From: Desulfurococcaceae archaeon
GTDB taxonomy: Archaea > Thermoproteota > Thermoprotei_A > Sulfolobales > Desulfurococcaceae
NCBI GenBank assembly: GCA_023269825.1
Contig: JAGDWI010000001.1
Location: 830,350 to 894,349 of the forward strand
DNA length: 64,000 nt
Reading direction: 5' to 3'
Shown: positions 1 through 64,000 of the stretch, in pieces
Numbering within the stretch: position 1 is the first letter of the stretch
Layout of the letters: every line of letters starts with the position of its first letter
The notes under the pieces: generated by a model
The model's input: the letters and a program-made list of their open reading frames with translations, nothing else
Told to the model about the DNA's origin: nothing
The model's database searches: none
Translations under genes and position numbers: made by a program

Positions 1-1150
1 GCTCCTTGAACACTATATCCCTTATGGAGAATGGCTCCAAGAAATAGCTTCTCCTATCCCAGGGGTAATCCGGGATCTTTTCGTCATCGAGGAGTTTTGA
101 TATAGGTTTACCCCATTCTAGAATAGCTTTAGTTAATAATGCTACTTGTAAAACTCCATCTACCCAAGGACCCCACGAAGTATGTATGAGTTTCCATGGT
201 TCCCCAGCCATTACTACGTGTTTTAAACCCAGTTCTTTTACTCTCTCATGGGTTTTACCCAACATATACCTCTCTAAGCTTCCACCATGCTCGTAGACTA
301 CTTCATCCACTACAAACCCTGTGTCAATACTTACCACTACGTGGCCTTTCCTCGACTCCAAGATCTTTTTAGCGTAAAAAGCAAGTAGTCTGTCCTGCCT
401 TATGAATCCTTTAACCGGGTCGAGTACTGCGACTCTATCTGCATCTCCATCGTGAGCAAATATTACTGCTGGATTAATGGAGCTATAGGTTGAAAGCATT
501 TCCTCCAATACATCGCGCCTAGGTTCAGGTGTCCTCGCCGGAAAGAAACCATCTGGGTTACAGTTAAATGTGAAGGGTATAGCACCTAAATCCCTAATAA
601 TACTGGGTGAAACATTGTACGCAGAACCATTAGCGCAATCAATGACTATAATTGGTTTCCACTTAGCCTTCACTTCCCCAATGAAGTTAAAGAGGTCATC
701 GTAGTAATCTCGGAGAACATTCCTCACTTCAAGCAATGCTCCAACATTGTTCCAGTCATTATAACAAGGGTAATCCACCATTTCCTCAATTCTACTTTCT
801 AGATCACGTGTGAATTCGTAGCCTTCAACGTCATATAATTTCACTCCATTATAATCTGGTGGATTATGACTAGCGGTTACACTAACACCGATCGCCTTCT
901 CTTTCCGTGCTTCATATGCTGCAACCGGTGTAGGTGCTATTCCACCCAAGAAAACTCCTATTCCAGAAGACATTAAACCAGCACCTATGAGTAAAGATAT
1001 TAGTGGACTCGTTGTCCGAGTGTCATGTACAATGTAGGCTTTACTTGAAAGCTTCAATCGACCCACAGCGTTCCCTATTCTCAGGGCGGTCTCCGGAGTT
1101 AAATCCGCAGGATACTTCATTCTAATACCAGCTGTTCCAAACAACTTCAT
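1..1150 (-). CDS. Phosphomannomutase/phosphoglucomutase family protein (C-terminus beyond window)
   Basis: Alpha-D-phosphohexomutase, interconverting hexose 1- and 6-phosphates for sugar-nucleotide and glycan synthesis. The ATG at 1150 opens with MKLFGTAGIR, typical of the family. The phosphoserine loop TASHNPPDYNG lies near residues 92-102 and the metal-binding DGDADR near residue 225. The frame stays open to base 1, so about 380 residues are present and the C-terminal domain is cut off. It is divergent from the DUF72 gene, with TATA-like sequence between them. Whether it prefers mannose or glucose (or is a GlmM) cannot be told from this sequence. Confidence 0.9.
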   Translation of the reverse strand, partial: MKLFGTAGIRMKYPADLTPETALRIGNAVGRLKLSSKAYIVHDTRTTSPLISLLIGAGLMSSGIGVFLGGIAPTPVAAYEARKEKAIGVSVTASHNPPDYNGVKLYDVEGYEFTRDLESRIEEMVDYPCYNDWNNVGALLEVRNVLRDYYDDLFNFIGEVKAKWKPIIVIDCANGSAYNVSPSIIRDLGAIPFTFNCNPDGFFPARTPEPRRDVLEEMLSTYSSINPAVIFAHDGDADRVAVLDPVKGFIRQDRLLAFYAKKILESRKGHVVVSIDTGFVVDEVVYEHGGSLERYMLGKTHERVKELGLKHVVMAGEPWKLIHTSWGPWVDGVLQVALLTKAILEWGKPISKLLDDEKIPDYPWDRRSYFLEPFSIRDIVFKE

Positions 1151-1261
1151 TCAGTGCACCTCCTCATTGTTTAGAATCATGTATTGACAACTATATAGTT
1201 AAATAGGTTATCATTATTCATGGGTATCATGGAGATACAAATAGGGGTCTAGGTGTAGTTC

Positions 1262-1960
1262 GTGGAGGTATATGTTGGAACATCTGGTTGGTTATATGAT
1301 TGGAATGAGGGTGCTTCACTAGACTGGTATGTTGAAGAAAGCGGTTTAAATGCAGTAGAACTTAATGCAAGCTTCTACAGGTTTCCATTTAGAAACCAGG
1401 TGAAAAGCTGGTTTACTAAGGGTAAAAAGCTAAGATGGAGTATTAAAGTCCATAGATCTATTACACACATGAGGAAACTAAGTGAAAAATCCCTTGACAC
1501 ATGGAATAAATTCCGTGCCTTATTCAGTGTAATGGATGAAATAATAGACTTCTACCTTTTTCAACTACCACCAAATTACACGTGTAAAGCGGAGAACCTC
1601 GAAAAAATCGCGTTGTTCGTTGAAAACACGAAACTGGGATCAAGAATGGCTGTTGAGTTTAGGCATGAATCATGTTTCAACGAGCAAGTCTCGAAATGGG
1701 CTGAAGAAAACAATTTAACAGTGGTTTCAATAGATGCCCCAATAGCTTCATGGCTTACAGCTGTGAACGGAGTAGTTTACTTGAGAATGCATGGGAGAGA
1801 AGCGTGGTATGGATACGAGTACAGTGAAGAGGAATTAGAGGAGCTTGCAAGAAAAGTAATTAGTTTAAACCCTGTGAAAATATATGTCTTCTTCAATAAT
1901 GACCACTGGATGCTCGAAAACGCTAGATACATGAGAAAAATACTTGAGGAGAAAGCATAG
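1262..1960 (+). CDS. DUF72 (YecE-like) family protein
   Basis: The 232-aa protein begins VGTSGWLYDWN and later has the family pattern ELNASFYRFP, VEFRHESCF and LRMHGR, a TIM-barrel-like DUF72 fold whose biochemical role is not established. It starts with GTG after an AGGTG-type ribosome site at about 1250. Its stop abuts the TTG start of the methyltransferase, so the two are probably cotranscribed. Full family length. Confidence 0.85.
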   Translation: MEVYVGTSGWLYDWNEGASLDWYVEESGLNAVELNASFYRFPFRNQVKSWFTKGKKLRWSIKVHRSITHMRKLSEKSLDTWNKFRALFSVMDEIIDFYLFQLPPNYTCKAENLEKIALFVENTKLGSRMAVEFRHESCFNEQVSKWAEENNLTVVSIDAPIASWLTAVNGVVYLRMHGREAWYGYEYSEEELEELARKVISLNPVKIYVFFNNDHWMLENARYMRKILEEKA

Positions 1961-2983
1961 TTGAACATAGATCTAGCTGAAATATATAGAGAAATATACG
2001 TTGAGCCATCACGTGAAGCCATTGAATTATCCATGAAATACGGTTACTTACCATACATAGTTCAAAGATACATTGATATACTCGGGCATAGAGAAGCTAA
2101 TAAGCTCCTAGAAGCTTTCGAGAAACCAGTGAAATCTGTTGTAAGAACTAATACTATTCTGATAAATCCCTCTGAGCTAAAAGAACGCCTCGAGTACCTG
2201 GGATTTAAATTAGAGACTATCTCATGGTCCAACGAATCATTTAGAGTAATATCTCAACCTAAATCACCGACAATAGGTTCAACGCACGAATATCTAAAAG
2301 GATACTACTATGTGCACAGAGATGCTAGTAGTCTTATCCCTGCTCACTTACTATTACACGAGTTCAGCGGCAACGTATTAGACGCTTGTGCAGCCCCCGG
2401 TGGAAAAGCAACATTCATGGCTCAACTTCTTCACAGAACAAATGGAGTCGTCTTTGCAAATGATCTCGTACTATATAGACTCAAGGCTCTAATAGGTCAC
2501 TTCATGAGAATGAAACTGAATAACGTCATTGTAACGTGTAGTGATGCACGTAAACTCAAAGATAAATTAAATAAGAAGTTCGAAAGAGTACTTGTTGATG
2601 CTCCATGTAGCGGTGAAGGAAGAATATCCGTAGACCCTGGGAGAAAAACCAGGACTAGCTTACTAGACCTAGCGATCATGGTTAAACGCGAAATCGAGAT
2701 ACTTTACAACACGGTGGATTTACTTGAACCAGGTGGTGTTTTAGTATATGTTACCTGTAGTATAGCACCCGAGGAAAACGAATACGTTGTAAATAAAGTT
2801 CTGGAACACAGAAGCGATCTCGAAGTAATTGAACCACCCCTAAAACTTTTAGACTATGGCAAAGGGCTAACTGAGTACAGAAATCTAAGGTTTAACTCCG
2901 AGCTAGAGAAGTGTATTAGAATATGGCCGCATACTCATCAATTATTCGGGTACACTATATGTCTTCTGAGAAAAAAACATTAA
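1961..2983 (+). CDS. NOL1/NOP2/Sun-family RNA cytosine-C5 methyltransferase
   Basis: SAM-dependent m5C methyltransferase acting on rRNA or tRNA. Motif I DACAAPGGKATF is near residue 142, the catalytic/TC motifs DAPCSGEG (near 215) and VTCSIAPEEN (near 265) are intact, and both Cys of the two-cysteine mechanism are visible. The N-terminal 100 residues resemble the usual RNA-binding extension. It starts with TTG directly after the DUF72 stop. The NIP7-like gene begins inside its 3' end. Substrate is not predictable from the sequence. Confidence 0.88.
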   Translation: MNIDLAEIYREIYVEPSREAIELSMKYGYLPYIVQRYIDILGHREANKLLEAFEKPVKSVVRTNTILINPSELKERLEYLGFKLETISWSNESFRVISQPKSPTIGSTHEYLKGYYYVHRDASSLIPAHLLLHEFSGNVLDACAAPGGKATFMAQLLHRTNGVVFANDLVLYRLKALIGHFMRMKLNNVIVTCSDARKLKDKLNKKFERVLVDAPCSGEGRISVDPGRKTRTSLLDLAIMVKREIEILYNTVDLLEPGGVLVYVTCSIAPEENEYVVNKVLEHRSDLEVIEPPLKLLDYGKGLTEYRNLRFNSELEKCIRIWPHTHQLFGYTICLLRKKH

Positions 2984-3474
2984 AATTAAAAACAGGCACC
3001 GTATCTAAGTCGACGAGCGAGAAAATAGCCAAGTTATTGAGCGAACTCTATGGAGTAAACCCATCAAGGTATCTTCCATCGGTGTTAAATTACACGTGTT
3101 TCAACGAGAACCTATGTATTATCTATGGTTCTAAACTAGGCTTAGTTAACTTAAAGGTATTATATGAGAATTCCTGGATAGCTGTCTACACTAAGAAACG
3201 ACTTGTTCCTTCGATCAATATTGTACGCTCCATTTACTCTGATCAAGGGGTGAAAGCTGCGATAATTGTGAAGGAACAAGGTGTTAAAGCTTTTCTATAT
3301 GGTAACGACATATTACTTGAAAGCGTACTACAAGTAGTACCTCCAGTCAAAAAATTATTTGCAGTAATAGATTCCGCGGATAACGAAGTCATCGGGTTCG
3401 CGGCATGGAACCCTAGGAGAAGAATATATGAAAACATATATGATGCAGGGTTATTTCTAAGGGAACTCGGCTAA
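2959..3474 (+). CDS. NIP7-like pre-PUA/PUA domain protein
   Basis: About 171 aa from the internal ATG at 2959 (MSSEKK); a start at 2923 would extend further into the upstream gene. The C-terminal half has the PUA pattern (VIDSADNEVIGFAAWN ... NIYDAGLFLRE), which closely matches the end of archaeal NIP7 proteins that act in ribosome subunit assembly. It follows an RNA methyltransferase with a 25-nt overlap, consistent with an RNA-maturation operon. Another PUA-family RNA-binding role remains possible. It meets the next gene tail to tail with a 4-nt overlap. Confidence 0.65.
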   Translation: MSSEKKTLKLKTGTVSKSTSEKIAKLLSELYGVNPSRYLPSVLNYTCFNENLCIIYGSKLGLVNLKVLYENSWIAVYTKKRLVPSINIVRSIYSDQGVKAAIIVKEQGVKAFLYGNDILLESVLQVVPPVKKLFAVIDSADNEVIGFAAWNPRRRIYENIYDAGLFLRELG

Positions 3475-4235
3475 ATTACCACTACTTTATCGCTGGGGAT
3501 AATTCTCTCAATTAAAAACGAGATTTCCCTCGGAATAACCATGTACAAGTACTTGTCTTTCTCGAATGATTCAAATTTCTTCCAAGCATCAAGCAATAAC
3601 TCCATTAACGAGGTAGAGCATTTACTTAAAATACTACTTGCAAGGAACAGGCCGCTTAGTGCATGTAGTTTAATGCCTAGTATTTCTTTAAATTCTTCAA
3701 TAGTTCTCTCATCTAGTTGCATTTCTTCAACTAGATCAAGTTTACTTAGAATCTCGCTCAAAACGGCTTCATCATTTATTTTCTCCGAGAGAAGCCTCAA
3801 GTAATGCACTGTTTTTTCCATTGCAATCTGGTACTCGTAGTATTCGTTTTCACTTAACTCACGGTTTCTTAATTCCTTCACAACCAATGAGTGCTTTCTG
3901 AGTAAAGTTAAATATGTTGCAATAATGCTTAAATCATCTAAGCTGAGTCCCAGCGGTAATTTACATAGATTTAGGAGATTGCTTACATAAATAAATGTTT
4001 CTTTATCGCAATCATTGAGAATTACTCGTGTAGGTGTCTTGATTAACAAGGCATTATTTAATACCCCTATAACTTTACGCAGGAGAAGCGTTGTCTCTTC
4101 ACCAATAAAGAATAATGGAATCAAAACCACTGTTTTCTCTAATAAGGATTGATGCCGCGTAACATCAAGGTCTTTTATGGTTGAAGAACTCAGCAATCTT
4201 TCAAGCATTTCTCTAAGTTGGCTATGATTAAACAT
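3471..4235 (-). CDS. Hypothetical helical protein
   Basis: A 254-aa protein that I do not recognise. It is strongly predicted helical, Leu/Glu/Lys rich, with no signal peptide, no obvious membrane span and only three scattered Cys. Its ATG overlaps the stop of the PfkB kinase gene by one base (TAATG), so it is translationally coupled as the last gene of the sHsp/phosphoesterase/phosphorylase/kinase operon. The position suggests a function linked to that cluster, but nothing in the sequence gives the activity. Confidence 0.75.
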   Translation of the reverse strand: MFNHSQLREMLERLLSSSTIKDLDVTRHQSLLEKTVVLIPLFFIGEETTLLLRKVIGVLNNALLIKTPTRVILNDCDKETFIYVSNLLNLCKLPLGLSLDDLSIIATYLTLLRKHSLVVKELRNRELSENEYYEYQIAMEKTVHYLRLLSEKINDEAVLSEILSKLDLVEEMQLDERTIEEFKEILGIKLHALSGLFLASSILSKCSTSLMELLLDAWKKFESFEKDKYLYMVIPREISFLIERIIPSDKVVVI

Positions 4236-5173
4236 TAAATATCACTAAACTCGCATTCTCTAACTCTTTCAACTAAGACTTTTTCTAGCTGTAAATTAAA
4301 CAGTTTAGTGTCAAATGGGAGAAAACTCCCCTTATATCCAACCTTGAGTGCTCCAGCTGCAACACCGTATTTTAGTGCTATAGAGGGATCCTTCGATTCC
4401 AGATACTTAACGTTGAAGAAAGCGTCGAAAGCGTCTCCAGCTCCCGTTGCATCAACTGGTTTCTTGATTGGTTGCGTTTTACCCTGTATACAGGATCCGC
4501 CTGGTAGTATTGCGACTGCTCCTTTTTCACCTCTCTTCACTACGAGCATGGATAAACCATGCTTAAACAATGTATCCATTTTTATGATTTTTCCTAATCT
4601 AGCGAGCTCTTTTTCGTTGAGAAATAGTATGTCTATGTTCTCGAGTAATTTAATGTATTTATGTATATTGTCTACGTAAACCCCAGGATCATAAGTGATC
4701 ATTGTACTGCTGCTTCTAAGCTTGCTGCTTACTTCCAGCGCGAGGGAAGCATTGATTGACGCCATGTGTATGATGTGAGCTTTCTCAACTACATCTACGG
4801 GAACATCTTCAACACTTAGTTCTTCATTAGCGCCAGGATACTTAATCATTGTTCTTTCACCGTTCCACTGAACAATAACGAGGACTACTCCAGGAGGTGA
4901 ATCCACTATTTTCACTTTATCCACTATTACTCCCTTGTTTTTCAACGCATTTATAGCTACTTTAGCGAAATCATGGTTTGATGCTGATGCAATTAAGTAT
5001 ACTCTATGACCATACTGAGCTACTGCTACCGCGTAGTTAGATGCAGCTCCACCTGGTCTTATATCTAGATCTGTTGCAATTAGACTTTCCCCAGGTGTGG
5101 GGAATTTCTCAACGTAAACAGTGATATCTACGTTGATGTTTCCAATGGAGACATGAGTATAAGTCTCATTCAC
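4235..5173 (-). CDS. PfkB-family sugar/nucleoside kinase
   Basis: Ribokinase-fold kinase of 312 aa. The N-terminal signature IRPGGAASNYAVA (near residue 40) and the C-terminal catalytic motif DATGAGDAFDAFF (near 240; catalytic Asp in GAGD) are complete. It sits 4 nt downstream of a nucleoside phosphorylase. This pairing suggests it phosphorylates a nucleoside, or the ribose 1-phosphate released by the phosphorylase, as in the archaeal pentose-bisphosphate route. The substrate is inference; the kinase assignment is solid. Confidence 0.88.
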   Translation of the reverse strand: MNETYTHVSIGNINVDITVYVEKFPTPGESLIATDLDIRPGGAASNYAVAVAQYGHRVYLIASASNHDFAKVAINALKNKGVIVDKVKIVDSPPGVVLVIVQWNGERTMIKYPGANEELSVEDVPVDVVEKAHIIHMASINASLALEVSSKLRSSSTMITYDPGVYVDNIHKYIKLLENIDILFLNEKELARLGKIIKMDTLFKHGLSMLVVKRGEKGAVAILPGGSCIQGKTQPIKKPVDATGAGDAFDAFFNVKYLESKDPSIALKYGVAAGALKVGYKGSFLPFDTKLFNLQLEKVLVERVRECEFSDI

Positions 5174-5177
5174 AGTT

Positions 5178-6041
5178 TTATCGCCGAGAAAACTCCCTTA
5201 TTATGCTAGGTGAGAGGAATCTTCTCCCATGCTTCTTTAATTCTTCATCCCATTCATATAGGATTTTAACTGCTTCATTTGCAACTTTAACGGCATTTTC
5301 GACGCCTGCTCCAGCTACGAATTCCTCTGTTTCACGGTTTGCAACCACTGCGCAAACAGCTCCTGCTCTTAACCCATAGATGCTTGCTAAAACAAATATA
5401 ACTGATGCCTCCATCTCGAAATTCAGTACATTCACGCTTCTCAAATACTCTATTAAACCTCTCTGGAATGGAGGAAGGTAGTTCATGTACCCCGGTCTCT
5501 CTTGGCCAACGTAAAAACTGTCACTGCTCGCTGTTAGTCCCACATGGTACCTTACCCCGTGGATATCAGCTGCTTCTATTAGTGCTAGTACCACGTCATA
5601 GCTAGCTACGGCTGGATACTCTGACATCACATAATGTTTACTCGTTCCCTCTAATCTAACTGCACCCGTTGAGATTATTAAATCCCCTACCTTGATCTCC
5701 TTTTTCAGGGCACCAGTTGTTCCAACTCTAATGAAAACACGGGAACCAACTCTAGCTAATTCCTCCAATGCAATGGCGGTTGAGGGAGCCCCGATCCCAG
5801 TACTAGTTGCCGATATAAAAACACCTTTGTAGTAGCCACTATAAGTTACGTATTCACGGTGAGTGGCTACATGCCATGATTTATCCCAGTATTTAGCAAT
5901 TAAAGGTACCCTCTCAGGATCGCCTGGTAATAATACGTATTTACTGACATCTCCCGGTTTAATCATTAAGTGGTATTGTAAACCAGACTCAGTCTCAGGC
6001 TGGCTCGCGCTCTTTATCTTATTCAAGTTACATCCCTTCAT
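5178..6041 (-). CDS. udp: Uridine phosphorylase / PNP_UDP_1 family nucleoside phosphorylase
   Basis: Cleaves nucleosides with phosphate to base plus ribose 1-phosphate. Family blocks are LLPGDPERV, STGIGAPSTAIALEELA, RVGTTGAL and NFEMEASVIF, where the Glu-Met-Glu binds ribose. The frame extends to 6074, deep into the upstream phosphoesterase gene. I chose ATG 6041 (14-nt overlap); a TTG at 6026, one base past the upstream stop and preceded by GAAGGGATG, is equally plausible. The uridine versus purine preference is a best guess from overall similarity. Confidence 0.87.
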   Translation of the reverse strand: MKGCNLNKIKSASQPETESGLQYHLMIKPGDVSKYVLLPGDPERVPLIAKYWDKSWHVATHREYVTYSGYYKGVFISATSTGIGAPSTAIALEELARVGSRVFIRVGTTGALKKEIKVGDLIISTGAVRLEGTSKHYVMSEYPAVASYDVVLALIEAADIHGVRYHVGLTASSDSFYVGQERPGYMNYLPPFQRGLIEYLRSVNVLNFEMEASVIFVLASIYGLRAGAVCAVVANRETEEFVAGAGVENAVKVANEAVKILYEWDEELKKHGRRFLSPSIIREFSRR

Positions 6042-6555
6042 TAATGTAATGCATTTCTGCTTTATTTGCTTCAAGATCCATTATCGCATATGATATTTTA
6101 CCGGTTAGGTAACCGCATACTTCGCCGGGATTTAGAACGAGTTTCCCGTTTACTTTCTCCATGACCGGTTTATGTGTGTGACCATATAGTATTAGATCCA
6201 CGTTTAAGGATTTCGCTAAAGAGTTAACAAGCATTGTAGTCTCATCTATTCCTCCATAACCATGTACTATAAATATTTTTCTACCATTAATTTCAATGAC
6301 TCCTGGTTCAGATTTGAACGTCCAACCGAAACGGTTAAACATGGATGTTAACTGGTAAACATCTCCATCATTATTACCTTTTACAGCTATTACGGGTATC
6401 CCGCGTAGTTCATCCCTCAACAACTTCACAGTGAAAGGACTTATTATGTCCCCCAAGTGTATTACGGATTCAACGCCATGGCTGATTAAGCGTAATAGAA
6501 CTTTCTTCAAAGCATATATGTTATCATGGCTATCGCTTATTACACCTATGATCAA
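6028..6555 (-). CDS. MJ0936/YfcE-type metallophosphoesterase
   Basis: A 175-aa calcineurin-like phosphodiesterase. All metal-ligand motifs are present in order: ISDSHDN (residues 6-12), HLGDI (near 38), KGNNDGD (near 61), VHGYGG (near 99) and YGHTHKP (near 124). It lies in the minus-strand operon downstream of hsp20 and upstream of the nucleoside phosphorylase. It serves as a useful contrast to the motif-poor relative at 8928-9515. The physiological substrate is unknown. Confidence 0.9.
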   Translation of the reverse strand: MIIGVISDSHDNIYALKKVLLRLISHGVESVIHLGDIISPFTVKLLRDELRGIPVIAVKGNNDGDVYQLTSMFNRFGWTFKSEPGVIEINGRKIFIVHGYGGIDETTMLVNSLAKSLNVDLILYGHTHKPVMEKVNGKLVLNPGEVCGYLTGKISYAIMDLEANKAEMHYINEGM

Positions 6556-6601
6556 AACAATATCCCTACTTGTCTCTGTTTTCTGAAAAAGTTACTTTAC
6601 C

Positions 6602-7174
6602 CTAGTCCACTTTTATCTTAATGCCTTTACTTTCTTCTTTCCCCGTTTTTCTTAGTTTAACTTCTAGGACTCCATTCTTGTATGAGGCTTTAGCTGATGA
6701 GGGATCAACTTTTGCTGGTAACTCTATCTCTTTATAGTATTTCCTCCCCCCGTTTGAAGCATTAATGATTAAGGTTTTACCGTCCTCAGTTACTTTTACA
6801 TCTATTTTATCTTTATCAACTCCAGGCATTTCTGCTACAACAGTTACTTCGTTTTCGGATTCAAAGACATCTACCAACGGTTCTCTTTCCTCAACAATTG
6901 ATGGTTTTCCTCTCACTCTTCTAACGTTTCCAAATTCCCTGATAACTGGTTTACCGTCTGGACCAATAGTTATGCTGAACCCATATATGAATGGGCCTTC
7001 CACTCTCTCGTATTCCCTGGGTTTCTCAAATCTATATTCACGCATTTCTTCAAACATTCTTTTTTCAAATTCCTTCAATAGCTTCATCATGTCCTCGAAT
7101 ATCCTATCTATATCGAAGAACTCGTCTTCATCCCAAATGCGTCTCCTTCTGCGCCACCATTCATCCCAACTCAT
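6602..7174 (-). CDS. Small heat shock protein (Hsp20/alpha-crystallin)
   Basis: ATP-independent holdase chaperone of 190 aa. The N-terminal 85 residues are highly charged (Trp/Arg/Glu/Phe rich). The alpha-crystallin domain follows with VAEMPGVDKDKIDVKV, a beta-strand-rich core and GVLEVKL near residue 169. The C-terminus ends GIKIKVD and so contains the I-x-I anchor (IKIKV). The start is an ATG preceded by GGTGACG. It is divergent from yjbQ across an AT-rich promoter region and heads the operon running down to 3471. Confidence 0.93.
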   Translation of the reverse strand: MSWDEWWRRRRRIWDEDEFFDIDRIFEDMMKLLKEFEKRMFEEMREYRFEKPREYERVEGPFIYGFSITIGPDGKPVIREFGNVRRVRGKPSIVEEREPLVDVFESENEVTVVAEMPGVDKDKIDVKVTEDGKTLIINASNGGRKYYKEIELPAKVDPSSAKASYKNGVLEVKLRKTGKEESKGIKIKVD

Positions 7175-7269
7175 TTCTACGTCACCAATATATGAGTTAT
7201 TGAAATATAACTTAATATTTATTTAATATTCCACTCAATTTATTTAACTCTAGGTGAGGTGTTTTTGAA

Positions 7270-7689
7270 TTGACGAAGTTTTACGCGGAAGTAATGAGAA
7301 TTAAAACCACCGATAGGTTTCAACTAGTAGATATCACTAATAGAGTTGAGGAAATCGTGGAGAAATCCGGGGTTACCAATGGATTAGTACTAGTGTTTGC
7401 ACCTCATGCAACTGCAGCCATTATAGCTAATGAACACGAGCACGGGCTCATGGATGATATTATACAAAAAGTCAAAGAGTTCACAGAACCAGGCAGCGGG
7501 AAATGGAAACACGACCTAGTAGACGATAACGCGCATGCACATATTGGTTCCGCGTTATTTGGTGCCGAGAGAGTTTTCCCGGTTATAAATAAGCGTTTAC
7601 TGAGGGGTACATGGCAAAATATATTCTTACTGGAAATGGATGGTCCGAGACCAGTTAGAGAAGTCCACGTAGTTGTTGTTGGTGAGTAG
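7270..7689 (+). CDS. YjbQ/UPF0047 family protein
   Basis: A 139-aa protein of the YjbQ (COG0432) family, sometimes annotated as a secondary thiamine-phosphate synthase, though its physiological role is unsettled. The conserved features [28 protein letters not shown] and the C-terminal GxWQ...DGPRxR-like block are present. The TTG start follows a strong AGGTGAGGTG ribosome site at 7251-7260. One base separates it from the nicotinate phosphoribosyltransferase start. Confidence 0.88.
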
Positions 7690-7690
7690 T

Positions 7691-8866
7691 ATGAGATTCT
7701 ACATTGCATCCGATGAAGATATACTGAATGGCGTAGTAACAGATATCTATTTCACTAGAACAGTTAGAGTTCTGAAAGCGAAAGGTGTCAGGAGAAAAGT
7801 TAGAATGGAGTTCCACGTTGTCAAGCTTCCAAGAGGCTACGATTGGGCCGTGTTCGCTGGGTTAGAGGAGGTCCTATACCTTCTTCGCGGGAAACCAGTT
7901 ACCGTTTACGCGATGCCTGAAGGCACTGTTTTTCGTGCCGGCGAGCCATTGATGATTATTGAAGGCTACCTCGATGATTTCATAGTGTTTGAAACTGCGT
8001 TACTGGGTATACTGAGACACTATAGTAGTATCGCCTCCAAAGCTGCTCGCGTGAAGAAACTAGCTGGTGACAAAACAGTTCTCTTCTTTGGTTTAAGAGC
8101 TTTACACCCAGCTATAGCGCCAATGGTTGATAGAGCAGCGTATATTGGCGGAGTAGATGCTGTATCAGGTTATGCAAGCTATAAGTATCTCGGATTAAAA
8201 CCACAGGGTACTATGCCGCATGCTTTGATCATCGCTTTCGGCAACCAGATTGAAGCATGGAGAGCTTTCGATGAAGTAATAGAGAAAGATGTACCGAGAA
8301 TAATGCTCGTTGATACTTTCTACGATGAGAGAATTGAAGCACTCATGGCTGCTGAGCTCTTGAAAGAGAAACTACAGGGTGTTAGACTAGATACACCGAG
8401 TAGTAGGCGTGGAAACATGAAGCAAATAGTTGAGGAAGTACGTTGGACACTCGATATACATGGGTATAAACACGTGAAAATAGTGGTTAGTGGAGGAATA
8501 GATGAGAAAGAAATACTTGAATTAAGAAACCTCGTAGACGCCTTCGGTGTTGGTACAAGCATTGCTAATCCACCAAACATAGATATAAGTGCTGACATCG
8601 TGGAGATACATGAAAACAATGAGTGGAGACCAATCACTAAGAGAGGTAAACTACCGGGAGCGAAACAAGTGTACAGGAGGAGACCTGGTTTAAATGACAT
8701 AGTTACATTGCTTGATAAGCCGGGAGAAATACAGGAAGAGTACCAACCACTGCTTAGAAAATACATGGAGAACGGTGAACTTCTAGTTAACTTACCTAGT
8801 CTAAGTGAAATCCGAGAATATGTTCTAGAGCAATTGAGGGAATTACCGGAACCTATGCCGATGTAA
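7691..8866 (+). CDS. Nicotinate phosphoribosyltransferase
   Basis: Salvages nicotinate (or a related base) with PRPP into NAD precursors. ATG 7691 is preceded by GGTGAG; the frame upstream of it only overlaps yjbQ. About 391 aa. Visible motifs are [17 protein letters not shown] at the N-terminus, GTMPHALI near residue 178, VDTFYDE, and the phosphate-binding end SGGIDEKEI followed by FGVGTSIA. Archaeal members of this group lack parts of bacterial PncB, so the substrate could be quinolinate or nicotinate; I favour nicotinate. Confidence 0.87.
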
Positions 8867-8927
8867 ACTCGATTACAAAGTAATGCTGCAAGTTAAATGC
8901 TGAAATCCATTATAACAGGTTTTAAAG

Positions 8928-9515
8928 TTGAGTAATTCTACGAGTTTAATCTTCATATATGAATTAATGGGATCAAAGCATTTATCTCGTTTACTGTGTT
9001 TTATTGCTAAGTACCACGGCGTATCAAGCATTATTCTACTAGGTGACACAGTGTCCCCTGAAATAATTCAATGGTTAAGCAGTAAGTGCAAAGTAAACAT
9101 ATACGGGGTTTTAGGTAGACTCGATAATGCTTCAATCGCGAACACTCTACGAAATATCAACGGGTTAATCGAATGCAAAGCAACCAGCATTAAGAATGTT
9201 GTAATATACGGCTACGGGTTCTCAGGTTGTTCCCATAAACTATCATCCATCAGTAAAGTAGATGTATTAGTAACTAGCATACCTGGATTAAAGTACACTT
9301 GTTGTGGATCACGCTCAGATATAGTTGATGATGTAGTTGAAGCCTTTAAACCCCGCTTAATTATTACAGGTGATTGCATGAAACCATGCTTTAAGGATAA
9401 TGTTTTCTCTCCTGGAAGTATACGAAAAGGGTTTATAGGGTTAGTGGAAGTTAAAGACTTGTTTCCAACGCCTCGTTGGGTGAACATATACGATTTCATT
9501 ATTAATGTCGGATAA
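8928..9515 (+). CDS. Degenerate calcineurin-like phosphoesterase homologue
   Basis: A 195-aa protein starting at TTG 8928. It has the spacing of a YfcE/MJ0936-type phosphoesterase but lacks most metal ligands: there is no N-terminal DxH, LLGDTVSP keeps the GD pair, the GNND motif reads GRLDN, and the GHTH motif is replaced by GDCMKP. It is unusually Cys-rich for the family (about eight Cys). The frame is intact. It is therefore either a non-enzymatic descendant or a divergent metal-binding protein. Confidence 0.6.
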   Translation: MSNSTSLIFIYELMGSKHLSRLLCFIAKYHGVSSIILLGDTVSPEIIQWLSSKCKVNIYGVLGRLDNASIANTLRNINGLIECKATSIKNVVIYGYGFSGCSHKLSSISKVDVLVTSIPGLKYTCCGSRSDIVDDVVEAFKPRLIITGDCMKPCFKDNVFSPGSIRKGFIGLVEVKDLFPTPRWVNIYDFIINVG

Positions 9516-9589
9516 TAGTGATCCAGTGAGCTAATCAGCGTGTAATATTTTATAAGCTAAATTTTAGGTTATTCAGTCAAGGGCTAGAC

Positions 9590-10969
9590 ATGCTCAAATC
9601 CATGCTTGAACCAAGAAGTATAGCTGTAATTGGAGCGAGCAGAACACCTGGTAAAATAGGTTACGTCATATTGAAAAACATCATAGGATACGGATACAAG
9701 GGAAAAATATACCCAATAAACCCGAATGCTGAAGAAATCATGGGGTTAAAAGCTTATCCAAGCGTTCTCAACGTACCCGGAGATGTAGATGTAGCTGTCA
9801 TAGCTATACCCGCCCAGGAAGTCCCCAGAGCAATGGAAGAATGCGGTAAAAAAGGAGTTAAAGTAGCTGTTGTTATAACATCTGGTTTCTCGGAAGTAGG
9901 CAACGTTGAACTCGAAGAGAAAATAATTAAAATTGCGCGTGAATATGGAGTAAGAATACTTGGTCCAAACATATTTGGATACGCGTACACACCCAGCAAC
10001 ATAAACGCTACCTTCGGACCACTCGAAGTAGAGAAAGGAAACATTGCCCTGATATCTCAGAGCGGTGCATTGGGAATAGCATTAATGGGTTGGACAATAA
10101 TGAATGAAATAGGTTTATCCGCTTTATTCAGTGTTGGAAACATGGCGGATATCGATGTTGCAGAGTTATCTGAGCTACTAGCAGATGACCCTAACACGAA
10201 GGTAATAGCCATATACTTAGAAGGAATTAAACCAGGTAGAGGACGCGAGTTCGTTGAAACAATGACTAGAGTTACAGAGAAGAAACCAGTAGTCGTAATC
10301 AAAGCCGGTAGAACCAGTAGGGGAATGAAGGCTGTAGCAAGCCACACCGGTAGCTTAGCTGGAAGCGATGCTCTATATGAAGCTGCTTTCAAACAAGCTG
10401 GAGTAATAAGAGCTTACGACGTCGAAGAAATGTTCGATATCGCGAGAGCCTTCGCTCAACAACCGCTTCCACGCGGCGAGAACACGATCATAATAACTAA
10501 CGGCGGAGGAGTAGGAGTATTAGCTACTGATGCAGCTGAATTAAGCGGGGTAAAACTCGTTGAGCCAAGCCAACAATTAATGAACGCGTTCAAACAGGCT
10601 ATGCCATGGTTCGGTAGCCCGAAGAACCCAGTTGATTTAACTGGTCAAGCCGTAGTAGACAACTATATTAAAGCCTTGAAGATAGCTATTGAATCCCCTG
10701 AAATAGATAACATTGTAATATTGTATTGTAGAACAGCGATACTAGATCCCAGGGATCTCGCTAAGGCCATAGTAGAATTCTACAGTGAAAACAAAGTAAA
10801 TAAGCCAACTGTGGCTTCCTTTGTTGGCGGCCAAGATACCTATGATGCGATGAGATACCTCAACAGGAACGGCATACCTTCATATCCTTCCCCAGAGAGA
10901 GCTATTAATGCATTAAGCAAAATGCTGTGGTATAAGAGGTTCTTAGAAAAGAGAACTAGTAAAAGGTAA
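9590..10969 (+). CDS. Acyl/acetyl-CoA synthetase (ADP-forming), alpha subunit
   Basis: Energy-conserving enzyme of peptide fermentation: acyl-CoA + ADP + Pi to acid + ATP + CoA. The 459-aa alpha subunit begins with a CoA-binding Rossmann domain (IAVIGASRTPGKIGY) and has SQSGALG near residue 157. The phosphorylated-His segment SHTGSLAGSD lies near residue 257. There is no beta subunit (ATP-grasp) gene alongside, so it must be encoded elsewhere. A TATA-like TTTTATAAGC lies about 40 nt upstream. Confidence 0.92.
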   Translation: MLKSMLEPRSIAVIGASRTPGKIGYVILKNIIGYGYKGKIYPINPNAEEIMGLKAYPSVLNVPGDVDVAVIAIPAQEVPRAMEECGKKGVKVAVVITSGFSEVGNVELEEKIIKIAREYGVRILGPNIFGYAYTPSNINATFGPLEVEKGNIALISQSGALGIALMGWTIMNEIGLSALFSVGNMADIDVAELSELLADDPNTKVIAIYLEGIKPGRGREFVETMTRVTEKKPVVVIKAGRTSRGMKAVASHTGSLAGSDALYEAAFKQAGVIRAYDVEEMFDIARAFAQQPLPRGENTIIITNGGGVGVLATDAAELSGVKLVEPSQQLMNAFKQAMPWFGSPKNPVDLTGQAVVDNYIKALKIAIESPEIDNIVILYCRTAILDPRDLAKAIVEFYSENKVNKPTVASFVGGQDTYDAMRYLNRNGIPSYPSPERAINALSKMLWYKRFLEKRTSKR

Positions 10970-10973
10970 TCAG

Positions 10974-11315
10974 CTAAGTTAATCTCGCACCTGGTTTAAC
11001 TGGTTTTTCAGCTACTATTATAACCGGGGGATCAGTGTCGGTTGCCAAAAGCATTCCCTGACTCTCAAACCCCATTAGCTTTTTTGGTTTTAAGTTAGCA
11101 ACTACCACGATGTATTTTCCAACGAAGTCCTCGGGTTTATACCACTTAGCTAAACCTGCGATGATCTGTCGTTCCCCCAGTTCACCTAGGTCTACGGTTA
11201 ACTTGATGAGTTTTTCGCTCCCCGGGATTTTCTCAGCTGATTTCACTAATCCTACCCTGAGATCCATGCGTTTAAACTCATCTATGCCAATAAACTCGTT
11301 GTTCAAATAATCCAC
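10974..11315 (-). CDS. Stand-alone MetG-like tRNA-binding (OB-fold) protein, MetRS beta
   Basis: A 113-aa EMAP-II/Arc1p-type tRNA-binding domain. RVGLVKSAEKIPGSEKLIKL near residue 20, IIAGLAKWY near 53 and the C-terminal SQGMLLAT motif are diagnostic. In crenarchaea this domain is separate from the catalytic MetRS and improves tRNA binding. It converges on the acyl-CoA synthetase gene with only a few bases between. Its start lies at 11315, just downstream of the Taw3 stop. Confidence 0.85.
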   Translation of the reverse strand: MDYLNNEFIGIDEFKRMDLRVGLVKSAEKIPGSEKLIKLTVDLGELGERQIIAGLAKWYKPEDFVGKYIVVVANLKPKKLMGFESQGMLLATDTDPPVIIVAEKPVKPGARLT

Positions 11316-11330
11316 CTAGAATTCGTTAAA

Positions 11331-12065
11331 TTAGTGTTTAGTATAAATACTTTTACGAGCGCCACCGTTTATACCTGAATACATCATTTCTTCGAGGATT
11401 TCCAGAGGCGACTTCTCCAATATAGCTCCAATTTTCATTAAATCTTTCTCTATTTCCTCATCCCTCTTTTCAGGCAAATTATTCTTAAGCTCTAAGAATA
11501 GTTTTTGGAGCCTGTTTTTGCCTTCAAGGAGAGCATTATTTAGTACGGTTAACAAGCTTTCCATGTCATCTATTGAAACCACTTCACATTCTCTTGTCTT
11601 AATTAATTGAGCTAAATATATTCCAGTTACAAGTTCCACGAAAATACCTTTATCTCTGCTTACATGGATTACTCCACTATGCTTAAAACCCACTCTTCTA
11701 GCAGTATTCAGTATTTTACCGGCTTTCCTAGCTGATAAAGAGTAAAAATGAATTATTGGACCATTAACAATAATCCAGATCTTTTTGAATGGTTCATACC
11801 TGTAGATAAATTTCAATTCACTGGATACTATTGGAATATGGGATTTAAAGATTACCCCTGTTTCATCTCTCACCCACGGATACTCTGCATCCATCACTAC
11901 TATTCTACCACTGCAACTACTAGTCGTATATATCTCCGCATCCCTGTTCATCAAAACGAGGAGCGGCAGGAGATCTCTGTCGAGGTACCCTATTTCAAGA
12001 TCCTCCCATATTCTTTTCCAAGAAAGAAGTTTCCTTTTTCTGTACTTAGATGAATCGATAATCAT
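11331..12065 (-). CDS. taw3: tRNA-Phe wybutosine biosynthesis methyltransferase Taw3 (TYW3-like)
   Basis: SAM-dependent methyltransferase for the wyosine-type base at position 37 of tRNA-Phe. The SSCSGRI motif (YTTSSCSGRI, with DLEIGYLDRDL upstream) is the family hallmark. The frame extends to 12137, but homologues start near M at 12065 (MIIDSSKYRK), and a TATA-like TTTATACTGG about 30 nt upstream fits that start. It is divergent from dtdA, another tRNA-quality gene. Confidence 0.85.
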   Translation of the reverse strand: MIIDSSKYRKRKLLSWKRIWEDLEIGYLDRDLLPLLVLMNRDAEIYTTSSCSGRIVVMDAEYPWVRDETGVIFKSHIPIVSSELKFIYRYEPFKKIWIIVNGPIIHFYSLSARKAGKILNTARRVGFKHSGVIHVSRDKGIFVELVTGIYLAQLIKTRECEVVSIDDMESLLTVLNNALLEGKNRLQKLFLELKNNLPEKRDEEIEKDLMKIGAILEKSPLEILEEMMYSGINGGARKSIYTKH

Positions 12066-12151
12066 GCCTTTCAACACCGCTAAATCAACCAGTATAAACA
12101 TTATTAATACACTATGGGTTAAACGTTTAGTGTGCAATAGGTGTCATATTC

Positions 12152-12982
12152 ATGTTGGGAATAGTGTACAGTGTTAAAGACCCGGCTGGCTCAGGTGTAG
12201 CTAAATACCTTCTAAGTGAACTTAAACCAGTAGAGTCCAATGTTTGCCGCGGATCTATTACGTGTTTTACAGGCGACACATTTGTTTTAGGGGGTTTTAG
12301 TGAAGACGTAATATTTTTTGATTTCCTAGATGAGAGGCTGCCTCAAAACATTGAATTCTACCTTGTTTTGTCGAGACACTCAAGTGAATCCAGAATAAAG
12401 AGTTACACTGTACACGCAACCGGTAATTTCTCGGATGAAGCATTAGCTGGCGGTAGACCTAGAGAACTAGGCATTGCTCACCCACTGGTTGAATGGTTCC
12501 TTTTACGAGCCCTATATAAGTTATCTAGGGATTTCCCTGAAAGAAGTAATTACGAAGTAAGCTATGAAGCTACCCACCATGGACCAACGAATCTCAGTAA
12601 GCCAGTAGTATTCATTGAGATAGGTAGCAGTTTAGAAGAGTGGGTTGACAGCATGAACCACTCCGTGATCGGGGAATCGGTTAAGCTCCTAATTAACGCC
12701 TACTCGTCTCTCCCGAGTTGCCGTGTATGCATAGGCGTAGGTGGAGGACACTACCCAAGGAAACACACCGAGCTAGCTTTAAACCAAGATTACTGCTATG
12801 GTCATATTGCATCTAAACACGTACTAGACTACATTAACATGGAGACTTTGATGAAGATGAAGGAGAAAACGTGTGGAGAAGTAAATTATGTCATAGTGGA
12901 AAAGAAGGGAACTAGGCTTGAACAAAGGAAGCTGATAGAGAATTATGCCCGTGCAAATAATTTAACGTTGAAATATATCTAA
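12152..12982 (+). CDS. dtdA: D-aminoacyl-tRNA deacylase (archaeal DtdA/DTD2 type)
   Basis: Hydrolyses D-aminoacyl-tRNA to recycle mischarged tRNA. The 276-aa protein contains THHGPTN near residue 148 and the strongly conserved GVGGGHYPRKHTELAL near 205-220, followed by YGHIASKH; these His clusters bind the metal. Length matches the archaeal family. Its 3' end overlaps the convergent gene by 4 nt. Confidence 0.93.
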   Translation: MLGIVYSVKDPAGSGVAKYLLSELKPVESNVCRGSITCFTGDTFVLGGFSEDVIFFDFLDERLPQNIEFYLVLSRHSSESRIKSYTVHATGNFSDEALAGGRPRELGIAHPLVEWFLLRALYKLSRDFPERSNYEVSYEATHHGPTNLSKPVVFIEIGSSLEEWVDSMNHSVIGESVKLLINAYSSLPSCRVCIGVGGGHYPRKHTELALNQDYCYGHIASKHVLDYINMETLMKMKEKTCGEVNYVIVEKKGTRLEQRKLIENYARANNLTLKYI

Positions 12983-14025
12983 GTTAACTTAATGATTTCA
13001 TCTTTGAACCATCTTTTAGTCAACTTAAACCATATTAATCTAACTTGGAGTTCGTCTATTTCCTTCAAGGGTAATTCGATCTGTTTCCTAGTAGATTGTC
13101 CCGGTGGAAGAATTAGTTCTGAGTCCTGTATCGTAGTAATCAAGTTTCCTTTTCTAAGTAATGATACTATGAGTTTATCTGGGTTTACTTCTCCTTTATT
13201 ACAGATATCTAGAGATAACTTGAAAGAATTAGATCCTTTGGAGTAATCGACTCCGCAGACTTCTAGTAATGGTTGTTTCACGTTATTTCCATAAACAGTA
13301 ATACTTGAGATCAATATTGAGTTGCCTTTACTTGGATCAGATAAATTAACTATTTCAATGTACTCTGGTTTAGTATCAGATAATACTAAGTATTCATCGA
13401 AATTATCTGGATGAGTATAAATATTTGTCTTGCATGAGCCAGCTCTTAACTCCATGTTTACTTTTCTAGTCGTGTAAGTAATAATTCTCGTTGTTAAATG
13501 AGTATTTGATTGTGTTCTAACAGGGTATCTATATGTTTTCCCGCTTTCAATTAATGTAAGTCCTGTTCCATGCTCATAAATTGTTTGAGCATCTGCATCT
13601 TCATATACAGCATCTAGTAAAATCGCTCTAACTGTGAATGAGTCTCCTCCTTCATATTTTACGAGTAAATTAATCCATTCTTTTGATAAAATATCACTTG
13701 AGTTCAATACACTTGTAACATCGTAAACGAATTTATAGATATTTTTATTTTCACCTTCCAGCGATATCGCGTAGGTTGGTTTAAATTGACGCGTTATATT
13801 AATGTTATCTAATTTAAGCTTCCACTCTAATGGCATCCCCCTTGATTCAACTATGATCTCTAGGAGAGCATAAGATATTCTCCTATTCTTTCTGTTAAAT
13901 AAATTTAAAGGTATAATGGACTTCGAGTAATGACTACCGAGAGTGTCTCTAGTAGGCTTAAATATTGATAGTATGTCCCCATTTTTCTCGAATATCGAAA
14001 CTGTTTCAATACCGCCATTGAACAT
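12979..14025 (-). CDS. Hypothetical beta-rich protein with CARDB-like C-terminus
   Basis: 348 aa, no signal peptide or clear membrane span. The last 100 residues (ICNKGEVNPDKL ... LPPGQSTRKQIELPL) look like a CARDB/Ig-type adhesion fold. It lies 53 nt downstream of a secreted, C-terminally anchored protein (14079-15233) in the same direction, so the two are probably an envelope-related pair. The lack of a signal peptide is puzzling for such a fold; I have no functional assignment. Confidence 0.65.
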   Translation of the reverse strand: MFNGGIETVSIFEKNGDILSIFKPTRDTLGSHYSKSIIPLNLFNRKNRRISYALLEIIVESRGMPLEWKLKLDNINITRQFKPTYAISLEGENKNIYKFVYDVTSVLNSSDILSKEWINLLVKYEGGDSFTVRAILLDAVYEDADAQTIYEHGTGLTLIESGKTYRYPVRTQSNTHLTTRIITYTTRKVNMELRAGSCKTNIYTHPDNFDEYLVLSDTKPEYIEIVNLSDPSKGNSILISSITVYGNNVKQPLLEVCGVDYSKGSNSFKLSLDICNKGEVNPDKLIVSLLRKGNLITTIQDSELILPPGQSTRKQIELPLKEIDELQVRLIWFKLTKRWFKDEIIKLT

Positions 14026-14078
14026 AGTTTACCCCTAAACACTATTCAGGCAGATAGCTAATATATGCATTAATTGTC

Positions 14079-15233
14079 TTACGAGTAAACTATGCGGTTA
14101 ACTATTATCTTGAAAAGCCAGTACACTAGTATAAATAAAGGTACGAAGACAGTTATAGCTACTATTACATCACCCATAGTTTCAACTGGTAAACTTGGAG
14201 GCAACCCTTTCTCTGGATAGTCTTTTTGCTCTTTTACATCACTTGATACTGGAGTCGACATCACAATATTCACGGATTTACAAATATCTGGTTTCACCGA
14301 GAAATAAATGACTCCATTTGTTGTATTATATGAGTTCATCTGCAAATTACTTGTAACATTACCTGATACTACGCCTAGTTGAATAAAGCATAAAGCACTT
14401 TCATTGAAAAACAATGATATATTATCCTGATTCAAGGTGATTGAGGGTTCAGTGAGCACTGCTGAATCATTAAGGGGGTAATATAGTACTATTAATGTAG
14501 CTGTTTTGTTTTCCCCGGACTCTAAGTACTTTATTTCGAATACTTTCCTGTGAATGTTTTTAAATACGGTTGGATCATTGAATAACGTAACATATAGAAT
14601 GTAGTTGAGAGAGCCTTTAATTGATTTCTCCACGCGGGAAACAGAGAAATGAGCAGGGATATTTGTGAGGGGTTCATAGTACAAATCATATCTAGCATAT
14701 TTAACTGTTACAGCATCTTCATACGAGTACACACCGACAACGTACACTAAATCGTAGTTGAATCTCACTACCCCTACGACTTCTCCGTGGAAACTTGGTT
14801 CAAGTAATACTAATGAATCGTTTATAATCGTTAACTCCAGTGGTATACGTCCCGAGTTACTTCTCGAATTGAAGTTGTTAACTAAGTAATTGACTGCTAT
14901 GTGAGCACAGTTAGGCGTGATCCTGAGGTCTTCGATCTTTATGCTCGTGTTTTCTACGGTAACACTGGCTCCAATCGGGTCAAAGAGAGCTGTTACGTAG
15001 ACATCAAAGTATAGTGTTATAGATACATGATCTACTGGTGCCTCGCAACTAGCTATAGATTCATTTATATACTCCTTTACTTTATCTTCCCCAGAGATGT
15101 CGAGGAAGAGGGCGCCTCTATATATTAGTTCAACTGATTTACTCATAACTTGTTCTCGATCACCATTTAAACTGTTTTGCGGTAAAAATCCAACCATTAT
15201 TATGATGAGTAAAATAATCTTAGCGTACTTCAT
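14079..15233 (-). CDS. Secreted protein with C-terminal membrane anchor
   Basis: ATG 15233 is preceded by a strong GAGGAGGAA ribosome site; the 15 codons upstream of it are unlikely to be used. The 384-aa product starts with a signal-peptide-like MKYAKIILLIIIMVGF, continues as a beta-rich ectodomain with many N-x-S/T sequons, and ends with one membrane helix (DVIVAITVFVPLFILVYWLF) and a short basic tail. This is S-layer-associated or receptor-like topology. The family is not recognised. TATA-like CAGTTATAAAAATAC lies upstream at about 15281-15295. Confidence 0.75.
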   Translation of the reverse strand: MKYAKIILLIIIMVGFLPQNSLNGDREQVMSKSVELIYRGALFLDISGEDKVKEYINESIASCEAPVDHVSITLYFDVYVTALFDPIGASVTVENTSIKIEDLRITPNCAHIAVNYLVNNFNSRSNSGRIPLELTIINDSLVLLEPSFHGEVVGVVRFNYDLVYVVGVYSYEDAVTVKYARYDLYYEPLTNIPAHFSVSRVEKSIKGSLNYILYVTLFNDPTVFKNIHRKVFEIKYLESGENKTATLIVLYYPLNDSAVLTEPSITLNQDNISLFFNESALCFIQLGVVSGNVTSNLQMNSYNTTNGVIYFSVKPDICKSVNIVMSTPVSSDVKEQKDYPEKGLPPSLPVETMGDVIVAITVFVPLFILVYWLFKIIVNRIVYS

Positions 15234-15343
15234 TGTTCCTCCTCGCAGTTTTCCAACAATGTGAAAAGTATTTTGCATACCAAAGTATTTTTATAACTGG
15301 TATTATTATATTTTCATGTATAACATTGTTATAAGTGACCCAT

Positions 15344-15706
15344 ATGAGTGATTCACAAGACTACGTTATTAGACACACTAGTCAAATCATATACGCTACT
15401 CTACCTGGTGGTAAAAAAGCGTTCTTAAAGTACGTAGTTGAAGACAACGTAATGAAGTTGCTCCAAACTTATACTCCCGAGGAATACAGGGGTAAAGGCA
15501 TAGCATCTCAACTAGTAAACTACGCAATAAAGTTAGCACAAGCTAATAACTGGCGCATCGAACCCGTTTGCAGTTACACAATAAACTACTTCATGAAAAA
15601 CAGAGAGCTACGACTAATACTCACGGAGAAATACAGGGATCTAAGCGAAGAGGAGTGGCGTAGGTTACTCGAAGAAGCTCTTGCACGAGAACACAAAGGG
15701 AGATAA
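15344..15706 (+). CDS. Short GNAT-like N-acetyltransferase (YidJ/PF14542 type)
   Basis: About 120 aa. The acetyl-CoA-binding turn is YRGKGIASQLV near residue 50, preceded by LQTYTPEE, and the protein ends with PVCSYTINYFMKN, as in the short bacterial/archaeal YjdJ-like family. The chosen ATG (15344) follows GTGACCC; a GTG at 15335 is in frame. The next gene starts 2 nt after its stop. Confidence 0.8.
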   Translation: MSDSQDYVIRHTSQIIYATLPGGKKAFLKYVVEDNVMKLLQTYTPEEYRGKGIASQLVNYAIKLAQANNWRIEPVCSYTINYFMKNRELRLILTEKYRDLSEEEWRRLLEEALAREHKGR

Positions 15707-15708
15707 TT

Positions 15709-16014
15709 CTGAAAATAAGAGTAAAGTACTTCTTTTGGTTAACACGTAAATTCGGAGCCAACGAGGAACTAGTTGAATTACCAGATAATTCACCACTATA
15801 TGCACTATTAGAGAAAATAAGTGAGAGTAAATCAGAGAACATTAAGAAACTTATCCAGGAAATCATTCAGGGAAAATCTGAGATAATTATTCTACTGAAC
15901 TCCAAAACTCCTCCCAACGGGTTGAAAACTATTCTCAGAGACGGTGATGAAGTCGATTTAATGCCACCTGTCTCCGGTGGCAGTAATTTAAACCCCTCCA
16001 AACTATCTAATTAA
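15709..16014 (+). CDS. MoaD/ThiS-like ubiquitin-fold sulfur carrier, apparent CTG start
   Basis: A 101-codon frame opens 2 nt after the GNAT stop. It reads LKIRVKYFFWLTRKFG... and ends LRDGDEVDLMPPVSGG followed by ten more residues (SNLNPSKLSN). The DGDEVxLMPPVSGG end is diagnostic of MoaD-type carriers for molybdopterin/tungstopterin. No ATG, GTG or TTG exists between the preceding in-frame stop (15661) and codon 1. CTG 15709 is 6 nt after GGGAG, so a CTG (or ATT) start is inferred. The tail beyond Gly-Gly would need removal before activation. MoeA and a molybdopterin oxidoreductase occur elsewhere in the window. Confidence 0.75.
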   Translation: MKIRVKYFFWLTRKFGANEELVELPDNSPLYALLEKISESKSENIKKLIQEIIQGKSEIIILLNSKTPPNGLKTILRDGDEVDLMPPVSGGSNLNPSKLSN

Positions 16015-16021
16015 AAATGAT

Positions 16022-16124
16022 GCCGCCGTAGCTCAGCCCGGTAGAGCGCCGGCCTTGTAAGCGCGCGAGGATATAGGCCCGCTGGGAAAGCCGGTGGACG
16101 CGGGTTCAAATCCCGCCGGCGGCT
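16022..16124 (+). tRNA. tRNA-Thr(TGT) with a 29-nt intron
   Basis: Acceptor GCCGCCG pairs with CGGCGGC, discriminator T. D arm GCTC/GAGC, anticodon stem CCGGC/GCCGG, loop CTTGTAA with anticodon TGT at 16056-16058, T arm GCGGG-TTCAAAT-CCCGC. An intron of about 29 nt (16060-16088) sits at the canonical 37/38 site. The 3' 19 nt overlap the end of the convergent priL gene. Confidence 0.95.
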
Positions 16125-17281
16125 TCTTCACTTTTCTCTACTTGGTCTCCACCACGCTTTTTCTTCCTCGAGAGCGTTCTTCTAATATTGTACTTGTAAA
16201 CAGCTATAGGGTTCTTGCCTCCGGGGCATTGCCCAGATATGGGGCAAATATTAGAGGCTTTTAAGTTCTCGCAATTATATGGTTTATACTTCTTCCTGCC
16301 TCCTCGCATACCCAAGATGTGCTCTACTTGATATCTAGCTATTTTCTCATTGAAATCAGGGGTTTTCCTGAAGTACTCGATAATGTCATCTACATCTAGC
16401 CCGATGTATCCGAGAAAAGCCGCTAAGTTGAATCTTTCCAGGTGACTCGGGTTTCCTCCCGTGTTTATGAGATCAACTATTTTCTTAATACATGGGGGAA
16501 ACAGCTCCTCCACTACTATTTTCTCGATTGAATCCAGGCTTTCTCTCCCGGGTTCAAGCTCGAGAAATATGGATTTATTAATTAGTTTTTCTTGGTAACT
16601 AGTTATTGTTGATTTCACGCCTTCTACGAGTTCAACGAAGTCAGGGGTGCTGGGTGGTTCCGTCCTCTCTATTTGAAGCAGTATACTGTAATATATGTGT
16701 TCTTCGAGTAATCGTTTAAATGTGTTTCGATCAAGGAATACTCGGCCTCCTGTAACAACGTGATTTATTAATGCGTAAGATTGATCATGCATTAGTCTTG
16801 GAGTAACTATCATTATATACTCTTGTATCGGTAAACTAAATGGACACGTCGTAAATAATACTCTCACGCTCCGCTGCTCCGTTACGACAAGCGGGATCTT
16901 CGGGAAGTTCGATGCATCAAATTTCACCTTTAATCCCAGTTTACTAGCTATTGCGACTAATACCTCATTCTTCTCCTCATTAAGTGCTTTAGATGCTGTT
17001 TTAGCGTATGCTAATGCTACTCTATTTGCAATTCTTTTATCATTGATGAATTTAACGATATCAAGTATCGTGTTATACACTAGTATGCTCTCATCATGAT
17101 CGCTGAATGCCTCTACAGGTACTTCGCCATTCTCAACAATAGTTTTAAAAACCTCAATGGTTTTATCTCTTAGTACACTATTACCTGGTACTAGTACACT
17201 TGGTTTCTCAATGAAGAGATTGGGGAACTCTTTTTGGGTAGCGATGAATGGGTAGTACCTATAGTTTATCCTTGCAGGCAT
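16106..17281 (-). CDS. priL: DNA primase large subunit PriL
   Basis: The non-catalytic large subunit of archaeal/eukaryal primase, which helps initiate primers. 391 aa. The C-terminal Fe-S domain keeps four Cys: one in ELFPPCIKK (near 268) and three in YNCENLKASNIC...GQC (near 343-360), consistent with a 4Fe-4S cluster. The last residues (EEAAGGI) are encoded on the antisense strand of the tRNA-Thr T arm and acceptor, so the tail is shaped by the overlapping tRNA gene. Confidence 0.9.
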   Translation of the reverse strand: MPARINYRYYPFIATQKEFPNLFIEKPSVLVPGNSVLRDKTIEVFKTIVENGEVPVEAFSDHDESILVYNTILDIVKFINDKRIANRVALAYAKTASKALNEEKNEVLVAIASKLGLKVKFDASNFPKIPLVVTEQRSVRVLFTTCPFSLPIQEYIMIVTPRLMHDQSYALINHVVTGGRVFLDRNTFKRLLEEHIYYSILLQIERTEPPSTPDFVELVEGVKSTITSYQEKLINKSIFLELEPGRESLDSIEKIVVEELFPPCIKKIVDLINTGGNPSHLERFNLAAFLGYIGLDVDDIIEYFRKTPDFNEKIARYQVEHILGMRGGRKKYKPYNCENLKASNICPISGQCPGGKNPIAVYKYNIRRTLSRKKKRGGDQVEKSEEAAGGI

Positions 17282-17393
17282 ATATTCATCCTCAACGTAG
17301 ATCAGTTATATCATCTAATCAACCGAAGACGCATTTATTAATGATTTATCCGATTACCTCCATGCTTTAAAGACGGGTTTTAGTTGTAAATTG

Positions 17394-17458
17394 TGATCAG
17401 CGCTTTGGCCCCACATCATTGGTTCAGGCGTCTTTTGAGGTCCCCTCACATCATCCTG
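17394..17458 (-). ncRNA. C/D box guide sRNA (2'-O-methylation guide)
   Basis: On the minus strand, in order: C box GATGATG (17449-17455), D' box CTGA (17424-17427), 3 nt, C' box ATGATGT (17413-17419), a 12-nt spacer GGGGCCAAAGCG, and D box CTGA (17397-17400). The C'-D spacer length is canonical for archaeal C/D sRNAs; the C-D' spacer is longer (about 21 nt). It lies in the otherwise empty 230-nt gap between priL and the next gene. Targets were not determined. Confidence 0.65.
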
Positions 17459-17510
17459 GTTAATTTACGAATTCCTCCTTTATAAGTTATTCGGCAATAC
17501 TCATGGGAGA

Positions 17511-18056
17511 TCATTGCATTTCGAACTCTATTTTCTCATAACCCTTTATTTTCGTGTTTTTATTAACCGTGAATAATAATACTCTACCATTATTTATCAA
17601 AGAGTATGGTACATCTAAATCAGCATTAATCACTCTTGCTTTCAAAGGAAAGAACCAGTAAACCCTGTAATCATACTCCGCTATGTCTGGTTCGTATTTA
17701 TCTTCATATATGTTCACGCCTTTTCTGAGTTCACCGATGAACATTATGAAGAAAACTATATATGGGTACTTGTAATCACTTTTAAACCCTATCTCTACGT
17801 CCACTACCCTAGGGTAAACTTGTTTACCGTTGATTTTGACTTCTTCCTGATCGAGGAAATACTGCATATTTTTCATTAAGAGCGATTTTTCTTCTTCAAG
17901 TTTCTGTTTATTCATTACTATGGATTTATACTCTTCGAGGGGATCATGGTAGTCAAATATAATTACTTGTTCAATTAAACCCGTTTCTCTTACAAGGAAT
18001 AATCCTAAACCATAGATTGGAGTTAAATCACTCATTTCACCCATTTCACCCTCCAA
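17511..18056 (-). CDS. Hypothetical cytoplasmic protein, partner of the membrane winged-helix protein
   Basis: 181 aa, unrecognised. The opening LTPIYGLGLFLVRETGLIEQVIIF resembles a longin/roadblock-like alpha-beta start; the rest is mixed with a charged central helix. No signal peptide. Its start overlaps the end of the upstream membrane-anchored regulator gene by 11 nt, so the two are translationally coupled and likely act together. A sensor-modulating role is only a guess. Confidence 0.65.
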   Translation of the reverse strand: MEGEMGEMSDLTPIYGLGLFLVRETGLIEQVIIFDYHDPLEEYKSIVMNKQKLEEEKSLLMKNMQYFLDQEEVKINGKQVYPRVVDVEIGFKSDYKYPYIVFFIMFIGELRKGVNIYEDKYEPDIAEYDYRVYWFFPLKARVINADLDVPYSLINNGRVLLFTVNKNTKIKGYEKIEFEMQ

Positions 18057-19002
18057 GTATCTTTTTCGCTAATTCAAGTCCTTTATTCGTTAAGAACACG
18101 TAGTTGTATTTTCCAACACGTTTAACTTCAACGAATCCTTCTTCCTCGAGTCTCCTAATTCGCCTACTAACACTGGATTTGGGAAGCCCTGTCACCTTGG
18201 ATATCTCTGCTTGAGTTAGACCTTTGATCCCAGAATCCCTTAAAGCTTTAATTATTAGAATTGACGCTTGATCCCTAGTGTAATCAATATGCTCCACGAC
18301 TATGCCTGGTTTTCTCCTAGTGAAATAATAGATAAAAAGAAATATCGCTGATACTACAGCGATAACTCCAATAATTAATACAGGTGTCCATGAAACTCTT
18401 TGTGAAGGTTGAGTAGTTGTAACCTCCTCGAACTGTATATATAGAGTGGAAATTAGCTCGCCGAAACCCTTAATTATTAACTGCGTAGTATTAGTGCTTT
18501 TAATAGTTGATACTTCTACGTCTCCACGGATTCTTACCGTGTCTTGTTCAAATATTCCAGGCAAAGTAATTTCTACTGTGATGTTTCTCGTTAAATACTC
18601 GAGCCCAGTAGTATCCAAGTATAATGTGTAATCAGTTAACCCTGTTTGCTCGAGGAGATTGCTTACATTGAAATATAAAATTAAATCCCCCATTCCCTGC
18701 GCTTGAACTTCCACCAGGTATTCTGCTTCATCATAGCTTACTCCCAGGGGCCTTAATCCACTCGTGTAATTGTACCCAAGATATTCAAATATTACGTTCT
18801 CGCCAAATACTCGTATCGGAATATAGAACCATGCCGTGTTCTCTGCACTTATGGTTATTCTCACTTCCAATAAACCAGTGTTTTCCATTGGATCGTAGAA
18901 AACCCTGTAGTATATACTGTTCACAGTCTGAGCATCAGCCACCGTGCAAATCATTGACGATAAAACAAGCATGAGCACCAATACTCGCAGAGCTTTAATC
19001 AA
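18046..19002 (-). CDS. Membrane-anchored protein with external sensor region and cytoplasmic winged-helix DNA-binding domain
   Basis: 318 aa in three parts. A signal peptide (1-25, ending near DAQ) is followed by a beta-rich external domain of about 180 residues. One membrane helix (VLIIGVIAVVSAIFLFIYYF, near 208-228) follows. The cytoplasmic MarR/HTH-type winged helix (LTQAEISKVTGLPKSSVSRRIRRL, near 262-285) is last. This is one-component transmembrane transcription regulator architecture, known in archaea but with few characterised members. The ligand is unknown. It is divergent from 19069. Confidence 0.8.
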   Translation of the reverse strand: MIKALRVLVLMLVLSSMICTVADAQTVNSIYYRVFYDPMENTGLLEVRITISAENTAWFYIPIRVFGENVIFEYLGYNYTSGLRPLGVSYDEAEYLVEVQAQGMGDLILYFNVSNLLEQTGLTDYTLYLDTTGLEYLTRNITVEITLPGIFEQDTVRIRGDVEVSTIKSTNTTQLIIKGFGELISTLYIQFEEVTTTQPSQRVSWTPVLIIGVIAVVSAIFLFIYYFTRRKPGIVVEHIDYTRDQASILIIKALRDSGIKGLTQAEISKVTGLPKSSVSRRIRRLEEEGFVEVKRVGKYNYVFLTNKGLELAKKILGG

Positions 19003-19068
19003 TGTTCAATCCCTTTATTTGAAATTATTTTATACTATGATATGTTTTTATATCAACAGAATAAAAAC

Positions 19069-19701
19069 ATGATAAGGGTTATATTATTGTGGAGGTATAA
19101 GGAACTCTATAGTTGCCCATTAGTAGTAATTCTTGGTTCCTTTAATTACAATGGTTTAAATGGTTTTGTTACACTACCCGTAGTCAATATGAGGTTAAAC
19201 GTCCTTATATCCAGGGATAATGAGGTAAGAATCGTATCAAACATATCTCGCCATAACTGGTATGAACAGTTAAAGCGAGTTTGTTTATCCATATGCCTCA
19301 ATGAACCAATGAATCTCAGCGTCTTGGAAAAGGTGATCACGACTTCAATGTTCTACGGCGGGCTGGGGATATATGTTGTAAACAGAGACTCTGTGAGCAT
19401 CTTATCTTTAGACTTCGTTAATAAAAGGAAACACTATTTCTATGTTTTGCCAAGTGATTTCAATACTAATTTCGATAAAGCTCGCTTAGAGGACTGGGTT
19501 ATTCTCCAATTCGCTTTAAGGGAGGGCGATAGTGATTTACTACTCAGCGTCTGCAATAATGCTTTCAGAGAAAAAGGAATGTGTAAAATTATCACGAGCC
19601 ATGGTTTGCTAAGAATTAGTGACAGGGAAATATGTGAAGATAATTGGATCAGAATTATTCCAGATAATGCTCCACTTAGACATGTCATATCTGTTTCTTA
19701 G
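19069..19701 (+). CDS. Hypothetical protein
   Basis: About 210 aa, unrecognised alpha/beta protein with several Cys and no transmembrane segment. A TATA-like TTTTTATATC at about 19041-19050 places a leaderless start near ATG 19069; an earlier ATG at 19042 would lie inside the promoter. It is divergent from the membrane-anchored regulator and shares its intergenic region, and converges on the YkgJ-type gene with almost no gap. Confidence 0.65.
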   Translation: MIRVILLWRYKELYSCPLVVILGSFNYNGLNGFVTLPVVNMRLNVLISRDNEVRIVSNISRHNWYEQLKRVCLSICLNEPMNLSVLEKVITTSMFYGGLGIYVVNRDSVSILSLDFVNKRKHYFYVLPSDFNTNFDKARLEDWVILQFALREGDSDLLLSVCNNAFREKGMCKIITSHGLLRISDREICEDNWIRIIPDNAPLRHVISVS

Positions 19702-19702
19702 T

Positions 19703-20227
19703 TTAACTTACTTTACATGTTTCATCTAATAATATTTCTAGTGCTTTCAGCGGATCACTGTTTTCCTGAAATATTAATTTGAACAACCTTGAGTAATGGT
19801 CTTTTACTTCTCTTACATATAACTCCAAGTCGTTCCAAGGGGGGTCGATGTTATCCCCTCTTCCTATACCTGGACATATAGACGATATCTCCATTTTACT
19901 TGTCTCGCTTGGAGATAATGGCATAAATGGAAATAACCTACAGCGTAAAGGTCTCGCTGGGTAAATAGAGCATGCTGCTGTGTTTTTATGTATATTTAGG
20001 AATACGCATTTATCTCCTAAACCACGTAGAATAGCTATAGGTATATGATCAGCTATTACCACGTAGAAATATTTTCCAGCAAGGTCTCTCCAAGATATTC
20101 CTAAATACTTTGATATTCTACATATATCGTAAACAGTTAAAGCTACGTTTGGTCCACTACTGCAGCACTTAGCGCACCTTAAACAAGTAAATCTTGCTTT
20201 TTCTCCTCTCACTATTACCTTATTCAC
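19703..20227 (-). CDS. YkgJ-family Cys cluster (Zn/Fe-binding) protein
   Basis: 174 aa, UPF0153/YkgJ family. The Cys pattern is FTCLRCAKCC near residue 14, then KCVFL, AACSIYPARPLRCRLFPF near 85-102, and SSICPG; together they form the metal-chelating core. The GTG start at 20227 overlaps the TGA of a 50-codon upstream gene (GTGA), indicating translational coupling. The family's biochemical role is undetermined; some members are associated with Fe-S or flagellin-methylation functions. Confidence 0.82.
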   Translation of the reverse strand: MNKVIVRGEKARFTCLRCAKCCSSGPNVALTVYDICRISKYLGISWRDLAGKYFYVVIADHIPIAILRGLGDKCVFLNIHKNTAACSIYPARPLRCRLFPFMPLSPSETSKMEISSICPGIGRGDNIDPPWNDLELYVREVKDHYSRLFKLIFQENSDPLKALEILLDETCKVS

Positions 20228-20376
20228 TTGAATTTCCCGCAGAAGTTTTTAAATATACATCTCGCACAGGGCTTTTCGGCGACATCTACCGCATGATCAT
20301 GTTTCTCCACACTAATTACTCCACTATTCGTCACAATGAAGAATCCTCCATTAATTGTTTTGTTCTCTTTTCGCAT
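20224..20376 (-). CDS. Small Cys-containing protein coupled to the YkgJ-type gene
   Basis: A 50-codon ORF from ATG 20376 to TGA 20224. It ends ...EKPCARCIFKNFCGKFK, a compact C-x2-C-x5-C motif on a basic tail, so it may bind metal or nucleic acid. It is preceded by a GCGTGATT ribosome-site-like sequence. The 4-nt GTGA overlap with the downstream start argues strongly that it is translated. It lies behind a TATA element (TAATTTAAATAGG) framed by a 9-bp inverted repeat. Confidence 0.7.
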   Translation of the reverse strand: MRKENKTINGGFFIVTNSGVISVEKHDHAVDVAEKPCARCIFKNFCGKFK

Positions 20377-20403
20377 TGTAATCACGCTTCAAGTATTCAC
20401 TAG

Positions 20404-20436
20404 GCAATCAACCTATTTAAATTACTAGTTGATTGC
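20404..20436. promoter_or_regulatory. 9-bp inverted repeat framing an AT-rich promoter core
   Basis: GCAATCAAC (20404-20412), 15 nt of AT-rich sequence (CTATTTAAATTACTA), then GTTGATTGC (20428-20436). The arms are perfect complements. The enclosed TATTTAAATTA can serve as a TATA box for the small Cys gene on minus and lies about 70 nt upstream of the aldo/keto reductase on plus. This is the usual layout of a repressor operator over a core promoter. Confidence 0.6.
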
Positions 20437-20485
20437 TTGAGCTGGAAAAGTATATCATTTTTCGAGGAGTATTTAATTAAATGGG

Positions 20486-21310
20486 TTGAAACTCTTGCTG
20501 GAGTTCTACGATCCATCAGACTATAAGAATATTGGTTCGGACAAAGTGCTCGCCGTGGGATTAGGAACTTACGCCATTAGATCCTATGATAAAGCATTCG
20601 ATGCATTCATATACGCGATTACGCATGGAGTAAACTTAATTGATACCGCTGAAATGTATGACGGGGGCCGTGCGGAAGAATTCGTAGGTAGATTAGTTAA
20701 AGATGCTGGGAGAGATGCACTATTTATTACTACTAAAATGCTACCTGATAGATTAGATGATAAAGATAAAATCGTTAGAGCAGCTGAGGCGTCATTGCGT
20801 AGACTGGGAGTAACTTATGTTGATCTATTCCTCATTCATTGGCCCAATGAGAGAGTAAGTATACAGCAACAAGTCCAAAACTTCGAGATCTTAGCTGAAA
20901 GAGGTTTAACAAGGTATATAGGTGTAAGTAACTTCGATCTAGCTCAGCTCAGAAAAGCCCTTGAAGCCACTAGAAAACATGAAATAGTAGTCAACCAAGT
21001 ACATTACAGTGTCTTAAATAGACTCTACGTTGAAAAAGAATTACTACCATACTGCATACAGAATAATGTAACTATTCAAGCTTATACTCCACTTGAAAAA
21101 GGTTCTGTTGCAACTAACGCCGTATTGACGTCGATAGCTTCTAAATACGGGAAGACACCAATACAAGTAGCTTTAAACTACTTGATAAGTCATAAAAATG
21201 TAGTAGCAATACCTAAATCGGAGAAAATAGATCATGTTCAGGAAATCCTGGGCTCAATTGGTTGGCGACTGGAATCAAAAGACATAGAGTACATCAAGAG
21301 GAGATTGTAG
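20486..21310 (+). CDS. Aldo/keto reductase
   Basis: 274-aa (beta/alpha)8 oxidoreductase using NAD(P)H. The catalytic tetrad is visible: Asp/Tyr in NLIDTAEMYDGG (near 50), Lys in TTKM (near 78) and His in LIHWPN (near 112). The cofactor-phosphate region IPKSEKIDHVQE is near the C-terminus. It starts at TTG 20486. It shares an upstream region with the small Cys protein and may be controlled by the inverted repeat there. Substrate unknown. Confidence 0.9.
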   Translation: MKLLLEFYDPSDYKNIGSDKVLAVGLGTYAIRSYDKAFDAFIYAITHGVNLIDTAEMYDGGRAEEFVGRLVKDAGRDALFITTKMLPDRLDDKDKIVRAAEASLRRLGVTYVDLFLIHWPNERVSIQQQVQNFEILAERGLTRYIGVSNFDLAQLRKALEATRKHEIVVNQVHYSVLNRLYVEKELLPYCIQNNVTIQAYTPLEKGSVATNAVLTSIASKYGKTPIQVALNYLISHKNVVAIPKSEKIDHVQEILGSIGWRLESKDIEYIKRRL

Positions 21311-21487
21311 TTCTATTCATCAAAGCACCTGGTTTTTTTATCTACTAGAATTATACTTTGAGATTATGTTTTACATCATTGTTTCTCAACATAGCTTATT
21401 CGTATCCCAGGAAAAAGATTCGTTTAACACTGTTTCATTAATCCTGAACGATGATGACTCTTATGGTTTAGTATCGGTTCCTTGGTT

Positions 21488-22606
21488 TCAATACGCGTTT
21501 CCCAATAGAAATACGTTTCCAACATAGACGCGCTTTAACCCGTTTTCTCTAGCTATTTTTACCGCTTTCTCCGCGTGTTTCTTGCTAGTTGAAGGTAAAT
21601 CTGTTAACAAGTAATCGGGGTGAAATCCGAGGAAAACATACGGTATTTCACTATTTATGCTGGCTACGAACTTGGTCATTTGATCTATTTCATACTCGTC
21701 AATGTACCCTGGTACTAGTAGTGTCGATATAACCAATAATGGGGGCTCTTTTCTCTTACCCATATGTTTCGCTACGAGTTCAATGTTGCTCCTTATCACG
21801 TATACGTGTTTCTCCTCGACATCGCACAGAGCCTTATATATCTCAGGGCTCCATGCTTTGAAGTCTATTTTAACTATTCCCCCAGAGATCAGACTTAACC
21901 TCGCTGCTTCTTCGAGTAGACTCGGATTCCATAATCCATTTGTTTCCCAGCATACTCTGAAGACCCTTAACCCTATTGATCGCGCTTTTGCCATCATCTT
22001 TTTCGAAGCGAATAGAGCGTGAGGTGCAAACGGCCCCGGGTCACCTCCGAAATAGCAAACACATGTTGTCTTCTCATTAACAGCGTTTACGAGTGCATCT
22101 ATACTTAACCTCGGTCTACCTCTATAAGCCATTTCCCTATACTCCCAGTTTTGACAATATAAGCAGTCTAGGTTGCACCCACCATAGAATACGGCGATGT
22201 TGTAGTAACCATGCTCCCCTTTCGGTGATAAAGAATACTCCGGGTAACCTCGACCAGTTATAGCTGGACAAACTGGGAATGCAACGCAGTTCGTTGGATG
22301 AGGATCATAATAGTATAATCCAATGGCATCGCTGTATACCATCGTCGATGTTCGAATTGCTCCTTTTGATTCTAATCTGTAGTTACAATATCCTTGGCTA
22401 CCTTGTTTAAGTGTGCATCTTCTCCCACATACACTGCATTTTACTCCACCGGGTTCATCCAAGTAAGCTGGGAGCATGAACTTTGATCTAGACTCTACGT
22501 GTATATTTCTCGGTGGTTTAATGCCTTTTCTCAAGCAATTAACACACAAACCTATAACGTCACTAATTACTGGTGATGATGCTTCGCAACTAATGCATTT
22601 ACCCAT
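21488..22606 (-). CDS. Radical SAM protein with N-terminal zinc-ribbon-like region
   Basis: 372 aa. The N-terminus has paired CxxC motifs (CISC, CVNC, CSVCGRRC) and the radical SAM cluster motif CNLDCLYCQNWE lies near residue 148, followed by the GGDPGPFAPH segment. The layout matches the PflA-like (COG1180/COG2108) group of archaeal radical SAM proteins, which are mostly uncharacterised. It stands alone, with a 178-nt gap to the AKR gene. Confidence 0.85.
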   Translation of the reverse strand: MGKCISCEASSPVISDVIGLCVNCLRKGIKPPRNIHVESRSKFMLPAYLDEPGGVKCSVCGRRCTLKQGSQGYCNYRLESKGAIRTSTMVYSDAIGLYYYDPHPTNCVAFPVCPAITGRGYPEYSLSPKGEHGYYNIAVFYGGCNLDCLYCQNWEYREMAYRGRPRLSIDALVNAVNEKTTCVCYFGGDPGPFAPHALFASKKMMAKARSIGLRVFRVCWETNGLWNPSLLEEAARLSLISGGIVKIDFKAWSPEIYKALCDVEEKHVYVIRSNIELVAKHMGKRKEPPLLVISTLLVPGYIDEYEIDQMTKFVASINSEIPYVFLGFHPDYLLTDLPSTSKKHAEKAVKIARENGLKRVYVGNVFLLGNAY

Positions 22607-22664
22607 TTAACCCCATTATTTAATCTGTTCAAAACGGTAATTATACTATATTCACATCGAGTTA

Positions 22665-23264
22665 ATGAGTTTAGAGGCCTCCTGCTTAATAAGGGTTTTT
22701 AAAATGAACAATTTCATGGTAGGAAAGTTGAACAACAGTATTGAAAACAATGAGAAGGTTTTAAAAATAATATCTATGCTAATTGATAACCCTGGAGTAA
22801 GCTTAAGAGCGGTCTCAGAGAAAACGGGATTAAGCTATAGCTATGTTAGAAGGAAGACTAGTTCCTTGTTTTCAAAACACATTGTTTCACCCGGTTTAAT
22901 GATATCAAGCAATATTATTGGAAAAGAAATCGCTGTCATAAAAATAAATGGAAATGTACCCGACGATGTACTAGATAACTTGCTGAAATGCAACAGGGTT
23001 CTAATAGCTTTTAGGTCTAATCACGGCGAAGTACAAATAGTACTGATTGGGAAAGAGAAACAGGAAATAATGGAATTCATTGATGCACTGAAAACAGTTA
23101 TCAACGAAGTAAAAGAAATTATGATTGAATACGGTGTTCTACACGAGAAAACAATGATACCACTTAAAAATAGCCACATTAAATGCAATATACCCGAAGA
23201 GTGCAAGGATTGCTTATCGTCGAGAATAACGCGTTACCATGGAAAAATGATACATCAATACTAA
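22665..23264 (+). CDS. Winged-helix (Lrp/AsnC-like) transcription regulator
   Basis: 199 aa (or 186 aa from ATG 22704). An N-terminal HTH (VSLRAVSEKTGLSYSYVRRKTSSL) is followed by an alpha/beta domain resembling the ligand-sensing fold of Lrp-type regulators, and a C-terminal Cys cluster (KCNIPEECKDC) that could bind metal. A TATA-like TTATACTATA at 22641-22650 fits a near-leaderless start at 22665. The target is unknown; radical SAM and adk genes flank it. Confidence 0.7.
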   Translation: MSLEASCLIRVFKMNNFMVGKLNNSIENNEKVLKIISMLIDNPGVSLRAVSEKTGLSYSYVRRKTSSLFSKHIVSPGLMISSNIIGKEIAVIKINGNVPDDVLDNLLKCNRVLIAFRSNHGEVQIVLIGKEKQEIMEFIDALKTVINEVKEIMIEYGVLHEKTMIPLKNSHIKCNIPEECKDCLSSRITRYHGKMIHQY

Positions 23265-23280
23265 ATATTGCTTAGCGAGG

Positions 23281-23958
23281 TTATTCTAGTTTCACTTCTC
23301 TACATGGCTTCAATTTAAGTATTTTATTCTCGATTAGTATGCGCTCTAATAGCGGAGTGATCTCTTTAATTGATTTATCAGCGTTAACTTCTATTAGCCT
23401 ACTGGTGTTCTTATAATACTCTAAGATAGGTGCAAAAGTATCGTAAAATACACGGTACCGTTGCTTAACAACCTCTGGTTCATCGTCTTTTCTCCTCATT
23501 AGTTTTGCTCCATCGTAATCGCATTGTTCATCGAATTTGGGTTTGGGTTCATAGTATAGATTATATACTCGACCGCAAACCGGGCATATAACTCTACCAC
23601 TCAATCTCTTAACTGCCACTTCCTCTGAGACAACTAAGTGTATGGCTGCATCAATCGACGTTATTTCATCCAGTGCTTTAGCTTGGTTCAGTGTCCTTGG
23701 AAAACCATCTAATATGAAGCCGTTTAAAGTATCAGGTTGTTCAAGTCTCCTCTTGACAACTTCAATTGTGATCTCATCTGGTACTAGTAATCCTTGTTCA
23801 ACATACGACTTTATTCTCTTTCCTAACTCAGTGTTTTTAGATATCTCTTCGCGGAAAATATCGCCTGTACTTATATGTGGTATACAGTATTTATCTCTGA
23901 AGTACTGAGCATAGACACCTTTTCCAGCCCCTGGGGGACCTATCAACACTATTTTCAT
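23281..23958 (-). CDS. adk: Adenylate kinase (long form with zinc LID)
   Basis: Interconverts 2 ADP and ATP + AMP. 225 aa of the bacterial-type fold, not the short archaeal AdkA. The P-loop is GPPGAGKG (7-14), the NMP site is HISTGDIFREE, GFPRT is near 86, and a LID domain with CPVCGR...CDYDG near 125-150 offers metal ligands. Clear ATG start. Confidence 0.93.
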   Translation of the reverse strand: MKIVLIGPPGAGKGVYAQYFRDKYCIPHISTGDIFREEISKNTELGKRIKSYVEQGLLVPDEITIEVVKRRLEQPDTLNGFILDGFPRTLNQAKALDEITSIDAAIHLVVSEEVAVKRLSGRVICPVCGRVYNLYYEPKPKFDEQCDYDGAKLMRRKDDEPEVVKQRYRVFYDTFAPILEYYKNTSRLIEVNADKSIKEITPLLERILIENKILKLKPCREVKLE

Positions 23959-24078
23959 GTTTACACCGTGGGAATTGTGAAATATATCAATTTAATAAAT
24001 TTTTACATGGAGTATTTAGAGTTGCGGTGGAAAAGCTTATATTTACGATCATAAATATAATATTGATGGGTGAAAAGA

Positions 24079-24405
24079 ATGAGTGATAAAACGCCTAGGG
24101 CTTTGATAAGACTTCAGAGAAAACTAACAGTTGAAAACTTATGGCTTTACATCATTAAAATACTCATGGAGGAGAAAAACCCGCTTAGAGCATACGATAT
24201 TAAAGTGAAGCTCAGGGAGAGATTCTCAATAGATCCACCCGCTGTCACAGTTTACACAGTTGTGTATAGAATGGGGCTAGATGGACTACTATCAAGGATT
24301 AAAGAAGGCGAAGAGCAGAGATATAAACTCACGGAGACGGGTATTGAGGCTTTTCACAAAGCTATTGTATTTCTGGAGGAAGTAGTTGCAAAACTCAAGT
24401 TGTGA
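24079..24405 (+). CDS. PadR-like winged-helix regulator
   Basis: 108 aa from ATG 24079, which sits 7 nt after GGTGA; a GTG at 24070 is in frame. The pattern LYIIKILMEEKNPLRAYDIKVKL ... YTVVYRMGLDGLLSRI ... YKLTETG is characteristic of PadR-type regulators. It overlaps no gene but lies 10 nt upstream of the inositol-phosphate synthase start, so it may be cotranscribed with, and regulate, ino1. Confidence 0.8.
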   Translation: MSDKTPRALIRLQRKLTVENLWLYIIKILMEEKNPLRAYDIKVKLRERFSIDPPAVTVYTVVYRMGLDGLLSRIKEGEEQRYKLTETGIEAFHKAIVFLEEVVAKLKL

Positions 24406-24415
24406 GGTGGTTCGC

Positions 24416-25564
24416 TTGATCAAAGTTGCAATTGTCGGACAAGGATTGGTTGCACTTCACTTCGAGGTTGGCCTCGAGAAACTAAAGCGAAACGAGATCT
24501 CCGATTACGGTGTACCTCTGAGAAACTGGTTACCGTACAAGTATAGTGATATAGAAGTAGTTTCAGCTTATGACGTCGATGAATCTAAAGTTGGGAGAAC
24601 AATATATGAGCTGGCCAAACAATACTATGAGGGAAACGGCCCCATACCCGGTACACTTAAAGACCTCATCGTGAAGAGAGGAATACATTTAAATAGCTTA
24701 AAGGGCTTACCGTTCAAAGCGCGTGGCAGAGAGGAATTAATGGATTACGAGAAAGCGGTTTGGGAAATAATTGATGAGTGGAGAAGCCTCGGAGTAGACG
24801 TCGTAGTCAACACTATGACAACTGAACCCGTGGAACCTGTTGGAAACATCAACGAGTTACATGAAAGATTTCGAGCAGCCGGGTTAACGGCTTCTCAAAC
24901 ATATGCATACATGACTGCTTTATATTCTTCAAAGTATAAGAACGCTGTCTTCGTTAACGCTATACCGTCACCTATTGCCAATGACCCAGCTTTCGTTGAG
25001 CTATATAAGATTAGTAGAGGAGTCGTGTTTGGTGATGATGGTTCAACGGGTGCAACTCCTTTAACTGCAGATTTACTTGAACACATGTATGAGCGCAATA
25101 GAAAAGTCATTGATATAGCGCAATTTAACATTGGCGGAAACACCGATTTCTTGGCACTGAATTTACCTGAGAGAAACATCATGAAGAAAAAAACGAAAAG
25201 CGCTCTTGTATCCGATATACTTGGGTATGAAGCACCCAATTACATCAGGCCCACAGGTTACTTGGAACCATTAGGAGATAAGAAATTCGTCGCCATGATT
25301 ATAGAGTACTATAGTTTCGGCGAGTTCAAAGATGAACTATACGTTGTTTGGAGAATAAACGATAGCCCTGCACTAGCTGGTCTACTAGTTGACCTCGTTA
25401 GATTAGGTAAAATAGCTCTTGATAGAGAAACCTATGGAACAGTATACGAGGTCAACGCATTCTACACAAAGAAACCCGGCCCCTCTGGATCTAGAATAGT
25501 GTCTAAGTTTAAAGCATACGAGTTACTGCTAAACTGGCTCGGCATAAAGGATCCAAGGATGTAG
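24416..25564 (+). CDS. ino1: myo-Inositol-1-phosphate synthase
   Basis: Converts glucose 6-phosphate to inositol phosphate, used for archaeal phosphoinositol lipids and the thermolyte di-myo-inositol phosphate. The TTG at 24416 follows GAGGTGG by 5 nt and gives IKVAIVGQGLVA, the NAD-binding turn. GDDGSTGATPLTADLL near residue 205, NIGGNTDFLAL near 240 and LRNW-type blocks are present. An IMPase/FBPase in the window (33907-34725) could act on the product. Confidence 0.92.
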   Translation: MIKVAIVGQGLVALHFEVGLEKLKRNEISDYGVPLRNWLPYKYSDIEVVSAYDVDESKVGRTIYELAKQYYEGNGPIPGTLKDLIVKRGIHLNSLKGLPFKARGREELMDYEKAVWEIIDEWRSLGVDVVVNTMTTEPVEPVGNINELHERFRAAGLTASQTYAYMTALYSSKYKNAVFVNAIPSPIANDPAFVELYKISRGVVFGDDGSTGATPLTADLLEHMYERNRKVIDIAQFNIGGNTDFLALNLPERNIMKKKTKSALVSDILGYEAPNYIRPTGYLEPLGDKKFVAMIIEYYSFGEFKDELYVVWRINDSPALAGLLVDLVRLGKIALDRETYGTVYEVNAFYTKKPGPSGSRIVSKFKAYELLLNWLGIKDPRM

Positions 25565-25568
25565 TTTT

Positions 25569-26861
25569 TTATGGAGTAATCCTCGTTCTATCTCTAACAA
25601 ACATTATCGCCTCCCTAATGTTCTCCAAGTTAAGCATTTTCATGATTAATCTTTCCACACCTAAACCGAATCCACCGTGAGGAGGCATACCGTATTTAAA
25701 CGCCTCCAAGTAAAACTCGAAGTCAGCTGGATTTAATCCTTTCTCTCTCAGGGCTTCCACTAATTTATCATATCTATGTTCTCTCTGCCCCCCACTCGCT
25801 ATTTCGAGTCCTTTATAATCAAAGTCGAATTTCCTTGTGTATACTTTATCTTCTTCTCTCATGTAGTAGAAAGCCGTTGAAGTCCACGGGAATCCAACTA
25901 TGAAGTATAGATCGTGTTTTTTCTCGGCCATTATTTCACCGAGTTTCTTCTCGGCAGCGTCACTTAGATCTTCTACCTCGCTTACCTCGATTCCTTCGCT
26001 CCTCAAAATGTCCACTGCTTCAGTGAACTTCAGTCTCCTAAATGGTGGAGTTAACTTTGGTAAATTTACGCCAAGTATTTCTAGTTCATCCTTGTAATTG
26101 ATTCTAACAAAATCCACTATGTACGAAACGAGGTTTTCCGCTGTTTGCATAACGTCTTCTACTCCGTTAATGAAGCCTTGTTCAATATCTATTCCCCATG
26201 ATTCATTGAGGTGCCTTGTTGTATTAAATTTCTCAGCCCTGAAGTAAGGCGTTATCTCGTACACTCTCTCAAAACTCGATATTAGCATTTGCTTGTATAG
26301 TTGGGGGCTTTGACTCAAGTAAGCTTCTCTCTCAAAGTATTGCACTTTAAATAATGTTGCACCTCCCTCAGCACCTGCTGCAACAATTTTAGGTGTTTGA
26401 ACCTCTACGAACCCGTTTTTCTCAAGGTATTCTCGAGCTGCTTTCAATACACCTGTTCTTATTTTAAATATAGCTTTCTCCACAGGGTTCCTAGCAAGCA
26501 ACCACCTATACTTTATCCTAGTCTCGAGTAATGCTGGAACTTTACCCGCTATATCAACAGGAAGATGCTCAATTGGTTTAGCATAAACTTCTATTCTAGT
26601 CGCAACGTATTCAATGCCCCTTTTACTTCTCTGCTCTGATGCGAGTTCACCCTCGAAACATATCGCGGAACCTATATCCAATGGTTCAGCTACAGCGTAG
26701 AGTTCTCGATCTCTATCCTCCTTTAAAGCTAGAACATATGGCTTAGAGTTATTACCGCAGACCTCCACAATTAAAACTTTTCCAACTCTCGCTTTCCTAA
26801 TAATCCATCCACACAGCTTAGCCAAGGCTAATACACCTGTGTTCAATCCTCGTTTAATCAA
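25569..26861 (-). CDS. aspS: Aspartyl-tRNA synthetase (archaeal type)
   Basis: Class II synthetase of 430 aa with an N-terminal OB anticodon-binding domain and a catalytic core. Motif 2 is FRAEKFNTTRHLNE (near 205); motif 3 is GFGLGVERLIMKML near the C-terminus. QSPQLYKQ is also typical. Upstream starts are ambiguous (TTG 26861 or TTG 26846), with a TATA-like TATTTATATGG nearby. The archaeal form may also charge tRNA-Asn; that cannot be decided here. Confidence 0.93.
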   Translation of the reverse strand: MIKRGLNTGVLALAKLCGWIIRKARVGKVLIVEVCGNNSKPYVLALKEDRDRELYAVAEPLDIGSAICFEGELASEQRSKRGIEYVATRIEVYAKPIEHLPVDIAGKVPALLETRIKYRWLLARNPVEKAIFKIRTGVLKAAREYLEKNGFVEVQTPKIVAAGAEGGATLFKVQYFEREAYLSQSPQLYKQMLISSFERVYEITPYFRAEKFNTTRHLNESWGIDIEQGFINGVEDVMQTAENLVSYIVDFVRINYKDELEILGVNLPKLTPPFRRLKFTEAVDILRSEGIEVSEVEDLSDAAEKKLGEIMAEKKHDLYFIVGFPWTSTAFYYMREEDKVYTRKFDFDYKGLEIASGGQREHRYDKLVEALREKGLNPADFEFYLEAFKYGMPPHGGFGLGVERLIMKMLNLENIREAIMFVRDRTRITP

Positions 26862-27094
26862 TATTCAACCATATAAATAGATGCAATAAGCAAAATCCAT
26901 ATACTCAGAGATATAACTTAACTTGAAACAACATTAGAGTACCTGCCTGGTTGTGAATTCTATTTGAAAACACTGACATAAAGCTGAATCAGATTCATAT
27001 CTCAGGTAATTAACCATATCCTTGATCTTTTTTATTCTTTGCATATCAATGAACAAAGGGTAGCCAGCAGTCTCGCACGAAAAAACACAGTAAA
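26862..27094. other. Non-coding gap before the split tRNA region
   Basis: About 230 AT-rich bases between the aspS promoter and the end of the tRNA trailer. I see the aspS TATA region near 26870 and a T-rich stretch at 27028-27040, but no convincing ORF, C/D box RNA or repeat. Confidence 0.5.
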
Positions 27095-27129
27095 ATAAAG
27101 GGAGATGGCGGGGCCCGCCTAGCGGCGGG
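27091..27129 (-). terminator. Hairpin and T-rich end downstream of the tRNA 3' half
   Basis: On the minus strand, a perfect hairpin CCCGCC-GCTA-GGCGGG (27129-27114) is followed by CCCGCC and then CCCTTTATTTTA. It is a plausible transcript end for the 3' half of the initiator tRNA. The distal GCCCCGCC (27114-27107) is also complementary to the leader of the 5' half. Confidence 0.45.
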
Positions 27130-27134
27130 ACTAA

Positions 27135-27174
27135 TAGCGGGGGGTGGATTTTCCTGGGGGATGCCCGCCCCAGG
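27135..27174 (-). tRNA. Initiator tRNA-Met, 3' half (positions 60-73) with pairing leader
   Basis: Minus strand. The leader GGGGCGGGCATCCCCCA (27171-27155) and GGAAAA precede T60-CCACC-CCCCGCT-A73 (27148-27135). CCACC completes the T stem GGTGG and CCCCGCT completes the acceptor AGCGGGG of the part at 27336-27480, including the A1-T72 pair that marks initiators. Its own TATA box (27195-27209) predicts a transcription start near 27174, a few bases before the leader. It reads as a separate trans-splicing half; a 187-nt cis intron is the alternative. Confidence 0.85.
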
Positions 27175-27194
27175 GGATTACTTTAATATAAATA

Positions 27195-27209
27195 GCCTTA
27201 TAAGCTTTT
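27195..27209 (-). promoter_or_regulatory. BRE/TATA promoter of the tRNA 3' half
   Basis: Minus strand GAAAAGCTTATAAGGC, with an A-rich BRE-like run followed by a TATA core centred at about 27200. Start sites about 26 nt downstream would fall near 27174, at the beginning of the pairing leader. It closely resembles the promoter of the 5' half. Confidence 0.6.
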
Positions 27210-27303
27210 CAACGCATTGGTGAGAGCTAATCACGCGTTGGAGTTGTTCATTAATACTAAGACGTTTTATCTGGGGAACTCGTTACGACTAAATCTCAGT
27301 TGT

Positions 27304-27317
27304 AAAAATAGAAGGAA
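27304..27317 (-). terminator. Pyrimidine/T-run after the tRNA 5' half
   Basis: Minus strand TTCCTTCTATTTTT directly follows the pairing trailer of the 5' half. Archaeal RNA polymerase terminates at such T-runs, so the 5' transcript probably ends here rather than reading into the 3' half. Confidence 0.5.
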
Positions 27318-27493
27318 GGAGCGGGCATCCCCCACTTTGAACCACCGACCTCGGGTTCTCCGAGACGGTTTAAACCCGTTCTCTGTGACTCCGAGGGCCC
27401 GGCAGCCCTCTTATGAGCTTCGCGGGAGTAGCCTTTGCGGCGTGCTCCTCCCGCGGGCTACCAGGCTGCCCTACCCCGCTGTTTTGCCCCGCC
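27318..27493 (-). tRNA. Initiator tRNA-Met(CAT), 5' half (positions 1-59) with two cis introns and pairing trailer
   Basis: Minus strand. The tRNA begins at 27480: acceptor AGCGGGG, TA, D arm GGGC-AGCCTGGTA-GCCC, G26, then CGGG. An apparent intron of about 31 nt (27449-27419) precedes GCTCATA with anticodon CAT at 27415-27413. A second apparent intron of about 54 nt (27411-27358) precedes ACCCG-AGGTC-GGTGG-TTCAAA (to 27336). The trailer TGGGGGATGCCCGCTCC (27334-27318) is complementary to the leader of the 3' half. With these boundaries, the 31-39 pair is a mismatch, so exact intron ends are uncertain. The initiator identity rests on A1-T72 and the GGG/CCC-rich anticodon stem. Confidence 0.85.
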
Positions 27494-27515
27494 GTTTTGT
27501 TTTTGTGTATTTTGT

Positions 27516-27532
27516 GGTTTATAAAGGTTTTC
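27516..27532 (-). promoter_or_regulatory. BRE/TATA promoter of the tRNA 5' half
   Basis: Minus strand CGAAAACCTTTATAAACC, a near-ideal BRE plus TATA box centred at about 27521. The predicted start is near 27496, just upstream of the leader GGCGGGGCAAAAC that precedes tRNA nucleotide 1 at 27480. Confidence 0.7.
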
Positions 27533-27569
27533 GCGGTGGTGTTTCTACTCTTTATTTGCATTATTCTAT

Positions 27570-28505
27570 TTATTTGAGTAGTTCTTTCTGCTTAAAGTAC
27601 TGTACGAGTTTCTCAGCGATCTGTACTCCTGCTCTTTCCTGTGCTTCATGCGTGCTTGCCCCTATGTGTGGTGTTAATACAACATTGTCTAGTTTAGTTA
27701 ATGGGTGATCTCTGGGTAGTGGTTCTTCCTCGTAGACATCTAATCCAGCGCCCGCTATCCAACCCTCCTTCAGGGCTTTAACTAACGCGTTTGTATCTAT
27801 TACTGCTCCCCTCGAAGTATTAATTAATATGGCGTTTCTCTTCATGAGTCTTAGTTTCTCCTCGTTGATCATGTGTCTAGTTTCGTTTGTGAGCGAGACG
27901 TGTATGGTTACAACATCCGCTGTTTTCAGTAATTCATCTAGTGGTAGATACTTAGCATCTAGTTCTTCTTCTAGCCACGGTTTCCGAGTAGTACTATAAT
28001 ACACTATTCCCATGTTTAAACCATGTTTAGCTATTCTAGCAACAGATGCACCTATTCTACCCGCACCAATAACTCCTAGAACTTTACCACTTAGCTCGAA
28101 TCCTTCTCCATGCTTCTTGGGCCACGCCCCCCGCCGCATTTCTCTATCACAGAAAGCTATTTTCCTAGCAACAGCAATCATTAAACCTATAGTTAACTCA
28201 GCAACGCTGACAGTAGTGGCTTCAGGGACTGTTATTACTTCAATGCCGCGGGATCTAGCTGCTTCAACATCAATGTTATCCACGCCGACACCGGCTCTTG
28301 CTATAACTAGGAGTTTATCAGCTGACTCTATTACTTTCCTAGTAACAAGGGGTTTACTTCTCACGATGAGCCCATGGTATCCTTTAATTAACTCAGCTAG
28401 TTCATCCTCGCTTGGTTCATCAACCATGGAGACCTCTAAACCATTACTTTTTAGTAACTCAACTCCTTTTTCATGGATTCTGCTTGCAATTAGTACTTTA
28501 ACCAT
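27570..28505 (-). CDS. serA: D-3-phosphoglycerate dehydrogenase family (SerA-like) oxidoreductase
   Basis: NAD-dependent 2-hydroxyacid dehydrogenase of 311 aa from ATG 28505, which follows GGGGGATT; an ATG 30 nt upstream is in frame. ARAGVGVDNID (near 75), the Rossmann GAGRIGASVAR (near 146), NTSRGAVID (near 230) and the catalytic His in LTPHIGAST (near 285) are all present. It lacks the C-terminal ACT domain, as in many archaeal forms. Phosphoglycerate is the likely substrate, supported by the class V aminotransferase nearby. Confidence 0.88.
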   Translation of the reverse strand: MVKVLIASRIHEKGVELLKSNGLEVSMVDEPSEDELAELIKGYHGLIVRSKPLVTRKVIESADKLLVIARAGVGVDNIDVEAARSRGIEVITVPEATTVSVAELTIGLMIAVARKIAFCDREMRRGAWPKKHGEGFELSGKVLGVIGAGRIGASVARIAKHGLNMGIVYYSTTRKPWLEEELDAKYLPLDELLKTADVVTIHVSLTNETRHMINEEKLRLMKRNAILINTSRGAVIDTNALVKALKEGWIAGAGLDVYEEEPLPRDHPLTKLDNVVLTPHIGASTHEAQERAGVQIAEKLVQYFKQKELLK

Positions 28506-28535
28506 AGGTAATCCCCCTTGTGAGCATGTTATCAT

Positions 28536-28757
28536 CTAAGAAATCATTAAGTATCGAGAAGTAAAATCCTTACATGAATACTAAATGAACAAGAGTTAGT
28601 GAACTTAATAATGTTTTAAACAATTAGCTGGAAAACGCGAATCGCATTAGATAACCATGAAACAAATATGTTAATTAATGTGTTCTAAACTACGCAACCA
28701 TTTGTATTGTAAACTACGATTAAATAGTAAGCAATGTTTCTCATTAATGGTGGAAGA
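28536..28757. other. Divergent intergenic region serA / molybdopterin oxidoreductase
   Basis: About 220 AT-rich bases holding promoters for both flanking genes. I see no ORF or structured RNA in it. Confidence 0.4.
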
Positions 28758-30725
28758 ATGGAAAGTACTTTAATCGGTTGCCCAAGAGACTGCTATGATA
28801 CTTGCGCGCTGAGAGTATACGTTAGTGATAATAGAATCACTAAGATTGAAGCAGCAGATAATTGGTATACGGGGGGAATCCTATGTCCTAGAGCAGCGAG
28901 AGACATTGAAAGAGTATATTCACCTCGTAGAGTTCTCTACCCTTTTATTAGGGTTAATAATGGAGTATTCAGGAGAATAGACTGGGATCAAGCCCTGGAA
29001 ATACTAGTATCCAAGCTACGCGAGGTTTTAGAGATTCACGGCCCGGAGAAAGCTCTATTCTTAGAGTACGCTGGGAACAGGGGCATTATTACTAGATATG
29101 CTAGTAGGAGGTTATGGAATTTCCTGGGAGTTACGCAAACTGATGGAAGTATATGTGATCACAATGGAAGTATGGCTCTTAGATACACCTACGGATCAAC
29201 CTACGGTGCTTTTCCAAGAGATATAGATGAGTCGAAAATGATTATTGCGTGGGGATTCAACCCAGCGGTAAGCGCTATTCACTTATGGAGGAGAGTCCTC
29301 GAGGTTAAGGAGAAAGGAGGATTCATAGTAACCATTGATGTAAGGAGCACTGAGACAGCAAAGCAAAGCTCAGACTTCATTAAAGTTAAACCCGGAACCG
29401 ATGGTTACTTAGCACTAGGTATCGCGAAGTACATAGTTGAGAAAGACTACGTGGATAAAGAGTTCATCAGTAAATACACATATGGATTCAATGAACTTGT
29501 TAAACGCCTTGAAAAATACGATTTAAATATCATAGAAGAAATCACAGGTGTCCCTAAAACTAAAATAATTGATTTAGCTGATAGAATGCATTCCAATAAA
29601 CCCTTCACCATACTCATAGGTTACGGGCTCCAGAGAAGATATGGCGGTGGAGAAATAGTTAGATTGATATCAATAATCCCTGCATTACTTGGATTACACA
29701 GAGCATTCTTCTATAGTAACACTGATGGGTTACCAATAAACTTAGCGGAAGTAGATGGAAGTTTAGCGTGGAATCCTAGAAAAATTATCAGCATGGAGAA
29801 AGTTGGCGTAGAGCTTGCTAATGGAAACTATAAGTTCGTATATATACATCTACATAATCCAGTTGCAACTCTACCAAACGCTGGCAAAGTCGTTGAAGGA
29901 CTGAGAAGAAACGATGTATTCGTTGTTGTCCATGAGACACATTGGAGTGATACAGCTAAATTAGCTGACTTAGTTCTACCAGCACCAACCTTCTATGAAA
30001 AATTCGACGTTGTTTTCAGTTATACACACAACATTGTTTACTTAAATAAACCCGCTATAGATCCACTTGGAGAATCCATTGGGGAATATCAGTTGATGTG
30101 TGAATTAACTAAGAGAATGGTGCCAAGCAAGTATAGTGATCTTTGCCTAGAACCAATTCATTTGCTTAAAGTAGCTCTTGGAAATAAAAACCTGGATGAA
30201 CTACTTAGGAAAGGGTTCATAGAGCTTAAACCAAAACCCAAGAGTATTTACCAAACTCCATCTGGAAAAATAGAGTTCCATTGTTCATTGAGTAAGTGGT
30301 GTAGAGAGCTAAATTTACCAATGCGAGAGGGTATAGGTGGAAACAGCGAACTCGTACTAGTAACATCAGCGCATCCACTCTACATACATACGCAGTTCGA
30401 AGACGTCTATGGATCCATTAAGGGCGAGTTACACGTTAATCCAGATGATGCACGCAATCTCGATTTATCAACAGGTGATCTCGTTGAAGTATACAATGAT
30501 AAAGGTAAAGTTGTAATGAGAGCCATAATAGACCCCGGTCTTTCCAAAGGAGTTGCATGGGCGCCGAGACAGGCACTCACATATAGTGGTGAAAGAATCA
30601 ACATTCTGCTCAACGATGATGTAGATAAATATGGAGGAGCGGTTTTAAACTCGACACTCATTAAAATAAGGAAAATTCATTCTCCTCAGGAATACTTGAG
30701 AGAGGAGAACACTATTTTTAAATAA
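28758..30725 (+). CDS. Molybdopterin (Mo/W) oxidoreductase, DMSO-reductase family catalytic subunit
   Basis: 655 aa from ATG 28758, preceded by GGTGGAAG. The N-terminal 4Fe-4S motif is intact: CPRDCYDTC followed by LCPRA near 43. It then has the Mo-bis-MGD binding domains, with SICDHNGSMALRYTYG near the cofactor ligand, and a C-terminal MopB-binding domain (TSAHPLYIHTQFED; GDLVEVYND). There is no Tat-type signal peptide, so it is cytoplasmic. No FeS or membrane subunit gene adjoins it. Its substrate (formate, acetylene, polysulfide or other) cannot be read from the sequence. Confidence 0.88.
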   Translation: MESTLIGCPRDCYDTCALRVYVSDNRITKIEAADNWYTGGILCPRAARDIERVYSPRRVLYPFIRVNNGVFRRIDWDQALEILVSKLREVLEIHGPEKALFLEYAGNRGIITRYASRRLWNFLGVTQTDGSICDHNGSMALRYTYGSTYGAFPRDIDESKMIIAWGFNPAVSAIHLWRRVLEVKEKGGFIVTIDVRSTETAKQSSDFIKVKPGTDGYLALGIAKYIVEKDYVDKEFISKYTYGFNELVKRLEKYDLNIIEEITGVPKTKIIDLADRMHSNKPFTILIGYGLQRRYGGGEIVRLISIIPALLGLHRAFFYSNTDGLPINLAEVDGSLAWNPRKIISMEKVGVELANGNYKFVYIHLHNPVATLPNAGKVVEGLRRNDVFVVVHETHWSDTAKLADLVLPAPTFYEKFDVVFSYTHNIVYLNKPAIDPLGESIGEYQLMCELTKRMVPSKYSDLCLEPIHLLKVALGNKNLDELLRKGFIELKPKPKSIYQTPSGKIEFHCSLSKWCRELNLPMREGIGGNSELVLVTSAHPLYIHTQFEDVYGSIKGELHVNPDDARNLDLSTGDLVEVYNDKGKVVMRAIIDPGLSKGVAWAPRQALTYSGERINILLNDDVDKYGGAVLNSTLIKIRKIHSPQEYLREENTIFK

Positions 30726-30813
30726 GCATCACTTGGTGAACTCTAATAATTCATACAATAAAGCGTTATTCATGGTGAGAGAAGACAAAGTATTAGAGTG
30801 AAAAATGCTTACT

Positions 30814-31965
30814 CTAAGATGCAGGTTTGTAACCTATGTTTACTAGCACTTCTCTCAGCGCATCAAACAATAACTTGATATCATCATTCGTTATGTAACC
30901 CATGTGACCTATTCTGAAAGTAATGTCTTTGACTTTTCCGTATCCCCTCGCGATTTCTATACCTCTCTTCCTTAATTCCTCGTAAATCACGGGTCCCTTC
31001 ACGCCTGGTGGATTATAAACAACTGTTATTGTTGGACTATAGTAGCCGGGTTCAGCGAATAACTGTAATCCTAGCTCTATTACGCCTCTCCTTATTTTCT
31101 CCGCTCGCTCCGCGTACATCCTTAGCCACGCTTCTTTTCCACCTATTTTTTCAACTATTCTCAACGCTGCGTTTAAACCAGCGATCTGTGGTATTGGAGG
31201 AGTAGTTGGAGTAGACCATTGTGTTTCAAGAAACTCCTTGATTTCAAGTAAATCAAAGTATAATCCTCTATCCGGTATTTTCTTAGCTTTCTCGAATACT
31301 TCTTCGCTAACGGCAGCCATAGCTAAACCAGGTGGAACACCGAACGCTTTCTGACTACTAGCGAAAACCAAGTCTAACCCCCAATCATCTACTTTTAACT
31401 CAGCTGCACCCATAGCGGAAACCGCGTCAACAAATACTAGTTTTCCATGCTCTTTTGCAACTTTTGCGAGTTCTTTAAGTGGATTTAGTACACCTGTGCT
31501 CGTCTCATTATATGTTATTGTAACAGCTTCCACGTCCGGGTTTTTCCTTAAAGCCTCATCTAGTTCAAATGGTAGAACAGGTTTACCCAGAGGTTTCTCT
31601 AATACTATGGGAATTCTCCCATTTCGTTCAACTGCTTCCTTGTACCGGTGCCCAAATTCACCTATAACTGTGACTAATACTTTGCCCCTGGGAGAAACAG
31701 CATTTCTAATACTCGCCTCCATGAAGCCAGTGCCGCTCGCAGGTATCAGTAAAACCGTTGTTTTTCTCGCTTCGAGGAACTCAGCGAGTTTTTTAACAGT
31801 GTCCTTGTGTAATTCACGGTACTCGGATGAACGGTGACTAAGCATCTGTATCTTCATTACCTCTAATACCTCTGGGAAACATGACACAGGCCCCGCGGTG
31901 AATAGTTTTAGTGGACGAGGCCACAGCATTTTCTCTATTTCCTTCACTACATCAGGGTAATTCAT
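30814..31965 (-). CDS. Class V aminotransferase (alanine/serine-glyoxylate aminotransferase type)
   Basis: 383-aa PLP enzyme. FTAGPVSCFPEVL at the N-terminus, MLSHRSSEYRELH, SGTGFMEASIRN, YNETSTGVLNP and the PLP-Lys motif SSQKAFGVPPGLA (near 198) match the AGXT/SPT group. Together with serA this fits crenarchaeal serine/glycine metabolism. The amino donor/acceptor pair is inference. Start ATG 31965. Confidence 0.9.
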   Translation of the reverse strand: MNYPDVVKEIEKMLWPRPLKLFTAGPVSCFPEVLEVMKIQMLSHRSSEYRELHKDTVKKLAEFLEARKTTVLLIPASGTGFMEASIRNAVSPRGKVLVTVIGEFGHRYKEAVERNGRIPIVLEKPLGKPVLPFELDEALRKNPDVEAVTITYNETSTGVLNPLKELAKVAKEHGKLVFVDAVSAMGAAELKVDDWGLDLVFASSQKAFGVPPGLAMAAVSEEVFEKAKKIPDRGLYFDLLEIKEFLETQWSTPTTPPIPQIAGLNAALRIVEKIGGKEAWLRMYAERAEKIRRGVIELGLQLFAEPGYYSPTITVVYNPPGVKGPVIYEELRKRGIEIARGYGKVKDITFRIGHMGYITNDDIKLLFDALREVLVNIGYKPAS

Positions 31966-32027
31966 GTTTACACCGATACAATGATAATTAGGAAAGGAGT
32001 TTATATTGATGGAACCAATGCATAGTT

Positions 32028-32095
32028 AACCCAGCGGTCCCCGTCGCTCCACCTTACATCATGTTTCAGCACGTTCCTGCTAGGTCATCCCATCT
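32028..32095 (-). ncRNA. Weak C/D box sRNA candidate
   Basis: Minus strand: C-like GGATGAC (32084-32090), D' CTGA (32066-32069), 3 nt, C' ATGATGT (32056-32062), but the D box reads CTGG (32031-32034). The D'/C' pair with 3-nt spacing is the same as in the better candidates; the poor C and D boxes keep confidence low. Confidence 0.25.
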
Positions 32096-32207
32096 CACAT
32101 ATGATTTTTTACACTCTAATATTATTTTGGTTTACGAAGTGAAACACACATGGGGTTCAAGAAGAGTAGTTTCATTAGATCCAATGGAGTTTAGCGGGTG
32201 TAAAATC

Positions 32208-32561
32208 ATGAAGATATACGTGAAGCTACGTAATGGTGAATGGATGCTTATAACTAGGAAAATAGAGCAAACAACTATCACAAAGAATAGGCGTACAACT
32301 AGGTACATATTAGCTGGTGAGACAGCGTCATCTGTTCCTTCCCTGGGTAAAAGCGACTCGTTAAGGGTTCCTGGAGGCATTGTTAACAAAGTTATCTCGA
32401 AACTATTAGACGTTAACGGTGAAGATGCTATCATTATTGAACCGCTTAACAAGGAGTACTATGTTATCAAAGTACCGAGAAACAACCGCGAAGTCGTTGA
32501 AAAAATACTCAGCGAACTAGCATCTAGGAGAAATAGAAAAACTACTGAGATACCCGAGTAA
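32208..32561 (+). CDS. Hypothetical small protein
   Basis: 117 aa from ATG 32208, preceded by GGGTGTAAAA; the frame is open further upstream but there the sequence looks non-coding. It is basic, alpha/beta and unrecognised; the end (KVPRNNREVVEKILSELASRRNRKT) is a charged helix. It converges on the zinc-ribbon gene with a 20-nt overlap. Confidence 0.6.
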   Translation: MKIYVKLRNGEWMLITRKIEQTTITKNRRTTRYILAGETASSVPSLGKSDSLRVPGGIVNKVISKLLDVNGEDAIIIEPLNKEYYVIKVPRNNREVVEKILSELASRRNRKTTEIPE

Positions 32562-32745
32562 ACTTCTTGATTACTACTCCTTGCTCATCACGCTGTAATT
32601 CCAGTTTCTCCAAGTCTCTTCTATAACCGCACGTTGAACACTTGTAGTAGAGGGATACTTTAACTAAGTTACCTATTTTCTCTGATTCATATACAAGCGA
32701 CATCACTGTGCCATCCTTCGGGCAGTTAAAAGTTTTCCCGCTCAC
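32542..32745 (-). CDS. Small zinc-ribbon protein
   Basis: 67 aa with two CxxC-type knuckles: FNCPKDGT (only one Cys, near residue 8) and KCSTCGYRRD (near 35-40). The pattern resembles archaeal TFIIS/RPB9-like zinc ribbons but has only three Cys, so the metal site may use Asp or His. No function can be assigned. It overlaps the convergent upstream gene by 20 nt. Confidence 0.65.
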   Translation of the reverse strand: MSGKTFNCPKDGTVMSLVYESEKIGNLVKVSLYYKCSTCGYRRDLEKLELQRDEQGVVIKKFTRVSQ

Positions 32746-32802
32746 TTTACCATCCCTAATGTTTTCCTTTTTATCTTAGGAATATACTAGTTTAAATACA
32801 GG

Positions 32803-33912
32803 GTGAAATACGTGTTAAATAAGTTGAAAGTTATCGCTGAAGAAGCTGGCTTAAATGTCTTGATTCTGAGTGCTCCAGATAATGTAGAGTATTTTACTGA
32901 AGTACCAACTCTCGCGGACGGTGTTGCATTATTAGTCTACGAGAAGAAGGAGGATAGTATTTCTCTCTATGTTCCACTACTTGAGTACTATAGATACCGG
33001 GATCATCTCCCTCAAACCGTTAACGTGTACGCTGTATCTAAGACAACTAAACTAGTTGACGCCCCAGTGGTTGAACTAGATTGGGGCGAAATAGTTGGAA
33101 AATATAGGGAAAAAGAGAAAATAGGTTTCGATGCTTCTCATCCAAGCCCACTGCAGAAAACCATTTACAGCGTTATTGGAGAGAAAAGTGTTGACATATC
33201 CAACCATGTTTGGAGAACGAGAATGATTAAATCAAGTAAAGAAATAGAATCCATTCGCGAAGCAGTAAAAGTAACAGCTAGAGGTATTTTAGCTGTATAC
33301 GCGGGTTTACGGGATGGAGTCGCTGAGACCTCTTTAACTGGTTTATTCGAGAAAACTGTTAGAGAAAACGGTGTAGAGAGATTAGCTTTTGATCCTATAA
33401 TTGTGTTTAAACCCAATAACGCTTATCCTCACGCTCTACCAAGCAATAGGGTTCTGAGAAGCAGAGACCTCGTATTATTAGATGTAGGTGTTAAAGTGAA
33501 TGGGAGATGCAGCGACATAACTAGGATGATCACGTGGGGGAAACCAACTAAGGATGAGAAAAACAGCATTGAAGCAGTTGTTGAAGCGCTGGAAACAGCG
33601 ATAGATGCCATCAAACCAGGAGTAAAAGCTGGAGACGTACACGAGTCGGCTGTGAAAACACTTGATAAGTATGGTCTAAGAGATAGATTCATCCACGGTT
33701 TAGGACACGGCGTAGGAGTAGTTGTACATGAACCACCATACTTGAGAACAGGGAATAATACTACTCTAGAGCCCGGCATGGTTGTCACCGTTGAACCAGG
33801 AGTATATTTTCCCGGAAAATACGGGGTACGCGTCGAAGAATTAGTTGTTGTCACAAAGAAGGGCTGCAGAGTCTTGTCGAAAAATCTCGATAAAGTACTA
33901 AATGCACTATAA
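32803..33912 (+). CDS. pepQ: Xaa-Pro dipeptidase/aminopeptidase (M24B)
   Basis: Cleaves X-Pro peptides in protein breakdown. 369 aa starting at GTG 32803. The pita-bread fold metal ligands are present: Asp in LLDVGVKVNGRCSDITRM (near 227 and 238), His in HGLGHGVG (near 302), Glu in VTVEPGVY (near 332) and Glu in GVRVEELV (near 346). Dipeptidase versus aminopeptidase P is not decided by this sequence. Confidence 0.9.
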   Translation: MKYVLNKLKVIAEEAGLNVLILSAPDNVEYFTEVPTLADGVALLVYEKKEDSISLYVPLLEYYRYRDHLPQTVNVYAVSKTTKLVDAPVVELDWGEIVGKYREKEKIGFDASHPSPLQKTIYSVIGEKSVDISNHVWRTRMIKSSKEIESIREAVKVTARGILAVYAGLRDGVAETSLTGLFEKTVRENGVERLAFDPIIVFKPNNAYPHALPSNRVLRSRDLVLLDVGVKVNGRCSDITRMITWGKPTKDEKNSIEAVVEALETAIDAIKPGVKAGDVHESAVKTLDKYGLRDRFIHGLGHGVGVVVHEPPYLRTGNNTTLEPGMVVTVEPGVYFPGKYGVRVEELVVVTKKGCRVLSKNLDKVLNAL

Positions 33913-34725
33913 TTCGCTAACAATTTTCCAAATAGGGTTTAAAGGTGAAGCAACCACTACTTTATCGATTTTCTGAATATCATCAACTCTTAAACTAAGT
34001 AAATCTGGTTCAGCGTATACACTGGTACCTAGTTTCGCCGCTATCGCTAATGCTACTGCAATATCACTGTTCCTCAACCTACCAGTTAAATGCATAAATC
34101 CGCCGATTAAACCTATTGCTGCGTAAGATGCCTCAATTGATGCGGAACCCATAGTTCTAGTTTTCAAATGAAACTTTGAACCTGCGAAAGCTTCTCTCAC
34201 TAATTTAAGGTGCTCAGGATTCTCAGTATATATTGAAAGTACCTCTAATCCTTTACCTAAGTAGCTCTTGATCCTTGAATTATTAAAGTATACTTCGTTC
34301 TGACAAAACTCAATAACATCGTCAGTGAATATATTGTATACTACTCCGTAAACTGGGTTAACTATATTGTTGACACCATATGGGTAAACAGCAATTGACA
34401 CTGATGCAAACGGTATATTACTAGCGTAGTTTAAACTACCGTCTAGTGGATCTACTAGCGTTACTATATCCGGTTTATTGACGATTCTTCTAACGCCTTT
34501 TTCTTCCCCCACTAACCATGCCTTAAACCCTCTTCTCTCTAACTCCTCCTCAATCATGTCTTCCGATAAGATATCTATTCTCCTAGATACATCTCCGCTT
34601 ACTCCTAATCCAATGATTTCATTATACTCTTCTCTCCCGTAATAATCTCGGAGGGTTTTAGCTACTCTCGCAGATATCTCTCTAAATACTCTACATACTT
34701 CTTTACTATTAATCAACACTACCAC
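33907..34725 (-). CDS. suhB: Inositol-monophosphatase / fructose-1,6-bisphosphatase family phosphatase
   Basis: Mg-dependent phosphatase of about 270 aa. The key motifs are LVGEEKGVR (near 69), the metal motif LVDPLDGSLNYA (near 90-101) and the second metal site RNSDIAVALA near 218. Archaeal members act on both inositol phosphate and fructose bisphosphate, and an ino1 gene is in this window. The start is ambiguous between GTG 34725 and GTG 34719 within GGTGGTAGTG. Its 3' end overlaps pepQ by 6 nt. Confidence 0.88.
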   Translation of the reverse strand: MVVLINSKEVCRVFREISARVAKTLRDYYGREEYNEIIGLGVSGDVSRRIDILSEDMIEEELERRGFKAWLVGEEKGVRRIVNKPDIVTLVDPLDGSLNYASNIPFASVSIAVYPYGVNNIVNPVYGVVYNIFTDDVIEFCQNEVYFNNSRIKSYLGKGLEVLSIYTENPEHLKLVREAFAGSKFHLKTRTMGSASIEASYAAIGLIGGFMHLTGRLRNSDIAVALAIAAKLGTSVYAEPDLLSLRVDDIQKIDKVVVASPLNPIWKIVSEL

Positions 34726-34800
34726 CTAGTATTTATTCATAATCAGTAATGAACATACTATTAAACACGTAAAAATAAGAATACAAACATATTTTAAAGG

Positions 34801-35310
34801 TTGGTGCTATTGGAGAAAACGCCTAAGCTGATAGTAACTTGTAGAAGTACTAGTGTTGAGTACTGTGAACATGAAATAGGAAATGTCATATACCCGAGAG
34901 ATCCAGGCGTTGAAGTACGTGAATCACCGTTTAAAGGCGTATTATTCGTTTACACAACGCTGACACCTGATAAAGCTTACGCGGTTTCATCTCACAGAGA
35001 GTATGGTTTCGTGGAGAACATTATACCCATATATTGTGCACTTAGCTACCCGCTTAGTGTTGAGGATTTAGCAGCGTGTTTTTCGAAGTTACCTCTACCT
35101 AGGAGAATTAAGCTGAAAGTTAGAATAAGGGGGTTGAGAGGCTTTAGCGAGGAATTATTCAGCTTAGCGGTGAAAATGCTTAAATCAATGAACATTGACC
35201 ACGATTCTAAAGCTAATACTTGCCTATACTTCGAGGGCTTCAACAACGTGATTTACGTGGGATTAGGTGATTGTCAATCCGTTTTTAAGGCTAGTATTAA
35301 GAGTAGATAA
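34801..35310 (+). CDS. THUMP-domain protein (Tan1-like)
   Basis: 169 aa. The C-terminal half (LKVRIRGLRGFSEEL ... NTCLYFEGFNNVIYVGLG) is a THUMP RNA-binding domain with no catalytic domain attached, resembling Tan1, the tRNA-binding helper of tRNA cytidine acetylation. The start is TTG 34801 or TTG 34810 after GGTTGGTG. It precedes cdc6 by 26 nt. Confidence 0.7.
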   Translation: MVLLEKTPKLIVTCRSTSVEYCEHEIGNVIYPRDPGVEVRESPFKGVLFVYTTLTPDKAYAVSSHREYGFVENIIPIYCALSYPLSVEDLAACFSKLPLPRRIKLKVRIRGLRGFSEELFSLAVKMLKSMNIDHDSKANTCLYFEGFNNVIYVGLGDCQSVFKASIKSR

Positions 35311-35336
35311 GTGAAAGTTTTGGTGTAACCGTAACT

Positions 35337-36569
35337 ATGAGCGATGCCTGGCGCATTATAGAGGAAGAAATAAGTAAGCCGTCTCTATTCAAGAGCAGAG
35401 AAAGCCTTATGCCGGAGCATTTACCGGATAAACTACCACATAGAGAGAACGAGTTGAGAGAACTCGTATCATACTTTAAACACCTCGTATACGACCCTGG
35501 TAGCGTATCTCAAAGAGTACTAATCATAGGGGGAGTTGGAACCGGTAAAACCGCTCTCTCCAAGCTCTTCGGTAAGATCTTCACTCGAATGGCACGCGAG
35601 AAAGGCTACAGTGTTTCATATGTTCACGTAAACTGCCATAGGAATAGGACATTATATAATATAATATACGATATAGCTAGGCAACTAGCTATTCCTTTAC
35701 CTCCCAGGGGTCTTTCAGCTAAGGAAATGTTTGATGCATTACTCTCATACCTAGAGGAGCTAGATCAGTACGTTATAGTTGCATTAGATGAATTCCACTA
35801 CTTCGCCAGCGTATCGCGGAGTGAGGCCGTTTACTTCCTGGCTAGAACCTATGAAGCATACGAGGGAACAAAGCACGTTAATTTCATGTTCATAGCTACT
35901 GATACATCTAAACTAGCATTCCTAGACCCTGTTACAGAGGGCTACTTGCTAAGACACATAATTAAACTAGAACCATATTCTTCAAACCAATTATACGATA
36001 TACTAAAGTACCGGGCTTCTCTCTCACTATATGATGGAGTATATGATGAAGACGTGTTAAAATTCATAGCTGAATACGAGGGCGTAGATAAAGGTGGAGG
36101 AGGCAATGCTAGACACGCCCTCGAAATACTGTTGTTATCCGGTGATTTAGCTGAAAAAGAGGGAGCGAAGAGAATACTGATCGAACACGTTAGAAAAGCC
36201 TTAATGAGTTTATCCAGAGAAATAGTCAGTGTAAGCGAAGTAATAAGGTATAGTTCACTCCACGAGTTATTCGTGTTACTTAGCATCGTGAGATTACTGA
36301 GGAGAAGTGGGAGAAAAGAGGTAAAAATGGGGGAGGTTGAAGATGAATATAAATTAATATGTGAAACATATGGTGAAATACCGCGTAGACACACGCAATT
36401 ATATGAGTATATTCAAAACCTCTCTAAAGCCGGAGTAATTTTAGCTCAGCCAAGTGGGCGCGGACACCGTGGGAGAACAACTTTGATCACCATACACTAT
36501 GGTCCACTTGATGCACTCGAAAATTACATAGTTGAGTTAATAAAGAAGAGGCGGGAACTTGGTTTCTAA
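35337..36569 (+). CDS. cdc6: Orc1/Cdc6-family replication initiator or ATPase paralogue
   Basis: 410 aa. Walker A GGVGTGKT (near 64), Walker B VIVALDEFHYF (near 142), sensor-type IATDTSKL (near 183), LEPYSSNQLYDIL and a C-terminal winged-helix region (SLHELFVLLSIVRLLRR) match archaeal Orc1/Cdc6. I see no ORB-like repeats in the short upstream gap, so an origin here is unproven. The following winged-helix gene overlaps its end by 11 nt. Confidence 0.88.
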   Translation: MSDAWRIIEEEISKPSLFKSRESLMPEHLPDKLPHRENELRELVSYFKHLVYDPGSVSQRVLIIGGVGTGKTALSKLFGKIFTRMAREKGYSVSYVHVNCHRNRTLYNIIYDIARQLAIPLPPRGLSAKEMFDALLSYLEELDQYVIVALDEFHYFASVSRSEAVYFLARTYEAYEGTKHVNFMFIATDTSKLAFLDPVTEGYLLRHIIKLEPYSSNQLYDILKYRASLSLYDGVYDEDVLKFIAEYEGVDKGGGGNARHALEILLLSGDLAEKEGAKRILIEHVRKALMSLSREIVSVSEVIRYSSLHELFVLLSIVRLLRRSGRKEVKMGEVEDEYKLICETYGEIPRRHTQLYEYIQNLSKAGVILAQPSGRGHRGRTTLITIHYGPLDALENYIVELIKKRRELGF

Positions 36570-36762
36570 ACGTAACCCCGAGAAATTAGTATTAAGTATA
36601 GTAGCGAGATATAAGCAATGCAATTTCAACACTTTGAAGAAGGAGACTGGTTTAAGCTACTACACGTTAACTAGGTCTATTGAGAGATTAATATCAAAGG
36701 GTTTAATTACCGAGAAAAGAGTTGGAAGACTGAGAATAATCAAGATCACTGAGAATCAGTAA
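36559..36762 (+). CDS. Small winged-helix DNA-binding protein
   Basis: 67 aa consisting of a single HTH (FNTLKKETGLSYYTLTRSIERL) with a beta wing (LITEKRVGRLRIIKI). It starts at TTG 36559, inside the cdc6 3' end (11-nt overlap), so is cotranscribed. Possibly a regulator or accessory of the initiator gene. It converges with a 17-nt overlap on a Cys-rich small protein. Confidence 0.7.
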   Translation: MVSKRNPEKLVLSIVARYKQCNFNTLKKETGLSYYTLTRSIERLISKGLITEKRVGRLRIIKITENQ

Positions 36763-36967
36763 TTTGCTTGAATGGACAAGTCTCCCATGAAGCAATACAC
36801 TTCCTAGCAAAAGACTTAGTTAAGTATTTACCAGTAGCTTTACAGAACGCGACACACGTTGCTTCAACTTCTCCACGGTATTCAACTACCTCAAAGTATG
36901 GACACTCGCTTTTCTCACTGCATGAAATAACATGTACTGGTAAATATACTTCGCGAGGCTTACTCAA
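36746..36967 (-). CDS. Small six-Cys protein
   Basis: 73 aa with Cys at six positions (CSEKSEC, ATCVAFC, RKC, ETC), spaced as for one or two metal or disulfide sites. Not recognised. The promoter lies in the AT-rich gap before tRNA-His, and the 3' end overlaps the winged-helix gene. Confidence 0.65.
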   Translation of the reverse strand: MSKPREVYLPVHVISCSEKSECPYFEVVEYRGEVEATCVAFCKATGKYLTKSFARKCIASWETCPFKQITDSQ

Positions 36968-37082
36968 ACTTACACCGATTAAATAATAAGTTTAAAAATA
37001 GTTAAAACCTCTAATTTAAAATAGTGAGTAAAGGGCCCGAACAGATAGATGAAGACCCCAGGCCATAAAACATTAAAAATAT

Positions 37083-37184
37083 GGCCCGGGTAGCTCAGCC
37101 TGGATAGAGCGCCGGGCTGTGGACCCCCGAGATGAAGGGGGGACTGATACCCGGAGGTCCCGGGTTCAAATCCCGGCCCGGGCC
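37083..37184 (+). tRNA. tRNA-His(GTG) with a 26-nt intron and encoded G-1
   Basis: Acceptor GCCCGGG/CCCGGGC, with an extra encoded G-1 at 37083 opposite C73, a tRNA-His hallmark. D arm GCTC/GAGC, anticodon stem CCGGG/CCCGG, anticodon GTG at 37119-37121, T arm CCGGG-TTCAAAT-CCCGG. The intron 37123-37148 lies at the canonical 37/38 site. Confidence 0.95.
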
Positions 37185-37335
37185 CTTCATGATTTAATTG
37201 TTTTCACAGTTGAAGAGTTAGAGTCAAAGCTTTATTGATAGTGCTTTCTCATAATTATGATGGATCAAACAATGTATTCATGCACACTATGATACAGGAA
37301 CATGATAGTGAGAATTACTGAGAGAACATAGTATA

Positions 37336-37409
37336 AGCCGCCGCCGGGATTTGAACCCGGGACCTCCGCCTTACCAGGGCGGCGCTCCACCAGGCTGAGC
37401 TACGGCGGC
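37336..37409 (-). tRNA. tRNA-Thr(GGT)
   Basis: Intronless 74-nt tRNA on the minus strand: acceptor GCCGCCG/CGGCGGC with T73, D arm GCTC/GAGC, anticodon stem CCGCC/GGCGG, loop CTGGTAA (anticodon GGT), T arm CCGGG-TTCAAAT-CCCGG. Shares its acceptor with tRNA-Thr(TGT) at 16022, which does carry an intron. Confidence 0.96.
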
Positions 37410-37454
37410 GCCTATTGAGTATTAAAGCGGTGAGGATTTTTATACCTGTTTTCA

Positions 37455-39587
37455 TTACTCGACTGGGTTAAATCCGAGTTCTTTGAGTTGCCTATGTATT
37501 TCATCAGCGATTCTTGGACCAAATGTTGGAATCGTCGCTATTCTCTTCCTTGGTGTTTTAGCGAGTTCTTCAAGTGTTCTAATGCCGTTTTCTATCAGTA
37601 ACCTTGCTCTAACTCTACCTATGTACTTCAGTGACGCTAACTCCAATGCATCTGCTTTTACTCCTTTCTCAATTCTCTGCGATAGCTCTAACAGCTTCTT
37701 ATTGTATGACACATCCCCCATTATACCGGCTATTTTTCCGAGAGCATTTGTGATCCAGCTCGCTGTATCCTTCATATTATATAAGTCACCTGGTCCAAGC
37801 ATGTACTTGCTGACTATTTCGTCCTCGCTTTTCTCGTTTATCCAGTCATTCAGCGCTAATGCGTGTATAAATCCCCTTAACCAATCATCGTAATCATAGA
37901 ACTCCGTGGAGTGAGGCATTAGATACCCGTTACTAGAGTATATTTCAGCTAATTCTTCGTATAGTGCAGCTACCTTGCTTGGAACATATGTAGCACTCCG
38001 CGTGAAATCCGGTGTCAATGCTACCAGGTGAAGCATGTATAAGTCACTGTAATTAATGGGTTTATACTTCATGTATATACTGACTGTTAATGGGTCAACG
38101 TAACTGAATGAAGTTATTTTTCCTAGTCTTGTCGGATTCACTTTTCCAGCTGATGTTTTAACCATCCCTAGTTTTTCGAGGAATTCAACGAGTTCCTCTA
38201 CTTCACTGGTAATATCAATGCATCTACTTGTTTTTGCTGTATACGTGTACTCGAATAACTCGAGGATTTCACTAATATTGTTCGCTTCACCTGACGCAAT
38301 TGCTGATAAAACATGTATTCTCAAGCTTCGATCACTCAGCATGTTTCCCTTCACTGGTTCGGGTTCAGATGATATATACTTAAATCCTTCATCAACGCTT
38401 GAAGCATCAATGATTATTGATTCACCTACCTCATCGTATTGAGGTCTCCCAGCTCTCCCAGCCATTTGCTTGTATTCCGAGATACTGATATTCGCTCTCC
38501 TACCCTTCGTGGAATCATATCTTTTAATTGATACAAGGACTCTTCTAGCTGGTAAATTAACTCCTGCAGCTAGAGTAGGTGTTGCGTAAACCACTTTTAT
38601 GATTTTTCTCCTGAAGGCTTCCTCAACCACTCGTCTTGATACATGAGATAAACCAGCATGGTGGAAAGCTACGCCTTTAATTATTAAGTCTCCAAGTAGC
38701 TCACGCTCCATTCTAGTGGGAGCAGCATCTAGTTCCTCTAGTATTCTGCTTACTTCACGCTGCGTGTGTGGATTAAGGTGCTTTGAAGTTATCTCAGCGT
38801 ATTCCTCAACACGTTTCCTATTGTGTACGAAGACTAAGGTTTGATGATTATTTCTAAGATTATGTAGTACGATGTTTAACATGTGATCTTCTCCGGTATC
38901 ATCTACTTTTTCTCTACGGCCATCCGCGAAGACTATCTCTGATTTCCTCTTGTCAAATACTCCTTCAACCAGTTTCACAGGCCTCCAGTTCGATGCAACT
39001 ACTTCTCCTTTAATCCAATTCGCCAACTGATCTGGGTTACTTATAGTAGCTGATAAACCCAGTACACGGATACCGTACTTCAAAGCTCTCGCTACGATCA
39101 TCTCAATGATTGGGCCTCTATCAGGGTCACTTATGTTGTGTAGCTCATCTATAACTATTAATCCAACTCTGTTAAGCCACGTTGGTTTCAATCTAAATAT
39201 GCTGTCGAATCTCTCATATGTTGCAATAATTAAGTCGTTGAGACCCAAGTACTCAGCGGGTTGATCGTAGTCACCTGTCGTTATACCAATGCTTAAACCC
39301 AGTTTCCCTAGTGCATGGAACTCATCGTACTTCTCGCTTGCAAGTGCTCGAAGAGGAGTTAAATAAACACCTATTTTACCTAAGCGGGTAGTTTTCACTA
39401 AAGCCATTTCAGCTATGAGTGTTTTTCCGCTTGCAGTTGGCGCTGATACAACCATGTTTACTTCTCTTAGTAAACCCTTATTTACAGCTTCTGTTTGAAC
39501 AGGGTTTAATTCCCTGATACCGCGTTCTCTCAGAATATCCACGTAGTCCGCGGGTAATCCATGTTTCAATAACTCATCAATATCCAT
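37455..39587 (-). CDS. hel308: Hel308/Hjm DNA helicase
   Basis: Superfamily 2 3'-5' helicase acting on stalled forks. 710 aa: Q motif (LNPVQTEAV), Walker A SAPTASGKT (near 49), DELH box IVIDELHNISDPDRGP (near 144), the SAT motif (GLSATISN), motif VI QMAGRAGRPQYD (near 385), then the winged-helix and ratchet domains, and a C-terminal helix-hairpin-helix (LKYIGRVRARLLIENGIRTLEEL). Complete length. Confidence 0.95.
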   Translation of the reverse strand: MDIDELLKHGLPADYVDILRERGIRELNPVQTEAVNKGLLREVNMVVSAPTASGKTLIAEMALVKTTRLGKIGVYLTPLRALASEKYDEFHALGKLGLSIGITTGDYDQPAEYLGLNDLIIATYERFDSIFRLKPTWLNRVGLIVIDELHNISDPDRGPIIEMIVARALKYGIRVLGLSATISNPDQLANWIKGEVVASNWRPVKLVEGVFDKRKSEIVFADGRREKVDDTGEDHMLNIVLHNLRNNHQTLVFVHNRKRVEEYAEITSKHLNPHTQREVSRILEELDAAPTRMERELLGDLIIKGVAFHHAGLSHVSRRVVEEAFRRKIIKVVYATPTLAAGVNLPARRVLVSIKRYDSTKGRRANISISEYKQMAGRAGRPQYDEVGESIIIDASSVDEGFKYISSEPEPVKGNMLSDRSLRIHVLSAIASGEANNISEILELFEYTYTAKTSRCIDITSEVEELVEFLEKLGMVKTSAGKVNPTRLGKITSFSYVDPLTVSIYMKYKPINYSDLYMLHLVALTPDFTRSATYVPSKVAALYEELAEIYSSNGYLMPHSTEFYDYDDWLRGFIHALALNDWINEKSEDEIVSKYMLGPGDLYNMKDTASWITNALGKIAGIMGDVSYNKKLLELSQRIEKGVKADALELASLKYIGRVRARLLIENGIRTLEELAKTPRKRIATIPTFGPRIADEIHRQLKELGFNPVE

Positions 39588-39651
39588 GGTTAAAATTTAC
39601 CCCTAATTTATAATTATTGTTTTAAAGTTAAAGTTGTAAAGGTGCTAACGT

Positions 39652-41613
39652 GTGTCCATTAAATTATTCCACGAATTAGTATCTATTGATGAAGCATTTA
39701 AAACCGTGATGAGTAAAGTGATCCTTCAACCGAAAGGCATAGATGAAGTGGAAACAAGTGATGCGCTTCTCAGAGTTCTAGCAGAAGATGTTTATGCCCC
39801 AATAGATCATCCCCCCTTCGATAGATCAGAGGTTGATGGATACGCTGTTAAAAGCTCCCACGTAGCAAACGCCACTGAAATCTATCCAGTTGCTTTAAAT
39901 GTTGAAGGCTTTGTTAAAACAGGAGATCAAGCGATAGGTTACACATGTGAAAAAGGAGCAGTGAAAGTCGCTACAGGTGCAATAGTGCCTCGGGATTGCG
40001 ACGCGGTGGTCATGGAGGAGTACGTGGAGGAAGAAAACAGTAGGGTTAGAGTTTTCAGGCCCGTTGCACCTGGTGAAAATATATCAACATGTGGAAGCGA
40101 CATCTCAGCGGGTGATTTCCTGCTACCGAGAGGAACTCTTCTCAAGCACGAACACTTAGCTATCTTAGCTGGACTAGGTTTCTCCAAGATAAAAGTTTAT
40201 AGTAGGCCGAGGGCTGTTGTATACTCAACTGGTAATGAAGTAGTAGAACCGGGGAAACCTCTTCAACTAGGTAAAGTGTACGATGTAAATGGTTACCTCA
40301 TAGCATCATTTCTAAGGGAACTAGGCGTAGATGCTGTTTACAGGGGAATACTGCCGGATGACTATGATCTAATAAAGAACAGAGTTCAAAGTGATCTAAG
40401 AGAATATGACATGGTGTTCACGAGTGGTGGTACAAGTGCTGGTGAAACAGACCTCATCTACAAGGTCTTCGAGGATATAGGTGAAATATTAGTTCACGGT
40501 TTAAAGACTAAACCCGGGAAACCAACTGTTATTGCGGTTAGTAACGGTAAACTACTCTTTGGTTTACCTGGTTTTCCTCTCTCATGTTACATGATACTGG
40601 TTCGATTAGTTAAACCAATAATCTCTAAGATCACTGGAGTAAAATTAATGGAGGAAAAACTAAACGTCAAGATACCATTTAAAATCAGGAAAGGTATTGG
40701 TAAAACATGGCTTATACCATCCATACTCGTTGAGTCACCAACGGGTTTAACAGCTTATCCTGTATCACTGAGCAGTGGCAGCATATACGCTATAACTTTC
40801 AGCGATGGGTTCATAGAGTTAAGTGAGGAACTAGATGTTGTCGAAGCCGGATCAAACGTTCCTTTCTACGCTTTCAGCGAGAAATATAGAACTAGGAGAC
40901 TCGTCATTATAGGTAGCAATGACCCACTACTAGAGAAAATACTTGTTGAAACAGAGCTAGTGTATACTAGTAGAATATTGAATACTGGTAGTACAGGCGG
41001 TTGGCTAGCTGTTTTACGTGGTGAAGCAGATATTGCGCCAACGCATCTACTAGACCCCCAAACAGGGTTATACAATGTACCTTTCCTTGATAAATACGGA
41101 TTGAAAGGTAAAGCGATCATCATAAGAGGCTATGATAGGTTGATTGGCTTCATTGTCCAAAAAGGTAACCCCAAGAACATTAAGGGCTTCGGGGATTTCC
41201 TACGGGAAGACATCAGAATAGTGAATAGGCCGAAGGGTTCCGGGATACGAGTACTAGTAGACATGAACTTGAAGAAACTATTCGACCATAAAGGATTACA
41301 ATGGAGTCAAGTACACGAGTTAATCAAAGGATACACTTACGAGGTTAAAACACACACTGCAGTAGCTGTAGCAGTTAAACAAGGGAAAGCTGATGTTGGA
41401 GTTGCATCAGGCTACGTCGCGGACTTATTTAACCTAGATTTTATCCCAGTAGGGTGGGAGGAATACGATTTCCTAGTACCCTTAGATAAGTTAAGTAAAC
41501 CAGAAGTACAGTTACTCATAGATGCTCTTAAATCACTGAAAATAAGCGACTTTAAGTTCAGTAAATACTACAGAGTACCAATTAATACTGGGTTACCTAA
41601 AGAGATGCATTAA
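39652..41613 (+). CDS. moeA: MoeA molybdopterin molybdotransferase fused to a periplasmic-binding-like domain
   Basis: 653 aa. Residues 1-400 form MoeA: HPPFDRSEVDGYAVKS (near 55), GAIVPRDCDAVV, the catalytic FTSGGTSAGETD near 260 and GLPGFPLSCY near 305. From about 420 a LysR/PBP-like domain (LVIIGSNDPLLEKIL ... STGGWLAVLRGEADIAPTHLLD ... NRPKGSGIR) is fused, a known archaeal architecture that may sense molybdate/tungstate or cofactor. It starts with GTG 39652. Inserts metal into molybdopterin, needed by the oxidoreductase at 28758. Confidence 0.93.
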   Translation: MSIKLFHELVSIDEAFKTVMSKVILQPKGIDEVETSDALLRVLAEDVYAPIDHPPFDRSEVDGYAVKSSHVANATEIYPVALNVEGFVKTGDQAIGYTCEKGAVKVATGAIVPRDCDAVVMEEYVEEENSRVRVFRPVAPGENISTCGSDISAGDFLLPRGTLLKHEHLAILAGLGFSKIKVYSRPRAVVYSTGNEVVEPGKPLQLGKVYDVNGYLIASFLRELGVDAVYRGILPDDYDLIKNRVQSDLREYDMVFTSGGTSAGETDLIYKVFEDIGEILVHGLKTKPGKPTVIAVSNGKLLFGLPGFPLSCYMILVRLVKPIISKITGVKLMEEKLNVKIPFKIRKGIGKTWLIPSILVESPTGLTAYPVSLSSGSIYAITFSDGFIELSEELDVVEAGSNVPFYAFSEKYRTRRLVIIGSNDPLLEKILVETELVYTSRILNTGSTGGWLAVLRGEADIAPTHLLDPQTGLYNVPFLDKYGLKGKAIIIRGYDRLIGFIVQKGNPKNIKGFGDFLREDIRIVNRPKGSGIRVLVDMNLKKLFDHKGLQWSQVHELIKGYTYEVKTHTAVAVAVKQGKADVGVASGYVADLFNLDFIPVGWEEYDFLVPLDKLSKPEVQLLIDALKSLKISDFKFSKYYRVPINTGLPKEMH

Positions 41614-41691
41614 CAGTATAAACGAGTGGAACCCGGATTCGTTTTTAACCTATCACTATTAAATGTATTAAGTGAGAACAGGTGTTTCATA

Positions 41692-42510
41692 TTGAGTAAA
41701 CTCACAGTTGGCATTATACAAGCCTCTTATACTACTCAACCATCTGAGAACATCGATAAAACATATTCCCTCATAAAGAAGAACTATAAAGAAGCAGACT
41801 TAATTATTCTACCTGAGTACAGTATGACGAACCCTTTAATCCTCAAAGACCCTGAGAGAGCATATGAAGTATCAGAATACCCTACTAGTAGTAAGTATTT
41901 ACCAGGTATAGTGAAAATAGCTAACGAGTACGGAGTAAATATACTGGTTCACTTCATAGAGAAAACCGATAAACCGCCTTTAACTAAGAGTACCTCGATC
42001 CTCGTAACGAATAGAGGGGAACTATTACCTGTGTATAATAAAATACACTTATTCGACGCGTATGGTTTCAAGGAATCAAGTTTCTTTGAACCAGGTAGAA
42101 GTCTTAGTAAGTTGATCTCCGTTAACGGGTTCCAACTCGCGTTCGCAATATGCTATGATATAAGGTTCCCAGAGTTATTTAGATCCTATGCTTTACTGGG
42201 TGCACACGCAGTAATTGTTCAATCCGGTTGGATACGTGGCCCATTGAAGGAGGAAATACTCGATAAGCTTGCCTCTAGTAGAGCACACGAGAACACAATG
42301 TACGTTGTAGTAGTTAACCAAACCGGTGAAATGTTCACGGGTAGAAGCGGAGTATTTAACCCCATGGGTTACCGGGAACTAGATCTGGGTTTAGATGAGA
42401 AATACGCTGAATACACGTTGACTCTTAGGGAAGTTGAGAAAGCTAGAGAAATTCTCCCAGTGGTTAAGCAATCAGCTGAGAAATGGGATATTAGATTGAA
42501 ATCCAAGTAA
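41692..42510 (+). CDS. Carbon-nitrogen hydrolase (nitrilase superfamily)
   Basis: 272 aa from TTG 41692, which has GGTG 6 nt upstream; the ORF is open to 41626 but those residues do not resemble the family. Glu-Lys-Cys triad: LPEYSM (near 42), YNKIHLFDAYG (near 113) and AICYDIRFPELF (near 146). Amidase activity is likely, but the substrate is unknown. A C/D box RNA follows directly. Confidence 0.88.
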   Translation: MSKLTVGIIQASYTTQPSENIDKTYSLIKKNYKEADLIILPEYSMTNPLILKDPERAYEVSEYPTSSKYLPGIVKIANEYGVNILVHFIEKTDKPPLTKSTSILVTNRGELLPVYNKIHLFDAYGFKESSFFEPGRSLSKLISVNGFQLAFAICYDIRFPELFRSYALLGAHAVIVQSGWIRGPLKEEILDKLASSRAHENTMYVVVVNQTGEMFTGRSGVFNPMGYRELDLGLDEKYAEYTLTLREVEKAREILPVVKQSAEKWDIRLKSK

Positions 42511-42516
42511 CACTTA

Positions 42517-42575
42517 CTGGTGATGATGGAGGTTTCAACTGATAAATGATGTGTTTCATGGGTCCTTACTGAATT
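42517..42575 (+). ncRNA. C/D box guide sRNA
   Basis: In order: C box GTGATGA (42520-42526), an exact 12-nt guide TGGAGGTTTCAA, D' CTGA (42539-42542), 3 nt (TAA), C' ATGATGT (42546-42552), a 16-nt region ending GGGTCCTTA, and D CTGA (42569-42572). The box order, sequence and 12-nt spacer match archaeal C/D sRNAs. It fills the gap after the nitrilase gene and touches the convergent HAD gene by a base or two. Confidence 0.75.
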
Positions 42576-43242
42576 ACTCAATATTACTTAAAACCATTGT
42601 TAATTCAAGTATACTCCTTACTTTCAGTGGCCACGAATACCCTAATCCTCTATCAAGTAAGACTGTGGCTGCCCCCATTCTACTAGCTGGTTCTAAGTCG
42701 TATTGGGGATAAGCTGAGACGTGTATAGCTTGTACTGGTTCTATATTCATGGCTTCATATGCTCTTAGAAACGCTTTCTCCATTGGTTTATATGCTTTAG
42801 TGTCCTCGGCTGTTATAATGTAGTCGAATAATTCTCTGAAACCATGTAGAGTTATATTGACTATGTCTTTATCAGTGTTGGATAAAACCGCTGTTCTGAA
42901 ACCGTGTTTTCTTAGGACTTTTAACCCGTAAATAGTGTCTGGGAACGGTGGAGACTTAGAGAAAGTTAGTATGAATGAATCTATGATGTCTTCTCCGACT
43001 AGTACCCCGTGTTTCTCTGAAGCCTCCACTAAGCATTTTCCAAGTATTTCCTTATAGGGTCTATAACTACGAACTTCTCTAATATCGCATTCAAAGAAAT
43101 CATTTACAGCCTCTTTGGATACATAGAACTCTATGAATGAACCAATATTGTGCTTCCAGTCCACGAGAGTCCCATAAAGGTCGAAGATAATAACGCTTTT
43201 CTTCTTAACTTCTGCCTCTATGCAATTACATGTATCAGTCAA
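42574..43242 (-). CDS. HAD-superfamily hydrolase
   Basis: 222 aa. The nucleophile motif VIIFDLYGTLVD lies near residue 17, followed by the motif-II segment TAVLSNTDKD near 116, Lys in EDTKAYKPMEKAF near 142 and an acidic motif near HVSAYPQYDLEPASRMG. Haloacid-dehalogenase/phosphoglycolate-phosphatase type. The third motif lacks the usual GDS/GDD pair, which might alter activity. Substrate unknown. Confidence 0.85.
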   Translation of the reverse strand: MTDTCNCIEAEVKKKSVIIFDLYGTLVDWKHNIGSFIEFYVSKEAVNDFFECDIREVRSYRPYKEILGKCLVEASEKHGVLVGEDIIDSFILTFSKSPPFPDTIYGLKVLRKHGFRTAVLSNTDKDIVNITLHGFRELFDYIITAEDTKAYKPMEKAFLRAYEAMNIEPVQAIHVSAYPQYDLEPASRMGAATVLLDRGLGYSWPLKVRSILELTMVLSNIE

Positions 43243-43278
43243 GTTTACAACCTCTCCTATTATACACGTTGACGCAGG

Positions 43279-43592
43279 TTAAAAACTCGATCTAAGTACC
43301 TCGCTGATTAATTCCGCATTAGAGTTTATACACTTAACATCTATGCATGAGACTCCTCGCCTAAACTCGCTCCAATTAATTCTCCCCCAAGTCTCCTCAC
43401 GAGATCCTGTACTTCGCTGATCTCTGGGTTCATTAAACCCTGTTCACTGAATCAGCATAGAAAACCCATGTAGTATATGTAACAGTAACTGCATTCAAGC
43501 ATGCAGCCGATACCTGGGTGAATAGTTATACCAGGTGGTCTAGGGGGCCTCTTGGCGTGGCGATCCCTAGCTGCATCCCCGCTTCTGCACCA
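43279..43592 (-). pseudogene. Decayed radical SAM gene
   Basis: Minus strand. One frame (43592 on) reads ...PPGITIHPGIGC-MLE-CSY-C-YIYYMGF with an intact CxxxCxxC motif, Cys codons at 43503-05, 43491-93 and 43482-84, then a TGA. The same frame continues after the stop (MNPEISEVQDLVRRLGG), while a shifted frame provides ...WSEFRRGVSCIDVKCINS to a TAA at 43279. The whole is far too short for a radical SAM enzyme, so most of the barrel is deleted. I read it as a fossil gene. Confidence 0.6.
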
Positions 43593-43599
43593 TCATTTA

Positions 43600-43727
43600 T
43601 TGCTTCAAGTTATCCAGGATTTGGTTTTCCCTCCGTAGTACAGTATCATAGTAACTCATTATCCATCATTGTATTATTAATCATTGTTTTCAATGATAAT
43701 TATTTAGATGAGTGATTTAAATTAATA
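43600..43727. other. Featureless stretch between the radical SAM fossil and a C/D sRNA candidate
   Basis: AT-rich; I find no ORF that looks real and no structured RNA. Confidence 0.4.
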
Positions 43728-43728
43728 A

Positions 43729-43783
43729 TGGTGATGAAGAGTTGGTGAAGTGATTGATGAGCGAACGCACCTCCTCACTGATC
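43729..43783 (+). ncRNA. C/D box guide sRNA candidate
   Basis: C box GTGATGA (43731-43737), an exact 12-nt spacer AGAGTTGGTGAA, D'-like GTGA (43750-43753), C' TTGATGA (43754-43760), 17 nt, then D CTGA (43778-43781). The C box, D box and 12-nt spacer are good; the D' box is off by one base and abuts C'. Confidence 0.4.
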
Positions 43784-43902
43784 AAATCCTTCTCCCCGGA
43801 GATGTGTGAACTTCTCCTAAAGCAGGAAGTGTTCTAGGAATTAAACTTCTTCACTGTAAATAAAGTTAAAAACCAGTCTCCGTAATAACACATAGATGGA
43901 AT

Positions 43903-43987
43903 GCGGGGGTGCCCGAGCCTGGTCAAAGGGGCCGGGTTGAGGACCCGGTGGCGTAGGCCTGCGTGGGTTCAAATCCCACCCCCCGCA
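43903..43987 (+). tRNA. tRNA-Leu(GAG)
   Basis: Class II tRNA, 85 nt, no intron. Acceptor GCGGGGG/CCCCCGC with A73, anticodon stem CCGGG/CCCGG, loop TTGAGGA (anticodon GAG at 43939-43941), a long variable arm TGGCGTAGGCCTGC, T arm GTGGG-TTCAAAT-CCCAC. Confidence 0.95.
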
Positions 43988-44043
43988 CTATGTTGACGCA
44001 TTTTATTCCTTACTCAAATTACTTATATTCATGGTGAACTAGT

Positions 44044-45171
44044 TTGAAGCTATATGAGTATGAAGCTAAGGAAATCGCTTCCAGGTATGGGATCCCGGTT
44101 CCTCGCGGTAAACTCGCTCGAACACCCGATGAAGCCTACATTGTAGCGAGCGAGCTGGGTTCCACTGTTATTAAGGCTCAAGTGTTAGTCGGCGGTAGAG
44201 GCTTAGCTGGAGGCGTTAAAATCGCTCAAACGCCCTGGGAGGCACGTGAGGCAGCGTTTAAACTACTTGAGTCAAGTATTCGTGGTGTTAAAGTGAACAT
44301 TGTTCTAGTCGAGGAGAAGATATGTGTTTCAAGGGAACTATATCTCTCTTTAACTATTGACCGTGCTATGCGTAAACCCGTGTTCTTAGTTTCAGAGATG
44401 GGCGGCGTTGAAATAGAGGATTTAGCTAGAAAGTACCCGGGTAAAGTACATAGAATCCATGTTGACCCCGAAGTAGGCTACTCTGATTACATGAGTAGAA
44501 TTGCTTTGAGTGCTTTGAACTTACCGTGGAGTAGTCTAAGCGAATTATCCTCAATAATGAAATCTATGTATAGAATCATGGTTGAATACGATGCGGAACT
44601 AGTCGAGTTCAACCCTCTTGCTTATAGTTGCGAGGGTAAATTAATCGCGTTGGATGCTAAGATAATTATAGATGATAATAGTTTACCCCGGCACCCAGAT
44701 CTCCAGGAACTATATGGTAGAGAGTTAACTAGCTACGAGAAGAAAGCTAGGGAACTGGGATTCAGCTACGTTGAATTAGACGGAGACATAGGAGTTATAA
44801 GTAATGGTGCAGGGTTAACTATGGCTACCATGGATTCCATATTATTCTACGGTGGTAAACCCGCTAACTTCCTAGATATTGGTGGAGGAGCTTCGAGAGA
44901 AAGAGTTAGAGAAGCAGTTAAGTTAATGTTGAATCATCCTAGAACCAGAGTACTCCTAGTGAACATATTCGGTGGGATAACGAGGTGTGATGAGGTAGCA
45001 CTTGGTATAATTGAAGCCTTAAAGGAAGTAAGCCAAGTTAAACCCATAGTTGTCAGAATGCTTGGAACAAACGAGGAGGAGGGTAGACGCATATTATTGG
45101 AGCAAGGTATAAGCGTGTTCGTTGAAATGGATGATGCTGTGAAAACAGCAGTGAATTTGACTTTGAAGTGA
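44044..45171 (+). CDS. sucC: Succinyl-CoA synthetase beta subunit
   Basis: ATP-grasp subunit of succinate-CoA ligase. 375 aa from TTG 44044. MKLYEYEAKEIASRYGIPVP, IKAQVLVGGRGLAGGVK (near 42), EFNPLAY near 186 and the C-terminal IVRMLGTNEEEGRRIL are conserved. The start of sucD overlaps its stop by 4 nt. A TCA-cycle enzyme that in fermenters can also make ATP. Confidence 0.93.
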   Translation: MKLYEYEAKEIASRYGIPVPRGKLARTPDEAYIVASELGSTVIKAQVLVGGRGLAGGVKIAQTPWEAREAAFKLLESSIRGVKVNIVLVEEKICVSRELYLSLTIDRAMRKPVFLVSEMGGVEIEDLARKYPGKVHRIHVDPEVGYSDYMSRIALSALNLPWSSLSELSSIMKSMYRIMVEYDAELVEFNPLAYSCEGKLIALDAKIIIDDNSLPRHPDLQELYGRELTSYEKKARELGFSYVELDGDIGVISNGAGLTMATMDSILFYGGKPANFLDIGGGASRERVREAVKLMLNHPRTRVLLVNIFGGITRCDEVALGIIEALKEVSQVKPIVVRMLGTNEEEGRRILLEQGISVFVEMDDAVKTAVNLTLK

Positions 45172-46058
45172 TGGGTATGGGTATACTAGTTAACTCTAAT
45201 ACCAGGGTATTAGTTCAAGGTGTAACGGGTAGAGAGGGAAGTTTCCACACTAAGTTAATGCTGGATTATGGTACTAAAATAGTAGCTGGCACATCACCCG
45301 GGAAGCGTGGTAACTACGTTCACGGAGTCCCAGTATACAATACTGTGCGAGAAGTAATCGCTGAGCAGGGTTCCCCGGATGCTTCAATAGTATTTGTTCC
45401 AGCTAAATTCGCTGCTGATGCAGTGTATGAAGCAATCGACGGCAACATTAAACTCATAGTTGTCATAACTGAGGGCATACCTTTACATGATGAGTTAAAG
45501 TTCGTGAATTATGCTAGGAAACGCGGAGTCATAATAGTAGGCCCTAATACACCGGGCGTGATGACTGTTGAAGAATGCAAACTAGGTATAATGCCCGCGC
45601 ATGTTTTCAGAAAGGGCCGTGTGGGACTCGTATCGAGGAGTGGTACATTAACATACGAGGTGGCAAGAGAGCTCTCGAAGAGAGGTTATGGTGTATCCAC
45701 CGTTATAGGCCTCGGCGGAGACCCTGTAACTGGTTTAGATTTCATCGAGGTTGCAGAGTTGTTCTTCAAGGATAAAGAAACAGACGCTATTGTATTAATT
45801 GGTGAAATAGGTGGAGATGCTGAGGAAAGATTTGCAGAGTATTACAGTGGGGCTTCATCGAAGAAACCCGTAGTAGCATACGTTGCAGGTAAAACCGCTC
45901 CACCAGGTAAAAAAATGGGTCACGCTGGTGCAATTATTTCAATGGGAATGGGTGACTATGAATCAAAGAAGAAATCACTTGAAAAAGCGAGAATACCACT
46001 AGCTGAAACACCTTCACAGATTCCATTGCTCCTAGATGAATTGTTGAAGAAGCAGTGA
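45168..46058 (+). CDS. sucD: Succinyl-CoA synthetase alpha subunit
   Basis: CoA-binding, phosphohistidine-carrying partner of SucC. 296 aa. RVLVQGVTGREGSFHTK near 13, GPNTPGVMTVEE near 125, SRSGTLTYEV near 150, and the phosphorylated His in KMGHAGAIIS near 243. Starts at an ATG (45168 or 45171) inside the end of sucC, so the subunits are translationally coupled. Confidence 0.94.
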   Translation: MMGMGILVNSNTRVLVQGVTGREGSFHTKLMLDYGTKIVAGTSPGKRGNYVHGVPVYNTVREVIAEQGSPDASIVFVPAKFAADAVYEAIDGNIKLIVVITEGIPLHDELKFVNYARKRGVIIVGPNTPGVMTVEECKLGIMPAHVFRKGRVGLVSRSGTLTYEVARELSKRGYGVSTVIGLGGDPVTGLDFIEVAELFFKDKETDAIVLIGEIGGDAEERFAEYYSGASSKKPVVAYVAGKTAPPGKKMGHAGAIISMGMGDYESKKKSLEKARIPLAETPSQIPLLLDELLKKQ

Positions 46059-46130
46059 AATAAAAGTACAAAGTTTTTTACTTCAACAAGAATATTATAG
46101 AGTGTACATGATTCAACGAGGTGGATAAAT

Positions 46131-46667
46131 GTGAGTAAATTAGATAAAATTGGACCAGGAGAAAAAGCCCCGGAGGAAGTACATGTCTTAATTGAAATAC
46201 CTATTGGTAGTGGAGTAAAATACGAGTTAGATAAGGAAACCGGCGTGTTATTCGTAGATAGAATACTCTACACTTCAATGGTTTACCCATTTAACTACGG
46301 ATTTATCCCCGGAACACTGGAGGAAGATGGAGACCCCGTTGACGTCTTAGTTGTATCCTACGATCCCCTGATCCCGGGATCCGTGATCAAAGCTAAACCC
46401 GTGGGCGTGCTTGAAACACAAGATGAGAAAGGGTTTGACGCTAAGATAGTGGCTGTACCATCTGATAAAATAGATCCAAGGTTCCAGGGCATCAGGGATA
46501 TCGCTGATTTACCTGAAGCAGTTAAGCAGAGAATTGAGCACTTCTTCGCACACTATAAAGAACTAGAGAAAGGTAAATGGGTTAAAGTAATAGGCTGGAA
46601 GAGCAGGGAAAACGCGTTAGAGAAAATAAGGAGAGCCATTGAGAGATATAAGGAAGCATTGAAGTAA
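46131..46667 (+). CDS. ppa: Inorganic pyrophosphatase (family I)
   Basis: Hydrolyses PPi to drive biosynthesis. 178 aa from GTG 46131 after [21 protein letters not shown] near 22, [21 protein letters not shown] near 62-82 with the metal-binding Asp residues, and AVPSDKIDP near 118 match the soluble family. The HTH/zinc-ribbon gene starts 1 nt after its stop. Confidence 0.95.
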
Positions 46668-46668
46668 A

Positions 46669-47007
46669 GTGGGTTTTTTGGCTCAACTAACAACTAGAGA
46701 GAAGATCATAGAGATTCTTAGAAGCACGAATAAGCCTCTTACCGCGGATGAATTAGCTATGGTTCTCGGCTCTGATTTAACAGCTAAGGATATATATGAG
46801 CACTTGTCACATGTAGCTAAAACCCTGAGATCAAGGAGCAAGGGACTCGAAGTACTTGTAATGGAGCCCCCGCGCTGCAGGAAATGCGGATACGTGTTCA
46901 AAGACCTCGATAAACCGAAGAAGCCGAGTAAGTGTCCTCGTTGTAAGAGCGAGTGGATTTCTCCACCGAGGTTCATTATTATGAGTAAAACTAAGCTGGA
47001 TCAATGA
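46669..47007 (+). CDS. HTH plus zinc-ribbon regulator (COG3357-like)
   Basis: 112 aa. An N-terminal HTH (LTADELAMVLGSDLTAKDIYEHLSHV) is followed by a C-terminal zinc ribbon CRKCGYVF ... CPRCKSEW. Starts GTG 46669 or TTG 46678. Its 3' end overlaps the convergent helical gene by 17 nt. Family members are predicted transcription regulators, function unverified. Confidence 0.8.
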   Translation: MGFLAQLTTREKIIEILRSTNKPLTADELAMVLGSDLTAKDIYEHLSHVAKTLRSRSKGLEVLVMEPPRCRKCGYVFKDLDKPKKPSKCPRCKSEWISPPRFIIMSKTKLDQ

Positions 47008-47317
47008 ATGCTGTAACCAGTTTCTTGAACTCATCTGGTTTTTCAAATAAGAGGTTCAATAACTCATCGACGTTAATTCTTTTATTTGAAGTAGTTACGA
47101 GTGGTTTAATCAATAATTCACGTATAATGAAGCGAGCTACATCCGTGTTTGAGTATAAGTCTTTTAAGGCATCAACTATTAGCTCTGGTTTATTTACTAG
47201 TGTTTCAAGTACTGATGAATTATACCTTGTCTTACAGTATAATTCGAGAGTTGAAAACAAACCTGGGATAACCATGTTAGCTCTTGAAATCACGGCGTCG
47301 AACATGTCTTCTCTCAC
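46991..47317 (-). CDS. Small helical protein of the RiPP-like operon
   Basis: 108 aa, all-helical, unrecognised. A single Cys, no signal peptide. Its start overlaps the end of the radical SAM/SPASM gene by 4 nt, so it is coupled to the maturase; a role as chaperone, immunity or leader-handling protein is conceivable but not supported by any motif. Confidence 0.7.
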   Translation of the reverse strand: MREDMFDAVISRANMVIPGLFSTLELYCKTRYNSSVLETLVNKPELIVDALKDLYSNTDVARFIIRELLIKPLVTTSNKRINVDELLNLLFEKPDEFKKLVTAFIDPA

Positions 47318-48678
47318 CTTATCACCTTTTCAATTGCGTAACTTTTTTCTCCTTCACTCTTAATAATGTCCTTATAATTCGACATGATGTAAGCTCGTAG
47401 TAGTTTCTCAATGTATTCATCTCCATATATTACGCGTAGACATGTAGGTATGTTCTTGTACTGTAAGTAAACGCATCCTCCGTAACATATCGGAGCATAC
47501 TTGCAGTTCACAGTGCACTCTGGGTCATTCAGTATTGGCTTATACCTATGTGGATCTAGCACCATTAATTTCTCAGTAGCTATTTTTCCAACTGGTTTAG
47601 TATACATGTAAGCTGGACACATGTATATGTTTAAATTTTCATCTACAGCGTAACCAGTTACATACTTACACATGCATGGCCCCTTAACGAACATTTTATC
47701 TACTTTAAACCCTTTTCTCGCAGCGTATTCCACAGCGTCAACTATTCTCCTAGATATATTCCTATAGTATTCAAGCATGCTACTAGATTTTTTCAAGGGG
47801 TTGTACATATTCGCTTGATCGGGGTGCACAGTGGATAAATCAATTGTTCCTAGTTTACTTTGTACTCCTATCTCAGCTAAGTAATCTATGAGTTCTTCGA
47901 CGTGGTCGACGTTGTGTTCATCCACGTTTACTCTTACTCCAACGTATTTACCGTATTCGTCTAGTAGTTTAACGAGGTTGCTTGTAATTACATCGAATGA
48001 TCCACTTCCATTCTTGAAGGGCCTTCTTTTATCATGTATCTCGCGTAATCCATCAATAGTTACTTGTACAGCGTCAACTCCGTGAATTACGTCTTCAACT
48101 TCTTTATTTAGGATTGTTCCATTAGTTATCAGCATTAACTCTCTTTGAACACTATATCTAACAGATAGTTCCTCTACTTCACGTACAATGCGTTTAGCCA
48201 TCAATGGATTTAATAATGGTTCACCACCGTAGAGTGCTATAGCTATTAACTCGTATCCTTCTCGAGCACGCCTCTCGAGGAAACCTCTCAGGATCTTCCA
48301 ATTATTCTCCGTTAAATCACTCCCCTCAATTGTTTTCCTGAGTGATTGGTAACAGTATTTACACGCTAAATTACACTTACTCGTTAAACCCAGAAACATA
48401 GCTATTGACTTGCTTTGAAACCTGGATTCACGTGAAAACTTGTAGAATACTTCGTTTTCATCTAGATCATCGTTTAATAGAATATTAACTGAGAGTAATT
48501 CATCGCGGATCACTGGATTAGAGGCGAGTGCTCCGATGTCACCGCTCCTAATAGCGGACCCCGTCTCCTTGTCAACTAGTGTGAGCGAACCATATAGTGT
48601 ATTAAATACTATGTCATAATGAGAGTTTAGTGAAAAAACGAGATTATATTTCGATAACTTAGTCAAATTTATTTTCAC
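47314..48678 (-). CDS. Radical SAM/SPASM peptide maturase
   Basis: 454 aa from GTG 48678. About 95 N-terminal residues form an alpha/beta extension that may be a leader-peptide recognition domain. The radical SAM motif CNLACKYCYQSL (near 102-110) and LYGGEPLLNP follow, and VTIDGLREIHDKRRP is typical of SPASM enzymes. The C-terminal SPASM region has the auxiliary-cluster Cys (GPCMC, MCPAY, CTVNCKYAPICYGGC, CL). Such enzymes cross-link Cys peptides; a Cys-rich small ORF lies 10 nt upstream. Confidence 0.88.
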   Translation of the reverse strand: MKINLTKLSKYNLVFSLNSHYDIVFNTLYGSLTLVDKETGSAIRSGDIGALASNPVIRDELLSVNILLNDDLDENEVFYKFSRESRFQSKSIAMFLGLTSKCNLACKYCYQSLRKTIEGSDLTENNWKILRGFLERRAREGYELIAIALYGGEPLLNPLMAKRIVREVEELSVRYSVQRELMLITNGTILNKEVEDVIHGVDAVQVTIDGLREIHDKRRPFKNGSGSFDVITSNLVKLLDEYGKYVGVRVNVDEHNVDHVEELIDYLAEIGVQSKLGTIDLSTVHPDQANMYNPLKKSSSMLEYYRNISRRIVDAVEYAARKGFKVDKMFVKGPCMCKYVTGYAVDENLNIYMCPAYMYTKPVGKIATEKLMVLDPHRYKPILNDPECTVNCKYAPICYGGCVYLQYKNIPTCLRVIYGDEYIEKLLRAYIMSNYKDIIKSEGEKSYAIEKVIR

Positions 48679-48688
48679 CGAGAGATTC

Positions 48689-48805
48689 TTATTTCTTCGT
48701 GATGATTAATCCACAAACAGTTCTACAGAACGTTCCGCAGAAATTCGGCTCCTTAACGCTGGTGATTCCCCTCTCAAGAACTATGACTTTGCTCTGCGGC
48801 ATCAT
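48689..48805 (-). CDS. Candidate Cys-rich RiPP precursor peptide
   Basis: 38-codon ORF (MMPQSKVIVLERGITS...) ending PNFCGTFCRTVCGLIITKK, so C-x3-C-x3-C in the last third, with a charged leader-like N-terminus. GGGTGT precedes the ATG at 48805 (second ATG 48802). The maturase GTG is 10 nt past the stop. No other explanation for a Cys-rich peptide directly upstream of a SPASM enzyme is evident. Peptide modification is inference. Confidence 0.72.
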   Translation of the reverse strand: MMPQSKVIVLERGITSVKEPNFCGTFCRTVCGLIITKK

Positions 48806-48837
48806 TTTACACCCACATATATATACTTATTGTTTCC

Positions 48838-48854
48838 CCTTTTTAAGGTTTTCG
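48838..48854 (-). promoter_or_regulatory. BRE/TATA promoter of the RiPP-like operon
   Basis: Minus strand CGAAAACCTTAAAAAGG, very like the promoter of the tRNA 5' half (CGAAAACCTTTATAAAC). Predicted start near 48819, giving a 14-nt leader that includes GGGTGT. An alternative TATATATATG lies closer to the ATG. Confidence 0.5.
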
Positions 48855-48918
48855 TGTTTTTCCTAATACACTTAAACACTAATCCTGAAATCCCAAATTA
48901 GCTATTTTAGCGGCCTCT

Positions 48919-48931
48919 CCTATATAAATAC
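48919..48931 (+). promoter_or_regulatory. TATA box for a leaderless HTH gene
   Basis: CCTATATAAATAC, centred at about 48925; a start site 26 nt downstream falls on the ATG at 48952. Confidence 0.6.
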
Positions 48932-48951
48932 TTGGATATCTGGGGAATCAT

Positions 48952-49518
48952 ATGTCCATGAACCCAGTTGAGTACTATGGGAAAAGAGTTCATATTGGTA
49001 CGTATGGAGCTGTGAGTAAAGAGGTTGCATTGCTCGAGAATCTTACTCGGAGAGCTATCATTTACTTTCTAGCTACTCGTGGACCATTGACTCTAAAGGA
49101 GTTATCTGAGTCGCTTAAACTCGCTCCCTCAACGATACATGATCATATTAGGAAGCTCAAAGAAGCAGGTTTCATTGAGGAAGCATCTGATTTCCCTAAG
49201 AGATTCAAAGTTGAAGTACACTATAGGTTAAGGATTCCATTCATGCTTACTAGTGAGTTGAATTTAGTTGAGAAAACGCTTATGCCTCAATTCGATTACA
49301 TTAGAAACTCTCTGGACAAAGCCGCAAGGGAGATCGAGGAGACTTTAAGGAACACTAAGTTAAAGTGCCTTGAGTACTTACCCGAGAACTCAAAGGATCG
49401 ATTTCTTCACACGTTATCTCTAGCTTTAATTGTTCAAGCCTCATTTAAAGCAATATTGGAGCTTGTGGGTAAATCCCTTGTTTACGCCATGGTGAATGAT
49501 TTAGGAGAAAACAAGTAG
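48952..49518 (+). CDS. ArsR-like winged-helix regulator
   Basis: 188 aa, with HTH (PLTLKELSESLKLAPSTIHDHIRKLKEAGFIEE) in the N-terminal half and a helical C-terminal domain. The ATG lies where TATA geometry predicts the 5' end, so the mRNA is likely leaderless. It is divergent from the RiPP-like operon across 146 nt and could be its regulator, though that is only positional. Confidence 0.8.
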   Translation: MSMNPVEYYGKRVHIGTYGAVSKEVALLENLTRRAIIYFLATRGPLTLKELSESLKLAPSTIHDHIRKLKEAGFIEEASDFPKRFKVEVHYRLRIPFMLTSELNLVEKTLMPQFDYIRNSLDKAAREIEETLRNTKLKCLEYLPENSKDRFLHTLSLALIVQASFKAILELVGKSLVYAMVNDLGENK

Positions 49519-49529
49519 TTTTAATTCTC

Positions 49530-50582
49530 TCATTGAAGTATTACTTGAATAGTGTTCTTCGGGTTAACTCTCTTAATTCTCCCAGTTATTAGTCCATGAG
49601 CAACTATTGGTAAAGCTATTGTTGCATCCACGTGTACTGTTCTCTTCCTAGCGTGGGGTGATACTTTGCCCCAACTAACAGCTTCCTCCAGTGTTGCACC
49701 ACTTAAACCACCCCATTGTGGTAGATCTGTTGTGAATTGAACAATGTACTCGAATCCCTTATAGTAGTCGTGTAATCCCTCCTCGTACTCAGCTATTAGT
49801 GTTTGAGCTACAGTCATTAAGTTAACGTAGTCTTTTGGTACTCCTCCACCTATGTATATTGCTGACAGCTTCCTACTTTGTCTACCGATCTCCACTAACT
49901 GGTAGAAGTCTTTAACCATATCTAACACTATTCTCTTACCTCTCCTATACGCTTGTAGTAGAGCCATACCGTATCCACTATCAACAAGTGCAGGCGAGAA
50001 GACTGGTACTTTTGCTCTATATGCTGCTGAAACAATGCTGTCAATGTTTCTCTCATCTAGGTATTCTCCGAACTCGTATAGGAACTCTGGTGTTGAGTAT
50101 GTTTTATTGTCTGGTAGTGTTTCAACGAATTCTTTTATTAATGCCTCCATTTTCCTGTAGTCTAGTTCACTCGCCACGGTGTCATAGAATCTATCATACT
50201 TATGCTTCAACAACATTTCATCATCTACGCACGGGTTTACCTTATAGTACTTGAACCCCATTGCTTCATATATGTCTTCACTTATAATGGCCCCAGTTGA
50301 TACTACTACGTCGACGTATCTTTCCTCTACTAGCCACTTTATTATCTTCCACATTCCAGCAGTACTCATTGAACCAGCTAAACCCAGGAACACAGTGTTA
50401 TCTGGGTCTTGAAGCATTTCCAATAATACTCTGTATGCTTCACCTAGTGCTCTACCTTGAAAAGAGGTATTACTCATCTCTAGTAGTAATTCATGTATGT
50501 TTCTCTCCTTGACTTCTATGGGTTTAACTTCTCCATACGTGAACACGGGTCTCTCACTCAAATCATACACCAATGAGACCAT
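49530..50582 (-). CDS. dys: Deoxyhypusine synthase
   Basis: NAD-dependent transfer of aminobutyl from spermidine to aIF5A. 350 aa: VFLGLAGSMSTAGMWKII near 76, VSTGAIISEDIYEAMG near 98, SPALVDSGYG near 190, IGGGVPKDYV near 254 and the catalytic Lys in EEAVSWGKV near 307. ATG 50582 is preceded by GGTGAG and a TATA (TATTTATAAAT). Strong family match. Confidence 0.94.
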   Translation of the reverse strand: MVSLVYDLSERPVFTYGEVKPIEVKERNIHELLLEMSNTSFQGRALGEAYRVLLEMLQDPDNTVFLGLAGSMSTAGMWKIIKWLVEERYVDVVVSTGAIISEDIYEAMGFKYYKVNPCVDDEMLLKHKYDRFYDTVASELDYRKMEALIKEFVETLPDNKTYSTPEFLYEFGEYLDERNIDSIVSAAYRAKVPVFSPALVDSGYGMALLQAYRRGKRIVLDMVKDFYQLVEIGRQSRKLSAIYIGGGVPKDYVNLMTVAQTLIAEYEEGLHDYYKGFEYIVQFTTDLPQWGGLSGATLEEAVSWGKVSPHARKRTVHVDATIALPIVAHGLITGRIKRVNPKNTIQVILQ

Positions 50583-50604
50583 ATCTCACCGAATTTATAA
50601 ATAG

Positions 50605-50622
50605 TTGTCAACAGTGACAACA
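50605..50622. repeat. 6-bp inverted repeat GTTGTC-N6-GACAAC
   Basis: GTTGTC AACAGT GACAAC lies between the dys TATA box and the tRNA end. It could be a terminator stem for the tRNA or an operator for dys; no T-run follows on either strand, so its function is unclear. Confidence 0.35.
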
Positions 50623-50636
50623 ACCGGGGATCAGTG

Positions 50637-50745
50637 TGCCGCCGCCGGGATTTGAACCCGGGACAACCGGATCTCTCCTGGGCGACTCCTGTTCAAGCAT
50701 TAACCCGTATGAGTCCGGCGCTCTGCCGGGCTGAGCTACGGCGGC
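50637..50745 (-). tRNA. tRNA with CAT anticodon (elongator Met or Ile2) and a 35-nt intron
   Basis: Minus strand: acceptor GCCGCCG/CGGCGGC with A73, D arm GCTC/GAGC, anticodon stem CCGGA/TCCGG, loop CTCATA-A with anticodon CAT at 50711-50709, T arm CCGGG-TTCAAAT-CCCGG. The intron at 37/38 runs 50707-50673. It lacks the A1-T72 initiator signature. Met-elongator versus Ile2 (CAU read after agmatidine modification) cannot be separated here. Confidence 0.93.
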
Positions 50746-50851
50746 ACCCATCAAATATTAGAATTTTCAAAGCCTTAAAAACTTACTATGTATTTATTTT
50801 ATTATTTTACCGTGGTTTCACTTTAATTTAGTTTGAAAACCAATGTGATGG

Positions 50852-51802
50852 GTGTGGAGTTTGAGCAGTGAGAGGAAAGTCGTTGTTTTAAGCCTGGATC
50901 TAAATAGTTTAATCTACGTTGCATCAATAATAGTGCTAATAGTTCTAGCAGCGTGGATAATGATATATGATTACAGCGTTAACTATGTATGGGTTATTCC
51001 TCTAGACCACGGGAGAGAAGTGTTCACGTACTATAAGTCGAATATTATTGTGAACATCTACAACGTCGTAGATAACTATAGGAGCATTATTGGGTTAAGC
51101 GGCGTCACTGGAAAAATCATTGTAGCTAGCAGTGGAGATTACTCGATAATCTACGCTGGTGGGTTGAACGCTTATGTTTCAGCTATTGCTATACTTACAC
51201 CAATAATCTACATCGCTGTAACCAGGAAGATGAGGAAATTAATTGGGATGAAAACTAATCGTGGATTACTCATGACTACTCTATTATTACTGTTGTTCAT
51301 ATTACCATTAGTTTCATTAGTATTCTACGTTAACGCTGGGTTCAATAATGGTTTCACGGTTAGCGAGGAACCTGTTAGAGTACTATATTTCAAGGATTTA
51401 AACTACGCTGTAACCAATGTAACTGGGTCTCCTCAATACGTTTACATTATTAGAGACGAGGTTCAAGGAGGATTAGCTCTCGTCGCGTTTAAAACAAACC
51501 TAGGTGACCAAGTTTTACCAATAGTTGCTCTAGATGTTGCAACACCTAGCGGTAGGTACAGTGAGTTGACTTACACGAAGTCACTGTACCTAGTTGACAG
51601 TGTTCTCAACATAACTGTGATTTCTCCTGCACCACTAGTTAACTCGTCTTTAACCTACTATAAAGCAGTTTTCAGGGAGATGAGTAGTGAGACACCAACA
51701 TTAATTACTCTGACACCTGTCCTAATGCTAGCAACTAGTACTGTACTGGGTTATGTTACCGGTAGAATCGTGGGGAAACAAGGAGGAGCTAGAAGAGATT
51801 AA
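50852..51802 (+). CDS. Hypothetical membrane protein
   Basis: 316 aa. Membrane helices near 18-40 (LNSLIYVASIIVLIVLAAWIM), 103-122 (AIAILTPIIYIAV), 133-155 (LLMTTLLLLLFILPLVSLVFYV) and one near the C-terminus; an external loop with N-x-T sequons lies between. Start GTG 50852 or TTG 50861 (GGTG 6 nt upstream of the latter). Adjacent and convergent to the S-layer gene. Family not recognised. Confidence 0.75.
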   Translation: MWSLSSERKVVVLSLDLNSLIYVASIIVLIVLAAWIMIYDYSVNYVWVIPLDHGREVFTYYKSNIIVNIYNVVDNYRSIIGLSGVTGKIIVASSGDYSIIYAGGLNAYVSAIAILTPIIYIAVTRKMRKLIGMKTNRGLLMTTLLLLLFILPLVSLVFYVNAGFNNGFTVSEEPVRVLYFKDLNYAVTNVTGSPQYVYIIRDEVQGGLALVAFKTNLGDQVLPIVALDVATPSGRYSELTYTKSLYLVDSVLNITVISPAPLVNSSLTYYKAVFREMSSETPTLITLTPVLMLATSTVLGYVTGRIVGKQGGARRD

Positions 51803-51833
51803 AAATAAAAAATTTTTAATTACTTAAAGTTGT

Positions 51834-54800
51834 TTATTTAGGTGCAACAGATTTCCTTATCGTGTTGTATGCTAGTAACGCGAACACCATTGCTAGTAGC
51901 GCGAATACTAGTGCTAATACTCCAACGTACATTCCATTAGTTGCAGTTGCGCCGACGTTATCTACTTTGCTTCCAACAGTGTCTACTTTACCGGAAACTG
52001 TGTCTACTTTGCTGGATACAGCGTTAACAGCGTTCTTCACGTCTCCAGCTGCAGTATCAATCTTCGTGGTTAATGCGTCGAGTTTGCTTGTCAACGTGTT
52101 AACTGCTCCTGATAAGCTGCTTGCCACGGAATCTAGTTTTGATGCAACATCATCTAGTTTCCCGACTTTGATTCCAATCATTGTTACGTTGTCGTATATA
52201 ACGCTTACTTTGCTTAGTATAGTGTCTGCTTTGCCTGCAACTGCTAGTATTTGTCCGCTTAAGTCGCTTCTAAGTGACGTCAACAAGTTCGTGATAGTTG
52301 TTACACCGCTATCTACTTCGGAGCCGACAGTGGCAACAGTGCTGTTGACGCTTACAACAGCGTTTTTAACGTCTCCTATCGCTGCGAGTACTTTATCTAT
52401 ATCACTCTTAGTTGCAAGTGTACCTATCTGGGTTAATAGTTGAGTCATCGTGGTGTTCAAGAATGTCTGCATATTGTTGAGAGAGCTGTTAACACCGGCT
52501 AATACTTTGTCTGCTGCCTTATTGACGTCGCTCACTGTGGCTGCGAAAGTCAAGTTGTTGACTACGTAGATGAATCCTGGGTCCGACAGCTTCTGTATTG
52601 CTCCATCGAAGTATGCTAACCTAATATCGTATTTACCTGGTTGCATTACTGGGAATAATAGTGCTGGGTATATGTCTTCACCAGCTACTTTACCACCTAT
52701 TAATATACCGTTAGTGTCAACGCTCCAGTACCTGACGTTAGTTAATATTGTTCTCATAGCATCAGTCATGTTAACTATGACGCTATCCATTGTTATACCT
52801 GGCTTGAATCCTGTTCCAATGACTCTCACTATTCCAGAACCCACTAGTATTGGTAACACTGCTTTACCGCCAGTTAAGTTGCTGTCTAGTGATACTAGCA
52901 GTAACTTGGGTACAACGCTCACGTAGTCTATAGTGGTGTTCCTAACCCATACAGCTACATTTTCGCCTGCAACACTTGTCACTATCCTTATTCTGTATGT
53001 TCCCTCAGGTAGTGATGGCACCAGGAATACTATGGTTAGTACACCGTTCTCATTCGCTACCGGTGTTCCAGTTATCAAATCAGATGGTACTAGGCTATCA
53101 TTGAGGTATAGTTTAACCAGTTTCTCGCCTGGTTGTAGACCGTAAACTGTTACTTCAACGTAGTCTCCTAAGTAGTCGCAGTCGCCCGTGTATACTACGC
53201 AGACATCACAGAATGTCTTACCCTCATAGACTGCGCATGGGCATGCGTCAACGTGAGTGTTGTAGTAGCTTGCCCACACTTCGTTAGTCTCAGGCTTCAA
53301 TACTACCTTGAATACTGCTTTTGCACCAATCACTACTGCAACACTGTACTCATAGGTCCTGGAGTCAATGCCGTGTATGTAGTGGCTTCCCCAAGTGGTT
53401 TCTTTGGGTATTGTGGCTCTGAATGTCACGTTGCCATCTTTTCCGACTGGCCCACTCCATAGTGGTGTGAGCTTGTCTAGTGTTACCACTAGGATGTTCT
53501 CGTAGCCCTGTGCAGCTAGCATTGCGCACCATGGCTGAGTAGATAGATCGCCTGTACACCAGTCTTTACCCGGTGAGTAACCAAACGCTATCAACGTCAC
53601 GTTGTCGCCTGGCATTAGAACACCTGGATAGTACTTGTATATCATGCCGTTTACTAGGAACACTAGTATTGGTCTAACCAAGTAGTAGGAATTAGTGAAG
53701 GTGTAGGGCACTTCCTCCAGTGAGTCCACTACTACATCCAAGTATGCTGTTCCCGTGCCCATGTTGTAACTCCAGCTAATAGTGTATGCAAAGCCACTAT
53801 AGTTGAACTTCCATGTCGGGGCATAGACTACATTATCCTTGACTGTTAAGTTTGCAGTAGTGTATTCCACGCTGTTAACAACTTGCGTGTCAGTAGTGTA
53901 GACAATTGACACTAATCCACCAGTTAACTGGTAGTTATACTTCTCTAGAAGTAGGTATGCATAAGTAGCGTACTCGTAGTACGTTGCATTATATATGTAG
54001 AATTGAGTGGTCGAATCACCATGTGTGACTGAAGGCGTAATGTTGAATCTTATGGAAGCTTTATACGCATTTGTTGAAGGATCTTGCGTTGCATTTACGG
54101 TTTCGGTAAATAACTGTGCTACTGGCGTTGCTGATGTATTGTATAGTACGAATGTGACTGTGTGTCCTGTCGACAAGTACGCTGTTATTACGTAATTGTA
54201 TTTCCCATCAGTGAATGGTATTTCAAGTATTCTGTCTTTAGGACCTGAAGTGTCCGCTACCTTAACGTATCCTTCTGTAACGTTGATCTGCGAGGTCGCG
54301 TTTACAACTCCAGTTACTCCAGATATGTACATATTTGATAAGTCTACTGCTACCCAGCCCACTGCCCCAATAGGTATTGATGTTTCATTAGATAGCTCTC
54401 TACGCTCTTTAATATAGACTGTCGGTATGTATAGACCTGCAGTCATGTTTGTTGGTTTAATAGATAGTAGATCAGTAACATTGAAGTAGCCGTTTGCATT
54501 GGTTTTATTACTAAAGACAGTGTTGTTCAATGGGTATGGGAAGTCATAGTAAACTCCCGTGAAGTTAGTGTTCAATAGTCTTATCTTCGTAACCATAGCG
54601 TTCGCTGGGAAACCGTATCCAACTACTGTTATCGTGTCGTTACTTATATCATATCCCCGAATATTTATGAATAAGCCGTACCCAGCGGGCTCTTTACCTG
54701 GATTAATTACTACTTGTGGCTTGATTGTTAATGTAGCATTCTTAAAGTACTTCTGGGGTATCACGTAATCAGCGTAGAATGATACTGTGTAATCACCCAT

Positions 54801-55454
54801 TGGTATACCCTGATGGGAACTGGTTAAATTCGTTAGAGTTATATTAGCTTCTACTACTCCGTTTTCATCAGCTTTCTTATTAACAGTCCAGGGGTAGTCA
54901 CCAATAGATATATTATTCAACGCTGTACCATTTGGTAATCCATAAACTGTCGCCGTAACGTTGAGAGGAGTTCCAGTACTATCAACTATTGTTGTCACTG
55001 AGGGTGTTACCTCTATTATTGGTAACACAGACAGATTTCTATAATAAGCACGCGATCCAGCCACCATTAATTGTACTTCCAATATGTCTATTGCTCGAGT
55101 TAATCCCGGTAGTTTCTTTGGAAGTGTTAGAGTTACATTTACGTATCCTGGCTCCACTGGTTTAACTGTTTGAGCAACGTATACTATTGAGTTATTAATT
55201 GCGTTTACAATTCTAACAGTAAATTGTGCCGTGGATGGTGCATACACTTCCACTATAATTGAGCTACCGGGGTAAACTCCATTATCATGCGTGGTGGTGG
55301 CATTTGTTTCCTTGAAAGTCGTGGTTCCGTATATGTTGGTTATAGTATAGTTTACTTGCGCAGTCGCTACTGGTAGTACTAGTAGTACTGGTGTTATTAT
55401 GGGTAATATTAAGGCAATTAGGGCTAATATTGAAGTTATGGATTTATAGTTCAT
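51834..55454 (-). CDS. S-layer glycoprotein with C-terminal coiled-coil stalk and membrane anchor
   Basis: 1206 aa. A signal peptide (1-33) precedes a long beta-rich, Thr/Val/Tyr-rich ectodomain with dozens of N-x-S/T sites and Ig-like repeats (each with PG-rich VTVYGLQPGEKL-type strands). A Cys-rich patch, CPCAVYEGKTFCDVCVVYTGDC, lies near 760. Residues about 1000-1170 are a heptad coiled coil (repeating KVDTVSGKVDTVGSKVDNVG), followed by one membrane helix near 1175-1197 and a KSVAPK tail. This is stalk-and-canopy architecture as in Staphylothermus tetrabrachion or SlaA/SlaB combined in one chain. Likely one of the most abundant proteins. Confidence 0.88.
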   Translation of the reverse strand: MNYKSITSILALIALILPIITPVLLVLPVATAQVNYTITNIYGTTTFKETNATTTHDNGVYPGSSIIVEVYAPSTAQFTVRIVNAINNSIVYVAQTVKPVEPGYVNVTLTLPKKLPGLTRAIDILEVQLMVAGSRAYYRNLSVLPIIEVTPSVTTIVDSTGTPLNVTATVYGLPNGTALNNISIGDYPWTVNKKADENGVVEANITLTNLTSSHQGIPMGDYTVSFYADYVIPQKYFKNATLTIKPQVVINPGKEPAGYGLFINIRGYDISNDTITVVGYGFPANAMVTKIRLLNTNFTGVYYDFPYPLNNTVFSNKTNANGYFNVTDLLSIKPTNMTAGLYIPTVYIKERRELSNETSIPIGAVGWVAVDLSNMYISGVTGVVNATSQINVTEGYVKVADTSGPKDRILEIPFTDGKYNYVITAYLSTGHTVTFVLYNTSATPVAQLFTETVNATQDPSTNAYKASIRFNITPSVTHGDSTTQFYIYNATYYEYATYAYLLLEKYNYQLTGGLVSIVYTTDTQVVNSVEYTTANLTVKDNVVYAPTWKFNYSGFAYTISWSYNMGTGTAYLDVVVDSLEEVPYTFTNSYYLVRPILVFLVNGMIYKYYPGVLMPGDNVTLIAFGYSPGKDWCTGDLSTQPWCAMLAAQGYENILVVTLDKLTPLWSGPVGKDGNVTFRATIPKETTWGSHYIHGIDSRTYEYSVAVVIGAKAVFKVVLKPETNEVWASYYNTHVDACPCAVYEGKTFCDVCVVYTGDCDYLGDYVEVTVYGLQPGEKLVKLYLNDSLVPSDLITGTPVANENGVLTIVFLVPSLPEGTYRIRIVTSVAGENVAVWVRNTTIDYVSVVPKLLLVSLDSNLTGGKAVLPILVGSGIVRVIGTGFKPGITMDSVIVNMTDAMRTILTNVRYWSVDTNGILIGGKVAGEDIYPALLFPVMQPGKYDIRLAYFDGAIQKLSDPGFIYVVNNLTFAATVSDVNKAADKVLAGVNSSLNNMQTFLNTTMTQLLTQIGTLATKSDIDKVLAAIGDVKNAVVSVNSTVATVGSEVDSGVTTITNLLTSLRSDLSGQILAVAGKADTILSKVSVIYDNVTMIGIKVGKLDDVASKLDSVASSLSGAVNTLTSKLDALTTKIDTAAGDVKNAVNAVSSKVDTVSGKVDTVGSKVDNVGATATNGMYVGVLALVFALLAMVFALLAYNTIRKSVAPK

Positions 55455-55504
55455 GTCTAGGCTTCACCTTCGTAGATTCTCATATATTGGTAGGATGTTT
55501 TAAT

Positions 55505-55520
55505 ACTTGTGTCTACAAGT
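55505..55520 (-). promoter_or_regulatory. Hairpin in the S-layer 5' leader
   Basis: Minus strand ACTTGT-AGAC-ACAAGT forms a perfect 6-bp stem with a 4-nt loop, about 50 nt upstream of the S-layer ATG (55454). A TATA (AAAAATATACAC, near 55540) places the start close to it, so it would sit at the 5' end of the mRNA. A second small stem CACG-TTG-CGTG adjoins it. Possible mRNA-stability element. Confidence 0.45.
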
Positions 55521-55650
55521 GTACACGTTGCGTGTATATTTTTGCATACATTTTTAAAGTAAAGTATTCACTGTGTAACAGTATATCTACTGTTTGAGGA
55601 TAGTTAAGTATAAAATATTATTTTAGTTTTTCTTGATTATGGTAGTTGAT

Positions 55651-56238
55651 ATGTCGCGGGAGATTAAGAGGAGGTTTGTTCCTTTACCTGAAGCGCTTAT
55701 TGAGGAAGCTATTAAGGTTTCGGAGAGAGTTGGCATACCGTACCTTGTTTTAATCGAGAAGATCCTGGAGTCTAATCTAAGTATTATGAAGTATAAGCCT
55801 ACAATACTGAAAGCTCTCTTAGTTGCCGACGCTATTGATGACCTTAGGAGGCTTGGCGCTGCGCTGCTCCCTTGGAGTACTGTTAAAACAGTTGTTAACT
55901 CCATGAGTGAAAACGAGTTTAAGGCACTAATAGGTGAAATGGAGAAAGTTAGTTTATGGTTCGGTGAATTATCGAGAGTTAAACATGGTTCAAGCCCAGG
56001 GATGTTTGAAGCTGCTTTAACTGCATTCATGTCGAGTGCACTAATTGACGTTATACAGGAAGGTGAGAACATTTACAGGTATGTTGTAACATTCCTTGAT
56101 CAATCTCCTAGAATAATGAACTTAGCCGAAGTAGTAGCTGTAAACCTTGCTAAGGGATTCAACTTAAACATCCTCGACGTTAAGCGAGGAGACAACACAC
56201 TGAGTGTAAGGGTGACAGGTTTCTTTGAGAAAGAGTAG
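55651..56238 (+). CDS. Ribbon-helix-helix-like protein, pair member A
   Basis: About 195 aa; ATG 55651 (MSREIKRRF) is preferred over TTG 55633. The N-terminus resembles an RHH domain (EIKRRFVPLPEALIEEAIKVSERVG), followed by a helical middle and an end (AKGFNLNILDVKRGDNTLSVRV) resembling the end of the next protein. Its 3' end overlaps the next gene by 14 nt. Not recognised as a named family. Confidence 0.65.
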   Translation: MSREIKRRFVPLPEALIEEAIKVSERVGIPYLVLIEKILESNLSIMKYKPTILKALLVADAIDDLRRLGAALLPWSTVKTVVNSMSENEFKALIGEMEKVSLWFGELSRVKHGSSPGMFEAALTAFMSSALIDVIQEGENIYRYVVTFLDQSPRIMNLAEVVAVNLAKGFNLNILDVKRGDNTLSVRVTGFFEKE

Positions 56239-56731
56239 GAAAACCATTGGCGTAGACGCAGAGTACGCTGAGCTACTCAAAGAAATCGCTAGGGGGAGAG
56301 GTATGAGCATAGCATCATACCTAAGGAGACTAATCGATGAAGCAGTTAAAGTTGAAGACCTAGGTTTCTTCGCGCCTAGAGCACTCTCAGAGAAAAGAGC
56401 TGAAATACTTTTATCAAGACTCGGGTTCACGTACTCTTTACCCGATATACTGAGCAAGGAGTATACTGACGAGGAATTATTGAGTAGAGGAGTAAGTATC
56501 GGTAGAGCAATAGTTGAACTAGGAGTAAACCCTCTTGAAGTAATAGAGTTGATTGGAGTAAGCAATCAGCTCATAGTAATACAAGGAGACAACATCGTAA
56601 TACTGCCGCAGCACGAGGAATATAAGCGTAGATTATCCATTCTACTAAAAGGAGTAGCTAAAGGAGCTGGATTAAACACGCTTGATTCAGGCGAAGTAAC
56701 AATAATAATACCCGGTAGGAGAACAATATAG
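56225..56731 (+). CDS. Ribbon-helix-helix-like protein, pair member B
   Basis: 168 aa from TTG 56225. Opens RKTIGVDAEYAELLKEIARGRGMSIASYLRRLIDEA, a clearer RHH DNA-binding region than in its neighbour; the C-terminus (AKGAGLNTLDSGEVTIIIPG) matches the other member's end. The two are translationally coupled paralogues and may form a heterodimeric regulator. No toxin-like partner is seen, which makes a toxin-antitoxin pair unlikely. Confidence 0.65.
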   Translation: MRKSRKTIGVDAEYAELLKEIARGRGMSIASYLRRLIDEAVKVEDLGFFAPRALSEKRAEILLSRLGFTYSLPDILSKEYTDEELLSRGVSIGRAIVELGVNPLEVIELIGVSNQLIVIQGDNIVILPQHEEYKRRLSILLKGVAKGAGLNTLDSGEVTIIIPGRRTI

Positions 56732-56896
56732 TTTAGCGTTGAGACTACTCATTATAGAGTACCATGTACTCACCTTAAAGGATCCAACTACTTCTGGTTC
56801 ACTACCCTTGATTCCACGTATCCTCCGGCTCTTAAATAACAGGTTTAATAATCTCTAATGATTCATTATACTATAACAGAGTTATTGGGTGCTAAT
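56732..56896. other. Intergenic region before sufC
   Basis: 165 bases; contains AT-rich promoter sequence near 56835-56850 but no ORF or structured RNA that I can support. Confidence 0.4.
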
Positions 56897-57640
56897 ATGG
56901 CGTTACTGGAGTTAGAGAAGCTGAGTGTTTGCGTAGAGGGCAAGAGGATTATTGAGGAAGCATCCATGGTCGTGGAGCCAAGCGAAGTACACGTTGTAAT
57001 GGGTCCTAATGGTAGTGGTAAATCAACGCTTTTATCCGCTATCATGGGGTTGAAGAATACATCTATTTGCGGAGGCAGAATACTGCTCGAGGGTAGAGAT
57101 ATAACTAGTTTACCGAGCTATGAGAGAGCTAAACTAGGTGTTTCACTCGCTCACCAGCAGCCACCGGAGATCAAGGGAGTTAAACTAAGGGAGGTTGCTT
57201 CAGCGATGATTAAAAAGTATGGTTGCTCAGACTGCATGATCCTGGCTAAAACACTACTCGTAGATAACTTCATGAACAGAGATTTATTCGTTGGTTTCAG
57301 TGGAGGAGAAAAGAAGAGAACAGAATTGTTTCTCGTAATGCTTCAAAAACCTAAACTAGCTATGCTCGATGAACCCGATAGTGGAGTAGATGTTGAAAGC
57401 ATTGATTTAATAGCTAGGTCTATTGAATCACTTCGCTCAAGAGGTACAAGCGTGATACTGGTTACACATATTGGAGCAATAACTGAGAGACTTAGCAGAA
57501 TAGATAAAGTCCACTTATTAATACAGGGTAGAATAGTTTACACTGGTTCACCGGATGAAGTATTACCAGTAGTAATGAAGTTTGGTTACAGGAAAGGTTT
57601 AGAAATCCTCACGGGTAAAGGTGAGCGAATTGAACACTAG
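56897..57640 (+). CDS. sufC: SufC-type ABC ATPase of Fe-S cluster assembly
   Basis: 247 aa from ATG 56897 (after GGGTGCT). Walker A GPNGSGKST near 34, Q-loop SLAHQQPPEIKGV near 83, signature FSGGEKKR near 134, Walker B LAMLDEPDSGVD near 158, H-loop THIG near 194. Short SufC form. It overlaps sufB by 20 nt. Powers SufBD scaffold assembly. Confidence 0.9.
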   Translation: MALLELEKLSVCVEGKRIIEEASMVVEPSEVHVVMGPNGSGKSTLLSAIMGLKNTSICGGRILLEGRDITSLPSYERAKLGVSLAHQQPPEIKGVKLREVASAMIKKYGCSDCMILAKTLLVDNFMNRDLFVGFSGGEKKRTELFLVMLQKPKLAMLDEPDSGVDVESIDLIARSIESLRSRGTSVILVTHIGAITERLSRIDKVHLLIQGRIVYTGSPDEVLPVVMKFGYRKGLEILTGKGERIEH

Positions 57641-58832
57641 TGAAATCGAGAAAGCACTCGAGAAACCGGCGCCTTACGGGCCGGATATTGATTTATCAAA
57701 GTATAAGCTGGAGGAAGCAGTAGTAGAAGAAGCGAGAGACATAGATCCAGGTGTTGCTTCAGCTGCTCCTAGAGTAGGTTTAGAAGCAGGTAAACTAATG
57801 TATGTTCAAGCAAATGAGAGAGCACTTTATACAGCTATGGCTAAAGCTTTATCTAAGTACGGTGTACTAGTTTTACCTACACGTGAGGCCCTTGAAAAAA
57901 TCCCCAAGGCTAGAGAGCTCTCGTGGAGACTAGTGAACCCTGCTCGCGACAAGTACACTGCTGCAGCCTACTTGTATGGTGGTGAAGTAGGTTACTTCAT
58001 ATACGTGCCACCTCGCACCAAGGTCCCAGTACCTGTCTATACTTGTTTAGCTATAACAACGAATAATACCATACAGTTCGCTCATAACGTAGTCTACGTT
58101 GATGAAGAAGCTGAAGCAAACCTAGTTACAGGTTGCGCGATACCACATGGAGTCAAAGAAGGAGTACATGTCGGTATATCTGAGTTCTATGTCGCGAGAA
58201 ACGCTAAATTAACTTTCACAATGGTTCACGCATGGGCCGACGGCCTCCACGTTAGGCCTAGAACAGTTGTTAAAGTCGAGGAGGGGGGAGAGTACGTTAA
58301 TTACTATGTAACATATAGCCCCGTTGCATCTATTCAAACATACCCCGTGGTATACTTGGAGAAGAATGCTAAGGCATACCTCGCGTCAATTATTGCTTCG
58401 AGTAAAACAGGTGTTTACGATATTGGAGCCAGCAGTATTCTAGAGGAGCCCGGTGCATCAGCGGAGAATATTTCGAGAGTAGTAGCTAGAGATGAATCAA
58501 GTGTTTACGCTAGAGCAGAGATTGAAGCATTGGAATCTAATACTAAGGGCCACATAGAGTGCCTTGGGTTACTTCTCTCACCTAGAGCATTCATTTCCTC
58601 TATCCCAATAATTACATCTAGGAAACAAGGCGCAGTATTAAGCCATGAAGCCGCTATAGGTCTAATAGCTCAGAGAGAAATAGATTACTTGATGAGCAGA
58701 GGCTTCACTGAGGATGAAGCTAAAGCAGTACTAGTGAGAGGATTCATGAACATTGATGCACCAATACCACCAACTATTAAGAAGCAAGTGGATCAAATAC
58801 TGGACATGGTTGCGAAGCACGCTGTTGGTTAA
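57621..58832 (+). CDS. sufB: SufB/SufD-family Fe-S scaffold protein
   Basis: 403 aa starting at GTG 57621 within the end of sufC. The beta-helix scaffold core carries VVYVDEEAEANLVTGC near 158, EFYVARNAKLTFTMVHAW near 190 and ESNTKGHIECLGLLLSP near 312, then SHEAAIGLIAQREIDYLMSRG near 342, all matching archaeal SufB. A minimal SufCB pair, with no SufD, SufS or SufU alongside. Confidence 0.9.
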   Translation: MSELNTSEIEKALEKPAPYGPDIDLSKYKLEEAVVEEARDIDPGVASAAPRVGLEAGKLMYVQANERALYTAMAKALSKYGVLVLPTREALEKIPKARELSWRLVNPARDKYTAAAYLYGGEVGYFIYVPPRTKVPVPVYTCLAITTNNTIQFAHNVVYVDEEAEANLVTGCAIPHGVKEGVHVGISEFYVARNAKLTFTMVHAWADGLHVRPRTVVKVEEGGEYVNYYVTYSPVASIQTYPVVYLEKNAKAYLASIIASSKTGVYDIGASSILEEPGASAENISRVVARDESSVYARAEIEALESNTKGHIECLGLLLSPRAFISSIPIITSRKQGAVLSHEAAIGLIAQREIDYLMSRGFTEDEAKAVLVRGFMNIDAPIPPTIKKQVDQILDMVAKHAVG

Positions 58833-58939
58833 CACTAAAATAACGTGCTCTGAAACCGTTTTCAACTGTGGAGTAAACCATGTTGCTAACCCAGGCTACT
58901 AGGGCTTCGAGGAGAAAAAATTACTTAGACACGTGGCTT

Positions 58940-60301
58940 TTACTCTGATTCAACTTGAGATGCTTCTTTCAACGCTACTCTAACCATGTAGAATACTACT
59001 GGTATTATTATTAGCGCCATTGCAGCAGCTATACCGTAGCTTATTATCTTCAACACGTCTACTACTCCTATCACCTGAGATAGTATCGCTGTTAAACCAA
59101 CATATATAATTATGAACACGAAGACTGCTCCTACCAGTGGCAGCATTCTGGCGAAAACGGGAGATGATTCCTTGAGTATACTGATAACATTGTCGACAAC
59201 TATGACTCCAAGCGCTATTACTAGTGAACCAATAATGAAAGCGTAAACGTAGTTACCTGGTAGAGCCAGTATGTTTAAAGCTATTGTTACAAATACCGCT
59301 ATGAGGCCTATTGCTATCAAGTTCTCCACTAGGTCTCCTAGAGCAGCGTATTTTTCTTCTAGGATTGCTTTGAATACTTTACCAATGTACTTTGACAGTA
59401 TTATTACTAGCGGTAAACCCAGTACTAGTATTACCAGTGCTCCAAATACTCTCGGTAAGTAGAATGTAATTGCTCCAAGAACATCGGCGGCTACTCCAGT
59501 TGTAACAATCATTCCTAAACCAATAGTTATAGCTATTACGACTATTAATGCTTTAACTAAGCCAGCAATTAATCCCGAGGTGTCGAGACCAGTTGCTTTG
59601 AGAGCGGCGCCGATATCTGTTGCTTCAAGCGGTTTATTCATTTTCTCAACTACTAGTTTCACTGCTTTACCAACTAAGTCCCCTATAATGTAACCTACTA
59701 TGATCACTACGCCTGCTGCGAAAGCTGATGGTAGAGTAGCTGTAAGCCCTGTTAGTAGATTTGATGCACCAAACATGACTGCTACCGCTAAACCAATAAC
59801 GAATAATACTAGTAGTATTGTGAGTATTGTTTGAAGCATCGCTGTGAATCCCTCTCTATCACCTAGTGATAAACCAATCAACTTCGCTAAGTACTCTCCC
59901 GCTAGAGCCGCTAAGGGTATACCTAGAACTAGTACTACTACGCCTCCTAGTACTCCTATAAGCAAGTTGATGAATGTAGCTATGAATTCTACAGCGGGGC
60001 CAGTTAAACCAAGCATGTTTATTGCGAGTAGAATAGTTAATGCAACTATGATACCCATCACAACTGCTCCCAGTACATCTCCGGGGTTAACTCCGGCTTC
60101 CTCGAATTTCTGCCCCACAGCTGTTCTCCGCATGAATCTCCACGCTGTTTTATCAAATACGAACTTTATTGCTTTACGTGCAGCATACCCAATAACGTAT
60201 CCCAGTAGAATGACTACGAGCGCGAGTATAATGGCTGGAATAGCTGATACAATGCTCACAGCTACACTAGTTAATGCTTTAACGAGTTCTTCTACAAACA
60301 T
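58940..60301 (-). CDS. Polytopic membrane protein, mechanosensitive-channel-like TM repeats
   Basis: 453 aa from ATG 60301 (GGTGGAATA upstream). About ten to twelve membrane helices in three to four similar modules, each with a VILLGYVIGYAARKAI-type helix followed by LGLPLAALAGEYLAKL, similar to the conserved TM helix repeats of MscS-related small-conductance proteins. No pore-lining MscS beta domain is evident. Function likely osmotic or ion-related. Confidence 0.75.
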   Translation of the reverse strand: MFVEELVKALTSVAVSIVSAIPAIILALVVILLGYVIGYAARKAIKFVFDKTAWRFMRRTAVGQKFEEAGVNPGDVLGAVVMGIIVALTILLAINMLGLTGPAVEFIATFINLLIGVLGGVVVLVLGIPLAALAGEYLAKLIGLSLGDREGFTAMLQTILTILLVLFVIGLAVAVMFGASNLLTGLTATLPSAFAAGVVIIVGYIIGDLVGKAVKLVVEKMNKPLEATDIGAALKATGLDTSGLIAGLVKALIVVIAITIGLGMIVTTGVAADVLGAITFYLPRVFGALVILVLGLPLVIILSKYIGKVFKAILEEKYAALGDLVENLIAIGLIAVFVTIALNILALPGNYVYAFIIGSLVIALGVIVVDNVISILKESSPVFARMLPLVGAVFVFIIIYVGLTAILSQVIGVVDVLKIISYGIAAAMALIIIPVVFYMVRVALKEASQVESE

Positions 60302-60466
60302 TATTCCACCATTTATAATTAATGACATTAACGTTAATTACTCTTATTCGTTAATGAATCATGCTTAGAGAGAACGTGTTGACGAATAAAGGAGTTTTCC
60401 TCGATTTACATTAAAAGTATCATTGTATATTAGTGTATTAAATGACGCAGTTTAAGGGGCTTATTG

Positions 60467-61861
60467 ATGACTATTCCAAAGCTTATTTGTACACAGCACC
60501 CGGATTCCACTGTTAAAATCACCGTGCAACAGGAAGTTGATGAAGCCATTCAAGGTTACGCAATGTATGGTTGCGAGGAAGTAATGAGTGATTATGAGGG
60601 TAAACTAACTCCCTATGCTCAACCAAAGGATATAGTTGTACGGGCCTTAGAGCTTGATTTACCTGTAGGTGATGGATTCTACGTTACTCCACGTATACCT
60701 AATCCCTCCCTAGAGGAGTTTGATAGAGTTGATTTATCAATTGAAGCAGGCATTATCGCGAACTACTACTCGTTTAAATCTACTGGTGTTCAAGCTGTTA
60801 AATGGTTTATTTTACCCATGGTTGAAGACGTGGATATAGTTAAATTGGTTCAAAGGTTGATCTTGAGGAAGCAGAGTGTTCTGTGCGAGGAGCTGAGAAT
60901 ACGTGTGGAACCTCTTCAGTTGATTCCACTAATTGAAGATACTTACAGGCACATATCTGCACGAGAATATATTGTTACATTACTCAGGATACTCAGAGAA
61001 CTAGGTGTTGAAACAAGTGTTCTGAGAGTTTTCATAGGTAAAAGCGACGCTGCAGTTAAAAGTGGTCACATAGCGTCATCTCTCTCAGTTGCATACGCGT
61101 TGAGGGATTTATACAAGTTAATAGAGGATGAGGGTATAGTCATTAAGCCCATTATTGGAATGGGTTCACCACCATTCAGAGGTGCTTTAAACAACCCTGA
61201 GTTAGTGGATCATGTTTCAAAAGCTTACAGTGGTTACAGTACAGCCACTATACAGTCAGCTGTACGCTACGATGTACCGTACAGTGAGTACTTGGAGGTG
61301 AGGAATTCAATTATATCTAATATTGATCAGGAGCCGCGTGAACTAATGGGGGATGCCATAGAGCTTATTACTCAGGCTTCTAGGATGTATAGAGAACTAG
61401 CATCAAGGTACGTTAACACTATACAGAAGATATCCGATGCTATACCATCTACTAGGGAGAGAGTTTCATGGAAGATCTACGGTAGGTTTCTCCCAGCTCT
61501 AGGCGAAATAATATCTGTTCCAAGAGCCATTGTATATACTTCTTCATGGTACGTTGCAGGTGTTCCACCAGTTTTCCTCGACGCGGATTACATTTCACAC
61601 CTGTATAAGCAGGATAAACTCGACGATTTATTGAAAATGTTGCCGAGTTTAATTGAGGAATGGCGGTATGAGTCAAAGTACTACGTTAGAGAAGTCGCAG
61701 CTAAAAGACTAAACGACCAAGTTGTTAAAAAAGTAGATGAAGCACTAGACATACTGGGCATTGATGCTACTCCACTTGAAACCTATGAATCACTACTAAA
61801 ATTAAACCCCGTTGAACCACACATACTCGCACTAGGTAAAATCAGAGGATATCTAGGTTAA
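60467..61861 (+). CDS. ppcA: Phosphoenolpyruvate carboxylase, archaeal type
   Basis: Carboxylates PEP to oxaloacetate. 464 aa from ATG 60467 (TTG 60464 adjoins it). MTIPKLICTQHPDST at the N-terminus, EVMSDYEGKLTPY near 35, FIGKSDAAVKSGHIASSLS near 190, IGMGSPPFRGALNNPE near 230 are family-specific. Half the length of bacterial PEPC, as expected for PEPCase_2. Supplies C4 units alongside SucCD. Confidence 0.93.
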   Translation: MTIPKLICTQHPDSTVKITVQQEVDEAIQGYAMYGCEEVMSDYEGKLTPYAQPKDIVVRALELDLPVGDGFYVTPRIPNPSLEEFDRVDLSIEAGIIANYYSFKSTGVQAVKWFILPMVEDVDIVKLVQRLILRKQSVLCEELRIRVEPLQLIPLIEDTYRHISAREYIVTLLRILRELGVETSVLRVFIGKSDAAVKSGHIASSLSVAYALRDLYKLIEDEGIVIKPIIGMGSPPFRGALNNPELVDHVSKAYSGYSTATIQSAVRYDVPYSEYLEVRNSIISNIDQEPRELMGDAIELITQASRMYRELASRYVNTIQKISDAIPSTRERVSWKIYGRFLPALGEIISVPRAIVYTSSWYVAGVPPVFLDADYISHLYKQDKLDDLLKMLPSLIEEWRYESKYYVREVAAKRLNDQVVKKVDEALDILGIDATPLETYESLLKLNPVEPHILALGKIRGYLG

Positions 61862-62036
61862 CTAACATATATCAATGAACATGATACCTTTGACTCCTAG
61901 TTAGAATCTGCTTAAATAACGCATCAAACCACGCCACTAAGCATAATTATATAAATAAAGTTTAACCAGACCAAACTCGCTTCTTTCACTCATTAATTCA
62001 CAGTATTTACAAATAAGTTACAGCTGTATTTGTTTC
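61862..62036. other. Non-coding region upstream of a trm56 remnant
   Basis: 175 AT-rich bases. I looked here for the missing N-terminal half of trm56 and did not find it in the frames I read. Confidence 0.4.
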
Positions 62037-62315
62037 TTGACTAATGAGTGGAGACTTAGTTTTCGAAATGGTGTTGACTCAGCACGATATTGTGCAGATT
62101 GGAGGAGAAATGGTGAAGTAGTGGTGCACTTAACCATGTATGGAATAAACATAGATGACGTTATAGACGAGATCGCGGGTTTAAATAGAGACATACTCAT
62201 AGCGATAGGTGCTAAGAAAGTACTAAGCTTCTTCTACGAAATAGCAGACTACAATGTAGCGATTGGACACCAACTGCGCTCAGAAATAGCTGCACTCGCA
62301 GTATTTCTAGATTAG
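62037..62315 (+). pseudogene. trm56: C-terminal remnant of tRNA cytidine-56 2'-O-methyltransferase (Trm56)
   Basis: A 92-codon ORF whose last 65 residues match the C-terminal half of Trm56: VVVHLTMYGINIDDVIDEI ... DILIAIGAKKV ... YEIADYNVAIGHQ ... AALAVFLD. The N-terminal SPOUT half is absent, and usually invariant positions differ (GAEKVP reads GAKKVL; GNQPHSE reads GHQLRSE). Truncation plus eroded motifs indicates a decaying copy; a functional gene may exist elsewhere. Confidence 0.65.
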
Positions 62316-62515
62316 GTTATACTATGGGAATGAACTACACTTTAAATTCCCCGGTGCAAAACTGGAAATAATACCATTAAAGAACAGTAAGAGAATAAAG
62401 AAGGCTTCATGATAAATAGAGGGTCAGATACTGTATTGATCTCAAATCTCTGAATGTCTCATGGAGGTTCTGTATATAAGTAAGTTGGGGGGGTAACATA
62501 GTTAGGGGGCGACCT
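62316..62515. other. Intergenic region with a TATA box for the ATPase gene
   Basis: 200 bases. TATA-like CTGTATATAAGTAAG at about 62470-62484 and G-rich GTTAGGGGGCGACC just before the ATPase start; nothing else seen. Confidence 0.4.
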
Positions 62516-63562
62516 TTGGGATACTTCAACCCTGAACCTAAGAGGAGAAGAGAAGACTTGTTCAACATGGAGAGTGAGTTATCTACTTTAGATAGTGGTT
62601 TAAAACGAGGTAAGCTAGTGGTTGTTTCAGGCCTTAGGAGGTATGGGAAGACTTCACTAATACTTACATATCTCAATGAAAAGAGACTAGACTATGTCTA
62701 CTTAGACTGTAGACTCCTACCTTCAGGAATGATATCATTGAATTCATTCCTGAACCTGCTTGAAGAGGAGTTGAGTAGGCATGACTGGGCTTTAAAGGCC
62801 CTGAGAGGTGTTGAAGAGGTTAGTGTTGGTGGTTTTGGAGTTAGGTTTAAAGTGAGGAGTGAGAGATCTCTTCTCCGAGTTCTCCACGCACTGGAGGGTA
62901 AGGTCTTGGTTCTCGATGAGGCACAGGAGCTTAGGAGGTCTGGGTATAGGTTTGACTCTTTAATTGCATATGCATACGACCACCTAGACTTAAAGATCAT
63001 TGTTTCAGGCTCCATGATAGGCTTACTCTACAGGTTCTTGAGAATAAACGATCCTGAGGCACCACTATATGGTAGAGCATTCACCGAGGTTAAATTGAGG
63101 AAACTGAGTGATGCTGAGTCAAGAGAGTTCTTGATTAAGGGTTTTGAACAAGAAGGTGTTAGAGTTAGCGATGAGGTGATCAATGAAGCTATTAAGAGGT
63201 TTGACGGGGTCATTGGGTGGCTCACGTACTTCGGCTTCGCTTTAACTACTAGTGGAGAGGACATAGACTCTATTCTTGATAAAGCATCTAAGCTTGCTCT
63301 AAGTGAGTTAGAACACGCTCTTAGAGTATATGGTATTGGTGAGAGAAGGTATAGAGAAGTATTGAAGATAATAGCAACACTCGGTAGAGCTAGATGGTCT
63401 GAGGTAAAGAGAGGTGTTGAGGCGAGACTAGGGAGAATACCCAACAACACACTAGCTACAATAATTAAAAACCTCGCAGACTCGGGCTTCATAAGGAAGG
63501 AAAACGAAGAATACGAGATAACAGACCCAGTGCTCCAACACGGTATTAGGAAATACTATTAA
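62516..63562 (+). CDS. Archaeal ATPase family protein (AAA/STAND-like, PF01637)
   Basis: 348 aa. FNPEPKRRREDLFNMESEL near the start is typical of this archaeal family; Walker A SGLRRYGKTSL near 43, Walker B VLVLDEAQELRR near 128, sensor IIVSGSMIG near 160, and a C-terminal winged helix (GRIPNNTLATIIKNLADSGFIRKE). The family is expanded and mobile in crenarchaea with unknown function. TTG 62516 start; an in-frame upstream stretch without a start codon is also open. Confidence 0.82.
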   Translation: MGYFNPEPKRRREDLFNMESELSTLDSGLKRGKLVVVSGLRRYGKTSLILTYLNEKRLDYVYLDCRLLPSGMISLNSFLNLLEEELSRHDWALKALRGVEEVSVGGFGVRFKVRSERSLLRVLHALEGKVLVLDEAQELRRSGYRFDSLIAYAYDHLDLKIIVSGSMIGLLYRFLRINDPEAPLYGRAFTEVKLRKLSDAESREFLIKGFEQEGVRVSDEVINEAIKRFDGVIGWLTYFGFALTTSGEDIDSILDKASKLALSELEHALRVYGIGERRYREVLKIIATLGRARWSEVKRGVEARLGRIPNNTLATIIKNLADSGFIRKENEEYEITDPVLQHGIRKYY

Positions 63563-63798
63563 TTCCCACCTTAGAGTGAAGCGGCGAGATCGCTATTAGC
63601 TTACTCAAGCTATGTTTCACAATAACACTCGGATCTAAGTACACTGTTTCCACACCTTCCACCGTCAACCCTCAATAACTCTACGCACATTTGTCTAACT
63701 AGCAGCTTAAACTGGTTTCTATCTCAGAAGAAGTTTCCTACTATAAGTTCTCGAATAACTGGAAATAGTGATACATGGTTGAGTATAGAGAAAGGTGG
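63563..63798. other. Non-coding stretch after the ATPase
   Basis: 235 bases with stop codons in all frames I read and no RNA signature; the neighbourhood looks decayed. Confidence 0.4.
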
Positions 63799-63939
63799 TT
63801 AACTAACATATTCGTACACTTTATCAACCATCTCTTGGACTTCAGGCATTTTTCTACTTCGTGGTCTAGGTATGTTTACATCCACTATTTTCAATACTCT
63901 AGCTGGCCGTGGAGACAGTATAATTACTTTATCAGACAT
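63799..63939 (-). pseudogene. C-terminal remnant of a nitrate/sulfonate-type ABC transporter ATPase
   Basis: 46 codons, MSDKVIILSPRPARVLKIVDVNIPRPR..., the conserved end of SsuB/TauB-type ATP-binding proteins (the segment after the H-loop). A stop lies a few codons upstream in the same frame, and no Walker motifs are found up to the window edge, so only a fragment remains. Confidence 0.55.
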
Positions 63940-64000
63940 TATAACGGGGTTTGGGTTTCATTGGGCTTGATGTTAAGTTCTCTTCCCTTGGCTTCACTGC
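63940..64000. other. Window edge
   Basis: Sixty bases with short open frames on the minus strand, possibly more of the broken ABC ATPase; too short to decide. Confidence 0.3.

What the first reader, a model, noticed from the sequence alone, without database searches (positions are those of the whole stretch)
27135..27493. Initiator tRNA-Met apparently encoded as two separately transcribed halves split at position 59/60
Seen: on the minus strand an initiator tRNA runs from AGCGGGG (27480) through TTCAAA (27336), then resumes at T60-CCACC-CCCCGCT-A (27148-27135), 187 nt away. The 5' part is followed by TGGGGGATGCCCGCTCC and the 3' part preceded by its complement, 17 bp with one G-U pair. A bulge-helix-bulge-like junction (TTC:GAA between bulges AAAG and AAT) would cut exactly between A59 and T60. 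A T-run (27304-27308) follows the 5' part, and a TATA box with BRE-like A-run (27195-27209) would start the 3' transcript at its pairing leader. Known: split, trans-spliced tRNAs occur in Nanoarchaeum, Caldivirga and some Desulfurococcales (tRNA-Asp, tRNA-Lys). An initiator split in the T loop is not one I know from Crenarchaeota. Alternative: one long cis intron with an accidental promoter, which would be a possible intermediate on the way to a split gene.
Basis: partly seen in the sequence, partly recalled or inferred. Interest (0 to 1): 0.95.

Follow-up and report, generated by a model that had tools for sequence, protein, structure and literature searches.

The report
Initiator tRNA made from two genes
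In this archaeon the tRNA that starts protein synthesis is encoded as two neighbouring pieces, each with its own promoter-like sequence and with matching 17-base pairing arms, so the pieces are likely transcribed separately and predicted to be joined afterwards; relatives carry the same gene broken at three different places, seven of them with the pieces on opposite strands or different contigs and many with a homing-endonuclease-like gene in between.

Summary
The initiator tRNA-Met runs on the minus strand from 27480 to 27336 and resumes at 27148-27135. The 187 nt between carry 17-bp arms (one G-U), a T-run and a strong sense promoter. Spliced, the pieces give a full cloverleaf.

Separate transcription is likely. 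A promoter profile trained only on 5' halves puts the best site of 24 of 30 long iMet insertions 20-50 nt upstream of the 3' arm (shuffled maximum 7; antisense 0), with the spacing of 5' promoters. In seven relatives iMet halves broken at 30/31 or 37/38 lie on opposite strands or different contigs, so cannot be cis introns. Breaks at 59/60, the window's site, all have adjacent same-strand pieces, so there the case rests on promoter, arms and analogy. A first profile from the genome's own tRNAs scored the site weakly. No RNA data exist here.

Nineteen of 32 examined gaps hold an ORF that is LAGLIDADG-like or related to one, in site-specific families; the window's holds none. New variant of split tRNA: initiator, T-loop site, in a clade where mobile endonucleases probably drive splitting.

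The parts
27517..27530 (-). promoter of the 5' piece, AAACCTTTATAAAC
   Evidence: read; 5'-half promoters of the family form a consistent profile (124 upstreams)
27487..27493 (-). leader GGCGGGG, pairs with trailer CCCCGCC
   Evidence: cofold; leader/trailer helix in 85 of 107 family loci
27450..27480 (-). exon 1, tRNA positions 1-30
27419..27449 (-). short cis intron at 30/31, 31 nt
   Evidence: comparison with intron-free relatives
27412..27418 (-). exon 2, positions 31-37 with anticodon CAT
27389..27411 (-). short cis intron at 37/38, 23 nt
27387..27388 (-). 2-nt exon TC, positions 38-39 (inferred)
   Evidence: needed to restore the G31-C39 pair; same layout in 16 of 110 loci, window included
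27356..27386 (-). short cis intron at 39/40, 31 nt (inferred)
   Evidence: spliced product
27336..27355 (-). last exon of the 5' piece, positions 40-59
27318..27334 (-). 5' pairing arm TGGGGGATGCCCGCTCC
   Evidence: 17 bp, one G-U
27304..27308 (-). T-run after the 5' arm, candidate terminator
   Evidence: the 25 nt after 5' arms average 0.67 pyrimidine against 0.48 in other blocks of the insertions, but T alone only 0.34 against 0.30
27194..27207 (-). promoter of the 3' piece, AAGCTTATAAGGCT, predicted start near 27172
27155..27171 (-). 3' pairing arm GGGGCGGGCATCCCCCA
27135..27148 (-). 3' exon, positions 60-73
27107..27113 (-). trailer CCCCGCC, partner of the leader
   Evidence: cofold

Best explanation
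The initiator tRNA of this archaeon is encoded in two adjacent pieces, each preceded by its own promoter-like site, that are likely transcribed separately and predicted to be trans-spliced between nucleotides 59 and 60 of the T loop. The 5' transcript would start near 27496, run through three short cis introns to position 59, and end after the 5' arm near the T-run. The 3' transcript would start near 27172, at its own pairing arm, and carry nucleotides 60-73 plus trailer. The 17-bp arms, and a leader-trailer helix, would hold the two RNAs together; the splicing endonuclease would cut the relaxed BHB at A59 and T60, and the RNA ligase would join them (inferred from archaeal tRNA splicing). The two-piece layout, arms, promoter-like sites and complete cloverleaf after splicing are shown in the sequence; separate transcription, cleavage and ligation are inferred. 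The likely origin is a short 59/60 cis intron, as in G005 of the same genus, whose hairpin loop was opened by an insertion; in relatives such insertions carry site-specific homing-endonuclease-like genes, and the window's would be a version without one.
For: Profile trained only on 124 5'-half upstreams: the best sense site of the whole insertion lies 20-50 nt upstream of the 3' arm in 24 of 30 insertions against 1.97 expected if uniform, 0 of 30 antisense; shuffled spacers mean 2.5, maximum 7 in 200 rounds; one representative per genus and site 15 of 21 against mean 1.76, maximum 6. Spacing 32-39 nt in 23 of the 24, as for 5' promoters (median 35). Window site score 14.3, spacing 36, rank 1 of 174. 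For 59/60 alone the best site is in range in 6 of 8 insertions, and rank 2 or 3 in the other two. Physically separate iMet halves: G054, G037, G152, G154 on opposite strands, G047, G161, G163 on different contigs, arms 11-17 bp, best site at spacing 29-32 in 5 of 7; one arm pair is C-G in G163 where G047 and G161 have T-A, on two different contigs. Insertion lengths are bimodal: 17-62 nt, then 147-1616 nt. Control loci with rRNA introns: 3 of 13 with the best site near the 3' end against 17 of 21 tRNA insertions over 600 nt, Fisher p 0.0014. Cloverleaf restored.
Against: No RNA data. A first profile, from 40 of the genome's own tRNA upstreams, gave this site only 3.76 and preferred another site in the insertion (8.0, 70 nt from the exon); that profile includes a CCC tail of tRNA leaders. 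6 of 30 insertions lack the best site in range; G054 has its best site at spacing 16 and only a weak one in range, G154 has none worth the name. 3 of 13 rRNA introns also have one near the 3' end. All 59/60 breaks found are same-strand neighbours. T content after the 5' arms is hardly raised (0.34 against 0.30), so termination is weakly supported. BHB is relaxed. Read-through splicing cannot be excluded.
Confidence: 0.8

Rival explanations
1. One long cis intron of 187 nt at 59/60, removed from a single transcript; the internal promoter is accidental or minor.
For: Pieces are adjacent, in order and on one strand; short cis introns with similar edges occur at 59/60 in relatives, 31 nt in same-genus G005; in A. 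pernix tRNA-Asp a full-length RT-PCR product was also detected (PMC3218864 Results; PMC4307357 passages).
Against: Internal promoter far above chance and correctly spaced; insertion lengths bimodal with a gap between 62 and 147 nt; same anatomy in physically separate halves. The range given in 2011 for archaeal tRNA introns was 11-129 nt.
Confidence: 0.15
2. A mobile endonuclease intron at 59/60 that has lost its gene, spliced in cis, with the promoter a leftover of the lost gene.
For: 59/60 insertions of relatives carry LAGLIDADG-like ORFs.
Against: No endonuclease remnant in the window spacer. The promoter sits about 60 nt before the 3' exon and points out of the insertion; in relatives the corresponding site lies downstream of the sense ORFs, so it could not drive them.
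Confidence: 0.04
3. A relic: a broken iMet copy, with a working gene elsewhere or in an unassembled part.
For: The assembly is 96.6% complete in 3 contigs, and 4 of 44 tRNA hits were not fetched for typing.
Against: Complete cloverleaf and 17-bp arms; single 5' and T-arm pieces; same dehydrogenase - iMet - tRNA synthetase neighbourhood as iMet of same-genus relatives.
Confidence: 0.01

Closest known systems
[quoted passage not shown] 2011, PMC3218864)
   Same: Adjacent halves on one strand, internal promoter predicting a start 20-25 nt before the end of the would-be intron, G/C-rich arms
   Different: Joined at 37/38, 121-nt spacer, elongator tRNA; here initiator, 59/60, 187 nt, with three more introns in the 5' piece
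Split iMet of Nanoarchaeum equitans (Table 1 of PMC3218864)
   Same: Initiator tRNA from two loci
   Different: Joined at 37/38; halves far apart; a reduced symbiont genome
Permuted iMet of Thermofilum pendens (PMC3218864)
   Same: Initiator, BHB junction at 59/60
   Different: 3' half lies upstream and both halves are thought to share one transcript; here the order is normal
Split tRNA-Lys(CUU) of Staphylothermus (PMC3218864)
   Same: Same archaeal branch; joined at 30/31, as in G054, G037, G152 and G154 here
   Different: Other tRNA and position than the window
Archaeal rRNA introns with LAGLIDADG endonucleases
   Same: Introns with homing-endonuclease genes, present in the same order
   Different: Removed in cis (recalled); 3 of 13 delimited here have a promoter-like best site near the 3' exon

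Membership tests
split (trans-spliced) archaeal tRNA | the pieces together give one complete tRNA | tested here: met
   ARAGORN cloverleaf of the spliced 74-mer
split (trans-spliced) archaeal tRNA | complementary G/C-rich leaders | tested here: met
   17 bp, one G-U
split (trans-spliced) archaeal tRNA | own promoter for the 3' piece | tested here: met
   by sequence only; weak under the first profile
split (trans-spliced) archaeal tRNA | bulge-helix-bulge at the junction | tested here: inconclusive
   UUC:GAA by eye, cofold leaves a 7x7 loop
split (trans-spliced) archaeal tRNA | separate half transcripts and joined product seen as RNA | not testable with these tools
   no transcript data
permuted tRNA | 3' half encoded upstream of 5' half | tested here: not met
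   order is 5' then 3'
homing-endonuclease intron in tRNA | endonuclease ORF in the insertion | tested here: not met
   no ORF of 60 aa or more inside the window's insertion and no remnant; met in relatives
cis intron-containing tRNA | single continuous precursor | not testable with these tools
   no transcript data

The most novel reading that the evidence does not exclude
In one archaeal order the initiator tRNA gene is a repeated target of three site-specific families of LAGLIDADG endonucleases, at 30/31, 37/38 and 59/60. Invasion opens the hairpin of a short cis intron, the 3' piece gains its own promoter, and the gene becomes a split tRNA; later the endonuclease is lost (window) or the pieces are inverted or scattered. 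Stages from cis intron to unlinked halves survive in living relatives, and G037 would be made from three pieces. This would be a late, mobile-element origin of split tRNAs caught in the act, including the first T-loop split.
Probability: 0.6. Interest if true: 0.94.

Novelty: new variant of a known kind. Interest (0 to 1): 0.87.

Why it matters
Whether split tRNAs are ancient relics or late derivatives is an open debate (PMC3218864 Discussion, read; PMC4390854 passages). Here one essential tRNA shows short introns, adjacent halves, halves with endonuclease-like genes between them, inverted halves and halves on different contigs within one order, with different forms even inside single genera. 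That makes the intron-to-split route, and a mobile agent for it, directly testable. It also shows how an essential tRNA can be missed: ARAGORN and Rfam do not report it in this window.

Tried and rejected
First promoter profile from 40 own tRNA upstreams: weak score for the site; I then trained a profile on 124 iMet 5' halves, and both are reported. The automatic duplex over-extended the arms; arms were redone as longest continuous stems. L100 looked unresolved but is an intact iMet with another T-arm sequence; L114 has only a short 30/31 intron. G003 of the same genus seemed to have only a 3' end: its iMet is partly Ns and continuous at the T loop. G114 lacks a T-arm piece in an 87% complete genome and is left undecided. 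A search for an endonuclease remnant in the window spacer found nothing. Permuted gene rejected by order. Of 129 parsed 5'-half loci, deduplicated on their first 150 nt, 25 had a long insertion, 84 short or none, 20 were unresolved (contig ends, opposite strand, other contig, or beyond the stretch fetched); one of the 20 (L200) contributed a resolved 30/31 insertion to the 30. L050 (G031), which shows 30/31 and 59/60 breaks but has no 5' piece on its contig, was not counted. Not every genome of the 155 matching was fetched, so these are counts of loci examined, not of the order. For the rRNA control 20 loci were fetched; 13 introns in 11 of them could be delimited. Only 4 of the 20 were run against Rfam and 3 of the 4 confirmed as rRNA; the rest were assigned and oriented by blastn similarity, and the presence of an endonuclease gene was not checked intron by intron. 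Intron ends there are approximate.

Full report
The observation. On the minus strand the initiator tRNA-Met runs from A1 at 27480 to A59 at 27336, stops for 187 nt, and resumes at T60, 27148-27135. ARAGORN and Rfam do not report it. Compared with intron-free relatives of the same genus (L057, L058, L060), the 5' part holds three more interruptions: 30/31 (31 nt), 37/38 (23 nt) and, inferred, 39/40 (31 nt) with a 2-nt exon between the last two. Joining the five exons gives a 74-nt tRNA-Met with a complete cloverleaf, differing from the relative only by U38. The genome has one exact 5' piece and one T-arm piece; of the 44 other tRNA hits, 40 were fetched, two of these have anticodon CAT and none contains AGCGGGGT. 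The locus has a 2-hydroxyacid dehydrogenase gene upstream and a class II tRNA synthetase gene downstream, as in same-genus relatives.

The genus. None of the seven other genomes of the genus shows a long T-loop insertion: G001, G002, G004 and G006 have no interruption, G003 is continuous at the T loop but partly Ns, G007 has only 30/31, and G005 has short interruptions including 31 nt at 59/60. The long form is therefore probably derived within the genus.

The order. The 44 named stretches with leader and 5' piece come mostly from Desulfurococcales, Desulfurococcaceae and Acidilobaceae assemblies, a few labelled Thermogladius, Thermodiscus, Sulfolobales, Thermoprotei or Thermoproteota. The 5' piece matched 155 of 214 genomes of the order. 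In 129 distinct loci parsed, 84 had short or no introns, 25 had at least one insertion over 100 nt, 20 were unresolved. Lengths are bimodal: 17-62 nt, then 147-1616 nt, taking all three sites together.

Promoters. A 14-nt profile was trained only on 124 upstreams of 5' halves. Over 30 long insertions from 26 loci the best sense site of the whole insertion, up to 1616 nt long, falls 20-50 nt upstream of the 3' arm in 24 (expected 1.97 if uniform; 0 of 30 on the antisense strand). Shuffling the spacers gives mean 2.5 and maximum 7 in 200 rounds; with one representative per genus and site the count is 15 of 21 against mean 1.76, maximum 6. The spacing, 32-39 nt in 23 of the 24, agrees with that of the 5' promoters (median 35). 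The window's site scores 14.3, above 74% of 5' promoters, at spacing 36. Against this, a profile from the genome's own 40 tRNA upstreams scored it only 3.76 and preferred another site, and 6 of 30 insertions have no best site in range.

Halves that cannot be cis introns. In G054, G037, G152 and G154 the halves lie on opposite strands; in G054 about 2.4 kb with several long ORFs lie between. In G047, G161 and G163 they lie on different contigs, with more than 20 kb of contig downstream of each 5' half. All seven have complementary arms of 11-17 bp, and 5 of 7 have the best promoter site at spacing 29-32; G054 and G154 do not. In G163 one arm pair is C-G where G047 and G161 have T-A, a compensating change between unlinked loci. 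These cases are at 30/31 and 37/38. At 59/60, arms of L216 and L217 differ by two compensated pairs, but all 59/60 breaks found are adjacent and same-strand.

Controls. Thirteen introns delimited in rRNA-like loci of the same order, fetched because they hold LAGLIDADG matches, served as cis controls; 3 of 13 had the best site 40-95 nt from the 3' end, against 17 of 21 tRNA insertions over 600 nt (Fisher p 0.0014). Rfam confirmed rRNA in 3 of the 4 loci tried; the others were assigned by similarity.

Genes between the pieces. ORFs of 120 aa or more were found in 20 of 32 gaps examined, the 30 insertions plus two in G037. One is an archaeal ATPase gene. Five of the other 19 were run against Pfam: both 59/60 ORFs pass the LAGLIDADG_3 cut-off, the three others match LAGLIDADG_3 and Hom_end below cut-off. 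By blastp the five 59/60 ORFs match each other and nothing else in the set, the six 30/31 ORFs all match each other, and the eight 37/38 ORFs other than the ATPase all match each other, with weak similarity between the last two groups. Those 30/31 ORFs are antisense to the 5' piece, the 37/38 and 59/60 ones are sense. The window's spacer has no ORF of 60 aa and no detectable remnant.

How it works. The two RNAs would pair through the arms and through a leader-trailer helix (GGCGGGG with CCCCGCC), predicted in the cofold and present as a perfect helix of 6 bp or more in 85 of 107 loci (212 of 2140 shuffled trailers). The splicing endonuclease would cut at a relaxed BHB; similar edge sequences flank short 59/60 cis introns in relatives.

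Known work. Chan et al. 2011 (PMC3218864; abstract, Results and Discussion read) describe adjacent halves with an internal promoter in A. pernix tRNA-Asp, and permuted iMet at 59/60 in T. pendens. A 2015 paper (PMC4307357, passages) notes that cis splicing may also occur in A. pernix. Sugahara et al. 2012 (PMC3293823, passages; authors' name recalled) propose integrase-type mobile elements as a source of tRNA disruption; the word homing does not occur in its text. I also saw passages of PMC10714607, PMC3655853 and PMC4390854 and passages and one section of PMC8450103. My ten searches listed no report, by title, abstract start or the passages I read, of a 59/60 split tRNA or of endonuclease genes in archaeal tRNA genes. 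Three of the listings were capped (20 of 283, 20 of 37, 20 of 32), most papers were seen as listings only, and most subscription papers are not held, so absence from print is not shown.

Noticed in passing
window 27356-27411 and 15 relatives: 16 of 110 iMet loci lack ACCCCG at the 3' exon and read as two introns, 37/38 and 39/40, around a 2-nt exon; this would be an unusually small exon.
   Followed up: partly
window 27487-27493 with 27107-27113: Leader-trailer helix around iMet in 85 of 107 loci, with different sequences such as GGGGCCGTT/AACGGCCCC in L056; role in end processing unknown.
   Followed up: partly
L047 (G037): iMet in three pieces: 1-30 on the plus strand, 31-59 and 60-73 on the minus strand, with an endonuclease-like ORF in each interval; possibly a tri-split initiator.
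   Followed up: partly
L218, L220, L221 and L219, L242 (one genus): One genus holds iMet halves 147 and 242 nt apart in two species and on different contigs in three; a graded series at 37/38.
   Followed up: partly
L049, L062 (relatives): Further short intron near 64/65 in the 3' strand of the T arm of iMet.
   Followed up: no
L297, L300, L289 (rRNA-like loci): Three introns there also have their best promoter-like site 49-78 nt from the 3' end; unexplained.
   Followed up: no
L092 (G116): Between the two iMet pieces lies an archaeal ATPase gene instead of an endonuclease.
   Followed up: partly
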